A stretch of 43,879 nt of DNA from an uncultured Mycoplasmatota bacterium (GCA_947365915.1 CANAXT010000006.1:1-43879); one strand, 5' to 3'. Positions 1-43,879 are shown, counted from the stretch's first letter. Made by a program: numbers and translations. The notes: generated by a model not told the origin, from the sequence alone.

Positions 1-1196
1 CTAATATTAATGAAAGTCTAGTGGACTCAGTACAAAATGTGCAACCAAGTTGGCAAACATTAGGGACAACAAATTCAGTAGAAACAAATCAAAATGTAAG
101 TCCGGTAGAACCAGTACCGATTATTCAACCAAAAACAGAAATAAGTAATCCAGTAGGATCTAATACAAATGTAAGTTCTGTAAATTCGGTACAAAATGTA
201 CAACCAAAATCACAACCAACAGGAACCAATAATCAAGTAGGAACAAATATCAATTCTATCAATTTATCATCTCAAAACAATAGTGGATCAAATGAGAATA
301 ATGACGATTTATTGAAAGCTTTTATTGGTAATAACTATGAAAAAATAACGACACGACCATTTAACTTTGCAGGATTTTTCTTTTCTACATTTTATATGTG
401 TTACCGAAAAATGTTTTTGTCTGCCATTATTGTGTTTTTGCTTCAATTTCTTGTACTAAATGTCACTCATATTTTTTGGATATCTATTCTATTTAATATT
501 GTGGTAGGATTATTGATTAATAAAATTTATGTATCATATGCAAAGAAAAAAGTTTCAAAAATAAAAGCACAAAATGTTGGAAAAAACATTACTGAGTTGC
601 AATATATTTGTTCTAATAAGGGAGGAACAAGTGGAGGAATGCTTTTTTTAGGAATCCTCACTCAGGTCATAATTACGGTTATTATATTATTCATTATGTC
701 TATTTATGGTTTGGCTTCTATTTTTGAAAAAGCAAAAGTAAAAGTGGAATCTACTTTAAATGGTACTTATGAAGGTATGATTAGTGCGAATACTTCTATT
801 GATATGAAGAAGGAATTTTCAATTACGGTTCCAGATTATTTTGAAAATGATTCTGATACTTATAAATATGAATACGAACATGAATCAGGAAACGGGGTTT
901 TTGACAGTTGTGAAGTTACGTTTCTTTCACCAGAAGGATTTTCTGATGCAAAAGATTTTATAGAGCAAATGCATCGATATCATTCTGATAGTACTCTTAG
1001 TGATGTCTCAAAAACAAATATCAATCAAATGGACTTTTATGGATTTTCTTTAGATGGGGTTGGTGGGGAAACATATTATTATGCCACTACCAAAAAGAAC
1101 AAAGTATATTTGTTAGAATTTGATGTTAATGAAGATGCACCTAGTAGTTGTGAAAATGATAGACAACAAATTTTAAATTCTATTAAAAAGAAATAA
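1..1196 (+). CDS. Truncated membrane protein with Asn/Gln/Val-rich repeat region and DUF2628-like core
   Basis: The frame is open to the left edge, so the N terminus is missing; a GTG at 21 is the first start codon in view but probably internal. Counting from it, residues 1-97 are low-complexity Asn/Gln/Ser/Thr/Val sequence with an imperfect repeat (SVQNVQP at 3-9 and again at 56-62, period 53). Residues about 105-175 (NYEKI..RPFNFAGFFFSTFYMCYRKM) resemble the DUF2628 type, in which a soluble tail precedes membrane helices. Likely helices are at about 132-150, 152-168 and 206-232. The last 150 residues look like an extracytoplasmic domain. Function unknown. No terminator is obvious after it. 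DUF2628 assignment is by eye and moderate. Confidence 0.7.
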   Translation, partial: NINESLVDSVQNVQPSWQTLGTTNSVETNQNVSPVEPVPIIQPKTEISNPVGSNTNVSSVNSVQNVQPKSQPTGTNNQVGTNINSINLSSQNNSGSNENNDDLLKAFIGNNYEKITTRPFNFAGFFFSTFYMCYRKMFLSAIIVFLLQFLVLNVTHIFWISILFNIVVGLLINKIYVSYAKKKVSKIKAQNVGKNITELQYICSNKGGTSGGMLFLGILTQVIITVIILFIMSIYGLASIFEKAKVKVESTLNGTYEGMISANTSIDMKKEFSITVPDYFENDSDTYKYEYEHESGNGVFDSCEVTFLSPEGFSDAKDFIEQMHRYHSDSTLSDVSKTNINQMDFYGFSLDGVGGETYYYATTKKNKVYLLEFDVNEDAPSSCENDRQQILNSIKKK

Positions 1197-1219
1197 TATA
1201 TAAACCAATTTTCTCAATT

Positions 1220-1313
1220 ATCAAAATTTTAAAATTCATATAGTTTTTGTTAAATCTGAGTATTTTTAATCCCATTAAAACAAAGGTAAAAGTACTTAAA
1301 TAACTTTGAAGTG
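1220..1313 (+). repeat. Intergenic repeat A, copy 1
   Basis: This block recurs at 13530-13624. The first 23 bases (1220-1242) are identical to 13530-13552; the rest is similar with scattered changes and a one-base length difference, ending in CTTTGAAGTG in both. Here it lies directly before the DUF1016 gene at 1342. It has no open reading frame and no clear hairpin. Confidence 0.8.
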
Positions 1314-1341
1314 TTAAAACTTTAATCGAGGGGGGTTACAA

Positions 1342-2343
1342 ATGTTAGAACAAGATTTTAAAAATATATTATTAAATATCAAACATGAGATTAAAAACAG
1401 TCAAATAAAGACAATGTTTGAAGTAAATAAGAATTTAATTATGCTTTATTTTAGACTTGGAAAAATCATTTCAGAAAATAGTGAATATGGAAAAAGTTTT
1501 ATTAAAAATGTTTCTACGGAATTAAAATTAGAATTTCCTAATATGAAAGGATTTTCAGAAAGAAATTTAAATTATATGAAACTATTTTATGAGGAATATA
1601 AAGATGATGAGAATCTGCAACAGCTTGTTGCAAATTTGCCTTGGGGACATAATTTACTGTTGATTGAAAAATTTAAAGATAAAAAAATTCGAAAAATATA
1701 TGCTAAAGCTACACTAGAAAATGGATGGAGCAGAAACGTACTGTCATTTCAGATAGATGGAAAATATCATTTAAGAGTTGGAAATAGTGCTAACAATTTT
1801 AGTAATACATTACCTAGTCCTGATAGTGAGTTAGTAAATAATGTAATAAAAGATCCTTATATATTTGATTTTATCACTTTAAAAGATGGATATAAGGAAA
1901 AAGCATTAGAAATGGCTATGATAAACAGAATACGGGATGTTTTATTGGAACTGGGAAATGGATTCAGTTTTGTTGGAAACCAATATAAATTAACTGTTGG
2001 CAATGATGATTACTATATTGATTTGTTATTTTATCATTTGAAGTTAAGGTGTTATGTTGTTGTTGAATTAAAAGCAAATAGTTTTAAACCAGAATATGCT
2101 GGCAAAATGAATTTTTATCTTAATGCTGTGAATGATATGTTAAAAAATGAATTTGATAATCCGTCAATAGGACTTATACTTTGCCAAGAAAAAGATAAAT
2201 TAACTGCACAATACTCATTAAAAGGAATTGATCAACCAATTGGGGTAAGTTCATATGAAATTACAAAATTTTTACCTGATGATATATCCAAAGAACTGCC
2301 TACTGAAGAGGATATTAATCTTCATATTGATATAGAAGAATAG
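1342..2343 (+). CDS. DUF1016 (YhcG-type) PD-(D/E)XK nuclease-fold protein, copy 1
   Basis: A 333-residue protein of the YhcG/DUF1016 family, common in mobile and accessory regions and predicted to be a nuclease; its cellular role is not established. Residues 1-135 are the helical N-terminal domain (FSERNLNYMKLFYEEY at 71-86; LPWGHN at 99-104). Residues about 165-320 are the nuclease fold: D227 in YYID, then VELK with E242 and K244, followed by the family's YAGKMNFYLNAV stretch. Length is normal and the frame intact. The ATG follows a strong GAGGGGGG ribosome binding site. It is a different subtype from the copy at 9999, and the broken copy at 9415 resembles this one more. Repeat A lies directly upstream. 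Confidence 0.9.
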   Translation: MLEQDFKNILLNIKHEIKNSQIKTMFEVNKNLIMLYFRLGKIISENSEYGKSFIKNVSTELKLEFPNMKGFSERNLNYMKLFYEEYKDDENLQQLVANLPWGHNLLLIEKFKDKKIRKIYAKATLENGWSRNVLSFQIDGKYHLRVGNSANNFSNTLPSPDSELVNNVIKDPYIFDFITLKDGYKEKALEMAMINRIRDVLLELGNGFSFVGNQYKLTVGNDDYYIDLLFYHLKLRCYVVVELKANSFKPEYAGKMNFYLNAVNDMLKNEFDNPSIGLILCQEKDKLTAQYSLKGIDQPIGVSSYEITKFLPDDISKELPTEEDINLHIDIEE

Positions 2344-2623
2344 AATTTTAGGTAATAATTAGTATTAAAATTTCTAATTATTATTAATTAAAAACAAGAA
2401 AAAAATAGACTAAAAATGAATATAAAGTGAATCATCATTTTAAAACGGATTGAAAAAATTTTGATCTCCCGAAGGAGCTGAATGGCTCTACTTTTTGTTT
2501 GCTTTAATTTAAGTTTAGGTATTTTTGGTAGTTGAAATATAAGTAATTAATCCAATTATACTAATAATTAATACTGACTTATAATTAAATTAAAATTATG
2601 TTAGTGAGCGAAAAATCATTTTT
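2344..2623. other. Intergenic region before smc
   Basis: No open frame with coding character was found. A weak terminator-like hairpin (GAGC/GCTC stem at 2475-2478 and 2485-2488, followed by five T at 2492-2496) may end the DUF1016 transcript. The rest is AT-rich sequence without recognisable elements. Confidence 0.5.
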
Positions 2624-2652
2624 TTGAAATATCTTTTTTTCTATGATATAAT
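2624..2652 (+). promoter_or_regulatory. smc promoter
   Basis: TTGAAA at 2624-2629 and TATAAT at 2647-2652 with a 17-base spacer, 37 bases before the smc start codon. Confidence 0.8.
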
Positions 2653-2689
2653 GGTTATTAGTGTTAACTAGAAAATATGGAGTGATAGC

Positions 2690-5635
2690 ATGTATTTAAA
2701 GAATATAAAAGCACATGGATTTAAGTCATTTGCGGATCATATAGATATGGAATTAAAGGAAGGAATTACAGGTGTTGTAGGACCTAATGGAAGTGGGAAA
2801 AGTAATATTGTCGATGCGATTCGTTGGGTATTAGGAGAACAATCAGTGAAGTCACTTCGTGGAGATGGGAATATGGCAGATGTTATATTTTCAGGAAGTA
2901 AATCTAGAAATGGAATGAATGTTGCAAGTGTGACACTAGTATTTGATAATAAAGATCATTATCTCCCAATTTCTTATGATGAAGTAGCGATTCGAAGAAG
3001 AGTTTACAAGGATGGAACCAATGAATATTCTTTGAATGGAGAAAAATGTAGACTCAAGGATATTACGGAAATTTTAATGGATACTGGAATTGCTAAAGAA
3101 AGCTTTAATATTATTTCACAAGGAAAAATAGAGGAAATTATCAGTAGTAAACCGACTGATAGAAGAGTTATTTTTGAAGAAGCAGCAGGAGTTTTAAAAT
3201 ATAAAAAACGAAAGGAAGAAGCACTTCGTAAATTAGATCGAACACATGATAATATGAATCGTGTCAATGATATTATGAGAGAACTTGAAATTCAAGTAGA
3301 ACCTTTAAAAGAACAAAAAGAAAAGGCAGAGGAATATTTAAAAACGAAAGATGAATTAGAACAAATTGAAATTGCTTTGATTGCATCAGATGTGAAGAAG
3401 ATCAATGAAGATTATCAAAATAAAAAAGATCGAATTGATCAGTTGAATCATGAGTTATTACATTCTAATTTTGAGTCCTCTAAAGGAGAAGCCAAAATAG
3501 AAGAATATAAAGTAAAAATCACCAAATTAGAAACTGAACTTGCTGAACTTCAAAATCAATTATTGGATATGACTAAAACAGTAGAACAATTCAATAGTCG
3601 AAAAAATATTTTATTAGAACGTAGAAAGTATGAAGTAGAAGATCAAAAATTACATCAAACTTTGATTTCTTTGAAAGAACAACAACTTGGGTTACAAAAT
3701 AAATTTGAATTGTTAGAACAAGAAGTTGCACAACTAGAAAGAGATCGACAAAATTATGGGGAACGACTTTTAAAACAAGAACAAGAAGTGGAACAATACA
3801 AGAAAAACAAACGAAATTTAGAAGATCAATTGACTCGTCAGGTCAGATTAGAGCAACACTTGCAAGTTACGATTGAGCGATTACGGGACAGTATTGACAA
3901 TAATGGTACTTTGCCTCATTCTGTAAAAGCAGTATTGGATCATCCAAAATTAAGGGGAATTCATAATGTGATTGGTAGTGTGATTGAAGTAGAAGAAATG
4001 TATGCAAAAGCAATTATGACTGCTCTTGGATATGCTGCAAGTTATTTGATTGTGGATGATCTAGTGAGTGCGAAAGAAGCTATTTCTTATTTGAAACAAA
4101 ATAAATTAGGACGTGCTACTTTTTTCCCACTTAGTGTGATTAAACCTAAACAAATTGATTTTGAAACTTCTAAAAAATTGTCTGCAACCAAAGGATTTAT
4201 TGGAATTGCATCGGATTTAATTCAATATGATAAAACATATGATGCCATTTTAAAAAATCAACTTGGGAATGTACTGGTTGCTGATACACTAGATTGTGCA
4301 AATCAGATGGCAAAAAAAATAGGGTATCGTTATCGGATCGTGACATTAGATGGAGAAATTCTTCATGTTGGAGGATCTTTAACAGGTGGTGAGGCTACGA
4401 AAAGTAGAAATATTATCACCGAAAAACAAGAATTAGAAGCGAAATTAAAAGAGTATGAAAGTGTTACTAGAATGATTAGGGAATTAGAACAAAATATCAA
4501 TGAACTCGATCATAACACCAAACAGATGGAGGATCAATATTATTTAACCAATAAAGAGTATACGCGTCTTGATGAAATTATTAAAAATAAACAAACACTT
4601 CAATTAGAAGCAAAAGAAGAATTAGATCATATGTTAGAAGAAATTGATGGAACTTCACATTTGATGAATCAAACTTTAGATGAAGAAGAAAATAGTGTTT
4701 TAGCGCAATTTTATGAAGCTGAACAACAAAAACGTAGTATTGAATTGGAAATTGAACATAAAAATAAAGAAAAGCAGGAAACAAAAGAAGAATTGCAGGA
4801 ATTTGAGTTTGAATTACGTCGTGAAAATAGTTTATTAAGTTCTAAAAGTAAAGAATTGAAAGATTTGGAAATTGAAGTGAATCGGATGGATGTCAAATTG
4901 GATCATTATTTGACGACGTTAAGTGAGACTTATAATATGACATTTGAGAAAGCAGCTACTCAGTATATTTTGGATATGGAAGAAGATTTGGCTCGAACTA
5001 AGGTAATGAATTTAAAGAGAATTTTAAAAGATCTTGGAATGGTCAATTTGGGTGCAATTGAGGAATATGCTAGAGTGAGTGAACGTTATGAGTTTTTATT
5101 GCATCAAGCGGAAGATTTAACGAATGCAGAGAATACGCTCTTGGAAATTATTGCAGAGATGGATGCTGTTATGGAGCGTGAATTTTTAGAAACGTTTCAA
5201 GTGATTTGTGCTCATTTTGAAGAGACTTTTAAAGAGTTATTTCATGGTGGTCATGCAGAATTAAAATTGACAGATCCGAATCATATTTTAGAAACAGGAG
5301 TTGAGATTGTTGCATCTCCACCTGGGAAAAAGCTTACTAGTATTTCTTTATTGTCTGGTGGAGAAAAGACTTTTACGGCAATTAGTTTATTGTTTGCAAT
5401 TTTAAAATCTCGTCCTGTTCCATTTTGCGTTTTGGATGAGGTAGAAGCTGCTTTGGATGAGGTAAATGTAGGAAGTTTTGGTGAGTATTTGCTTGGGCTA
5501 AAAACTAAGACACAGTTTATTTTAATTACACATAAAAAAAAGACCATGGAATATGCTGATGTCTTATACGGAATTACGATGCAAGAATCTGGAGTTAGTA
5601 AGTTGGTTAGTGTAAAATTAGAAGAATTAAAGTAG
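2690..5635 (+). CDS. smc: Chromosome segregation protein SMC
   Basis: SMC ATPase, the core of bacterial condensin, which works with ScpA and ScpB to organise and separate chromosomes. The N-terminal head has Walker A GPNGSGKS at 31-38. It is followed by coiled coil, a hinge from about residue 400 (LPHSVKAVLDHPKLRGIHNV), a second coiled coil, and a C-terminal head with signature LSGGEKT from 888 and Walker B FCVLDEVEAALDE from about 913. At 981 residues it is about 200 shorter than Bacillus SMC; heads and hinge are complete, so the coiled-coil arms are short. I associate this length with Mollicutes SMC. The ATG at 2690 follows a GGAGTG ribosome binding site and has its own promoter. ScpA and ScpB are not in the window. 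Confidence 0.97.
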   Translation: MYLKNIKAHGFKSFADHIDMELKEGITGVVGPNGSGKSNIVDAIRWVLGEQSVKSLRGDGNMADVIFSGSKSRNGMNVASVTLVFDNKDHYLPISYDEVAIRRRVYKDGTNEYSLNGEKCRLKDITEILMDTGIAKESFNIISQGKIEEIISSKPTDRRVIFEEAAGVLKYKKRKEEALRKLDRTHDNMNRVNDIMRELEIQVEPLKEQKEKAEEYLKTKDELEQIEIALIASDVKKINEDYQNKKDRIDQLNHELLHSNFESSKGEAKIEEYKVKITKLETELAELQNQLLDMTKTVEQFNSRKNILLERRKYEVEDQKLHQTLISLKEQQLGLQNKFELLEQEVAQLERDRQNYGERLLKQEQEVEQYKKNKRNLEDQLTRQVRLEQHLQVTIERLRDSIDNNGTLPHSVKAVLDHPKLRGIHNVIGSVIEVEEMYAKAIMTALGYAASYLIVDDLVSAKEAISYLKQNKLGRATFFPLSVIKPKQIDFETSKKLSATKGFIGIASDLIQYDKTYDAILKNQLGNVLVADTLDCANQMAKKIGYRYRIVTLDGEILHVGGSLTGGEATKSRNIITEKQELEAKLKEYESVTRMIRELEQNINELDHNTKQMEDQYYLTNKEYTRLDEIIKNKQTLQLEAKEELDHMLEEIDGTSHLMNQTLDEEENSVLAQFYEAEQQKRSIELEIEHKNKEKQETKEELQEFEFELRRENSLLSSKSKELKDLEIEVNRMDVKLDHYLTTLSETYNMTFEKAATQYILDMEEDLARTKVMNLKRILKDLGMVNLGAIEEYARVSERYEFLLHQAEDLTNAENTLLEIIAEMDAVMEREFLETFQVICAHFEETFKELFHGGHAELKLTDPNHILETGVEIVASPPGKKLTSISLLSGGEKTFTAISLLFAILKSRPVPFCVLDEVEAALDEVNVGSFGEYLLGLKTKTQFILITHKKKTMEYADVLYGITMQESGVSKLVSVKLEELK

Positions 5636-5657
5636 GCTTTTGGGTCTATTTTTTTTC
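5633..5657 (+). terminator. smc terminator overlapping the stop codon
   Basis: TAGGC at 5633-5637 pairs with GTCTA at 5644-5648 (one G-T pair). Eight T follow. The stop codon TAG is part of the stem. Confidence 0.6.
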
Positions 5658-5666
5658 TTAAGTTGT

Positions 5667-5763
5667 GTTATGACTGAGACGATTTATTGTAATATCTAAA
5701 GATACAATTTTGAAATTGATTATCGGCATGGCATTCAAATATGGAATTTCAAGTTCCATCAGT
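5667..5763 (+). repeat. Left inverted repeat flanking the rpn gene
   Basis: Read in reverse complement, this 97-base block aligns without gaps to 6830-6926; by hand count about 79 of 97 positions match. Weaker similarity continues beyond both ends with gaps. It contains a small hairpin (ATGGAA/TTCCAT). Together with the right copy it brackets the Rpn-family gene. Confidence 0.85.
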
Positions 5764-5869
5764 TATATAACAGAACTTTATTATAAAAATTTCAATTTTT
5801 TTACCAAAAAATTAGGATTTTGACCTCCTTTTGTCGAATAATATTAGTAGAAGATAAGAATTACTATCC

Positions 5870-5898
5870 TTGACAGCTAGAAATATATCGATTATAAT
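5870..5898 (+). promoter_or_regulatory. Perfect consensus promoter of the rpn gene
   Basis: TTGACA at 5870-5875 and TATAAT at 5893-5898, spacer 17. It lies inside the inverted-repeat pair, so the gene would carry its own promoter if the unit moves. Confidence 0.85.
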
Positions 5899-5934
5899 GT
5901 AGATAGTAATTTTTCCGAAAAGGAGGAATTAGAA

Positions 5935-6795
5935 ATGAAAAGATTATATGGTATCAGGTATGATCCGCTTTTTAAAAAAATTTTCTTTGAAAAAGAGAAT
6001 CTAAAAAAAATAATGAAAGATTTGTTTCATGAAGACTTAGAAACATTTCATTATTCAAAACAAGAATTACCAAAAGGGAACGTAAATTTACAAAGTGGAG
6101 TTTGTGATATGGTAATGAAAAGTAGAAAAAGAATTCTGTTATTGGAAATTCAGAATAAAGATTTGAAAAATCTGATTGAAAGAGTGAAATATTATTCTTC
6201 AGAATTTTATGCCAATCAAAATCCAGGAAAAGATTATAAACAATTATTGCCAGTGGAGGTATATTTGATTATCAATTTTTCATTTGGAAAAAATCAGGTA
6301 TTAAAAGAATATGAAGAATTTGAAAGAACATTAAAAGAACAATTAGGAAATGTATCAAAAATCAAAATTTGGAATATCAAAGCAGCATTAAAAGAAAAAG
6401 AAGGATTAAATTATGATTATGCTAGACTTTTCACTTTAGATGATGAAGATGCAAAAGAAAAAGGAAAAATTGTAATAGAAGAATTAAAAAATAAAAAAGA
6501 ATTAAAACATATTGTGAAACAAATTATATATTATAGCAAAGACAAAAAAACATATCAAAGGTTAAGGGAGGTAGAGAAAATGGAAATGACGTTTGAACAA
6601 GCAACAGCAGGATTTCGTAGAGAAGGAATTGAAATCGGCGAAAAGAGAGGCGTAAAAATGGGAGAAAAGAGAGGAAAACTAAAAACTGCTCTTTCAATGT
6701 TACAAGAAGGTTTAGAAATATCATTAATTGAAAAAGTAACTGGGTTAACAGAAAAACAGATTAGAAATAGTGGGCAAGAGCTTAGTAGAAAATAG
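5935..6795 (+). CDS. Rpn family recombination-promoting nuclease / putative transposase
   Basis: A 286-residue protein of the Rpn/PDDEXK_2 family. Studied members are DNA endonucleases that stimulate recA-independent recombination. The N-terminal YDPLFKKIFF (9-18) is the family's usual opening. The nuclease core shows D58 (GVCDMVM) and E71-x-Q73 (LLLEIQNKD), the E-x-Q variant typical of Rpn proteins. The tail carries the family's Gly/Glu repeats (EGIEIGEKRGVKMGEKRG) and a short helical end. Frame and length are intact. The start follows AAGGAGG and a perfect promoter. Imperfect inverted repeats of about 97 bp flank the gene. Confidence 0.9.
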   Translation: MKRLYGIRYDPLFKKIFFEKENLKKIMKDLFHEDLETFHYSKQELPKGNVNLQSGVCDMVMKSRKRILLLEIQNKDLKNLIERVKYYSSEFYANQNPGKDYKQLLPVEVYLIINFSFGKNQVLKEYEEFERTLKEQLGNVSKIKIWNIKAALKEKEGLNYDYARLFTLDDEDAKEKGKIVIEELKNKKELKHIVKQIIYYSKDKKTYQRLREVEKMEMTFEQATAGFRREGIEIGEKRGVKMGEKRGKLKTALSMLQEGLEISLIEKVTGLTEKQIRNSGQELSRK

Positions 6796-6806
6796 GCTCT
6801 TTTTTA
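6776..6806 (+). terminator. rpn terminator overlapping the 3' end of the gene
   Basis: AAGAGC at 6776-6781 pairs with GCTCTT at 6796-6801, followed by a T run to 6805. The stop codon TAG (6793-6795) is in the loop. Confidence 0.65.
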
Positions 6807-6829
6807 CTAAAGTTGTGTTCAACTTTATG

Positions 6830-6926
6830 ACTGATGAAATTTGAAATTCTATATTTGTATGTCATGTCGATAATCGATTTTTAAATTTTGTTTTTAGATA
6901 TTATAATAAATTGTCATTGTTATAAC
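6830..6926 (-). repeat. Right inverted repeat flanking the rpn gene
   Basis: Inverted partner of 5667-5763, about 81% identical over 97 ungapped positions by hand count. Just inside it is a perfect 7-bp hairpin (AAAGTTG/CAACTTT at about 6809-6826). Its outer end lies 7 bases from the T run that ends the minus-strand RNA at 6933. Confidence 0.85.
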
Positions 6927-6932
6927 TTAGAC

Positions 6933-7030
6933 AAAAAAAGAACGGCCCCCTGAAGACCGTTCCTATAAAAGAATAAAAAGGGGTTGGCTAGTGTGATACT
7001 AGCAGCCAATTCGTCTAATTCGAATTGGTA
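6933..7030 (-). ncRNA. Probable small structured RNA, minus strand
   Basis: On the minus strand a promoter (see 7037-7065) is followed by about 98 bases forming three hairpins: CCAATTCG/CGAATTGG (7006-7013 with 7021-7028, 8 bp perfect), GCTAGT/ACTAGC (6987-6992 with 6998-7003), and a terminator GAACGG/CCGTTC (6940-6945 with 6957-6962) followed by seven T. The terminator loop contains GGGGG, which could pair with CCCC between the second and third hairpins. No open frame fits. I do not recognise the class. It is transcribed away from recG and towards the rpn unit. Confidence 0.65.
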
Positions 7031-7036
7031 CTGTAT

Positions 7037-7065
7037 ATACTAATCGAAAAAAGAGCATTTGTCAA
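7037..7065 (-). promoter_or_regulatory. Promoter of the minus-strand RNA
   Basis: On the minus strand TTGACA (complement of 7060-7065) and TAGTAT (complement of 7037-7042), spacer 17. Transcription would begin at about 7030, just before the first hairpin. Confidence 0.65.
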
Positions 7066-7105
7066 CCTTTTTTGGTGTTTTTTGTAGAAAAAAATTTTTT
7101 TATAC

Positions 7106-7134
7106 TTGATTTATGAAAATATGTTCGGTATAAT
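7106..7134 (+). promoter_or_regulatory. recG promoter
   Basis: TTGATT at 7106-7111 and TATAAT at 7129-7134, spacer 17. It leaves only about 10 bases of leader before the recG start codon. Confidence 0.8.
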
Positions 7135-7149
7135 AATTATGGTGATTCA

Positions 7150-9141
7150 ATGAAACAATTAGATGAATTAAAGGGGCTAGGTCCTAAAACAAAAAATCTA
7201 TTATCAAAGATGGGAATCTTGAATTCTAGAGATTTACTTTTTTATTATCCTTTTCGTTATGATGTGTTAAAAAGAAGTGATATTCGTGAACTACAGCAAG
7301 ATGATAAGATTATTATTGATGGAGTGGTAGAAACTGTTCCTTCAGTATTTCATATTAATCGTAAATTGGATAAGATGAATTTTCGTTTTCAAGTGGATGG
7401 AAGAGTTGTTCAAGTTATTATTTTTAATCGTGGTTTTTTAAAGAGTAAGTTATTAGTGGGAATGGCTATTACAGTGATTGGTAAGTATGATTTAAAACAT
7501 AATACTATTGTTGCTAGTGATATTCGGCTTAGTGCTTTGCCAGATGCTCCAAAAATAGATCCTGTTTATCATTCTTATTATGGTGTTAGTCCTAAACAGA
7601 TTCGATCTTATTTGTTTCAAATTTTGTCAGAACCGATTGATGTGGTTGATTATATTCCTGAAGCGCTGTGTGAAAAATATCAATTTATGAGTAAGAAGCG
7701 AAGTTTAGAGTTGATTCATTTTCCAAAGAATTTTGGGTTGCTCAAATCAGCTTTATCTAGGGCAAAATATGAAGAGTTATTTTTGTTTATGCTTAAGATG
7801 AATTATTTAAAGAAAAAGAAGCAACATTCTGTTGGTTTAAAAAGAGAAGTTTCTTTTGAGGAAGTGGAGTCTTTTATTTCTAGTTTGCCTTTTAATCTTA
7901 CTGATGATCAGTTTTCTTGTGTGAAGGAAATTTATCAAGATTTGACTGATTCAAAACGGATGAATCGGTTGGTACAAGGTGATGTTGGAAGTGGGAAAAC
8001 CATTGTCAGTTTTGTTGCTATGTATATGAATCATTTGAGTGGCTATCAGAGTGCTTTGATGGCTCCAACTGAGATTTTAGCGCGTCAACATTATAAGAAT
8101 CTGATGAATATTTTTGAACCTTACAATATTTCGATTGCTGTCCTTACAGGAAAAACAAAGGCGAAAGAAAAACGAGAAATTTATGAAGGACTCAAAAATG
8201 GGAGTATTTCAATTGTTGTAGGAACACATGCTTTGATTAGTGAGGCTGTAGAGTATCAAAATTTGGGGTTAGTAATTACAGATGAGCAACATCGTTTTGG
8301 GGTGAATCAAAGAAATTATCTGAATAATAAAGGAATGACTCCTGATATTTTATATATGAGTGCGACTCCGATTCCTCGGACTTATGCGCTTACGATCTAT
8401 GGTGATATGGATGTTTCTAATATTCATACGATGCCAAATGGACGGTTGCCAGTGATTACAACGCTTAAAAAAAATAGTGAGATTCGGGAAGTATTAGAAA
8501 GTATGTATCAAGAGTTAAGGGCTGGAAGACAGGCTTATGTGATTGCGCCTCTTATTGAAGAGAGTGATAAAATTGATCTGGAAAATGTGACCATTTTGGA
8601 GTCTAAGATGAAGCGAGCTTTTGGAAAGTTATATCAAATTGGTGTGTTACATGGAAAGATGTCAGCTCGTGAAAAAGAGGAAGTGATGCTTCGTTTTGAA
8701 AAAAATGAGATTCAGATTTTGATTAGTACGACTGTAGTGGAAGTTGGTGTTGATGTTGCGAATGCGACTATGATGGTGATCTTTGATAGTGAACGTTTTG
8801 GATTATCTGCTTTGCATCAGCTTCGTGGAAGAGTGGGAAGAAGTAGTTTACAATCTTATTGTATTTTGATTAGTGATCATGAAAAGGAACGACTTTCTAT
8901 TTTGACACAGACTACAGATGGTTTTCAAATTAGTGAGGAAGATTTTAAGTTACGTGGAAGTGGTGATTTGTTTGGGGTTCGACAGAGTGGGGATATGCAG
9001 TTTCAGATCGCTGATTTAAAAAAAGATTTTTCGATTTTGATGCGAGCAAAAGAGGATAGTGAGACTTATATTACCAAGGGAAAGTTAGAGGAAAATCCAA
9101 TTTTAAAGGAATATATTGAAAAAACGCAAACATTGGCGTAG
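7150..9141 (+). CDS. recG: ATP-dependent DNA helicase RecG
   Basis: Superfamily 2 helicase that rewinds stalled replication forks and branch-migrates junctions. The 663 residues include an N-terminal wedge/OB domain (about 1-150; LKGLGPKTKNLLSKMGI is the usual opening). The helicase core has Walker A GDVGSGKT at 277-284, the DEQH box at 378-381, and motif VI QLRGRVGRS. The C-terminal LRGSGDLFGVRQSG stretch is typical of RecG. The ATG at 7150 gives the normal family start; the upstream Shine-Dalgarno is weak (GGTGA) and the leader is very short. The gene stands alone between two probable small-RNA genes. Confidence 0.97.
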   Translation: MKQLDELKGLGPKTKNLLSKMGILNSRDLLFYYPFRYDVLKRSDIRELQQDDKIIIDGVVETVPSVFHINRKLDKMNFRFQVDGRVVQVIIFNRGFLKSKLLVGMAITVIGKYDLKHNTIVASDIRLSALPDAPKIDPVYHSYYGVSPKQIRSYLFQILSEPIDVVDYIPEALCEKYQFMSKKRSLELIHFPKNFGLLKSALSRAKYEELFLFMLKMNYLKKKKQHSVGLKREVSFEEVESFISSLPFNLTDDQFSCVKEIYQDLTDSKRMNRLVQGDVGSGKTIVSFVAMYMNHLSGYQSALMAPTEILARQHYKNLMNIFEPYNISIAVLTGKTKAKEKREIYEGLKNGSISIVVGTHALISEAVEYQNLGLVITDEQHRFGVNQRNYLNNKGMTPDILYMSATPIPRTYALTIYGDMDVSNIHTMPNGRLPVITTLKKNSEIREVLESMYQELRAGRQAYVIAPLIEESDKIDLENVTILESKMKRAFGKLYQIGVLHGKMSAREKEEVMLRFEKNEIQILISTTVVEVGVDVANATMMVIFDSERFGLSALHQLRGRVGRSSLQSYCILISDHEKERLSILTQTTDGFQISEEDFKLRGSGDLFGVRQSGDMQFQIADLKKDFSILMRAKEDSETYITKGKLEENPILKEYIEKTQTLA

Positions 9142-9143
9142 TC

Positions 9144-9172
9144 TTGACAAAACATTTTTTTTGCTGTATAGT
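9144..9172 (+). promoter_or_regulatory. Strong promoter directly after recG
   Basis: TTGACA at 9144-9149 and TATAGT at 9167-9172, spacer 17, beginning three bases after the recG stop codon. No coding frame follows; the structured segment 9179-9280 does. Confidence 0.75.
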
Positions 9173-9178
9173 GATAAT

Positions 9179-9280
9179 AGCGTGATAGATGTCACGCAGC
9201 ATGATGGCTTACTGTTTTGAAAATGTGAGTCATCACCAAAAAACCCCCTGAAATCCTAGCCGAGAGGCTAGGATACTTTT
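9179..9280 (+). ncRNA. Probable small structured RNA with terminator
   Basis: Downstream of a near-consensus promoter lie three hairpins: GCGTGA/TCACGC (9180-9185 with 9192-9197); an 11-bp stem 9202-9212 with 9225-9235 containing two G-T pairs; and a terminator ATCCTAGCC/GGCTAGGAT (9253-9261 with 9266-9274) closed by a GAGA tetraloop and followed by ACTTTTG. No open frame of useful size fits. The terminator region is repeated at 13643-13686 without the first two hairpins. Class not recognised. Confidence 0.6.
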
Positions 9281-9396
9281 GTTATTATGAATTAATTTTA
9301 TTTAGAATCATTACAAAAAAGTTTAAAAAGTGTTTAAAAAAGTTTAGAAAAATGATGCCTAAAACAGTATAAAATATAATAATAAAATGGTATAAT
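9247..9396 (+). repeat. Intergenic repeat B, copy 1
   Basis: The first 44 bases (9247-9290) are identical to 13643-13686 and contain the GAGA-capped terminator hairpin. A looser second half follows with shared blocks (AAAAAGTTTAAAAAGT; AAGTTTAGAAAAATGAT; CCTAAAACAGTATAAA) and a TATAAT at 9391-9396. In this copy the repeat leads into the ribosome binding site of the broken DUF1016 gene. Confidence 0.85.
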
Positions 9397-9414
9397 CTTT
9401 ATATAACAGGAGGC

Positions 9415-9720
9415 TAATAAAAAATTAGTTAATTTGTATTTTTATATTTGTAGAACATTGGAAGAAAATAGTAGTTGGGAAAATAAATTTATAGATAATG
9501 TAGCGATAGATTTAAAATTATTGTTTCCTGACTAAAAGGTTTTTCTGTTCGTAATTTAAAATATATGAAATCTTTTTATAATGAATATAAAGATGATGAA
9601 GAATTTGTGCAACTGGTAGCACAATTGCCTTGGAAGCACAATATTATTTTAATGTAGAAAGTGAAAAATAAAGAGATTCGCAAATGGTATATGAATCGAT
9701 GTTTAGAAGAGGAATTCTAG
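9415..9720 (+). pseudogene. Broken DUF1016 gene, N-terminal fragment
   Basis: After AGGAGG the frame reads NKKLVNLYFY..WENKFIDNVAIDLKLLFPD and stops at TAA (about 9532). A neighbouring frame then continues KGFSVRNLKYMKSFYNEYKD, LVAQLPWKHN and, after an in-frame TAG at about 9656, KNKEIRKWYMNRCLEEEF to a TAG at 9718. These segments match the N-terminal domain of the intact gene at 1342 (KGFSERNLNYMKLFYEEYKDDE; LVANLPWGHN). So there is a frameshift, a nonsense codon, loss of the nuclease domain and no start codon. It is a clear remnant. Confidence 0.85.
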
Positions 9721-9730
9721 ATCTAATAAA

Positions 9731-9912
9731 GATGATTTTACAGAAGATGATGCTTTAATGCTTGATAAATGAATAAAGAAAGAATAGAATTAACTGATGT
9801 TATTTTAGTTGTAAATGTTGGTGGTTATATTGGAAATAGTATAAGTAAAGAAATCGAATTTGCTAAATTATTAGATAAAGAAATAATGTGTTATATTGAT
9901 TTTAAAAAGTAA
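9731..9912 (+). pseudogene. Remnant of a small nucleoside deoxyribosyltransferase-like protein
   Basis: The frame reads DDFTEDDALMLDK and hits TGA. One base out of frame it continues MNKERIELTDVILVVNVGGY, then IGNSISKEIEFAKLLDKEIM, ending at TAA 9910-9912. The pattern (xx-D-VILVVNVGGYIG-S-xx-EIEFA) is the core of small Rossmann-like proteins related to nucleoside 2-deoxyribosyltransferases. One missing A in the run before ATG (9769-9771) would restore the frame. The 47-residue downstream part could still be translated but lacks the N-terminal half. Family assignment is from memory of the motif. Confidence 0.55.
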
Positions 9913-9958
9913 AAAGAGAAAATGGCAAAAAAAATAAGCACTATGATTGTCATTTATG

Positions 9959-9984
9959 AATTGGTCAGTCACGACTGACCAATT
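9959..9984. repeat. Perfect palindrome upstream of DUF1016 copy 2
   Basis: Arms AATTGGTCAGTC and GACTGACCAATT flank a 2-base centre (AC). The distance to the ATG at 9999 is 14 bases, so the palindrome ends just before the ribosome binding site. The central TCAGTC-AC-GACTGA shares a core with the palindrome at 13900-13925. It may be an operator or a leader hairpin. Confidence 0.9.
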
Positions 9985-9998
9985 GGAAAGGAATTGTT

Positions 9999-11009
9999 AT
10001 GTTAGAAGAAAATAATAAAATGGTTAATGAAATAACAACATTAGTAAATGAAGTAAAATCTAAGTTATCAAAAGAAATTAATAATTCGATAGTTTATGTT
10101 TACTGGAACATTGGTAGAATTATAGTATCAAATGAGAATGAGTACAATAATCGTTTGGAATATGGTAAAGAAGTGCTAAAAGGGTTATCAAATGATTTGA
10201 CTAAATTTTTAGGTAAAGGGTATTCTTATACTAATTTAAAATATATGAGAATTTTTTATAAAACTTATCCTAAATTTGAAGAAATAAGTTCTGAATTATC
10301 TTGGACTCATTATAATGAGTTAATCATAATTAAAGATGATGCTAAAAGAAAATTTTATCAAAAAGAATGTATTAATTCGCATTGGAGTGTAAGAGAACTT
10401 CGAAGACAATTAAATACTTCATTATATGAAAGATTATTGCTTTCTGATGGAAAATTAAATAAAGAAAAAGTTTTAGAGTTATCTAAAAAAGGACAAGTAT
10501 TAGCTAAACCTAGTGATTTAATTAAAGAACCTTATGTATTTGAATTTTTAGGTATTAAAGAACAAAAGCCTTTATTAGAAAAAGATTTGGAGTATAAATT
10601 AATTAAACATATTGAAGATTTTTTACTAGAACTTGGAAAAGGATTTATGTTTGTTGGTAGTCAACAAAGAATAACTTTAAATAATACTAATTATTATGTG
10701 GATATGGTTTTTTATAACAAATTTTTAAAGTCTTATGTTTTAATTGATTTAAAAATGAATAATTTAAAAGCAGAAAACTTAGGACAAATGAATTTATATC
10801 TTAATTATTATGAGCAAGTTGTTAATGATGAAAATGATAACAAGCCAATAGGAATTATCTTATGCACAGAAAGAGATAATGTAATGATGGAGTTTGCTTT
10901 GAATGGTATTTCAAATAATTTATTTACCTCAACATATACATATTATATTCCTGATAAGGAACAATTAATAAAAGAGGTAGAGAAAGTTTTAAATGATAAT
11001 GACAATTAA
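9999..11009 (+). CDS. DUF1016 (YhcG-type) PD-(D/E)XK nuclease-fold protein, copy 2
   Basis: A 336-residue intact member of the YhcG/DUF1016 family, predicted nuclease, role unknown. The N-terminal helical domain has YSYTNLKYMRIFYKTY (75-90) and LSWTHYNELI (100-109). The nuclease domain has D235 in YYVD and IDLK with D250 and K252, then LGQMNLYLNYYEQ (261-273). The acidic residue before LK is Asp here and Glu in copy 1; from memory both occur in the family. It shares little close identity with copy 1 and so represents a second subtype. The start is fixed by AAAGG and by its match to the truncated start at 13941. A perfect palindrome precedes it. Confidence 0.9.
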   Translation: MLEENNKMVNEITTLVNEVKSKLSKEINNSIVYVYWNIGRIIVSNENEYNNRLEYGKEVLKGLSNDLTKFLGKGYSYTNLKYMRIFYKTYPKFEEISSELSWTHYNELIIIKDDAKRKFYQKECINSHWSVRELRRQLNTSLYERLLLSDGKLNKEKVLELSKKGQVLAKPSDLIKEPYVFEFLGIKEQKPLLEKDLEYKLIKHIEDFLLELGKGFMFVGSQQRITLNNTNYYVDMVFYNKFLKSYVLIDLKMNNLKAENLGQMNLYLNYYEQVVNDENDNKPIGIILCTERDNVMMEFALNGISNNLFTSTYTYYIPDKEQLIKEVEKVLNDNDN

Positions 11010-11072
11010 AATAAGCCAAAATGAAATTATTTAAAGTACGAAAATAATTAAAGAAAGTGAGAGATTAGTATA

Positions 11073-11858
11073 ATGAATGAATATGAAAACTATTTACAAT
11101 TTGCAAAAGAAATAGCAAATGAAGCAGGATTAATCATGAAGAAATATTTTTCAAGAAAAGATATCTCTTCATATAAAGGAGATAAAACAATTGTTACTTT
11201 AGCAGATAAAGAAATAAATTCTTATTTAATAAAAAGAGTTAAAGAAGTATTTCCAAATCATTCTGTTGATGGAGAAGAAGAACAATTTGGAGAAAGTAAG
11301 TATGTATGGGTATGCGATCCAGTCGACGGAACTGCGATGTATGCAAGAAATATACCAGTAGCAGTATTTTCCTTAGCATTAGTAATAGATGGAGTATCAA
11401 CTATTGGAGTTATTTATGATCCATTTACTGACAATTTATATTCAGCAATTAAAGGACAAGGAGCTTATCAAAATGGAGAAAAGATGTCTGTAAATGATTA
11501 TGAATTGGAAGATATGAAAAGTGTATCCCATTTTGATATGTGGCCTGAAGCTGAATATAATATTTTTCCTGCATTACAAGAATTAGGAAAGAAAACATAT
11601 TTTATTGGATTAGGAAGTATAATTAGAGCTTGTACTTGTGTTGCAAGTGGAGAGTTTATTTTGGCTATATTTCCTGGAACAACTCATAAGAATTGTGATA
11701 TTGCGGCGGCAAAGGTAATTGTAGAAGAAGCTGGGGGAAAAGTAACAAACTTATTTGGCGAGGAACAAAGATATGATAAAAGTATAAAAGGTGCTGTAAT
11801 AAGTAATGGTAAAGTTCATAATGAAGTTATAAATACTATAAAAAATATTTGGAGGTAA
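11073..11858 (+). CDS. Inositol monophosphatase family phosphatase
   Basis: A 261-residue Mg2+/Li+-dependent phosphatase of the FIG superfamily, which acts on inositol phosphates, 3'-phosphoadenosine nucleotides or histidinol phosphate; the substrate cannot be told from sequence. Metal-site motifs are present: GEE near 68-70, DPVDGT at 82-87, and CDIAAAKVIVEEAGG with D209. The residue before that Asp is Cys where many relatives have Trp. It is separated from the following SDR by six bases, so the two are likely co-transcribed. It lies within the accessory island between DUF1016 and MazG genes. Start ATG at 11073 follows GTGAGAG. Confidence 0.85.
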   Translation: MNEYENYLQFAKEIANEAGLIMKKYFSRKDISSYKGDKTIVTLADKEINSYLIKRVKEVFPNHSVDGEEEQFGESKYVWVCDPVDGTAMYARNIPVAVFSLALVIDGVSTIGVIYDPFTDNLYSAIKGQGAYQNGEKMSVNDYELEDMKSVSHFDMWPEAEYNIFPALQELGKKTYFIGLGSIIRACTCVASGEFILAIFPGTTHKNCDIAAAKVIVEEAGGKVTNLFGEEQRYDKSIKGAVISNGKVHNEVINTIKNIWR

Positions 11859-11864
11859 AATAAT

Positions 11865-12533
11865 ATGAAAGATATTCTTATAATTACTGGTGGCTCTAAT
11901 GGTTTGGGAAAGGCAATAGTAGAATATTCTCTAAATATAGATTTATTAGTCTGTAATTTAGATAGAGAAAAATCTGTTATTAATAATATAAATTACAAAG
12001 AATTTATAGGAGATATTTCTGATGAAAAATTCGTTAAGGGGACTATTAAAGAGATTTATAAATTAGGTAACATTAAACATTTGATAAATAATGCAGGAGA
12101 ACCATCTTTTAAATTACCTACTGAATATGAAAAAGATGATATAGAAAAATGTTTTAAAGGATTACAAGGAATGATACTGTGTTCTGCAAATACTTTAAAG
12201 ATAAAAAATGAACAAGATTTAAAAATAGTAAATATAATGTCATCTGCAGCATTAAGAGGAAATAAGCAAGAGTCAGTTTATTGTGCCACTAAGTGGGGAG
12301 AAAAAGGATATACTGAAAGCTTAAAAGTAGCATATAAGGGAACATCAGTAAAGATAATTGGCGTGTATCCAGGAGGAATTAATACAGATTTTTACAAAAA
12401 TAATAGAGATTATGTATCAGAGGAAAAACAAAATACTTTTATGAATCCAAATGATGTTGCTAAAATAATTTGCGATAGTATATTTAGTAATTTAAATTTA
12501 AATGTAGCGGATATAATTATTGAGAGAAATTAA
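11865..12533 (+). CDS. Short-chain dehydrogenase/reductase (SDR)
   Basis: A 222-residue NAD(P)-dependent oxidoreductase with a Rossmann fold. The cofactor loop is TGGSNGLG at 8-15, NNAGE follows at the usual spacing, and the catalytic pair is Y139-C-A-T-K143. It ends soon after the substrate loop, so it is a compact classical SDR. The substrate is unknown. The start follows GGAGG with good spacing, six bases after the phosphatase, suggesting a two-gene operon. Confidence 0.88.
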   Translation: MKDILIITGGSNGLGKAIVEYSLNIDLLVCNLDREKSVINNINYKEFIGDISDEKFVKGTIKEIYKLGNIKHLINNAGEPSFKLPTEYEKDDIEKCFKGLQGMILCSANTLKIKNEQDLKIVNIMSSAALRGNKQESVYCATKWGEKGYTESLKVAYKGTSVKIIGVYPGGINTDFYKNNRDYVSEEKQNTFMNPNDVAKIICDSIFSNLNLNVADIIIERN

Positions 12534-12545
12534 GGAGATAATTAT

Positions 12546-12593
12546 ATGGATAGAAATTTTGCAGAACAATGGTTAAATAATTTAAAACAATAA
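12546..12593 (+). pseudogene. 15-residue open frame, probably the stump of a deleted gene
   Basis: After the SDR stop there is AAGGAG, eight bases, then ATG and the frame MDRNFAEQWLNNLKQ followed by TAA. The ribosome binding site is very good for so short a frame, which suggests the 5' end of a longer gene whose body was lost, though a genuine small peptide cannot be excluded. Confidence 0.35.
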
Positions 12594-12606
12594 TAGAGTG
12601 TGGATT

Positions 12607-13503
12607 ATGAAAGATTTTATAGATTGTTTAAATACTTTATCAAGTAGAGAATGTGCTACAATTATTTGGCTTTTAATTTTATTAATATATATACTAAAAA
12701 ATGAAAAAACAAAAGATTCTTTTTTAGAGGTTATTAAAATATTATTTGGGAAGAATTTAATAAAAATATGGTTAGTAACTTCTTTGTATGTATTTATAAT
12801 AACTTTTCTATTTTCAAAAACAATAATTTGGGATAATTTGTATATAAAAGACATTATTGTATGGTTTATTACTTCAGGAATAATATTTTGTTTTAATGCG
12901 GCTTCTAAAGAAGCTGATGAGCAATATATTTGGAAAGTAGTAAAAGATAATTTAAAATTCACAATTGTTATAGAATTTATTTATAGTACTTTTACTTTTA
13001 GATTTTGGGTAGAGTTATTAATTATACCTATTATAACTATTTTAGCAATGGTAGATGCTTATGCTGAAAGAAAGGAAGAATATTATATTGTTCATAAGTT
13101 TATGCAAGGAGTTTTTGCAATTATTAGTATTTGGTTTTTCTATGAAACTTTTAAAATCGGATTACAAGAATACAAAGAATTAAATGTTTTAAATACTTTT
13201 GTAAGTTTTATGATTCCTATTGTCTATTTAATTTTGATTCTACCATTAGAATATATAATAGAGTTATATTGCAAGTATGAAATATTGTTTATTAAGTTAT
13301 TTTTTAAAAATAATACAGATAAAAAAGTAAATAGAAGGCGTAAATTACTAATAATTAAGGAATGTGGTTTTTCAGTACATAATGTCATACTATTTCGAAA
13401 AAATTATTGTAGCAAAATTTACAAAAAAATGACTGATGATGATTTTAAGTTATTAATAAATGATTTTAATAAAGAAAAAAAGAAAAATAACAAGATAGCT
13501 TAA
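12607..13503 (+). CDS. Multi-pass membrane protein of unknown function
   Basis: A protein of 298 residues from the ATG at 12607 (a GTG at 12598 would add three). About six hydrophobic segments are visible, e.g. TIIWLLILLIYIL, KIWLVTSLYVFIITFLF, IIVWFITSGIIF, FWVELLIIPIITILAMV, FAIISIWFFY and FMIPIVYLILILPLEYIIEL. The C-terminal 70 residues are basic and probably cytoplasmic. I recognise no catalytic motif. The ribosome binding site is weak. It lies in the accessory island after the SDR. Confidence 0.75.
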   Translation: MKDFIDCLNTLSSRECATIIWLLILLIYILKNEKTKDSFLEVIKILFGKNLIKIWLVTSLYVFIITFLFSKTIIWDNLYIKDIIVWFITSGIIFCFNAASKEADEQYIWKVVKDNLKFTIVIEFIYSTFTFRFWVELLIIPIITILAMVDAYAERKEEYYIVHKFMQGVFAIISIWFFYETFKIGLQEYKELNVLNTFVSFMIPIVYLILILPLEYIIELYCKYEILFIKLFFKNNTDKKVNRRRKLLIIKECGFSVHNVILFRKNYCSKIYKKMTDDDFKLLINDFNKEKKKNNKIA

Positions 13504-13529
13504 AATATAATTCAACTACCTTTTCAACT

Positions 13530-13624
13530 ATCAAAATTTTAAAATTCATATAATACTAATTAAATCTAAGCATTTTTAAATCTATTAAAATAAAGGTAAA
13601 AATACTTAAATAAACTTTGAAGTG
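13530..13624 (+). repeat. Intergenic repeat A, copy 2
   Basis: Second copy of the block at 1220-1313; the first 23 bases are identical and the rest is divergent but alignable. Here it is joined to repeat B with only about 18 bases between, whereas at 1220 it stands alone before an intact DUF1016 gene. Confidence 0.8.
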
Positions 13625-13642
13625 CGTGAACTCCAACCGCCT

Positions 13643-13776
13643 CCTGAAATCCTAGCCGAGAGGCTAGGATACTTTTGTTATTATGAAAAAAGTTTAAAAA
13701 GTATTAATTTTGAATAAAAAAGTTTAGAAAAATGATACCTAAAACAGTATAAATAATGCATTTAAAATGATATAAT
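13643..13776 (+). repeat. Intergenic repeat B, copy 2
   Basis: Bases 13643-13686 are identical to 9247-9290, including the hairpin ATCCTAGCC/GGCTAGGAT (13649-13657 with 13662-13670) with a GAGA loop and ACTTTTG after it. The second half shares shorter blocks and a TATAAT at about 13771-13776. The two B copies are direct repeats about 4.4 kb apart enclosing DUF1016 copy 2, the phosphatase, the SDR and the membrane protein. Confidence 0.85.
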
Positions 13777-13899
13777 GTTAATGTATTGCAAAAGAAAAAA
13801 CATAAAGTAATGATTAAATTAATATACTTATATATTAAAGCAAAAGACAGAAAAGAATAGTATTTATCCTAAAATTTATTGTTATGATGTCACTAAATG

Positions 13900-13925
13900 A
13901 ATTCTTCAGACATGTCTGAAGAATT
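13900..13925. repeat. Perfect 26-bp palindrome before a DUF1016 gene stump
   Basis: Arms AATTCTTCAGACA and its exact reverse complement, with no spacer. It ends 15 bases before an ATG (13941) after an AAGGAGG site. The central TCAGAC-AT-GTCTGA has the same form as the palindrome at 9959 (TCAGTC-AC-GACTGA); outer AATT ends are also shared. Confidence 0.9.
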
Positions 13926-13940
13926 TAAGAAGGAGGAAAT

Positions 13941-13985
13941 ATGTTAGAAGAAGTTGATAATAAAATAGTGAGTGGAAGAAGATGA
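13941..13985 (+). pseudogene. Stump of a DUF1016 gene start, overlapping the MazG-like gene
   Basis: ATG after AAGGAGG reads MLEEVDNKIVSGRR and stops at TGA, overlapping the next start (ATGA at 13982). Its DNA closely matches the first codons of DUF1016 copy 2 (MLEENNKMVNEI), allowing a three-base insertion. The likeliest reading is that a DUF1016 gene was deleted and its promoter, palindrome and start now lead into the MazG-like gene. It may act as a short leader peptide that couples translation. Confidence 0.6.
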
Positions 13986-14338
13986 ATAAAATGAAAAAAG
14001 AAGAATTAGCGGATGAATTAAGTCGAATTAATGTTAATAGTAATTTAAGTGAAATTCAACAATATATTACTCAGATGATGAAAATTAATGGTTTTCATAA
14101 TACACCTTTGGAATTATTTTGTTATTTTACTGAAGAGGTTGGAGAATTAGCAAAAGAAATTAGAAAAAAAGAAAAAAATATGGATATGGATAAGCAGCGA
14201 GAATATACTTCTTGTTTAGAACATGAAATAGCTGATGTATTTATATATTTATTAGCTCTATGTAATTCATATCATATCGATTGGTTAAGTGCTTTTAAGG
14301 AAAAAGAGATGATTAATTTGAATAGAGTTTGGAAGTAG
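13982..14338 (+). CDS. MazG-like nucleotide pyrophosphohydrolase
   Basis: A 118-residue all-alpha NTP pyrophosphatase of the MazG/dUTPase-like superfamily, which hydrolyses (d)NTPs to the monophosphate and pyrophosphate. Metal-binding motifs are visible: EEVGE at 51-55 and E82-x-x-D85 in HEIADVF. Length fits a single-domain member. The ATG overlaps the stop of the short frame at 13941 (ATGA), implying translational coupling. The next gene, 13 bases downstream, is a uracil-DNA-glycosylase-like protein, so the pair may deal with damaged or non-canonical nucleotides; that role is inferred. Confidence 0.85.
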   Translation: MNKMKKEELADELSRINVNSNLSEIQQYITQMMKINGFHNTPLELFCYFTEEVGELAKEIRKKEKNMDMDKQREYTSCLEHEIADVFIYLLALCNSYHIDWLSAFKEKEMINLNRVWK

Positions 14339-14351
14339 GAGAGAAAATCAA

Positions 14352-15065
14352 ATGACAAAAGAAATAAAATTTTCGGATCGTGTGTTAGAATTTAATGCAT
14401 GGTTAGCGAATATATCTTTCGATTTATTTGATCATTATTGTATTCGTAACCCATTTAGTGGTGAAGATAAAGAAAAAATTAAAGAGATTACAAGTATGTT
14501 CTATCAAAAATATTATCATGATAATCATAAAAGATGTTTAATACTTGGTAGTTCTCCAGCTCGGAGAGGTACTGCAGTAACAGGTATTCCATTTGAAGAT
14601 GCTAGTCATCTTTATCAAGAAACTGGTATTATGATTGATGATTTTTATATTCAAAAAAACTCTTCTAATTTTTTGTATGATGTTATGGAGCAATATGGTG
14701 GATGTCAAAAATTTTATGAAGATTTTTATATGAATTTTGTATGTCCTCTTGGTATTGTCAATGTCAATTCAAAAGGAAATGAAGTAAATTCAAATTATTA
14801 TGAAAATAAAAAATTAGAGAATATGTTGTATCCTTTTATTGTTGAATCTTTAAAAAAGCAGATTTCTTTTGGAATTGATACTTCTATCTGTTATTGTATT
14901 GGAAGTGGTGAAAATTTTAAATTTTTAACTAAAATTAATGATCAATATCATTTTTTTAATCAGATTGTTGCATTAGAGCATCCAAGATTTATTATGCAAT
15001 ATCATTCGAAAGATAGAGATCAATATTTAGATAAATATCTTGATGCTTTAAATTATAAAGACTAA
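14352..15065 (+). CDS. SMUG2/DUF4918-type uracil-DNA glycosylase family protein
   Basis: A 237-residue protein with the two signature regions of the SMUG2-like (DUF4918) branch of uracil-DNA glycosylases: GSSPARRGTAVTGIPF at 66-81 (family form G-x-NPGRxGAGxTGxPF) and HPRFIMQY from about 210. Family members are predicted to excise uracil or related bases from DNA. The first motif is altered here (SSPA for INPG), so activity may differ. It is co-directional with the MazG-like gene and follows GGAGAG. Confidence 0.8.
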   Translation: MTKEIKFSDRVLEFNAWLANISFDLFDHYCIRNPFSGEDKEKIKEITSMFYQKYYHDNHKRCLILGSSPARRGTAVTGIPFEDASHLYQETGIMIDDFYIQKNSSNFLYDVMEQYGGCQKFYEDFYMNFVCPLGIVNVNSKGNEVNSNYYENKKLENMLYPFIVESLKKQISFGIDTSICYCIGSGENFKFLTKINDQYHFFNQIVALEHPRFIMQYHSKDRDQYLDKYLDALNYKD

Positions 15066-15092
15066 AGTAATAAAAAAACATTTGTATCTTAA

Positions 15093-15311
15093 GCAGTTAG
15101 TAGAAACATTGAGAGATTTCCTAAAGATTTTTATTTTCAGCTAACTAAAGAAGAATATGGTAACTTGAAGTTCCAAAATGGAACTTCAAGTTTCAGTAGT
15201 CATGGTGATGCCTCCATAAGTCATGGTGGTGCTAGGACTTTTAGTATTAATATATTAGAAGATAAAGAAATATGTGGAGCACTTAAAAATAAAATAAAAA
15301 AGGGCTGTTAG
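15093..15311 (+). pseudogene. ORF6N-domain protein fragment
   Basis: The frame reads AVSRNIERFPKDFYFQLTKE, then EYGNLKFQNGTSSFSSHG, then a Gly-Gly-Ala-Arg segment, ending at TAG 15309-15311. RNIERFP-x-DF-x-FQLTKEE is the hallmark of ORF6N domains, found in phage-type DNA-binding proteins. The N-terminal part and the expected FTEQGV region are missing, and no start codon or ribosome binding site fits. The fragment holds a perfect 13-bp inverted repeat (15162-15192). Confidence 0.75.
15162..15192. repeat. Perfect 13-bp inverted repeat inside the ORF6N remnant
   Basis: AACTTGAAGTTCC at 15162-15174 and GGAACTTCAAGTT at 15180-15192, separated by AAAAT. It lies within sequence that still encodes recognisable ORF6N residues. 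Confidence 0.9.
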
Positions 15312-15345
15312 GAGATTAATTATCTAATTTTCTGACAGTCCTTTA
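15298..15345 (-). terminator. Long bidirectional terminator between convergent genes
   Basis: Bases 15300-15311 pair with 15332-15343 (two G-T pairs), and the stem continues inward (15313-15318 with 15325-15330). On the minus strand it is followed by a T-rich run, so it mainly ends the gene at 15357-15797. Confidence 0.8.
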
Positions 15346-15356
15346 TTGTTTATGAT

Positions 15357-15797
15357 TTATAAAAATTGTTTGAGTTTTTCCACAGCTTTTTCTTGCATAC
15401 TCACATATTTTTGGACTAATTCATGAACATTCTTTTCTGTGTTTTTGTGGTTTAATAGTTTTCTTCCTTCGATAATTCCCATGTTTGTTCCTTGAAGTAA
15501 TAATTCGGCAATTTTAGAAGTACTATTATCTAGTAGTGTTTTCATTTCAATTCCATACCAAGTCATGGCTTTATTCATCATGTTTGTTTTATGTGGTTCA
15601 TCTTCGTTGTTGTATTCAGGATATAGATTTTTAATTTCTTCTGAAATTTCTTTATATTCTCTATATTGACGATCTAATTCAGTTTTAAGTGATTCGTCCT
15701 TGACCTTATCTAAAATATAATGAATGGCATCCATTCCCATACATGTTCCTTTGTTTAATTCATCTAAAATGTTGATTTCATTTTGATCATTGTTCAT
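15357..15797 (-). CDS. Small helical protein, ferritin-like type, unknown function
   Basis: A 146-residue protein rich in charged helices (ILDELNKGTCMGMDAIHYIL; MTWYGIEMKTLLDNSTSKIA; LLLQGTNMGIIEGRKLLNH). The pattern of four helices, GxxMGxxxI and a late NMGI motif recalls small ferritin-like/DUF2383-type proteins of Firmicutes, but I see no convincing diiron ligand set. The start follows AAAGGAGG on the minus strand. It is divergent from the gene at 15915 and marks the right edge of the accessory island. Confidence 0.75.
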   Translation of the reverse strand: MNNDQNEINILDELNKGTCMGMDAIHYILDKVKDESLKTELDRQYREYKEISEEIKNLYPEYNNEDEPHKTNMMNKAMTWYGIEMKTLLDNSTSKIAELLLQGTNMGIIEGRKLLNHKNTEKNVHELVQKYVSMQEKAVEKLKQFL

Positions 15798-15914
15798 AAA
15801 AATCCTCCTTTTATTTTTATTCTGAGTTATTTTTTGGATTGTATACTAAAAATGTTTGATTCATTTAGACAGAACATATGAGGATGTGGTAAAATGGAAG
15901 AATAGATTGGAGAT

Positions 15915-16979
15915 ATGGTTTGTATGAATTTTCAAAAATATGATTTTCTTATAGAAGATTTAAAAAAGCGAATGATTCATAATGATGAATTGTTATCTAT
16001 ATGTGATGAAAAAGCTAGATTAGCGAAAGTAAATCAGTTTTCTGATCGATTTAAGTTTGCTTTGGTATTATCATCGTTTATTGCTTTTGTATCACTTTTT
16101 ATGGTACTTGGTTTCTCAGCAATTTTGATGCATCAGATTCCATTGTTATTAGTTCTTGGTTCAACTTTAGGAATATCATTTTTGTCTGGAGTAATTGTTG
16201 AAGCTTTGTTTCATAAAAAATTTCGTTTGAAAAAACGGTTTCGAGCATTTTCTAATGCGAAAACAGAATCTGAAAAATTGGAAGAACAAGTGCATTATGA
16301 AATAGAAAAGGAAAAATTAAAGCAAAGAAATGTTGTACTTTCTAGTACAATTGATTTATTAGAGAAGCAACAATCCTTATTGAAGACGATTTCGAAACAG
16401 TATGATCTTTCTAAAAAAATGGGATGTCGAGAAGAGGAATCATTATCTGCTTTGGCTCAAAAACAATATAGTCAATTAGATACAATTGTTACAAAAAGAA
16501 GTCTATGTCAAAAATTTCAAAATTTAAAAATGAAAGATTTTGGTTTAAAAAAAAGTTTTTTATGGAGTCTTTTGACAGGTGCAGGTTTTAGTATTTGTAC
16601 TGGTTTGTTATTGGGTCCTACGGTATTGTTACCTGTGTTTGGAGTATCATTTTCTTCTGTTTTTTCTGTTATGACTGGTTATTTTGTGAAGCAACATCAT
16701 GATCAAAAGAAAGTTTTTCAACGTTTCAATCAAAAGTTAGGAAGTGAATCCTTATCTACTGTACAGGAACAAGAAGAAAAGGAATTGAAAGATCTTTTAG
16801 AACAAACGATAGATTCATTATGTCAAATTGAAGTACAAATGCAAGAACAAAAATTGGAATCGTCAGATGATCCAAAAGAACATTCTGATTTTGTAGGACC
16901 TAAAAGGCAAATAGAGTCAGTGTATTCATCAAAACCAAAAGTAAAACAATTTTGTAAGGAGGAATATTTGTGGAAATAA
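15915..16979 (+). CDS. Membrane protein with coiled coils, unknown function
   Basis: A 354-residue protein. Two membrane hairpins are visible, at about residues 48-90 (FALVLSSFIAFVSLFMVLGF and the following LLVLGSTLGISFLSG) and about 215-255 (FLWSLLTGAGFSICTGLLLG onward). Charged helices separate and follow them (ESEKLEEQVHYEIEKEKLKQ; QEQEEKELKDLLEQTIDSL). Start is uncertain: ATG 15915 lies two bases from GGAG, ATG 15924 eleven bases from it. No known domain recognised. Its end overlaps the next gene by ten bases, so they are probably co-transcribed. Confidence 0.75.
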   Translation: MVCMNFQKYDFLIEDLKKRMIHNDELLSICDEKARLAKVNQFSDRFKFALVLSSFIAFVSLFMVLGFSAILMHQIPLLLVLGSTLGISFLSGVIVEALFHKKFRLKKRFRAFSNAKTESEKLEEQVHYEIEKEKLKQRNVVLSSTIDLLEKQQSLLKTISKQYDLSKKMGCREEESLSALAQKQYSQLDTIVTKRSLCQKFQNLKMKDFGLKKSFLWSLLTGAGFSICTGLLLGPTVLLPVFGVSFSSVFSVMTGYFVKQHHDQKKVFQRFNQKLGSESLSTVQEQEEKELKDLLEQTIDSLCQIEVQMQEQKLESSDDPKEHSDFVGPKRQIESVYSSKPKVKQFCKEEYLWK

Positions 16980-17488
16980 AAACCGTTGTTGTGGGGCCGT
17001 TAGGCACTAATTGTTATGTTTTAATACAAAATGGTCAATGTTTGATTGTTGATCCAGGGGAAGAAAGTCAAAAAATTAAAGATGCAGTTGGTAAAAATCA
17101 AGTGGTTGGAATTATTGTTACACATTACCATTTTGATCATATTGGGGCATTAGAAGAAGTAAAGGATTTTTATCAAGTCCCTATATTTGATAAGAATAAT
17201 TTAAAAGAAGGAAATCATACGATTTCAAGTTTTTCTTTTGTTGTGATTCATACTCCAGGACATAAGGAAGATTCTATTAGTTTATTGTTTTCTAATCATA
17301 TGTTTGTTGGAGATTTTATTTTTCAAAGCTCTATTGGAAGAACTGATTTAGAAGGTGGAGATTTTTCAGAAATGAAAAAGAGTATTGAAAAAATTAAAAC
17401 TTATTCAGATGATATTATTATTTATCCAGGACATGGGCCAAAAACGACTTTAGGTGAGGAAAAAAGAAACAATATGTTTTTCAGGTGA
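16970..17488 (+). CDS. MBL-fold metallo-hydrolase (YqgX/glyoxalase II-like)
   Basis: A 172-residue metallo-beta-lactamase-fold hydrolase. Metal ligands are clear: THYHFDH, the HTPGHKEDS histidine, GDFIF with the bridging Asp and the following SIGRTDL, and YPGHGP. The compact single-domain form and GPLGTNCYVL opening match YqgX-like thioester hydrolases, for which glyoxalase II activity has been reported. The GTG start at 16970 follows AAGGAGG with ideal spacing and overlaps the previous gene. Confidence 0.88.
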   Translation: MEIKTVVVGPLGTNCYVLIQNGQCLIVDPGEESQKIKDAVGKNQVVGIIVTHYHFDHIGALEEVKDFYQVPIFDKNNLKEGNHTISSFSFVVIHTPGHKEDSISLLFSNHMFVGDFIFQSSIGRTDLEGGDFSEMKKSIEKIKTYSDDIIIYPGHGPKTTLGEEKRNNMFFR

Positions 17489-17496
17489 TATTTGTT

Positions 17497-17523
17497 TTGA
17501 TTTTCCTTGAGATGTGTTATAAT
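17497..17523 (+). promoter_or_regulatory. Extended -10 promoter
   Basis: TGTTATAAT (TATAAT at 17518-17523) with TTGATT at 17497-17502; the 15-base spacer is short, but the extended -10 compensates. Confidence 0.6.
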
Positions 17524-17546
17524 GGTGAAGATAGGGAGAGGATAAA

Positions 17547-18278
17547 ATGAACTTTTTTATAAATTTTGTGTATGATTTTTTTTGGCCAGTACTGATTTGT
17601 TCTATTGTTTTTCTACTTATTATGATTATTGCTGGTTTTCGAATATTTGAAAAAGCTAATATTGATGGATATAAAATATTGATTCCTATTTATAATTTAT
17701 ATTTGTTGCTTCAAATTGCGGAACTTCCTATTTTTTTAATTCCATTGTTTTTTATTCCATTTGTTAATGTACTTGTATTTTGGTTACTTTCATTTTTTCT
17801 TGGAAAACAGTTTGATAAAAAAATGGGATTTCGGATTGGTATGTGTTTTCTTCCTATTCTTTTTTATCCTGTTTTAGCGTTTTCAAATAGTCTTTATAAA
17901 GCGGAAGAAGAAGTGGGAATGATTCGTCCTCAAGATCAAAATTCTACTATGTATAATCAGTTTCCTGATGTAGAAGAGGTTGTTTCTGGACAAGGAGCCA
18001 ATCCACTTGGTGTTGCAGATGTAGAGAATGATATGATTCTTGAAATTGATAATGATACGACTTGGCAAGATCAAGATCGATCTGTGACTATTGATAAAAA
18101 AGTTGTGACTATTGATGAAATGGATGATCCGTTACTTAATCCAGATGCGAAACCAATTAAGGTAGGTAATTTAGATCAATTTAAGATTTGCCCAAATTGT
18201 GGTTCTAGATTGGGTATTGATGCAGAAGTTTGTTTTTTATGTGGCGCTCCAATAGAAGAGTCTCAAGAATCAGTGTAA
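17547..18278 (+). CDS. DUF5684-like membrane protein with C-terminal zinc ribbon
   Basis: A 243-residue protein. The N-terminal 115 residues contain three or four membrane segments and the sequence FEKANIDGYKILIPIYNLYLLLQIA, typical of the DUF5684 family. An acidic linker of about 90 residues follows. The C terminus has a zinc ribbon: CPNCGSRLGIDAEVCFLCGA (two CxxC pairs). Role unknown. GGGAGAGG precedes the ATG, and a terminator overlaps its stop. Confidence 0.8.
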   Translation: MNFFINFVYDFFWPVLICSIVFLLIMIIAGFRIFEKANIDGYKILIPIYNLYLLLQIAELPIFLIPLFFIPFVNVLVFWLLSFFLGKQFDKKMGFRIGMCFLPILFYPVLAFSNSLYKAEEEVGMIRPQDQNSTMYNQFPDVEEVVSGQGANPLGVADVENDMILEIDNDTTWQDQDRSVTIDKKVVTIDEMDDPLLNPDAKPIKVGNLDQFKICPNCGSRLGIDAEVCFLCGAPIEESQESV

Positions 18279-18297
18279 TTACTGATTTTCTTTTTCC
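18268..18297 (+). terminator. Terminator overlapping the stop of the zinc-ribbon protein gene
   Basis: AATCAGT at 18268-18274 pairs with ACTGATT at 18281-18287, followed by TTCTTTTT. The stop codon is in the loop. Confidence 0.7.
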
Positions 18298-18332
18298 ACA
18301 ATTTCCCATAATTTTATCAAAATCTTTCCACA
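18292..18332 (+). promoter_or_regulatory. Two DnaA-box-like sites
   Basis: TTTTCCACA at 18292-18300 fits TTWTNCACA; CTTTCCACA at 18324-18332 differs at the first base. Both are on the plus strand, 32 bases apart, upstream of the two-component system. Function is speculative. Confidence 0.25.
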
Positions 18333-18509
18333 ATTGTTTTATATACTGGTTACAGTGGAGGTGATAACATAGAAAGAAAATAAAATATAACTTACAAAAA
18401 TAACTTATATGTAAATACAATAACAAATACACTCCTAAAAAAGAATCAGGAGGTGGAGATAGTAGAAAAAACAAAGGATTAGTGTTATACTATTAAACGA
18501 GGTGTAGGT

Positions 18510-19169
18510 ATGTATCGAATTTGTTTAGTAGAAGATGAAGTAAATTTGAATAATTTGATTAAATCCTATTTAGAACGCGAGAACTATGAAGTAGTAAACT
18601 TCTATAATGGAGAAGACGTGATGGACTATATAGGAAAAGACAGTATTCATTTATGGATTTTGGACATCATGTTAGGGGATAGTATTAGTGGATATGATTT
18701 GATAAAAAAAATTAGAGAAACTAGTCCAGATGTCCCGGTGATATTCACATCAGCTAGAGATCAGGATTTGGATAAGATTATTGGTCTAGAATTAGGAAGT
18801 GATGACTATATAACAAAGCCCTATTCGCCAAAGGAATTGGTACTTCGAGTCAATAATTTTATCAAACGAGTTTATCATAAACAAAGTGAAAAAATAAGTT
18901 ACGAAGGATATGACATCGATTTGAATAAGCGACTCGTATATTTTGGTGAAAAAGAGATCGTTTTAACGACTTTAGAATTTGATTTATTACTTATGTTTTT
19001 AAATAATCAAAATCAGTCATTTAGTCGTGATGATATTTTAAAAAATGTATGGGGAGAAGATTACTTTGGAAGTGATCGAGTTGTGGATGATTTGGTGAGA
19101 AGATTGCGAAAAAAAATGCCAAATATTCACATTAATACTTTATATGGATATGGATATCGATTAACATGA
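18510..19169 (+). CDS. OmpR/PhoB-family response regulator
   Basis: A 219-residue two-domain regulator. The receiver domain (1-115) has the acidic pair EDE (8-10), phosphoacceptor D52 in LDIMLGD, and a conserved Lys in ITKPYSP. The winged-helix DNA-binding domain occupies about 125-219 (LTTLEFDLLLMFLNN; VDDLVRRLRKKM; GYGYRL). The stop overlaps the kinase start (ATGA), so both are translated together. An extended -10 (TGTTATACT, about 18483-18491) lies just upstream. The signal sensed is unknown. Confidence 0.93.
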   Translation: MYRICLVEDEVNLNNLIKSYLERENYEVVNFYNGEDVMDYIGKDSIHLWILDIMLGDSISGYDLIKKIRETSPDVPVIFTSARDQDLDKIIGLELGSDDYITKPYSPKELVLRVNNFIKRVYHKQSEKISYEGYDIDLNKRLVYFGEKEIVLTTLEFDLLLMFLNNQNQSFSRDDILKNVWGEDYFGSDRVVDDLVRRLRKKMPNIHINTLYGYGYRLT

Positions 19170-20431
19170 GACCGATGAAGTATAGTTTATTTAGACAATT
19201 ACTTTCTATTGGAATTATATTAGTAGGAATTATATTTTTAAGTTTGGGGATATTGCTTCCGAAAGTATTACTTCCAGTTTATGAACGAAATATTTATAAT
19301 TATTTAAAGCAACCTTTAGAATTGATCCGCCCAGATTTAGAAGATGATGTAGTGAGTACAGATATTGCTTATCTATATGTTACTGCTGAAAATAAGGTGG
19401 TTGTTTCTGATAATTTAAAAGATATTATATCTACAACACCGAATCAAATTTTAAAACATATCAACAAGAGTTATGGTAAATTTATTTATCTTGGTAAAAC
19501 TTATTACTATTATACCTCTAGTAATGAGTATGTTACCAAAATAGCTCTTACAAACAACAATTATATTAATAAAATCCGTGAGGATATTCTTTATACAATA
19601 TTTCCTATTTTACTAATTACTTTATTATTAATTACTGCTCTTATTATTCTTTGGAGTAGAAGATTAATTTTAAAGATTGAAAATTTAAAAGATAAGGTCG
19701 ATAATTTGGATAATGACAATTATGTAGATCATTATCATTATCGAACGAATGATGAATTACAGGCATTGTCGAAAGCAATTGATGATATGCGTGTAACATT
19801 AAGAGAACAAGAAGAATATAAAAACCAGATGTATCAAAATATTTCTCATGATTTTAAAACTCCTCTCACTGTAATAAAATCATATATAGAAGCCATAGAA
19901 GATGGCGTAGAAGATCGGGAAAAGGGTTATGAGATAATAAAAGAACAAGTCAATAAATTAGAAATCAAAGTACACTCCTTACTATATTTAAATAAATTGA
20001 ATTATATGAAAGACTTGAAATATTATCAAAATAAAACGGTTGATATATCTGAAATATTAAAAAAATCAATTGAAAAGTTTAAAGTACAAAGGCCCGATGT
20101 CAAATGGGAAATCTATATTGGGGACAAGACGACCATATTTAGAGGAACAGAAGACATGTGGGAGGCCATTATTGATAATATGTTTAACAACTTTATCAGG
20201 TATGCTGAAAAAAGTGTAAAAGCGACTATTAAAAATCATCGAATTACGTTCTATAATGATGGACCTAATATTGACGTTAATATATTAAATGATATCTTTA
20301 CTCCTTACAAAAAAGGTATTAAGGGTCAGTTTGGGTTAGGACTTTCGATTATTAAAAAGACACTTGCTTTGTTTCAGTATGAAATTGTTGTTAAAAATGA
20401 AAAGAAAGGTGTTAGCTTTATGATCAAATAA
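19166..20431 (+). CDS. Membrane sensor histidine kinase
   Basis: A 421-residue kinase. It has an N-terminal membrane helix (about 10-35), an extracytoplasmic sensor of about 110 residues, a second helix (about 147-167), and a HAMP linker (RLILKIENLKDKVDNLDNDN). The DHp domain has phosphoacceptor H228 in NISHDFKTPL. The ATPase domain shows the N-box region (DNMFNNFIRYA) and G-box GLGLSIIK. It is coupled to the response regulator by a four-base overlap. The sensor domain is not one I recognise. Confidence 0.92.
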   Translation: MRPMKYSLFRQLLSIGIILVGIIFLSLGILLPKVLLPVYERNIYNYLKQPLELIRPDLEDDVVSTDIAYLYVTAENKVVVSDNLKDIISTTPNQILKHINKSYGKFIYLGKTYYYYTSSNEYVTKIALTNNNYINKIREDILYTIFPILLITLLLITALIILWSRRLILKIENLKDKVDNLDNDNYVDHYHYRTNDELQALSKAIDDMRVTLREQEEYKNQMYQNISHDFKTPLTVIKSYIEAIEDGVEDREKGYEIIKEQVNKLEIKVHSLLYLNKLNYMKDLKYYQNKTVDISEILKKSIEKFKVQRPDVKWEIYIGDKTTIFRGTEDMWEAIIDNMFNNFIRYAEKSVKATIKNHRITFYNDGPNIDVNILNDIFTPYKKGIKGQFGLGLSIIKKTLALFQYEIVVKNEKKGVSFMIK

Positions 20432-20470
20432 AGAACTTTGGGTATTACGATATCTGAGTTCTTTTTCTTT
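20430..20470 (+). terminator. Two-component operon terminator
   Basis: AAAGAACT at 20430-20437 pairs with AGTTCTTT at 20457-20464, followed by a T-rich run. It starts within the kinase stop codon. Confidence 0.7.
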
Positions 20471-20514
20471 TACTTTACTTGTAAAATCATGTATAATAAA
20501 AATAGGTGATATTC

Positions 20515-22314
20515 ATGGAACAAAAGAACATTAGAAATTTTTCAATTATTGCGCATATTGATCATGGAAAAAGTACTTTAGCAGATCGCATTTTAGAACT
20601 CACAGGTGCGATTTCAGAACGGGAAAGACAAGATCAACTTTTGGATAATATGGATATTGAAAGAGAGCGTGGGATTACCATTAAATTAAATACGGTTCAA
20701 TTACAGTATCACTATAAAGATGAAGATTTTATTCTGCACTTGATTGATACGCCAGGTCATGTGGATTTTAGTTATGAAGTGAGTCGAAGTTTGGCTGCTT
20801 GTGAAGGGGCAATTTTGGTGGTAGATGCGGCTCAAGGTATTGAAGCTCAGACACTTGCCAATTTGTATCTTGCCTTGGATAATAATTTAAGTATTATTCC
20901 AGTGATTAATAAAATTGATTTGCCCAATGCAGATCCTGAAAAAGTTAAAAAAGAATTATCGGATACACTTGGATTTTCAGAAGATGAATTTATTTTAACG
21001 AGTGCGAAGAATGGAATTGGAATTCAGGAATTGGTAGAAGCAATTATTGATCGGGTACCATCACCAAAAGGAAAAAAAGAAGAGCCTCTTCAGGCTTTGA
21101 TTTTTGATAGTTATTATGATCCTTATCGTGGAATTGTTGTTTTGGCACGTATTGTGAATGGTTCTTTAAAATTAGGGGATAGAATTAAAATGATGGCAAC
21201 AGGAGCTGTTTATGATGTTGTAGAACTTGGAGTTCATAATCCAAAGGAAGTGAAGAAGAAAGAACTGGTTACTGGTGAGGTTGGATATATTTGTGCTAGT
21301 ATAAAGAGTATTGAAGATGTCAAAGTAGGAGATACGATTACATTGGAAAGCAATCCTTCTTCAATCAGTCTTCCTGGGTATAAACCGATGAAACCAATGG
21401 TTTTTTGTGGATTATATCCGATAGAATCTAGTAAATTTCCAGAGCTTAGGGAGGCACTAGAAAAGTTAAAATTAAATGATGCTTCTTTGGAGTTTGAACC
21501 TGAAACTTCTAAGGCGTTAGGCTTTGGTTTTCGATGTGGTTTTTTGGGATTACTTCATATGGAAATTATACAAGAGAGAATTGAAAGAGAATTCCACATT
21601 GATTTGATTGCGACTAGTCCTTCGGTTATTTATGAAGTGAAGTTAACTGATAAAACGAGTATTTGGGTTGATAGTCCAGTTAAGATGCCTGAACGACAAA
21701 AAATATTAGAAATAAAAGAGCCTTATATTCGAACGAATATTTTTGTTCCTAGCCATTATATTGGAGCGATTATGGAACTTTGTCAAGATAAAAGAGGAAC
21801 TTATATTTCTATGGAATATTTGGATCCAACTCGGGTTAGTATTCATTATGAAATTCCGCTTTCTGAAATTGTATATGATTTTTTTGATAAACTGAAATCA
21901 TATACAAAAGGTTATGCTTCGTTTGATTATGAGGTGATTGGGTATAAGACAAGTGATTTGGTGAAAATGGATATTTTGTTGAATGGAGAGATTGTCGATG
22001 CTTTAAGTGTGATTGTTCATAGAGATTTTGCGTATAAACGTGGAAAAGCAGTGGTAGAAGCATTACGAAAATTGATTCCAAGGCAGTTATTTGAAGTTCC
22101 TGTTCAAGCGTCTATTGGAAATAAGGTCATTGCGCGTGCAGATATTAAAGCAGTCAGAAAGGATGTTCTTGCGAAGTGCTATGGCGGTGATGTGAGTAGA
22201 AAGCGAAAGCTCTTAGAGAAACAAAAAGAAGGAAAAAAGAGGATGAAAATGGTTGGAAATGTGGAAATACCGCAAGAAGCATTTTTATCTGTGTTAAGTA
22301 TGGAAGAGGAGTAG
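20515..22314 (+). CDS. lepA: Translation elongation factor 4 (LepA)
   Basis: Ribosome-associated GTPase, 599 residues from the ATG at 20515, the usual LepA length. G1 AHIDHGKST, effector region with RERGIT, G3 DTPGHVDF, and G4 NKIDLP are intact. The C-terminal LepA-specific domain is present ([20 protein letters not shown]). A GTG at 20506 would add three residues but overlaps the AGGTG ribosome binding site, so the ATG is chosen. TATAAT lies at 20492-20497 with a weak -35. The gene leads a lepA-regulator-hemW group, a common Firmicutes adjacency. Confidence 0.97.
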
Positions 22315-22319
22315 ATGAT

Positions 22320-22847
22320 ATGTCAAAATTAAGTGATGAAGAAATTAAGGAACGTGTATTAGAGATTGCTGATTATACGATTGAAACAGGTGCTTCGACT
22401 AGGAAGACAGCTGCTTATTTTACTGAAAATCGGTTTCCAATTAGTAATTGTACTGTGAGTACGTATTTGAAAGATCGTCTTTTTAAAATTGATCCAGAAC
22501 GTTATAGATTGGTAAGACAAGTGATGTATACAAATACTCCTAAAAGTATGAAAACGGTGGAAGTTCAAAAACGAATTTATCGTGCGGTTACTTTGTTATT
22601 GCAAGGTCTTACAGTTTCAGAGATTGCAGAGGAAATGGGGGAAACTTTTGATACTGTTTATGATGATTTAACTAGAAAATTATCACAAATAGAGCAAGAT
22701 CCAGATATTTTATTTCAAGTACAGGAGCAGTTATCTTTGAATCGTTTAAGTACTCTTAATAATCAAAATGGGAATGGTCCAAATATGAGTGCGAAATCAC
22801 AACCTAGAAACGAAGATGGGACATTTTCATCTTATCATCAAAAATGA
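22320..22847 (+). CDS. SpoIIID-like DNA-binding protein with two helix-turn-helix units
   Basis: A 175-residue protein. Residues about 5-75 follow the SpoIIID pattern (IKERVLEIADYTIETGASTR, then ISNCTVSTYLKDRLFKIDPE). SpoIIID is a sporulation transcription factor of about 90 residues. Residues about 80-125 look like a second helix-turn-helix (QKRIYRAVTLLLQGLTVSEI, TFDTVYDDLTRKL). The last 40 residues are Asn/Ser-rich and disordered. It is spaced five bases after lepA and overlaps hemW, so all three are likely one operon. No sporulation genes are in the window, so a housekeeping role is equally possible. Homology judged by eye. Confidence 0.65.
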   Translation: MSKLSDEEIKERVLEIADYTIETGASTRKTAAYFTENRFPISNCTVSTYLKDRLFKIDPERYRLVRQVMYTNTPKSMKTVEVQKRIYRAVTLLLQGLTVSEIAEEMGETFDTVYDDLTRKLSQIEQDPDILFQVQEQLSLNRLSTLNNQNGNGPNMSAKSQPRNEDGTFSSYHQK

Positions 22848-23944
22848 AACGATCTATTTATATACATATTCCCTTTTGTCAATCTATTTGTTCTTATTGT
22901 GATTTTTCAAAGTTTTATTACAGGAAGGATTGGGTAAGAGCGTATTTGAAGCAGTTGGAAATAGAGGTGAATACTTATTATCAAAATGATCCTGTTTATA
23001 CCATTTATGTTGGTGGAGGAACGCCTAGTGTTCTCTCTTTGGATGAGTTAAAAGCGTTATTTTCTATTATTGATGTGTTTGATATCAGTGAGGTTCAAGA
23101 GTTTACATTTGAATGTAATATTGAAAATATTACGGAAGAGAAAGCACGATTTTTGATAGAGCATGGGGTGACTCGAATTAGTGTTGGTGTGGAAACATTT
23201 TTAGATCAGTATTTGGGTTTTTTAAATCGACATCATACGATTGGTGAAGTGAAAGAAAAGATTGAAATGCTTAAAAAGATTGGTTTTTCCAATATTAATG
23301 TGGATTTAATTTATGCGATTCCAAATGAGACTTTAGAGGAATTGAAGTTTGATTTGGATTCGTTTTTAGAGCTTGATATTCCACATATTTCAATTTATTC
23401 TTTGATGATTGAACCACATACTATGTTAGGAATTCGTAAGGTGGATGAGATTTCTGAGGATCTAGATTATGAGATGTATGAAATGATTGAGCAAGTTTTG
23501 ACTGATCATGGATTTGTGCATTATGAGATTAGTAATTTTGGTCGTCCTGAATATTTTTCAAAACATAATTTGGTTTATTGGGATAATCAGGAATATTATG
23601 GATTTGGACTCGGTGCATCTGGTTATGTAGATGGGGTTCGTTATGATAATACTAGAAATTTTTCTGAATATATCAAGGGGAATGTTAGAAAGGAGTCACA
23701 TCAGTTATCTGTTGATGAAATGATTTCAAATGAACTTATTTTAGGATTTCGTAAGTTGGATGGTATTTCGATAAAGGGGTTTCGTTTAAAATATGGTGTT
23801 GATATTTGCACGTATTCAATAATAAAACAGTTGTTAAAGGAAGGTAAGTTGGTTATAGAGTCTGGAAATATAAAGATTGAAAAATCTTATATTTATGTTT
23901 CTAATCAGATTTTGTGCCAATTAATAGGTGAGAAGTATGAATAA
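22844..23944 (+). CDS. hemW: Radical SAM protein HemW (coproporphyrinogen III oxidase-like)
   Basis: A 366-residue radical SAM enzyme with the cluster motif C-QSI-C-SY-C near residues 12-19, GGGTPS, and the HemW C-terminal helices. HemW is a heme-binding protein related to HemN, thought to insert heme into respiratory enzymes; it is often kept in organisms without heme synthesis and misannotated as HemN. The start overlaps the previous stop (ATGA). It lies close to lepA, as in other Firmicutes. Confidence 0.93.
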   Translation: MKRSIYIHIPFCQSICSYCDFSKFYYRKDWVRAYLKQLEIEVNTYYQNDPVYTIYVGGGTPSVLSLDELKALFSIIDVFDISEVQEFTFECNIENITEEKARFLIEHGVTRISVGVETFLDQYLGFLNRHHTIGEVKEKIEMLKKIGFSNINVDLIYAIPNETLEELKFDLDSFLELDIPHISIYSLMIEPHTMLGIRKVDEISEDLDYEMYEMIEQVLTDHGFVHYEISNFGRPEYFSKHNLVYWDNQEYYGFGLGASGYVDGVRYDNTRNFSEYIKGNVRKESHQLSVDEMISNELILGFRKLDGISIKGFRLKYGVDICTYSIIKQLLKEGKLVIESGNIKIEKSYIYVSNQILCQLIGEKYE

Positions 23945-24515
23945 AAAAGAAGTATTTAAAAAAGAGTTGAGTTATATTAAAAGTAATCATTTTAGGGAAA
24001 ATGCAGAGATTTTGTTGGAGTTATTGCCAGATTATTTTTTTGAAATTCCAGCGAGTTCTACAGGGAAATATCATCCTTTATTTTCTTTAGGAGATGGTGG
24101 TCTTGTTAGACATGTAAAGGCTGCTATGAAGATTGCTTATGATATTTTGGAAAATGATTCGGTTGGTTATGTATTTACAAGTGATGAAAAAGATATGATT
24201 TTAATTGCTTTGATGTTGCATGATGGTGTGAAGGAAGGAATTCCACAAGGAAAGTATACGATTTTTGATCATCCAATTGTGGTTGCTAATTTGATTCGTG
24301 AAAATAAGGATCAAACAACTTTAACGGATTCTGAAGTGAATTTGATTGCAGAAATGATTGAGAGTCATATGGGACAGTGGAATACGAATCCTTATAGTAA
24401 AGTGGTATTACCAAAACCGAAAAATAAATATCAGAAATTTGTACATATGTGTGATTTTTTGTCAAGTCGAAAGTATTTGGATATCAAGTTTGAAAATAAT
24501 GACATTGTTGGTTGA
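23937..24515 (+). CDS. HD-domain phosphohydrolase-like protein
   Basis: A 192-residue protein from the ATG at 23937, which has an AGGTG site at good spacing and overlaps hemW by eight bases. HD-type features are a His near VRHVKAA, LMLHDGVKEG (HD pair), and a late MIESHMGQWN His. Such proteins hydrolyse nucleotide or phosphoester bonds; the substrate is unknown. Its stop codon overlaps the -35 of the thyA promoter. Confidence 0.8.
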   Translation: MNKKEVFKKELSYIKSNHFRENAEILLELLPDYFFEIPASSTGKYHPLFSLGDGGLVRHVKAAMKIAYDILENDSVGYVFTSDEKDMILIALMLHDGVKEGIPQGKYTIFDHPIVVANLIRENKDQTTLTDSEVNLIAEMIESHMGQWNTNPYSKVVLPKPKNKYQKFVHMCDFLSSRKYLDIKFENNDIVG

Positions 24516-24540
24516 CACGAAAATATGTTTACGATATAAT
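24512..24540 (+). promoter_or_regulatory. Perfect consensus promoter of the thyA-dfrA-tmk operon
   Basis: TTGACA at 24512-24517 and TATAAT at 24535-24540, spacer 17. The -35 overlaps the stop codon of the preceding HD gene. It argues for the GTG at 24565 as the thyA start. Confidence 0.92.
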
Positions 24541-24564
24541 ATTTTTAGAAAGTGGGGTTTTAAA

Positions 24565-25446
24565 GTGGCCAAATGGGATAAAGAGTATTTAGCTTTATGT
24601 AAGCAAATTTTATTAGAGGGAAAGCAAGTTCATAATCGAACAGGTGTTGATACCATTAAAGTACCATATTTTTCAGCCTCTTTTGATTTACAAGATGAGT
24701 TTCCAATATTGACAACTAAGTTTGTGGCGTTTAAATCAGCAGTGATAGAAATGCTTTGGTTTTATCAAATGCAAAGTAATGATGTTAGAGAGTTACAAAA
24801 TAGGGGAATTCATATATGGGATGAGTGGAAAATTGATGAAGATGGAGTATATAGGATTTATGATGAATTAGGTAATATAAAAGCTGAAAGAAACTTTGGA
24901 AAAGAGTGGGCACATACAATTGGAACTGCTTATGGTTATATTGTTAAGAAATATCAATTAACTCAGAAGTTAATTGAAAAATTGAAAACAGATCCAGAAG
25001 ATCGGCGTATGATTATGAGTTTATGGCAGGATGAATATTTAGATACTGCTGTACTTCCTTCTTGTGTATGGAATAGTATGTGGGATGTAACAGATGGCAA
25101 ATTAAATGCAGTGGTAACACAACGTTCAGTAGATGTAGGACTTGGTTTACCATTTAATGTGACACAGTATGCGGTATTGGTTCATTTGATTGCACAAGTA
25201 ACTGGATTAGAGCCAGGAATGTTATATTGGAGTGCGAAAGATGCTCATTTATATGTTAATGAAATTGATGGCATTCAAGAACAAATTCGTAGGTATGAAG
25301 AATTAGGTGATTTTGATGCTCCTAAATTATGGGTTAATCCAGAGATTACTGATTTTTTTCAGTTTGATAATTCGAAGGAGTTAAGAGATATTAGATTAGA
25401 AGATTATCAACATCATGGAAAGATAAAGATGAAAGTATCTGTATAA
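24565..25446 (+). CDS. thyA: Thymidylate synthase ThyA
   Basis: Makes dTMP from dUMP with methylenetetrahydrofolate as methyl donor and reductant. The 293 residues start at a GTG, eight bases after GGGG and just downstream of a consensus promoter; an open frame upstream is read-through of other sequence. Motifs include HNRTGVDT, RRMIMSLWQDEYL, RSVDVGLGLPFNVTQYA and the nucleotide-binding HLYVNEIDG. The catalytic Cys is in LPSCVWNSMWDV; most ThyA proteins have LPPCH here, so the Pro and His next to the Cys are changed. dfrA follows after one base. Confidence 0.95.
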   Translation: MAKWDKEYLALCKQILLEGKQVHNRTGVDTIKVPYFSASFDLQDEFPILTTKFVAFKSAVIEMLWFYQMQSNDVRELQNRGIHIWDEWKIDEDGVYRIYDELGNIKAERNFGKEWAHTIGTAYGYIVKKYQLTQKLIEKLKTDPEDRRMIMSLWQDEYLDTAVLPSCVWNSMWDVTDGKLNAVVTQRSVDVGLGLPFNVTQYAVLVHLIAQVTGLEPGMLYWSAKDAHLYVNEIDGIQEQIRRYEELGDFDAPKLWVNPEITDFFQFDNSKELRDIRLEDYQHHGKIKMKVSV

Positions 25447-25447
25447 T

Positions 25448-25930
25448 ATGAGTATTGTTTTAATTGCAGCGATTGGGAAAAATCGTGAATTAGGAAAGCA
25501 AAATCGATTGATTTGGCGATTGCCCCAGGATTTACAATTTTTTAAACAAATGACTATGGGGAAAACGATTGTAATGGGTCGTAAAACATTTGAATCGTTA
25601 CCTAAGTTACTATCTGGTAGAAGACATGTTGTTTTAAGTAGAAGTAAATGTGATTTTCCTTCTGAAGTGATTGTTTATGATAGTTTGGAGCAATTGTTAT
25701 TTAATGAAGAAGATGAATTGTTTGTTATTGGTGGAGAACAAATATATCAATTGTTTTTAGGGTATGCTTCTAAAATGTATTTGACTTTGATTGATGCGGA
25801 AGATAAGAAGGCAGATGCTTATTTTCCTGAATTTTGTGAGTCAGAGTGGGATAAGACAGTGATTGATCAGTATGATGATCTTGTTTGTTATAAGCATATG
25901 GAATATGTGAAAAAGGTGGGATGTATATGA
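25448..25930 (+). CDS. dfrA: Dihydrofolate reductase
   Basis: Regenerates tetrahydrofolate from the dihydrofolate that ThyA makes, using NADPH. The 160 residues show the AIGKNRELGKQNRLIW opening, catalytic Asp in LPQDLQFFKQMT, NADPH motif GRKTFESL, and FVIGGEQIYQLF. Length is normal. It begins one base after thyA and overlaps tmk by four bases, so the three form one operon. Confidence 0.95.
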   Translation: MSIVLIAAIGKNRELGKQNRLIWRLPQDLQFFKQMTMGKTIVMGRKTFESLPKLLSGRRHVVLSRSKCDFPSEVIVYDSLEQLLFNEEDELFVIGGEQIYQLFLGYASKMYLTLIDAEDKKADAYFPEFCESEWDKTVIDQYDDLVCYKHMEYVKKVGCI

Positions 25931-26613
25931 GTGGAAAATTAATTGTTATTGAAGGAACTGATTGTTCTGGAAAGGAAACACAATCGAAACTTTTATTGGA
26001 GCGTTTGAGGAAAGAAGGATATAAATTAGAGGAATTTAGTTTTCCTGTTTATACTTCACCAACGGGAAAGATTGTTGGTGGCTGTTATTTAGGCAAGCCA
26101 GCAATTGGAGAAAGTTTTTTTACTGAGGGTGCTCCAGCTGTAAATCCAGAAGTGTCTTCTCTTTATTATGCTGCTGATCGAAAATATAATATTTATAAAA
26201 TATTGTTTTTACTTGAAAATGGTGTAAATGTTATTTTGGATCGTTATACATATTCTAATATGGCTCATCAAGGTGGGAAAATTTTAGATCAAGAAAAGCG
26301 AAAAGATTTATATCATTGGGTAGAAGAATTGGAGTTTGGGTTATTAAAATTGCCAATTCCTGATATTCGTATTTTTTTGCACATGCCATTTGAACAAGCT
26401 ACTGTGTTAAGAAAAAGTAGGGTGAAATCAGAATTGTTAGATCAACATGAAGCAAGTGAGGAACATTTAAGGCATGCGGAAAAAGCTTATCTTGAAATTG
26501 CTGATTTATATGATTTTAAAACGATTGAGTGTAATGTTGGGGAACAAATTAAAGATATTCCTTCGATACATGAAGAAGTGTATCAATATGTAAAAGAAGA
26601 ATTAGGAAAGTAA
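25927..26613 (+). CDS. tmk: Thymidylate kinase
   Basis: Phosphorylates dTMP to dTDP, the next step after ThyA. The 228 residues include P-loop EGTDCSGKET, the DR-Y-x-x-S motif (LDRYTYSNMAHQGGK) and a lid-like Arg-rich stretch (RKSRVKSE). The ATG at 25927 (seven bases after AGGTGG) is preferred over ATG 25921, which is only one base from that site. Slightly longer than the E. coli enzyme. The operon order dTMP synthesis, folate recycling, dTMP kinase is functionally coherent. Confidence 0.9.
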   Translation: MSGKLIVIEGTDCSGKETQSKLLLERLRKEGYKLEEFSFPVYTSPTGKIVGGCYLGKPAIGESFFTEGAPAVNPEVSSLYYAADRKYNIYKILFLLENGVNVILDRYTYSNMAHQGGKILDQEKRKDLYHWVEELEFGLLKLPIPDIRIFLHMPFEQATVLRKSRVKSELLDQHEASEEHLRHAEKAYLEIADLYDFKTIECNVGEQIKDIPSIHEEVYQYVKEELGK

Positions 26614-26648
26614 TTTTTCTTTTTTCATATACTTTTTTGAGGTGTTTT

Positions 26649-27329
26649 ATGAAATTAATTGCGCATCGTGGAAAAGTTGATCGGGATGATATTTCTAATA
26701 GTAAGGTAGCTATTTTGAAGGCTCTTGGAAAGTCGTATGTAGATGGAATTGAATGTGATGTTAGATTAACGAAAGATTTGGAGGTTGTGGTGATTCATGA
26801 TCCAGTTATTGATTTTGTGAGTAATGGGACAGGTATTGTAAAGCAAATGACATTGAAACAATTAAAAAAGTATCAATTTGGAACTTCTCGTTTTTCTGAG
26901 TCTGTTTTAACTTTAAAGCAGTTATTACGTAGCATTCATAGTGATAAACTTATTTTGATTGAATTAAAGGATCATGATGAACGGTTAGTGCGTGCTGTGG
27001 ATAAGATTATTCGTAAGTTTCCTCAGTTGCACATTATTGTGATTAGTTTTTATAGTTCTTTGCTTACTTCTTTTAGAAAGATAAATCGTCATATTGAAAC
27101 GGGTTTACTTGTTGGTTATTTTTTAAATCAGGATAAGATAGAGAATGATTTTGATTATAATTTATTTAGTTTTCATTATTTGGACCAAATTGATATGGAT
27201 AAAAAGTTAATGTATTTTAATATTAATCGAAAGGGAGAGTTAGAAGAAATTATAAAAAAAAGAAATGATATTTACATCATTACTGATTGTTCTTCTCTGT
27301 TTGAACAGATGCGACTTTTTCCGCGCTGA
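26649..27329 (+). CDS. Glycerophosphodiester phosphodiesterase family protein
   Basis: A 226-residue TIM-barrel hydrolase that would cleave glycerophosphodiesters to glycerol-3-phosphate and an alcohol. Conserved residues are AHRG at 4-7, IECDVRLTKD with the metal Glu and Asp, VVIHDP, and LIELK. The ATG follows GAGGTG. No signal peptide, so cytoplasmic. The last 50 bases overlap the end of the convergent DUF2179 gene. Confidence 0.88.
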   Translation: MKLIAHRGKVDRDDISNSKVAILKALGKSYVDGIECDVRLTKDLEVVVIHDPVIDFVSNGTGIVKQMTLKQLKKYQFGTSRFSESVLTLKQLLRSIHSDKLILIELKDHDERLVRAVDKIIRKFPQLHIIVISFYSSLLTSFRKINRHIETGLLVGYFLNQDKIENDFDYNLFSFHYLDQIDMDKKLMYFNINRKGELEEIIKKRNDIYIITDCSSLFEQMRLFPR

Positions 27330-27792
27330 TGAATGCGTTTGGTTCGAATTTTTTAATGATATCAGTTACTTCTTGTCTTTTTTTTCTTGGAATCATACTC
27401 ATTAAAATGATTTTATCTTTTGTGGTTCCACTTCCTTTTAACATGGTTACTCCATAGTGTTCTTTTCCTAGTTCTGTGATTATTTTATTTGCGTTTTTTG
27501 GATCAACGATGGCTGTAATCATATTGTTTCCAAGGGCTAAACGTTCTTCTATGATGGATCCAACATAGGAACCAACGAAGGATCCTAAGGCGAAAAAGAT
27601 GACTTTTAGTGGGTCTTTTTTGATTCCTGTTACAACGGCTCCTGTGACAAAAACCCAGACGAGTGCTACTATAAATTGTAGGAATGCACCTAACCATTTT
27701 TTTCCGTTTGCGACGACAATTAGTCGTAGTGTAGCGAGCGCATTTTCTATGACTTTGGAAAAGAAAATCATACAATATAAGGGAATATTCAT
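27280..27792 (-). CDS. DUF2179/UPF0316 membrane protein
   Basis: A 170-residue protein. The N-terminal half has three hydrophobic segments of the DUF5698 type (NALATLRLIVVANGKKWLGA with the following helix, then VIFFALGSFVGSYVGSIIEE). The C-terminal half is a DUF2179 domain (NKIITELGKEHYGVTMLKGSG and IPRKKRQEVTDIIKKFEPNA). This is the UPF0316 arrangement; its role is unknown, though DUF2179 is a suspected small-ligand-binding fold. AAAGGAG precedes the start. It is convergent with and overlaps the GDPD gene. Confidence 0.88.
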   Translation of the reverse strand: MNIPLYCMIFFSKVIENALATLRLIVVANGKKWLGAFLQFIVALVWVFVTGAVVTGIKKDPLKVIFFALGSFVGSYVGSIIEERLALGNNMITAIVDPKNANKIITELGKEHYGVTMLKGSGTTKDKIILMSMIPRKKRQEVTDIIKKFEPNAFISAEKVASVQTEKNNQ

Positions 27793-27867
27793 AATTTCTC
27801 CTTTCTGTTTTTATTTTGGGTTGTAAATTATTTTTTATTCAATTTTTGTATAAAGTTAGAAAGGTTG

Positions 27868-27954
27868 TTCATAATAGGAATGAGGTAGAAATACCTTAGT
27901 CCTACGTCCTATTCTAAAATATGAGAAAACTAGATCTATAAGGTCTGGTTTTTT
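27868..27954 (+). ncRNA. Candidate structured RNA ending in a terminator, upstream of murE
   Basis: Nested pairings on the plus strand: TTCATA (27868-27873) with TATGAG (27920-27925); AATAGGA (27873-27879) with TCCTATT (27907-27913); and AGGTA-GAAA-TACCT (27883-27896), a GNRA-capped hairpin. A 9-bp terminator stem follows (27928-27936 with 27942-27950, two G-T pairs) with a T run to 27954. No clear promoter was found upstream. It ends about 20 bases before the murE promoter, so it is separate from the murE mRNA. Class not recognised. Confidence 0.5.
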
Positions 27955-27973
27955 CGAGTATGAAATTACTTTC

Positions 27974-28002
27974 TTGTCACATACTAAAAAATATAGTAAA
28001 AT
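27974..28002 (+). promoter_or_regulatory. murE promoter
   Basis: TTGTCA at 27974-27979 and TAAAAT at 27997-28002, spacer 17. It excludes the upstream in-frame ATG at 27974 as the murE start. Confidence 0.75.
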
Positions 28003-28021
28003 ACTGTATGAAGGTGATAAC

Positions 28022-29404
28022 ATGATCAATATAAAAACAGATTCAAGAAAAATAATGCCAGGAGATACTTTTGTTGCACTCAAGGGAATTGGGAGCAATG
28101 GAGATGATTACATTGAAAAAGCTATTGAAAAAGGTGCTAGTAAGATCATTTGTGAAAATGGGACTTATTCAGTTACTACAGAAAATGTAGAAGATACTAG
28201 AAAATATTTGGTAGATTATTTAAAAAAAGAGTATCATTCTAAATTGGAGAAAATGAAAATTATAGGTGTGACTGGAACGAATGGTAAAACTACAACAGCT
28301 TATTTGTTATCAGAAATGTTAAATAAATTAGGAAATAAATCAGCATATATTGGTACAATTGGATTTTTTATTGGAGAAGAAAAAAAACAAAATTTGAATA
28401 ATACAACACCAGATATTTGTGATTTGTATGAATTATTGTTAGAAGCTTATGAATCAGAATGTGATTATGTTATTCTTGAAGCTAGTAGTCAAGGATTATC
28501 TTATGGAAGAATAGATGGAATTTACTTTGATATGGCTCTGTTTACTAATTTGACACAGGATCATTTAGATTATCATAAGACAATGGAAAATTATGCTTTA
28601 GCTAAACAAAAATTATTTCGAAATTTGAAAAAAGATGGTACTTCAATTGTTAATTCTGATGATGTTTATGCAAAATATTTTATGTTAGAAAAAAATAAAA
28701 CAATTACATATGGATTTGAAAGTGGAGACTATCAGATATTGGATTTTCAAATGAATTTTTCAGGTATGCATTTTACTTATCAGCATAGTGGAAAAAAATT
28801 CAAAATAAAAACAAATTTGTTAGGCAAATATAATATTAGTAATACGTTGTTGGTTGTTATTGCTTTAGAGCAATTGGGTTTTGAAAGAAAACAATTTATT
28901 TCATATTTAGAACATTTAGAAGGTCCAAGTGGTAGAATGGAGATGATTCCTTATCAAAATGATTTGATTGTGATTGATTATGCACATACTCCTGATGCTA
29001 TGGACAATGTTATTTCTACGATGAAACAAGTTTCTCAAAAAAATTTATACGTTGTATTTGGATGTACTGGTTCAAGGGATCGAGCAAAAAGACCTATTAT
29101 GGCACGCATGGCAACGGAAAGGTGTAAATACGCTATTTTTACGAGTGATGATTTGCATGATGAATCATTTGATCAGATTATATCTGATATGATTGATGGT
29201 TTAGAATATACGAATTATGAGGTTTGTGAAAACCGAAAAGAAGCGATTCATAAAGGAATTGATTTACTAAAACAAGATGATATATTACTTGTTTTGGGAA
29301 AGGGTCATGAAGAGGTGATGATTGTAGGAAATCAAAAAATTCCTTTTCATGATAGGACAGTTGTAGAAGAATATATTGATGAATTGTGTAAAAAGGGTGA
29401 ATAA
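28022..29404 (+). CDS. murE: UDP-MurNAc-tripeptide ligase MurE
   Basis: Adds the third amino acid of the peptidoglycan stem peptide, using ATP, in the cytoplasm. The 460 residues start at the ATG after AAGGTGATAA. Motifs: TDSRKIMPGDTFVAL (N-terminal UDP site), GTNGKTT from 85, NNTTPD, EASSQGL, TNLTQDHLDYHKTMENYA, DYAHTPDAM, and GKGHEE. At the position of the amino-acid selectivity motif (DNPR in meso-DAP enzymes) it has D376-D-L-H379, so the Arg that holds meso-DAP is missing and another residue such as L-lysine is likely. The gene lies apart from the other wall genes in the window. Confidence 0.93.
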   Translation: MINIKTDSRKIMPGDTFVALKGIGSNGDDYIEKAIEKGASKIICENGTYSVTTENVEDTRKYLVDYLKKEYHSKLEKMKIIGVTGTNGKTTTAYLLSEMLNKLGNKSAYIGTIGFFIGEEKKQNLNNTTPDICDLYELLLEAYESECDYVILEASSQGLSYGRIDGIYFDMALFTNLTQDHLDYHKTMENYALAKQKLFRNLKKDGTSIVNSDDVYAKYFMLEKNKTITYGFESGDYQILDFQMNFSGMHFTYQHSGKKFKIKTNLLGKYNISNTLLVVIALEQLGFERKQFISYLEHLEGPSGRMEMIPYQNDLIVIDYAHTPDAMDNVISTMKQVSQKNLYVVFGCTGSRDRAKRPIMARMATERCKYAIFTSDDLHDESFDQIISDMIDGLEYTNYEVCENRKEAIHKGIDLLKQDDILLVLGKGHEEVMIVGNQKIPFHDRTVVEEYIDELCKKGE

Positions 29405-29415
29405 ACTTTTTTTTC

Positions 29416-29443
29416 TTGACTTTCTTTTATAACTTGATACAAT
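29416..29443 (+). promoter_or_regulatory. Promoter of the HExxH/kinase-like gene pair
   Basis: TTGACT at 29416-29421 and TACAAT at 29438-29443, spacer 16. Confidence 0.75.
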
Positions 29444-29461
29444 AATAAACAGGTGAAAAAA

Positions 29462-30469
29462 ATGAAAAGATGTGAATGGGACATTTCTTTATTGAAAGAA
29501 ATGAGACAACATTTATTACACTGTCATGATTGTTCTAGTGAAGATATTGGGCTAGATATAGAACAACTAGATTATTTGATTCGATTATATTTTGGAGATA
29601 TTGATCTATCTATTCCAGTACAGTCAGAAGATCAATTTTTTTTAGAAAATATTGGTTATATGATAACTCATATGAATTTGACTCAATTATCTCATTTGAA
29701 ATCTTTAAAAAGTGTATGTGAGAAATCGACTTTAAAAATTCCTAGTTTAAGGAAACGTTCATTTGATTTTGGAAATATATCCAATTTGTTTGCAGATTTT
29801 TTATTGTGGTTTCCTCCCGGAAAGATCAAGGATTATTTGAAATTTTATTATCGTGAAAAAACGTTTACGCATGTTCATTGTGCTCGTCCACAAAAAAAGG
29901 TAGATGTTTTAGGAGTTACTTATGAATTTTCTTTTTTTAATACTCCTTTTATTTATCTTAATCAAACAACTTATATAGAGACATTTATGACATTTGTACA
30001 TGAGATGGCTCATGTAGCTATGATTTTACTTGGAAGTGAGAAGTGTGAAAGTGCAGTGGATTTATTATTTTCCGAGATAGAGGGACAATATTTTGAGTTA
30101 TTGGCATTTCAGTATTTATGTGATCGTGATTGTGTTCTGGATGGAAGACGTAATGCGATTTGTAATTTAAGGTCTTTAAAACATCGAGTGGAATCTGTAC
30201 AATTGAAAAATTTGTGGAGTACTTCTTTAAAGGGGGAACAATATGAAAAGAATTTGCAAGAAATCTATTCTTATTTGGGTGCTCTTGAATTATTCGGAAG
30301 ATACCATGGAGATTATGAAAAACAATTATATGATTTAATGAGAATAAAAAATATACATAGTGATCGATTAGATAACTATTTAAAAAAAGCGGATTTTAAA
30401 TGGAGAGAAGATGATTTTAGGAGTCTTAAAAAACATCGGGTGAAGTTGAAGCAGTTGAGACAGTGGTAG
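29462..30469 (+). CDS. HExxH zinc-metallopeptidase-like protein
   Basis: A 335-residue protein with H180-E-M-A-H184 and a downstream acidic stretch SEIEGQYFE that could give the third zinc ligand, as in M3-type gluzincins. The region before it (NTPFIYLNQTTYIETFMTFV) forms the expected strand and helix. No signal peptide, so probably cytoplasmic. Start: ATG 29462 after CAGG; a GTG nine bases upstream is also in frame. The next gene follows after one base. A second, divergent HExxH protein lies at 42219-43100. Substrate unknown. Confidence 0.7.
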   Translation: MKRCEWDISLLKEMRQHLLHCHDCSSEDIGLDIEQLDYLIRLYFGDIDLSIPVQSEDQFFLENIGYMITHMNLTQLSHLKSLKSVCEKSTLKIPSLRKRSFDFGNISNLFADFLLWFPPGKIKDYLKFYYREKTFTHVHCARPQKKVDVLGVTYEFSFFNTPFIYLNQTTYIETFMTFVHEMAHVAMILLGSEKCESAVDLLFSEIEGQYFELLAFQYLCDRDCVLDGRRNAICNLRSLKHRVESVQLKNLWSTSLKGEQYEKNLQEIYSYLGALELFGRYHGDYEKQLYDLMRIKNIHSDRLDNYLKKADFKWREDDFRSLKKHRVKLKQLRQW

Positions 30470-30470
30470 T

Positions 30471-31229
30471 ATGATGTATTGTGAAATAACAAAACAAGAA
30501 TTGAAAAGTTTTTATAAAACAGATTTGGGTGGAGCTGATGGGACGATTTATTTTCATGATATGGAGGCTTTAAAAATATTTCATGCTCGTTTGTCTATGT
30601 TAGAGTTACAGGAGAAAAAAAGAATGATAGAGTATTTGTTTGGGTTTCAAGAATTAGAACCGTTTTCTTCTATTCCTAAAAAGCTAGTTTCTTTTAAAAG
30701 AAGAATTGGTTATTGGATGAATTTGATTGTTGGAATTCCTTTGGATATATGGGTTAGACAAAATAAACATGATACTAGAAAAGTGATTGATATGTATAAA
30801 AAAATTAGTGAACGGTTAAAATTATTTCATGAAAAATATGGTATTTTGGTTAATGATTGTTATTATTCTAATATTTTGATTGTAGATGATTCTGAACCTG
30901 TTTTTGTAGATGTAGATAGTTTTGTAATGATGGATATGGAAGGGTTATCCAATTCTAGAATTTTATTTGATTATAGTCGGAATATGATGTGGAATCGCAT
31001 GAATCAGTTTACTTATTTGAAGCGTTCTATTCATGCAGATAATGCTTCTTTATGGCTTATGTATTTTGAGTCTATGTTTGGTATTAAGATTCGTTTTTGG
31101 AACATTCGAAATCTTTCTAGTCAGTTATCTAGAAATTTAGATTTATTTGATATTTATGCTCAAATTAGTAAACCTAAGCTAGAGGCTGTTCCTTATCTTC
31201 ATGAGGTAGTCAAACAGTATACATTATAA
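30471..31229 (+). CDS. Protein-kinase-fold-like protein, unknown function
   Basis: A 252-residue protein. The stretch GILVNDCYYSNILIVDDSEP with the following VFVDVDSF resembles the catalytic loop (usual form H-x-D-xxxx-N) and metal-binding acidic motif of kinase-like folds such as aminoglycoside phosphotransferases and lipopolysaccharide kinases. The catalytic-loop Asp appears as ND and the His is absent, so it may be atypical or inactive. The N-terminal GGADGTIYF could be the glycine loop. It starts one base after the HExxH gene, so both are translated from one mRNA. Assignment is tentative. Confidence 0.55.
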   Translation: MMYCEITKQELKSFYKTDLGGADGTIYFHDMEALKIFHARLSMLELQEKKRMIEYLFGFQELEPFSSIPKKLVSFKRRIGYWMNLIVGIPLDIWVRQNKHDTRKVIDMYKKISERLKLFHEKYGILVNDCYYSNILIVDDSEPVFVDVDSFVMMDMEGLSNSRILFDYSRNMMWNRMNQFTYLKRSIHADNASLWLMYFESMFGIKIRFWNIRNLSSQLSRNLDLFDIYAQISKPKLEAVPYLHEVVKQYTL

Positions 31230-31231
31230 GT

Positions 31232-31260
31232 TTGACAATTTATAAAAACTATACTATAAT
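31232..31260 (+). promoter_or_regulatory. Perfect consensus promoter of the Nudix-like gene
   Basis: TTGACA at 31232-31237 and TATAAT at 31255-31260, spacer 17. Transcription starts near 31267, which rules out the upstream in-frame start at 31260. Confidence 0.92.
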
Positions 31261-31298
31261 TGAGTGCGTATGTAAAACACAAAGAGGAGTGGATAGCA

Positions 31299-31970
31299 TT
31301 GGATTCAGGGCTGGATAAGTATTATAATATATTAGAAAGTTTGGTTAGTATTTTTACGATTGATCAAGGCTTTATTAAAGTATTGTTGATTCGAAAGAAA
31401 AGTGAACCATACAAGGGATATTGGATTTTACCTGGAAATATTATTTCTAAAGAGGAAACGGTGGAAGATAATATTGTGAATGCGATTGATGAGAAGTTAG
31501 GACTTCGTGATCTTTATTTGAAGCAATGTCATATTTATAGTGATGTAGGCAGGGATCCTGATGATCGTATTATTGCGATTTCTTATATTGGTCTTGTGGA
31601 TAATGTTACTGCTTGGTATAAGAGAGAAGAGAGATCTGATATTGAGACTTCTTGGTTTCGAATTGATGATATTCCAAAAATGGCTTATGATCATTTAGAA
31701 ATATTGAATCGAAATATTGCGTTTTTGAGATCTAAAATTGTAAATAGTAATGTTTTAAAAAGTCTGTTTCCAAGTGATTTTACGCTTCCTGAGTTACAAA
31801 ATGCTTATGAACAAATTTTAGGGAAAAAATTGGATCGCAGAAATTTTAGAAAAAAATTTATTTCTTTGGGTCTTATTGTGGATACTGGAGATACGAATGT
31901 TGGAGGAAATGGTAGGCCTGCGAAATTATATTATTTTAATGAAGAAGCAAAGGAAAGAACATTATTTTAA
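31299..31970 (+). CDS. NrtR-like protein: degenerate Nudix domain plus winged helix
   Basis: A 223-residue protein from a TTG start at 31299, nine bases after GAGGAG. Residues about 15-145 are a Nudix fold (VLLIRKKSEPYKGYWILPGN). The Nudix box G-x5-E is followed by NAIDEKLGL where active enzymes have REUxEExGU, so key catalytic residues are lost. The C-terminal 75 residues form a winged helix (LPELQNAYEQILGKKLDRRN, FRKKFISLG, then a Gly-rich wing). This arrangement is that of NrtR/COG4111 regulators, which bind ADP-ribose or related NAD metabolites and repress NAD genes. No NAD gene is adjacent. Confidence 0.8.
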   Translation: MDSGLDKYYNILESLVSIFTIDQGFIKVLLIRKKSEPYKGYWILPGNIISKEETVEDNIVNAIDEKLGLRDLYLKQCHIYSDVGRDPDDRIIAISYIGLVDNVTAWYKREERSDIETSWFRIDDIPKMAYDHLEILNRNIAFLRSKIVNSNVLKSLFPSDFTLPELQNAYEQILGKKLDRRNFRKKFISLGLIVDTGDTNVGGNGRPAKLYYFNEEAKERTLF

Positions 31971-31981
31971 AGGTGATGAAT

Positions 31982-32422
31982 ATGAAATTAGATAATCGTG
32001 GTTGGGGTTTACAAGAGTTAATTGTTGGACTTAGTGTGCTTGTTTTTTGTTTATTTTTAGCGGTCATATTGATTAGTAGGAATTTTAAGGAATTAGGTGG
32101 AACTTTAATGGATGTAAATGAGCCTATACAAAGTAGGCCAACTGAACATGATAATACATATAAGCAATTAGAATATAAAGTGGTAGAAGCTTGTAAAGTG
32201 TATCAGAAAGAAATGTACTCAGATTTGCACGAGGAAGATAAGTTGACAGTAACTTTAAAGACACTTGTTCGTGATCAATATTTAGATGAAGAAAATCATG
32301 GTTGTACTGGGTATGTTACGTTTGAAAAAACAAATGGAAGCATTATTTACACACCTTATTTAAAATGTGGAAAAAAATATCAGACGAAAGGGTATTTAGA
32401 AATGTTGGATTCTAATGATTAG
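31982..32422 (+). CDS. Small protein with type IV pilin-like N terminus
   Basis: A 146-residue protein. After six residues it reads RG-WGLQE-LIVGLSVLVFCL: a Gly before the cut site, Glu at position +5, then a single hydrophobic helix, the form of prepilins and pseudopilins. The rest is an extracytoplasmic domain with Cys in EACKVY, HGCTGY and LKCGKKY. No pilin peptidase, ATPase or other pilins are in the window. It sits a few bases after the Nudix-like gene. The ATG at 31982 (AAAGG site) is preferred over ATG 31976. Confidence 0.7.
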   Translation: MKLDNRGWGLQELIVGLSVLVFCLFLAVILISRNFKELGGTLMDVNEPIQSRPTEHDNTYKQLEYKVVEACKVYQKEMYSDLHEEDKLTVTLKTLVRDQYLDEENHGCTGYVTFEKTNGSIIYTPYLKCGKKYQTKGYLEMLDSND

Positions 32423-32455
32423 TTGAATTTACTTTTCATTTTTTTTTTTGTATGC

Positions 32456-32461
32456 TATAAT
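32456..32461 (+). promoter_or_regulatory. Extended -10 promoter of PH-domain gene 1
   Basis: TGCTATAAT with TATAAT at 32456-32461; the -35 region (TTTTCA, 32433-32438) is poor. The same TGN-TATAAT form precedes the paralogue at 43220. Confidence 0.55.
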
Positions 32462-32484
32462 TGTGATGATAGAGGTGTTAGAAA

Positions 32485-32880
32485 ATGGCGTATATTAAGT
32501 TTAAAGAATTATCTAAGTATTTTGATTTTAAAAAAGAAGTTTTGAGTGTAGAGGAATTGCCTGAATATGCAAGAGAATATGTAGAAGAAGAAGAAAAGAT
32601 TATTTTGGCTTATAAAAATTCTAAAGATTATATTGTTTTTACAGATAAAAAAATGGTTTTGTTTGATCGTGATACAATGGCTGTTTATTATAAGAAGATT
32701 CATATGATTCCTTATGTTTCTATTTCAACGAGTGCGATTAATTTTAAACCTGGAAAAGTTGAGTTATTGCTTAGTTTGGATAGTGGTTATCAGTTACATA
32801 TTAATTTTATTGAAATGAATCATGACAAAAAAGAACGTATCAAACAGGTATATAAAATTATGATGAAAACGAAAATTTAA
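32485..32880 (+). CDS. bPH_1-type PH-like domain protein, paralogue 1
   Basis: A 131-residue protein resembling bacterial PH domains of the PF08000 type. Hallmarks: an N-terminal helix, LAYKNSKDYIVFTDKKMVLF (strand pair with the FTDKK turn), then IPYVSIS and a late strand. Paralogue at 43220-43672 shares YIKFKE/YVKFKE, FTDKKMVLFD and IPYxSIS. Members are small cytoplasmic proteins of unknown function. Own extended -10 promoter upstream, strong terminator downstream, so monocistronic. Confidence 0.85.
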   Translation: MAYIKFKELSKYFDFKKEVLSVEELPEYAREYVEEEEKIILAYKNSKDYIVFTDKKMVLFDRDTMAVYYKKIHMIPYVSISTSAINFKPGKVELLLSLDSGYQLHINFIEMNHDKKERIKQVYKIMMKTKI

Positions 32881-32902
32881 AAGGGAAAATAAATATGTTT
32901 TA

Positions 32903-32938
32903 AAAGAGACGGAATGAGATTTTATTCCGTCTCTTTTT
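32903..32938 (+). terminator. Strong terminator after PH-domain gene 1
   Basis: A 13-bp perfect stem, 32903-32915 with 32924-32936 (inner sequence GAGACGGAAT), loop of eight, T run at the end. Confidence 0.92.
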
Positions 32939-32958
32939 AAGTGTAAAGCAATATTCTG

Positions 32959-33116
32959 AAAGTAATCTACTTTAAGTAATCTTACTTTGTTCTATATTTA
33001 TTATACTATAAAAACAGTTCATTTGTTTATATAAAAGATTTATAATAGTAAAATTTTGTCAATTTTTGGTTTGAAAAAAAGGTTAATAATATATTTTTCC
33101 TAAAGTAGATTACTTT
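32959..33116. promoter_or_regulatory. Three related palindromic operator-like sites upstream of the GNAT gene
   Basis: Site 1 (32959-32973) is AAAGTA-ATC-TACTTT; site 2 (32974-32988) is AAGTA-ATCT-TACTT; site 3 (33102-33116) is AAAGTA-GAT-TACTTT. Sites 1 and 3 are exact reverse complements over 16 bases (32959-32974 and 33101-33116). Site 3 ends five bases before the GGGAGG ribosome binding site. The layout, two adjacent sites and one about 115 bases downstream, suggests binding of a dimeric regulator that controls the GNAT gene. No such regulator is encoded nearby. Confidence 0.7.
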
Positions 33117-33134
33117 GTGAGGGAGGTTATGTTT

Positions 33135-33575
33135 ATGAATGTAGAATTTAAAATTGCTTCATTAGATGATATTGATGGTATTATTCAGTTATGTAATGAA
33201 TGTTTTGATGAAAATACTTCATTGGAGTATGCAAAAAAAGTATATTTAGATAACCAGAATGATTCTAATCAGATATATCTTATTGGAATGATTGATGGTC
33301 AAATTGTAGCTCATGCAAAAGTTAATATTATTCCTACTATTTATGAAGATATGAATACATATGCGATTTTAAATCATGTATGTGTGAAACCTGATTTTAG
33401 GCGTAGTCATATTGGAACAAAATTGCTGGATGAATGTTTTGAAATTGCGAGGAATCATAATTGTAAATGTGTAGAATTATGGTCAAAAAATTTTAGACAA
33501 GCTGCACATCACCTTTATTATCAATATGGTTTTGAAGTTATGGATGCAAAATTTTTTGTAAAAAATATAGATTAG
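33135..33575 (+). CDS. GNAT family N-acetyltransferase
   Basis: A 146-residue acetyl-CoA-dependent transferase. Motif A is clear: HVCVKPDFRRSHIGTKLLDE (R-x-x-x-G-T form), then CVELWSKNFRQAAHHLYYQY (motif B) and GFEV. The acceptor is unknown; the size and pattern fit small-molecule or RimI-like enzymes. ATG 33135 is eight bases from GGGAGG; ATG 33129 is only two bases away and rejected. Operator-like palindromes lie directly upstream. Confidence 0.92.
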   Translation: MNVEFKIASLDDIDGIIQLCNECFDENTSLEYAKKVYLDNQNDSNQIYLIGMIDGQIVAHAKVNIIPTIYEDMNTYAILNHVCVKPDFRRSHIGTKLLDECFEIARNHNCKCVELWSKNFRQAAHHLYYQYGFEVMDAKFFVKNID

Positions 33576-33587
33576 GTAGGTATGATT

Positions 33588-34778
33588 ATGAAAGTAAGTA
33601 ATGTTTATATTGGTGGTTGGTTTCAAAGAACCATGTTACAATTGTCAGAAATTTATGATTTTTTAAGGGAATCTAAGTCTTATTTGGATTTGGATGAAAA
33701 CAAATTAAGTGAGTTTCGTAAAAATTTAGAGATTGGACGAATTGATTATGGGGTAGCAGGAGAAGAATATATTGAGTTTACTACATCATTAAATTTGAAA
33801 GTCAAAATATTTGAGGATGGTTTGATTGTTTTAAATAATCAGTTGGTTAGTGAAGATACTTTGTTTGCGGATATTGATCATGTAACTGATTATTATGAAA
33901 ATAAGTTATCTCCGGCTTTGAGTTATTTGTTTAGTTTGGGAGCTCCTGTTCCTAAAGAACTTGCAAATATAGAGACTGTATATCCTTATTTTGTTGTTTG
34001 TGATAATGCCAGTGAAGATGAAATTAATACATTACTCACCCGAACCGAAAAGCAAAAGTATTTTAAATTTGAAAATGAAAAATATGATGTGATTCGTGGT
34101 GATAAATATTATTTTATTAACAATAAAAAACAGTCTCTTACTAATATTGAACGATATATAGAAGAACAGATTTTTATTCGAGAATTTAAGGGACAATTGC
34201 ATAGATATTTAAATTTGCATCGTATTATATGGGAAAAGATAGATACAGTGAAAGAGCAAGCAAAGGTAAAAGGGTCTGATATTGTTAAGTTTACTACGAA
34301 ATTAGAAGGATATTCTAAAACGATTAATTTGATTGATGGAAGAATTAATCAAATGAGTACATATTTACCAACGAGAGAAAAAATTGCGAAAAGTGATCCT
34401 GAGGTTGCAGAATTTTTGGCGATATCAGGATATCGTTATGAGACTTTAAAAGATACTTTAGATTATATAAAACATTTATGGGCAATGACTAAGAATTATG
34501 TTTCATCAGCACAAAAGTTGTTTGGAAATTTACATAATGAAGTGACTAATAAATCTATTGGTAGTTTGACGATTGTAACTTCTATGGGTGTTGGTGCATC
34601 TTTATTAGATTTGTTTACTGAATCAGCTCCATCATTTAGTGTTTTTGGATTTTTTTATTTCTTCATATTAGCTTTGATTGGATTTGGAGTTAACAAATTG
34701 ATGAAAACGATTTCAAGTAAGAGAAAATATGAGGTGAATGATATTGAGTATGATAAGGAAATTGATTCTAAAAAATAG
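33588..34778 (+). CDS. Large soluble domain with C-terminal membrane hairpin, unknown function
   Basis: A protein of about 396 residues (ATG 33582 or 33588). The first 330 residues are charged, with strands then helices (VYIGGWFQRTMLQLSEIYDF at the start; coiled-coil-like KLEGYSKTINLIDGRINQ). The C-terminal region has a hydrophobic segment (SLTIVTSMGVGASLLDLF) and a clear membrane helix (FSVFGFFYFFILALIGFGV), then a charged tail. I recognise no family. It sits three bases before an ABC exporter gene, so it may be an accessory to the transporter. Confidence 0.7.
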   Translation: MKVSNVYIGGWFQRTMLQLSEIYDFLRESKSYLDLDENKLSEFRKNLEIGRIDYGVAGEEYIEFTTSLNLKVKIFEDGLIVLNNQLVSEDTLFADIDHVTDYYENKLSPALSYLFSLGAPVPKELANIETVYPYFVVCDNASEDEINTLLTRTEKQKYFKFENEKYDVIRGDKYYFINNKKQSLTNIERYIEEQIFIREFKGQLHRYLNLHRIIWEKIDTVKEQAKVKGSDIVKFTTKLEGYSKTINLIDGRINQMSTYLPTREKIAKSDPEVAEFLAISGYRYETLKDTLDYIKHLWAMTKNYVSSAQKLFGNLHNEVTNKSIGSLTIVTSMGVGASLLDLFTESAPSFSVFGFFYFFILALIGFGVNKLMKTISSKRKYEVNDIEYDKEIDSKK

Positions 34779-34781
34779 TTT

Positions 34782-36518
34782 ATGAAGAGATATTTTAATA
34801 CAGTAAAGATTTTGCACGATATTGCAAGTGATTCGTTTTTTGTTGTTCTTCAAATGTTTGTTAGTTGTGGTTTATATAATCTTGCAAGTTTACTTCCGCC
34901 TATAGCAACAGCTGGTATTATTGGGGTTATTACAAATGGTAATTTTATGGGAATTTGGTATTATGTATTGTTATATTTGATTTTTTATGTTATTTATTTT
35001 AGTATGTTACATTGGAATTATCATACTTATACTGTTTTAGCGAATTATTATCATTTGGAAGTTCAGAGAAAAATATTTGAACATATTGCTAATCATGATT
35101 CTATTTTTCAAAAAATTTCGAAAGGTAAAATTGTGGATACAACCAGTGATGATGTTCGATATTTGGTTGATGTTATGGATGCTGCATCAGAAGCTTTGAT
35201 GAAGTTTATTCAGTTAATTGTTATTTTTGTGATATTTAGTAGCTATAATATCATTGTTGCTTTGATTGCAGTTGTTATTGATTTTTTGTATTTGATTCTT
35301 ATGAATCATAATTCGAAAAAGGTTTCTAAATATTATGAAGGTACTAGGAAGTATGAAGATAAGATTATTGATACATTGAATCAAATGCTTATGAACTTGA
35401 AGCAAGTAAAGTCTTTTAATATGATGCCTAATTTGAATCATAATTTGGATAAAACAAGAAGAAAATGGAGTCAAGAGTATAAAGAGAAAAGAAAAGCTTT
35501 GACAAATCGATCTTGTAATATGCCATATATTGTTTATATTGGGAAGATTTTACTTTATATATTACTTGCCTATTTGGTATCTATTGGGAATATGACTATT
35601 GATCAGCTGGTTCTTTTAATTAGTTATTTTGAGCTTGCGATTACTTGTACTGATTCTATGCTTAGTTATTTGCTCGATTTAAGTAATTATGGAATTCGGG
35701 TAAAAAGAATTCAAAATATATTGGATTATCATTCTGATAGTAGTATTGATTTTGGAGAGATTACGAATGATTATATTAATGGAATGATTGTTTTTGATAA
35801 AGTTTGTTATGAAATACAAGGAAATTTGATTTTGAATCGCGTTTCTTTTAAAGTCTACCCTAATGAAATTACGGCGATTGTAGGACATAGTGGTTCTGGT
35901 AAAACGAGTATTATTCATTTACTTTACCGATTGGATCGTATTAAATCTGGTAGTATTTTGATTGATGATGAAAATATATATAATTATACAAAAAAGGTTT
36001 ATTCTTCTAATGTGTCTGGTGTTTTTCAAAAACCATTTGTATTTGAAATGAGTATTAAAGATAATTTGTCTTTAATAGATCGAAATTTTAAAAATCAAAT
36101 GGAGGCTTGTAAACGAGTTGGAATTCATGATTTTATTATGAGTTTACCAAAAGGTTATCATACAGTTATTCGTAATGAAGATTGTTTATTATCTGATGGA
36201 CAGAAGCAGTTACTTGGTATTGCAAGGGCTTTACTTACTAAAGCAGGGATTTTGTTATTTGATGAAGTGACAAGTAATATAGATCCGGATTCTACTATGG
36301 TTATTAAAGAAGTTTTACAAGATTTAAAGATTGATCATACGATTTTAATGGTGACTCATAAACCAGAAATGATGGAAATTGCTGATCATGTGATTGTTCT
36401 TGATCATGGAAAAGTAAAATCAAAAGGAACGAATAAAGAGGTATTTTGTCATAGTACTTTATATAGAGAACTTCGAAATCGCTCTTTTGCAAGTGTGAGT
36501 AAGACTCATGATGTGTAA
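34782..36518 (+). CDS. ABC transporter, fused membrane and ATPase domains
   Basis: A 578-residue half-transporter of the exporter type. Residues about 15-300 form the membrane domain with about six helices. The ATPase domain has Walker A VGHSGSGKTS, signature LSDGQKQLLGIARALL (LSDGQ in place of LSGGQ), Walker B GILLFDEVTSNID and the switch His in MVTHK. It would work as a homodimer or with a partner. Substrate unknown. It follows the unknown membrane protein by three bases and is ended by a strong terminator about 100 bases downstream. Confidence 0.92.
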   Translation: MKRYFNTVKILHDIASDSFFVVLQMFVSCGLYNLASLLPPIATAGIIGVITNGNFMGIWYYVLLYLIFYVIYFSMLHWNYHTYTVLANYYHLEVQRKIFEHIANHDSIFQKISKGKIVDTTSDDVRYLVDVMDAASEALMKFIQLIVIFVIFSSYNIIVALIAVVIDFLYLILMNHNSKKVSKYYEGTRKYEDKIIDTLNQMLMNLKQVKSFNMMPNLNHNLDKTRRKWSQEYKEKRKALTNRSCNMPYIVYIGKILLYILLAYLVSIGNMTIDQLVLLISYFELAITCTDSMLSYLLDLSNYGIRVKRIQNILDYHSDSSIDFGEITNDYINGMIVFDKVCYEIQGNLILNRVSFKVYPNEITAIVGHSGSGKTSIIHLLYRLDRIKSGSILIDDENIYNYTKKVYSSNVSGVFQKPFVFEMSIKDNLSLIDRNFKNQMEACKRVGIHDFIMSLPKGYHTVIRNEDCLLSDGQKQLLGIARALLTKAGILLFDEVTSNIDPDSTMVIKEVLQDLKIDHTILMVTHKPEMMEIADHVIVLDHGKVKSKGTNKEVFCHSTLYRELRNRSFASVSKTHDV

Positions 36519-36617
36519 CAATATATTTTTTAATTGAGTGTGTAAAATCTATCTAGTCATGATAATTTAAGTTTTAGGAATCTTAGCTGATTTTTAGTAT
36601 TAAAAATAAAGTTTGAT

Positions 36618-36645
36618 AAGAAGAAAGTTTTTCTTCTTTTTTTTT
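36618..36645 (+). terminator. Terminator between the ABC transporter and PBP genes
   Basis: AAGAAGAAA (36618-36626) pairs with TTTCTTCTT (36630-36638), loop GTT, then a run of T. Confidence 0.85.
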
Positions 36646-36679
36646 GGACTAGCACATATTCTTTAATGAGGTGAATCCT

Positions 36680-38587
36680 ATGTTTTTTAAAGCGATACAT
36701 TCTAGAATGAAAATTATATTAGTCATTATTTTTTTACTTTTTGTACTCATTATTGGAAAAGTATTTTATATTCAAGTATTTCAGTATAAAAAACTCAATA
36801 AATATGCTTCTAGTTTGTGGAGTAGGAATTTACCCATTGAATCTAGTCGGGGAAAAATATTTGATCGAAATGGAATCGTTCTTGCTGATAATATTACGAC
36901 GACTTCGTTAGTACTTATTCCAAATCAAATCAAAGATAAGGATCAAACAGCAGAGAAACTGGCAAGTATTTTAAATGTTAGTAAAGAAGAAATGATGAAG
37001 CATGTTTCTAAAAAGTCTTCCATTGAACGTGTTCATCCAGAGGGAAGGCGCTTATCTTATGAAATAGCAGACAAGATTAATGATTTAAAGTTACCAGGGG
37101 TTTATTTGGTGAAGGAGTCAAAGCGATATTATCCATTTGATACTGCGTTATCTCATACGCTAGGGTTTGTCGGAATTGATAATCAAGGGTTATCTGGTTT
37201 GGAGCTTATGTATGACAAATATTTAACTGGAAGTTATGGTGCAATTAAATATTTTAGTGATGCCAAAGGTTCAAGATTAAACTTAAATGAGGTTTATGAA
37301 AAGCCACAAGATGGAATTAATATGACGCTTACCATTAATAATGAGATTCAATCTTCATTGGAACGTGAGTTAGATAATGCTGTATCTAAATATAGTCCTG
37401 ATCAAGCTTTGGGAATCGCGATGGATCCAAATACAGGAGAAATTTTGGCGATTTCTTCTAGACCAAATTTTTCACCTAGTCATTATTCTGATTATAAGGT
37501 TGAAGAAATTAATCGTAATTTGCCAATTTGGGCGACATATGAGCCAGGGAGTACATTTAAAATTATTACATTGGCAACCGCTTTAGAAGAAAATTTGGTA
37601 GATTTGGAAAAGGAAAAGTTTACAGATACAGGAAGTGTAAAAGTTGAAAATGCTCGTATTAAATGTTGGAAACATGGCGGTCATGGTACACAAACGTTTT
37701 TAGAAGTGGTTGAAAATTCTTGTAATCCAGGTTTTGTTTTATTGGGCCAACGAATTGGAAAAGAAACGTTATTTGATTATATTCATAAATTTGGTTTTGG
37801 AGAAAAAACTGGTGTGGATTTGAATGGAGAGGGAAGTGGAATTTTATTTAATTTAGATAAAGTAGGACCAGTAGAACTTGCTACTACTGCATTTGGGCAA
37901 GGTGTATCTGTGACTCCTATTCAACAAATTACAGCTGTATCGGCGGCGATTAATGGTGGAACACTTTATAAGCCATATATTGTAAAAAGTTTGAATGAAC
38001 CAGAAACCAATACCATTATCAAAGAAAGTAAACCACAGGTTGTTCGAAAAGTAATTAAAGAAGATACAAGTGAAAAGGTTCGGATGGCATTAGAGAGTGT
38101 TGTTAGTAATGGAACTGGTGGAAATGCTTTTATTGAAGGATATCGTGTGGGAGGAAAAACTGGAACAGCTCAAAAGGTAAAAGATGGTAGATATATGGTT
38201 GGAAATTATATTGTATCTTTTATGGGATTTATGCCAGCAGATGACCCTAAGATTGTAGTTTATATTGCAATTGATAATGCGAAGGGTATTACTCAATATG
38301 GTGGAACAATTGCTGCTCCAATTGCTAGAAATGTACTTCGTGATGCAATAGATGCGCTTGATATTCCTAAGCGAAAAGGGGCGAGTGAAAAGGAATATAA
38401 ATATGGTGAAAAAAAATATGTGAAAGTTCCAAATGTGAGTGGGAAAACGGTTCAAGAGGCGATGGAAGATTTAAAAGATTTTAAAGTGGAGTTTTCAGGA
38501 AGTGGTGAGATTGTTTCTTATCAATCCCCGAAAGCTGGAGAGAAGATTTATGAAGGTGAAACGGTTCGTTTGATGTTAATAGAATAG
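36680..38587 (+). CDS. Class B penicillin-binding protein (FtsI/SpoVD type) with one PASTA domain
   Basis: Peptidoglycan transpeptidase that crosslinks stem peptides outside the membrane, normally paired with an FtsW-type polymerase. The 635 residues comprise an N-terminal anchor helix (about 12-32), a PBP dimer domain (RGKIFDRNGIVLADN), and a transpeptidase domain with S291-T-F-K294, S347-C-N349 and K493-T-G-T496. One PASTA domain ends the protein (about 575-635; VPNVSGKTVQEAMEDL). ATG 36680 follows GAGGTG. mraY follows after nine bases and ftsW after that, a division-and-wall order. Whether it is the FtsI or SpoVD counterpart cannot be told. Confidence 0.93.
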   Translation: MFFKAIHSRMKIILVIIFLLFVLIIGKVFYIQVFQYKKLNKYASSLWSRNLPIESSRGKIFDRNGIVLADNITTTSLVLIPNQIKDKDQTAEKLASILNVSKEEMMKHVSKKSSIERVHPEGRRLSYEIADKINDLKLPGVYLVKESKRYYPFDTALSHTLGFVGIDNQGLSGLELMYDKYLTGSYGAIKYFSDAKGSRLNLNEVYEKPQDGINMTLTINNEIQSSLERELDNAVSKYSPDQALGIAMDPNTGEILAISSRPNFSPSHYSDYKVEEINRNLPIWATYEPGSTFKIITLATALEENLVDLEKEKFTDTGSVKVENARIKCWKHGGHGTQTFLEVVENSCNPGFVLLGQRIGKETLFDYIHKFGFGEKTGVDLNGEGSGILFNLDKVGPVELATTAFGQGVSVTPIQQITAVSAAINGGTLYKPYIVKSLNEPETNTIIKESKPQVVRKVIKEDTSEKVRMALESVVSNGTGGNAFIEGYRVGGKTGTAQKVKDGRYMVGNYIVSFMGFMPADDPKIVVYIAIDNAKGITQYGGTIAAPIARNVLRDAIDALDIPKRKGASEKEYKYGEKKYVKVPNVSGKTVQEAMEDLKDFKVEFSGSGEIVSYQSPKAGEKIYEGETVRLMLIE

Positions 38588-38596
38588 GAGGATTAT

Positions 38597-39589
38597 ATGC
38601 TTATTTTAACAAAATCTATTTTTTCTATGATGATTGGATTTTTACTTTCTGTTTGTTTTGGAGTTATACTCATTCCTATTCTAAGGCGGTTAAAAGCAGG
38701 TCAGTCACTGAGTGTTTATTTAAGGAGTGCTCATAGCAGTAAAAGTGGAACGCCTACGATAGGGGGACTGATTTTTCTTATTCCAAGTGTTTTAACCATT
38801 TTGTTGCTTTATTTTTTTGATAAAATTGATTTTTCATATAGTTTATTGATTGTTTTGTTTACTTTTATTGGGTATGCGTTGATTGGTTTTATTGATGATT
38901 ATTTGATTGTGGTAAAACGTAATAATAAAGGGTTATCGGAAAAGATGAAGATGTTGTTGCAATTAATCATTGCAGTGTTCTTTTTCTATTTGTTTATGAA
39001 AAGTGGGAATGAGCCGCTTTTGTGGATTCATACTTTTCATTTGAAAGTTCATATTGGTTGGTTTTATGGAATCTTTATTTTGTTTGTGTTGGTGGCAAGT
39101 AGTAATGCTGTTAATTTAACCGATGGTTTGGATGGTCTTGCTGGAGGATTATCTGTGATTGCCTTTCTAGCATTTGGCTTGATATCTTGGAATACAGGTT
39201 GGTTAGATGGGTATGAGGCTCTTGCTATATTTTGTTTTGTTTTGGTTGGTTCGCTTTTGGGATTTTTGATTTTTAATGTGAGTCCTGCGAAAGTATTTAT
39301 GGGTGATACGGGATCTTTATCGTTGGGTGCTACACTTGGTGCTCTGGCTATTTTAACGAGGCATGAACTTTTACTTGTTGTGATTGGAATTGTATTTGTG
39401 TTAGAGACGGTTTCATGTTTGATTCAACGGGGATATTATAAGTTGACTCATAAGCGTATTTTTCCGATGACTCCTATTCATCATACGTTTGAAAAGTTGG
39501 GTTGGAATGAACGGGATATTGTGAAGTTATTTTGGATTATTGGGTTGTTGGGAGCGATGGTTGCGCTTGCTTTTGGAGTGTGGTTATGA
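38597..39589 (+). CDS. mraY: Phospho-MurNAc-pentapeptide transferase MraY
   Basis: Membrane enzyme that moves phospho-MurNAc-pentapeptide from UDP to undecaprenyl phosphate, giving lipid I. The 330 residues contain about ten membrane segments and all signature motifs: SKSGTPTIGG, IGFIDDYLIVVKRNNKGL, NAVNLTDGLDGLAGG, MGDTGSLSLG and PIHHTFEKLGWNE. Its last codons overlap ftsW by four bases (ATGA). Start follows AGGAGG. Confidence 0.96.
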   Translation: MLILTKSIFSMMIGFLLSVCFGVILIPILRRLKAGQSLSVYLRSAHSSKSGTPTIGGLIFLIPSVLTILLLYFFDKIDFSYSLLIVLFTFIGYALIGFIDDYLIVVKRNNKGLSEKMKMLLQLIIAVFFFYLFMKSGNEPLLWIHTFHLKVHIGWFYGIFILFVLVASSNAVNLTDGLDGLAGGLSVIAFLAFGLISWNTGWLDGYEALAIFCFVLVGSLLGFLIFNVSPAKVFMGDTGSLSLGATLGALAILTRHELLLVVIGIVFVLETVSCLIQRGYYKLTHKRIFPMTPIHHTFEKLGWNERDIVKLFWIIGLLGAMVALAFGVWL

Positions 39590-40680
39590 TGCAGAAGAAT
39601 CATTTTAATTGGGTGTTATGTATTAGTATTTTAGCGATTTCTATTTTTGGTCTTATCATGATTTATTCGGCTTCTTATGTTTGGGCGGAGTATAAGTTTT
39701 CAGATCCTTTTAAGTTTGTTAAAAATCAAGGTTTATTTTTTGTGATTGGTGTTGTTTTGATGTTTTTGATTAGTAAAGTTGATTTTCATGTTTATGAGAA
39801 GAATGCGAATAAGATATTAGGTGTTTGTATTTTGTTGCTTATTTTGGTTTTAATTCCGGGTTTAGGGACAGTTCGAAATGGAAGTCGGAGTTGGTTTGGA
39901 ATTGGTTCGTTTGGAATACAGCCAAGTGAGTTTACGAAGTTGGGTTTGATTATTTTTACTTCTAAGTATTTGTGTCGAAATGGAAAGGATTTAAAGAGTA
40001 TCAAAAAGGGGGTGCTCCCTATTTTAGGACTTACGCTTTCTATTTTCGGTCTTATTATGTTACAACCTGATTTTGGAACTGGAACGATTATTGTGATGAC
40101 GATTATTGGAATTTTGTTTGTTGGTGGAGTGAATTTTAAGTTTTTTTTTAAGATTGGAATTTTAGGGGTTGTTGGTATTGTGATATTGGTGTTGATTGCT
40201 CCTTATCGTTTGGCACGTATTTTGTCGTTTTTAGATCCTTGGAAAGATCCTTTAGGAAGTGGTTTTCAAATTATTCAATCTTTATATGCGATTGGTCCTG
40301 GAGGTTTGTTTGGTTTAGGGTTTGGAAATTCGATTCAAAAGCATTTTTATCTTCCAGAGCCTCAAACGGATTTTATTTTTTCGATTATTAGTGAAGAGTT
40401 TGGATTTTTAGGGGTTTTAATTGTGGCATCGTTATTCTTGTGTATTATTATTCAGGGGTTTAAGGTTGCTCATGAGTCATCTGATTTGTTTGGTAAGTAT
40501 TTGGCATTTGGAATTGTTTTTCAGCTTTCTTTTCAAGCAGTACTTAATCTTTGTGTGGTTGTTGGTTTAATTCCTGTTACTGGAGTTACTTTACCGTTTT
40601 TGTCTTATGGTGGTTCTAGTTTGTTGATTACGTTATGTAGTATGGGTGTAGTTTTGAATATTAGTCGGAAAGAGGGTTGA
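39586..40680 (+). CDS. ftsW: FtsW/RodA-type lipid II polymerase
   Basis: SEDS glycosyltransferase that polymerises lipid II, working with a class B PBP. The 364 residues (ATG 39586, possibly 39589) have about ten membrane segments. Family motifs: GLIMIYSAS, NGSRSWFGIG and GIQPSEFTKLG, SEEFGFLG, and PVTGVTLPFLSYGGSSL. FtsW is preferred to RodA because of the adjacent PBP and mraY, but the sequence does not settle it. The start overlaps mraY. Confidence 0.93.
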   Translation: MMQKNHFNWVLCISILAISIFGLIMIYSASYVWAEYKFSDPFKFVKNQGLFFVIGVVLMFLISKVDFHVYEKNANKILGVCILLLILVLIPGLGTVRNGSRSWFGIGSFGIQPSEFTKLGLIIFTSKYLCRNGKDLKSIKKGVLPILGLTLSIFGLIMLQPDFGTGTIIVMTIIGILFVGGVNFKFFFKIGILGVVGIVILVLIAPYRLARILSFLDPWKDPLGSGFQIIQSLYAIGPGGLFGLGFGNSIQKHFYLPEPQTDFIFSIISEEFGFLGVLIVASLFLCIIIQGFKVAHESSDLFGKYLAFGIVFQLSFQAVLNLCVVVGLIPVTGVTLPFLSYGGSSLLITLCSMGVVLNISRKEG

Positions 40681-40785
40681 GTTAGTTTTAAAGATTGATG
40701 AATATAAAAGTCATGAAAAGGAAAAATGATGTTGCGTAGTGAACTAATGTTTAGCATGATATTCTTGTCAGGGGAAATTATATGA
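40681..40785. other. AT-rich gap after ftsW
   Basis: No gene or terminator recognised. A short MLRSELMF-like stretch near 40734 might be part of the ORF6N remnant that follows, but this is too short to claim. Confidence 0.3.
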
Positions 40786-40905
40786 ATTATATTAAACGAA
40801 GATTCAAATTTAGAAGAATTTATTTGCGAGATAAGAGGAAAACAGGTGATGCTTGATTTTGAAATATTAAGAATCAAACGCCATGATAAGAATGGAGATG
40901 ATTAG
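40786..40905 (+). pseudogene. N-terminal fragment of an ORF6N-domain protein
   Basis: The frame reads ..NEDSNLEEFICEIRGKQVM, then LDFEILRI, ending at TAG 40903-40905. IRGKQVMLD-x-(D/E)-L is the usual N-terminal ORF6N motif (I-x-x-IRG-x-QVMLD-x-DLA). There is no start codon, and the rest of the domain is missing. It complements the fragment at 15093, which retains the next part of the domain, but the two are 25 kb apart. Confidence 0.5.
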
Positions 40906-40907
40906 AA

Positions 40908-41787
40908 ATGAATGAATTAAGTAAATATAATCAAAAAAAAATTTGAAGATATTAAGCATATAGATGAAAATGGATGTGAATTTTGGTATGCAAGAGAAAT
41001 TTCGAGAGTTCTTGAATATACAGAATGGAGAAACTTTTTAAAGGTATTTAATAATGCTAAAGGGGCTTGTAAAAATAGTGATAATGATGTAGATAATCAT
41101 TTTGTTGAGGTTAACGAAATGATAGAAATTGCTAAAGGAGCTAAAAGAACAGTTGTAGATTATAAATTATCCCGTTATGCTGGTTATCTTATTGTTCAAA
41201 ATGCAGATTCAAGAAAGGAAGCTGTTGCATTAGGACAAACATATTTTGCTATTCAAACACGAAAGCAAGAATTAAGTGAATTAGAATATTCATTATTAAC
41301 TGAAGAAGAAAAAAGACTATATCAACGAAATTTGATTAAAAAAGGCAATCATTCACTTAATTAGGTAGCTAAAAATGCAGGAGTTAAAAATTTTGATAAA
41401 TTCCATAATGCTGGATATAAAGGTTTATATAACGGGGAAACAGCAAATGATATAGCAAAAAGAAAAGGTTTAAGGTATAGAGAGGATATTTTAGATAATA
41501 TGGGAAGTGATGAATTGATTGTAAATTTATTTAGAGTATCTCAAACAGAGCAAAAGTTAAAAAGAAATAATATTTAAGGTGAAAATAATGCTAATAAAAC
41601 GCATTATAAAATGGGAAAAGATATTAGAAAATTTATAGAGGATCAAGGAGGTATCATGCCAGAAAAATTACCTACACCTGCTAAGAGTTTAAAACAAATA
41701 GCAAAAGAAAGAAAAAATGTTTTAACCAAAATCAGCAAGAAGTCACCCATCTTTTATAAGTGGAGTGATGAATTGATAGCCGATTAA
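40908..41787 (+). pseudogene. dinD: Broken dinD (DNA-damage-inducible protein D) gene
   Basis: Start ATG 40908 gives MNELSKYNQKK and then TGA; removing one A from the nine-A run at about 40936 restores KKFEDIKHIDENGCEFWYAR. The main frame then runs to TAA 41785-41787 with two in-frame stops: TAG at 41362 (HSLN-stop-VAKNAGVKNF) and TAA at about 41575 (RNNI-stop-GENNANKTHYKMG). Both would be Gln codons with one C-to-T change. SRVLEYTEWRNF, NHFVEV, LSRYAGYLIVQNAD, and GGIMPEKLPTPAKS are DinD hallmarks. The reading frame is well preserved apart from three lesions, so decay is recent. Confidence 0.88.
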
Positions 41788-41790
41788 AAA

Positions 41791-41813
41791 AACGAAAAAA
41801 AGTTCGTTTTTTT
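41791..41813 (+). terminator. Terminator after dinD
   Basis: AACGAA (41791-41796) pairs with TTCGTT (41803-41808), extended by A/T runs, with seven T at the end. Confidence 0.8.
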
Positions 41814-41814
41814 A

Positions 41815-41844
41815 TTGACATAACTATCCTAATAGTGATACAAT
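41815..41844 (+). promoter_or_regulatory. Promoter of the structured RNA region
   Basis: TTGACA at 41815-41820 and TACAAT at 41839-41844, spacer 18, two bases after the dinD terminator. No coding frame follows. Confidence 0.75.
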
Positions 41845-41845
41845 T

Positions 41846-42040
41846 AAGTTGTAGTAATAAAGTGCACTAGTCTACAAATATAGAATATAAGTTATGAAAA
41901 AACAAATAACTCATAAAATATCATAAAAATTATAACCGTGGGGCACACGGGGTTAGCTTGTTGATACTGGTTAGGTTGCTAACCTTGAGCAAGAAACCCC
42001 CACTTCTTTTCTAAGTGGTGGGAGCATATCACTTAAAGAA
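41846..42040 (+). ncRNA. Probable structured non-coding RNA of about 190 nt
   Basis: A strong promoter precedes a segment that is unusually GC-rich for this genome. Pairings: TTGTAG/CTACAA near the 5' end; AGTTAT/ATAACT (about 41890-41910); CCGTG/CACGG (41936-41940 with 41946-41950); a long hairpin GGGGTT/AACCCC, GCTTG/GCAAG (41956-41960 with 41989-41993), GGTTAG/CTAACC (41969-41974 with 41979-41984); and CCACTT/AAGTGG (42000-42005 with 42013-42018). TTAAGT at the 5' end can pair with ACTTAA at 42031-42036. No open frame of note. Size and end-pairing would suit a 6S-like RNA, but I cannot confirm a class. Confidence 0.6.
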
Positions 42041-42206
42041 TAAAATTTTATTATGTTGAAATCAAAAGAATTAATAAAACTGTAAAAATAATTCTGATAA
42101 TTTTCTAAAAAGATTTAGTTGAAAATTGACTGATAAAGTTGTGAAGAATAATTTGATCAATTATGTATATAAATTATTATGTGGAATTCTAATTTTAAGA
42201 TATTAT
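42041..42206. other. AT-rich gap
   Basis: No gene, promoter or repeat recognised between the structured RNA and the convergent gene. Confidence 0.4.
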
Positions 42207-42241
42207 AAAAAGTATTGATTAATTCATTTTCAATACTTTTT
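42207..42241. terminator. Bidirectional terminator overlapping the stop of the minus-strand gene
   Basis: AAAAAGTATTGA (42207-42218) and its exact complement TCAATACTTTTT (42230-42241), loop of 11 holding the stop codon. A/T runs on both sides allow use in either direction. Confidence 0.8.
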
Positions 42242-43100
42242 CGATTGCTTTTATGGTTTCATGATTTTTTAATGTGACATGTCTTTGTTTTAAAAGTTCT
42301 TCTATTGTTTGTTGGTGATTGATGCAGGCTATGATAGCTTGTTTTATGGCTTCGGGATTTTCTTTGTACTGTTCGAATAGGTGAAATGCGAAAAAAGCAG
42401 AAATTGCATAAGAATAACTATTATTGATTGTGTAATCGAGAACGAGCCTAATATCTGGAAATTCTGTTTTTAATTGTTTTTGAAGTAGGATCCCTTGATT
42501 GTATTCTTTTAGTTGTTGTTGTAAGAAGTATAGTCTTGTTTTTATATAGTTTTCTGGTAGTGTGGGGTCTTTTAATTGTGTGGTGGCGATTAGTTCCATT
42601 AATATGGGAAGTAATTCGTTGTAGTGGTAATGAAAGCCTGGTGTTACTTTTCTATTGAATAAAATGTGTGTGTTTTCATGAATGAGTGTTAATGCATTAT
42701 AGGAAATATCTTTTTTGTAGATTTTTATTTTTTTTGGTGTTATGGTTTTTTTTGCTAGATCATAAGAAAATTCCGTTGCTGCATCAAACATAGGGATTGT
42801 TGTGCTTCTGATAATGGGTAAGGTTTTTAATGCTTCAGCACTCATTGGACCTAGAAAGTTTTCAAGGAAGTGAATTGCTGTTTTTGTGCTTTCTTCTAAG
42901 ATAGATTCTTTAAAACTTGTTGGTTTTGGAAGTTCAATTTGTGATTTTAGTAGTTGTAGTAGTAATTTATCGAATGCTCTTTTTCCTTTGGTAGTATTCA
43001 TATCGATTGGTTCTAGAGAGAAGTTGAAGGCCTCCATTTCTTCAAAGTAATGAATGGCTTCTGGTATGTGGTCTACTAATGTTTGTTCTAAAGTGTTCAT
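42219..43100 (-). CDS. HExxH metallopeptidase-like protein 2
   Basis: A 293-residue protein with H141-E-N-T-H145 and a downstream acidic helix (NELLPILMELIATTQ, E162 and E169) that could supply the third zinc ligand. No signal peptide. The start at 43100 follows AAAGGAGGAAG; the open frame extends upstream, but those codons are low complexity and overlap the promoter of the divergent gene. It shares the HExxH-plus-Glu layout, though little obvious identity, with the protein at 29462. Target unknown. Confidence 0.7.
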   Translation of the reverse strand: MNTLEQTLVDHIPEAIHYFEEMEAFNFSLEPIDMNTTKGKRAFDKLLLQLLKSQIELPKPTSFKESILEESTKTAIHFLENFLGPMSAEALKTLPIIRSTTIPMFDAATEFSYDLAKKTITPKKIKIYKKDISYNALTLIHENTHILFNRKVTPGFHYHYNELLPILMELIATTQLKDPTLPENYIKTRLYFLQQQLKEYNQGILLQKQLKTEFPDIRLVLDYTINNSYSYAISAFFAFHLFEQYKENPEAIKQAIIACINHQQTIEELLKQRHVTLKNHETIKAIEKVLKMN

Positions 43101-43170
43101 GTTGCTTCCTCCTTTTTTTCTTTTTATTCTAGCACATCTATTTGATATATACAATGGAAAAATAACGTAA

Positions 43171-43199
43171 TTGATTATTTTTTTTTTACATGTTATAAT
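43171..43199 (+). promoter_or_regulatory. Promoter of PH-domain gene 2
   Basis: TTGATT at 43171-43176 and TATAAT at 43194-43199, spacer 17, with an extended -10 (TGTTATAAT). Confidence 0.85.
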
Positions 43200-43219
43200 T
43201 GTGGTGGGGGGAAAGTAGT

Positions 43220-43672
43220 ATGACATATGTAAAATTTAAAGAGGTGACAAAACATTTTGATTTTTCAAGGGCTTTTCGAAGAGAGGAGTTACCTGGGTAT
43301 ATTAAACATTATGTACCAGAGGATGAGAATCTTTTGGTAGCTTATAAAACAAGTCGTGATCATGGTGTTTTTACGGACAAAAAAATGGTATTGTTTGATC
43401 ATGTGAATGCGCGTGAGAGTTATAAGCAAATTTATGCGATTCCTTATTCGTCTATTTCATTGTTATCCATTACGTTTGGTGATCGAAGTGCGGAACTAAA
43501 TTTTTATTTGGATTGTGGGATGCCTTTGAAGCTTCGATTTATTGATATGGAGCCAAGGGATAAGGTTCGTTTGCGTTTACTTTATACTTGTATTAATCGA
43601 GTGGTAAATGGTCAGGATTGTTTAGAAAATGATGTTGATCGACTTAAGAATGATGAGGTAGGAATTGCTTAG
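43220..43672 (+). CDS. bPH_1-type PH-like domain protein, paralogue 2
   Basis: A 150-residue protein from the ATG at 43220 (GGGGGGAAAG site). It shares with the protein at 32485 the N-terminal YVKFKE and FDF, ELPxYxxxYVxEDE, LVAYKTSRDHGVFTDKKMVL, and IPYSSIS, and has about 20 extra residues at the C terminus. Both are monocistronic with extended -10 promoters and terminators. Function unknown. Confidence 0.85.
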   Translation: MTYVKFKEVTKHFDFSRAFRREELPGYIKHYVPEDENLLVAYKTSRDHGVFTDKKMVLFDHVNARESYKQIYAIPYSSISLLSITFGDRSAELNFYLDCGMPLKLRFIDMEPRDKVRLRLLYTCINRVVNGQDCLENDVDRLKNDEVGIA

Positions 43673-43696
43673 AATGATTATGTCATTCTTTTTTTT
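43671..43696 (+). terminator. Terminator after PH-domain gene 2
   Basis: AGAATGA (43671-43677) pairs with TCATTCT (43683-43689), loop TTATG, then eight T; overlaps the stop codon. Confidence 0.85.
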
Positions 43697-43879
43697 GTAA
43701 AAATTTTTTATCACTATATGGTTACAAAACGACAAAGTTCGATTAAAAAAAGTTATACTATGTTTATAAGATAGATTTCAGAAAATGTGCACTTTATTTT
43801 GTGATTTCGTTTTTTTGAAATTTTAGAGAGGCTAACTATTAAAAGTCAATAGTTTTTCTTAAAAAAATTAATATGGAAA
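43697..43879. other. AT-rich right end of the window
   Basis: No gene is recognised up to the window edge. It may be the upstream region of a gene beyond the edge. Confidence 0.4.

What the first reader, a model, noticed from the sequence alone, without database searches (positions are those of the whole stretch)
9959..13985. Perfect palindromes with a shared core sit 14-15 bases before DUF1016 gene starts
Seen: 9959-9984 (12-bp arms, AC centre) and 13900-13925 (13-bp arms) are both perfect, both end in AATT and both have a TCAGWC-NN-GWCTGA centre. Both stop just before the ribosome binding site of a gene beginning MLEE. In the first case the DUF1016 gene is intact; in the second only 14 codons remain and MazG/SMUG2-like genes follow. 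Outer arms differ and the core is kept, as expected of a binding site or processed leader hairpin that is conserved in form. Known: DUF1016 proteins are PD-(D/E)XK nuclease-fold proteins without an established role. Inference: the palindrome belongs to the DUF1016 module as autoregulatory operator, leader hairpin or cleavage/recombination site.
Basis: partly seen in the sequence, partly recalled or inferred. Interest (0 to 1): 0.75.

Follow-up and report, generated by a model that had tools for sequence, protein, structure and literature searches.

The report
Self-linked palindrome before ParB-like nuclease genes
A 26-base mirror-image DNA site sits just before one lineage of an uncharacterised bacterial nuclease gene and changes in step with the nuclease's DNA-reading domain, so it is most likely the site where the protein binds to control its own gene.

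Summary
Both palindromes are real, perfect and not due to chance. A third lies elsewhere in the genome, before another decayed DUF1016 start. All 40 relatives that are at least 76% identical and have upstream DNA carry the site AATT-NN-TCAGAC-RY-GTCTGA-NN-AATT (A/T exchange at one symmetric position in the window clade), ending 12-19 nt before the start codon. In 291 genomes of the family, 11 of 12 exact cores lie before a DUF1016 start or its remnant. A distant DUF1016 clade (35% identity) carries a symmetric variant with the same CAGAC-RY-GTCTG core. Most other DUF1016 genes, E. coli yhcG included, lack it.

The predicted DUF1016 N-domain matches ParB/Noc/Spo0J DNA-binding domains, which bind palindromes as dimers. 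The clade with changed operator bases 5/6 has seven clade-specific amino-acid changes, all in residues 44-92 around the predicted recognition helix; lineages that kept the operator have 6 of 71 there. G.U and A.C mismatches are equally common, so RNA pairing is not favoured.

Best reading: an autoregulatory operator bound by the DUF1016 dimer. Binding and repression are inferred, not shown. The gene travels with its palindrome, so a role in mobility is the main rival.

The parts
9959..9984 (.). Palindrome P1, AATTGGTCAGTC-AC-GACTGACCAATT, proposed DUF1016 operator (TCAGTC type)
   Evidence: orthologues with the same type in L045-L048 and G142
9942..9947 (+). -10-like hexamer TATGAT, 11 nt before P1; TATAAT in relatives L046 and L047
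   Evidence: sequence; relatives
9985..9998 (+). 14-nt spacer with RBS (GGAAAGG) between P1 and the ATG
9999..11009 (+). Intact DUF1016 / YhcG gene (PADLOC PDC-S02), 336 aa
9999..10433 (+). DUF1016_N domain, predicted ParB/Noc-like helix-turn-helix domain (residues 1-145; match about 27-142); recognition helix about residues 77-89
10515..10967 (+). PD-(D/E)XK nuclease domain YhcG_C (residues 173-323); D235 and K252 invariant in 72 sequences, D250 nearly so
13900..13925 (.). Palindrome P2, AATTCTTCAGACA/TGTCTGAAGAATT (TCAGAC type)
13940..13984 (+). 14-codon remnant of a DUF1016 gene start
   Evidence: similar to the starts of L082, L068 and others
9244..9412 (+). Terminator plus leader of a different DUF1016 type (C10 type, no palindrome of this kind)
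9424..9720 (+). Decayed DUF1016 gene of C10 type (several stops)
   Evidence: intact in congener G142 at the same place after recG
13521..13785 (+). Two older DUF1016 leader remnants (1342 type at 13521-13613, C10 type at 13640-13785) stacked before P2
1342..2343 (+). DUF1016 gene of another clade, no palindrome in its leader (negative comparison)

Best explanation
The palindrome is the DNA operator of the DUF1016 protein itself. Two copies of the protein bind the two half-sites through their ParB/Noc-like N-terminal helix-turn-helix domains. Because the site lies between the -10 element and the RBS, the bound dimer blocks transcription and keeps a potentially harmful PD-(D/E)XK nuclease (a candidate anti-phage gene) at a low level. 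Shown: the conserved, symmetric, gene-linked site, and its covariation with the N-domain by clade. Predicted: the ParB-like fold and the nuclease fold. Inferred: binding, dimerisation, repression and the defence role.
For: Site: 40 of 40 relatives at 76% identity or more score 19-22 of 22 against the consensus (99.9th percentile of shuffles 16); palindrome conservation 0.83 against 0.35-0.41 upstream. Specificity: 11 of 12 exact cores in 291 genomes at DUF1016 starts or remnants. Wider: clade D (35% identity) AATTTTGCAGAC-RY-GTCTGCAAAATT; Fusobacterium (44%) ATTCCACAGACACTGTCTGTGGAAT. Protein: the N-domain model (pLDDT 88.8) has ParB/Noc chains as its first 11 Foldseek hits (each E 0.28 or more) and ParB/Noc/Spo0J at ranks 1-12 by VIA-align, Z 7.4-6.0, rmsd 2.9-4.0; HTH_ParB reaches its Pfam cut-off on one DUF1016 gene and matches 53 of 72 members weakly. 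Covariation: the CT/TT-operator clade has 7 of 7 specific changes in residues 44-92, operator-keeping lineages 6 of 71; the window clade with the A-to-T change at position 11 has S103T and C106N, which align with ParB G201 and R204, both parS contacts (PMC7383237). Not RNA-like: about 12 G.U and 11 A.C asymmetry events; centre purine-pyrimidine in all 40 subfamily A sites.
Against: No binding or expression data. The covariation rests on two clades and is confounded by descent; in subfamily B the same recognition helix is found with both GG and TT arms. Most DUF1016 genes lack the site, and subfamily B has mostly lost it, so it is not needed for DUF1016 function in general. The -10 to palindrome distance varies (5-56 nt) whereas the palindrome to start-codon distance is tight (12-19 nt), more like a unit glued to the gene than a site placed on a promoter. 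HTH_ParB, hhalign and Foldseek scores are each individually weak.
Confidence: 0.62

Rival explanations
1. The palindrome is the nuclease's own cleavage or recombination site and drives spread of the gene (homing-like or gene-conversion-like), so palindrome and gene travel as one unit.
For: The unit palindrome + gene (often with its promoter) is shared at 90-99% DNA identity between contigs whose flanks are unrelated; homology often starts between about -7 and -50 of the palindrome and ends within about 50 nt of the stop codon. Palindromes persist beside truncated or frameshifted genes (13900, C7:15785, L131, L072, L097, L099). Leaders of different DUF1016 types are stacked at 13521-13985.
Against: The site is intact beside every subfamily A gene copy, not split or duplicated at both ends. 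There are no dispersed empty sites (11 of 12 cores are at DUF1016 starts or remnants). The homology boundaries are not fixed at the palindrome. No 3' counterpart was seen.
Confidence: 0.15
2. The palindrome is an RNA hairpin in the leader transcript (translation control, or processing by the nuclease).
For: It ends just upstream of the RBS and could form an 11-bp stem of about -11 to -14 kcal/mol. A -10-like element upstream suggests that it is transcribed.
Against: Mismatches are about as often A.C as G.U (about 11 to 12 events), while RNA pairing should favour G.U. Stem bases are conserved as sequence, the would-be loop is C-RY-G with no known tetraloop (own knowledge), and the hairpin leaves the RBS free.
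Confidence: 0.1
3. It is the operator of a different regulator (host or mobile-element repressor).
For: The site looks like an ordinary dimer-binding palindrome near a promoter.
Against: One exact core per positive genome, linked to this gene subfamily, in many genera; arm type follows the DUF1016 protein clade. A separate regulator would be expected to have other targets.
Confidence: 0.09
4. The symmetry is kept by mutation (template-switch correction of quasi-palindromes), without selection.
For: Such correction is a known mutational process (own knowledge, not tested here) and would give matched arm changes.
Against: It does not explain the conserved core sequence across wide protein divergence, the position before the RBS, or the link with residues 44-92.
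Confidence: 0.04

Closest known systems
ParB-parS and Noc-NBS (ParB/Noc DNA-binding domain family)
   Same: Predicted N-domain fold, dimer-type palindromic site, possible tuning of site specificity through the recognition helix and the GHAR-like helix (compare PMC7383237).
   Different: No sign of the CTP-binding ParBc domain (not searched for separately); fused to a PD-(D/E)XK nuclease; one site linked to its own gene instead of origin-proximal or dispersed sites; 26-bp element with AATT ends and a CAGAC-RY-GTCTG core.
DUF1016 / YhcG family (Pfam PF17761 + PF06250; PADLOC PDC-S02 candidate defence gene)
   Same: Full-length member, active-site residues conserved.
   Different: A linked palindrome is found only in a subset of the family, and no published role or binding site was found in the library searched.
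Autoregulatory operators of restriction enzymes and their controller (C) proteins
   Same: Palindrome between promoter and RBS of a nuclease gene, expected to limit its expression (own knowledge).
   Different: No separate controller protein: the proposed DNA reader is a domain of the nuclease itself; no methyltransferase beside the window gene.

Membership tests
DUF1016 / YhcG (PDC-S02) | DUF1016_N followed by YhcG_C above Pfam cut-offs | tested here: met
   138 and 184.5 bits against cut-offs of 32.8 and 32.5
DUF1016 / YhcG (PDC-S02) | Intact PD-(D/E)XK active site | tested here: met
   D235 and K252 invariant, D250 at least 90%, in 72 sequences; fold match to EndoMS Z 8.9
DUF1016 / YhcG (PDC-S02) | Anti-phage activity | not testable with these tools
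   PDC-S02 is only a candidate from genomic context
ParB/Noc DNA-binding domain | Helix-turn-helix domain fold of ParB/Noc | tested here: met
   VIA-align ranks 1-12 all ParB/Noc/Spo0J, Z 7.4-6.0, rmsd 2.9-4.0, 90-100 residues; best unrelated row Z 4.8. Predicted model and Z below 8, so moderate evidence
ParB/Noc DNA-binding domain | Pfam HTH_ParB sequence match | tested here: inconclusive
   Over cut-off in one DUF1016 gene (23 against 22.6 bits); weak in 53 of 72 members, best E 0.0029; hhalign collinear but P 0.014-0.03
ParB proteins (whole) | ParBc CTPase domain | not tested
   Pfam scans list only DUF1016_N and YhcG_C above cut-off; no dedicated search was made
Autoregulatory operator | Palindrome overlapping the promoter or early leader of the regulator's own gene | tested here: met
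   40 of 40 subfamily A loci, between a -10-like element and the RBS where one is seen
Autoregulatory operator | Bound by the gene's own product, with repression | not testable with these tools
   needs binding and reporter assays
Homing or transposable unit | Defined ends, empty target sites, site split by insertion | tested here: not met
   boundaries vary; no dispersed sites; site intact beside the gene in all 40 subfamily A loci
RNA leader hairpin | Preference for G.U over A.C among imperfect pairs | tested here: not met
   about 12 against 11 events, grouped by eye

The most novel reading that the evidence does not exclude
DUF1016 is a ParB-like DNA reader fused to a nuclease, and its leader palindrome is a parS-like loading or targeting site that also promotes replacement of resident DUF1016 genes by incoming ones, so the nuclease spreads its own gene into existing DUF1016 leaders while autoregulating.
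Probability: 0.13. Interest if true: 0.85.

Novelty: new variant of a known kind. Interest (0 to 1): 0.62.

Why it matters
DUF1016/YhcG is a widespread nuclease family with no established role. A defined DNA site, a predicted reader domain and natural site/protein variants give it a first direct test: which protein binds which palindrome. It would also be a case of a ParB-type domain steering a nuclease, useful for understanding how candidate defence nucleases are kept in check and how they move between gut bacteria.

Tried and rejected
Regulon or dispersed target sites: the exact core occurs once per positive genome and at DUF1016 genes or remnants; the only solo site is G052:C7:3497. Viral targets: no match to the two site types in viral contigs. 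General rule for all DUF1016 genes: not supported (a strong palindrome in 33 of 40 subfamily A leaders, but 3 of 39 subfamily B and 5 of 79 others), and E. coli yhcG, Nostoc, Legionella, Proteus and Hymenobacter leaders have none. Perfect retention beside the C7 pseudogene as proof of selection: left open, since the time since gene loss is unknown. Solved homologue by sequence: none. First full-length structure model: C-terminal half poor, so the N-domain was modelled alone. Rfam: no match in 8900-15500. Orthologous P2 locus in the genus: the UDG gene is absent from the five congeners.

Full report
OBSERVATION. Both are 26 nt, both leave 14 nt before an ATG, and aligned they share AATT-NN-TCAG-W-C-A-Y-G-W-CTGA-NN-AATT. 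Perfect palindromes of this size do not occur in 30 dinucleotide shuffles of the window. Gene 9999-11009 is a full DUF1016_N + YhcG_C protein. After 13900-13925 only 14 codons of a DUF1016-like start remain. A genome search with up to two mismatches found one more site, C7:15785-15810, with 14-bp arms, 15 nt before a decayed DUF1016 start. The genome has 11 DUF1016 hits, intact and decayed; the others have no such site (the minus-strand leaders were re-read).

RELATIVES. A scan of genome contigs gave 80 DUF1016 loci. All 40 at 76% identity or more with upstream DNA have the site, scoring 19-22 of 22 fixed positions, against 16 for the 99.9th percentile of shuffled leaders. Conservation is an island: 0.83 within the palindrome, 0.35-0.41 in the 80 nt before it. 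Start codons follow 12-19 nt after it. Among subfamily B (62-66%), 8 of 39 have a site of 18 or more, often degraded. In 291 genomes of the family the exact core TCAGACRYGTCTGA occurs in 12: 8 before DUF1016 genes listed, one before a gene cut by the contig end, two before remnants (13900 in the window, L131) and one alone. No viral contig has the site.

WIDER FAMILY. A distant clade (35% identity to the window protein) carries AATTTTGCAGAC-RY-GTCTGCAAAATT at the same place in L327, L332 and L333, with imperfect copies in L324 and L249. One Fusobacterium gene (44%) has ATTCCACAGACACTGTCTGTGGAAT 23 nt before its ATG. Nostoc, Legionella, Proteus, Hymenobacter and E. coli yhcG have nothing comparable. 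The association is therefore real but limited to parts of the family.

PROTEIN. The N-terminal domain alone gives a confident model (mean pLDDT 88.8). Its first 11 Foldseek matches are all ParB or Noc, though each is weak on its own (E 0.28 or more). VIA-align places Noc, Spo0J and ParB chains at ranks 1-12 (Z 7.4-6.0, rmsd 2.9-4.0, 90-100 residues), including complexes with parS and NBS DNA; the best unrelated row has Z 4.8. The full-length model gave the same N-domain matches, and EndoMS-type nucleases for the C-terminal half (Z 8.9). By sequence, HTH_ParB passes its cut-off on one DUF1016 gene, matches 53 of 72 members weakly, and hhalign gives a collinear but weak alignment. I found no paper that says this, but the library is partial.

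COVARIATION. The tree shows three operator types: TCAGTC with GG arms (window clade, 5 proteins), TCAGAC with mostly RG arms, and TCAGAC with CT/TT arms (one clade of 15). The CT/TT clade has 7 clade-specific fixed changes in 336 residues, all in 44-88, three of them in the predicted recognition helix (81, 85, 88). Lineages that kept the RG operator have 71 specific changes of which 6 fall in 44-92; the hypergeometric chance of 7 of 7 is about 7e-7 (my own calculation, with the region chosen after seeing the data). The window clade has S103T and C106N, aligned with ParB G201 and R204, which contact parS (PMC7383237). In ParB the recognition helix residue 173 reads base 1 of the half-site and residue 201 reads base 6, nearer the centre; the changes here fall in the same order (helix with outer bases 5/6, residues 103/106 with inner base 11). 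Both are single clades, so descent is a confounder, and subfamily B does not follow the rule.

DNA OR RNA. Among imperfect pairs, about 12 independent G.U and 11 A.C events were counted by eye against the tree (outermost and innermost positions left out), with no clear preference for pairs that RNA would tolerate. A raw count of distinct subfamily A sites does lean to G.U (23 to 8), but ten of those are the outermost position, where the base varies freely, and several others are one inherited change. The centre is purine-pyrimidine in all 40 subfamily A sites. The hairpin could form (-11 to -14 kcal/mol), so RNA is disfavoured, not excluded.

MOBILITY. Pairs of loci share palindrome and gene at 90-99% DNA identity with unrelated flanks, but the boundaries vary. 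The window records several rounds: 9244-9720 is the leader and decayed body of a C10-type DUF1016, which is intact at the same place after recG in congener G142; 13521-13985 stacks leader remnants of three DUF1016 types. Palindromes remain beside broken genes. This keeps a mobility role open.

CONCLUSION. The site belongs to a DUF1016 lineage and is most likely read by the protein itself as an operator (confidence 0.62). Binding, repression, cleavage and defence were not tested here.

Noticed in passing
window 9142-9290: After recG there is a promoter-like stretch, a long hairpin whose arms seem to covary, and a terminator, present in four of five congeners (L294-L297) before variable cargo genes; candidate non-coding RNA with no Rfam match.
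   Followed up: partly
window 13521-13985: Stack of three DUF1016 leader remnants of different clades without gene bodies.
   Followed up: partly
L332 and L333 leaders; parts in L249, L250: A second palindrome TGATATTGGTAAACCAATATCA lies 50 nt before the ATG, upstream of the CAGAC palindrome.
   Followed up: no
L062, L063, L064, L072 leaders: Another imperfect palindrome (TTCCA...TGGAA) precedes the main one; L252 has a TTCCARCC-AAT-GGYTGGAA site directly before its RBS.
   Followed up: no
L009, L160, L164, L167: Another DUF1016 clade has ACATAAGA-WW-TCTTATG shortly after a TATAAT element.
   Followed up: no
L028 / L090: Two AATACG...CGTATT repeats, one within and one after a TTGACA-TATACT promoter-like pair, before a subfamily B DUF1016 gene.
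   Followed up: no
G000:C7:15785-16186: Mosaic: the palindrome resembles that of L121 while the gene body is nearest L110 (84% DNA identity).
   Followed up: partly
L309 (Cetobacterium plasmid), L308 (Segatella plasmid): DUF1016 gene between type I restriction-modification M and S subunit genes, or next to a DNA methyltransferase gene.
   Followed up: no
G052:C7:3497 (L127): Solo palindrome with the exact core TCAGACATGTCTGA and no recognisable DUF1016 start.
   Followed up: partly
window 5935-6795: A PD-(D/E)XK family transposase-like gene (PDDEXK_2) in the same window.
   Followed up: no
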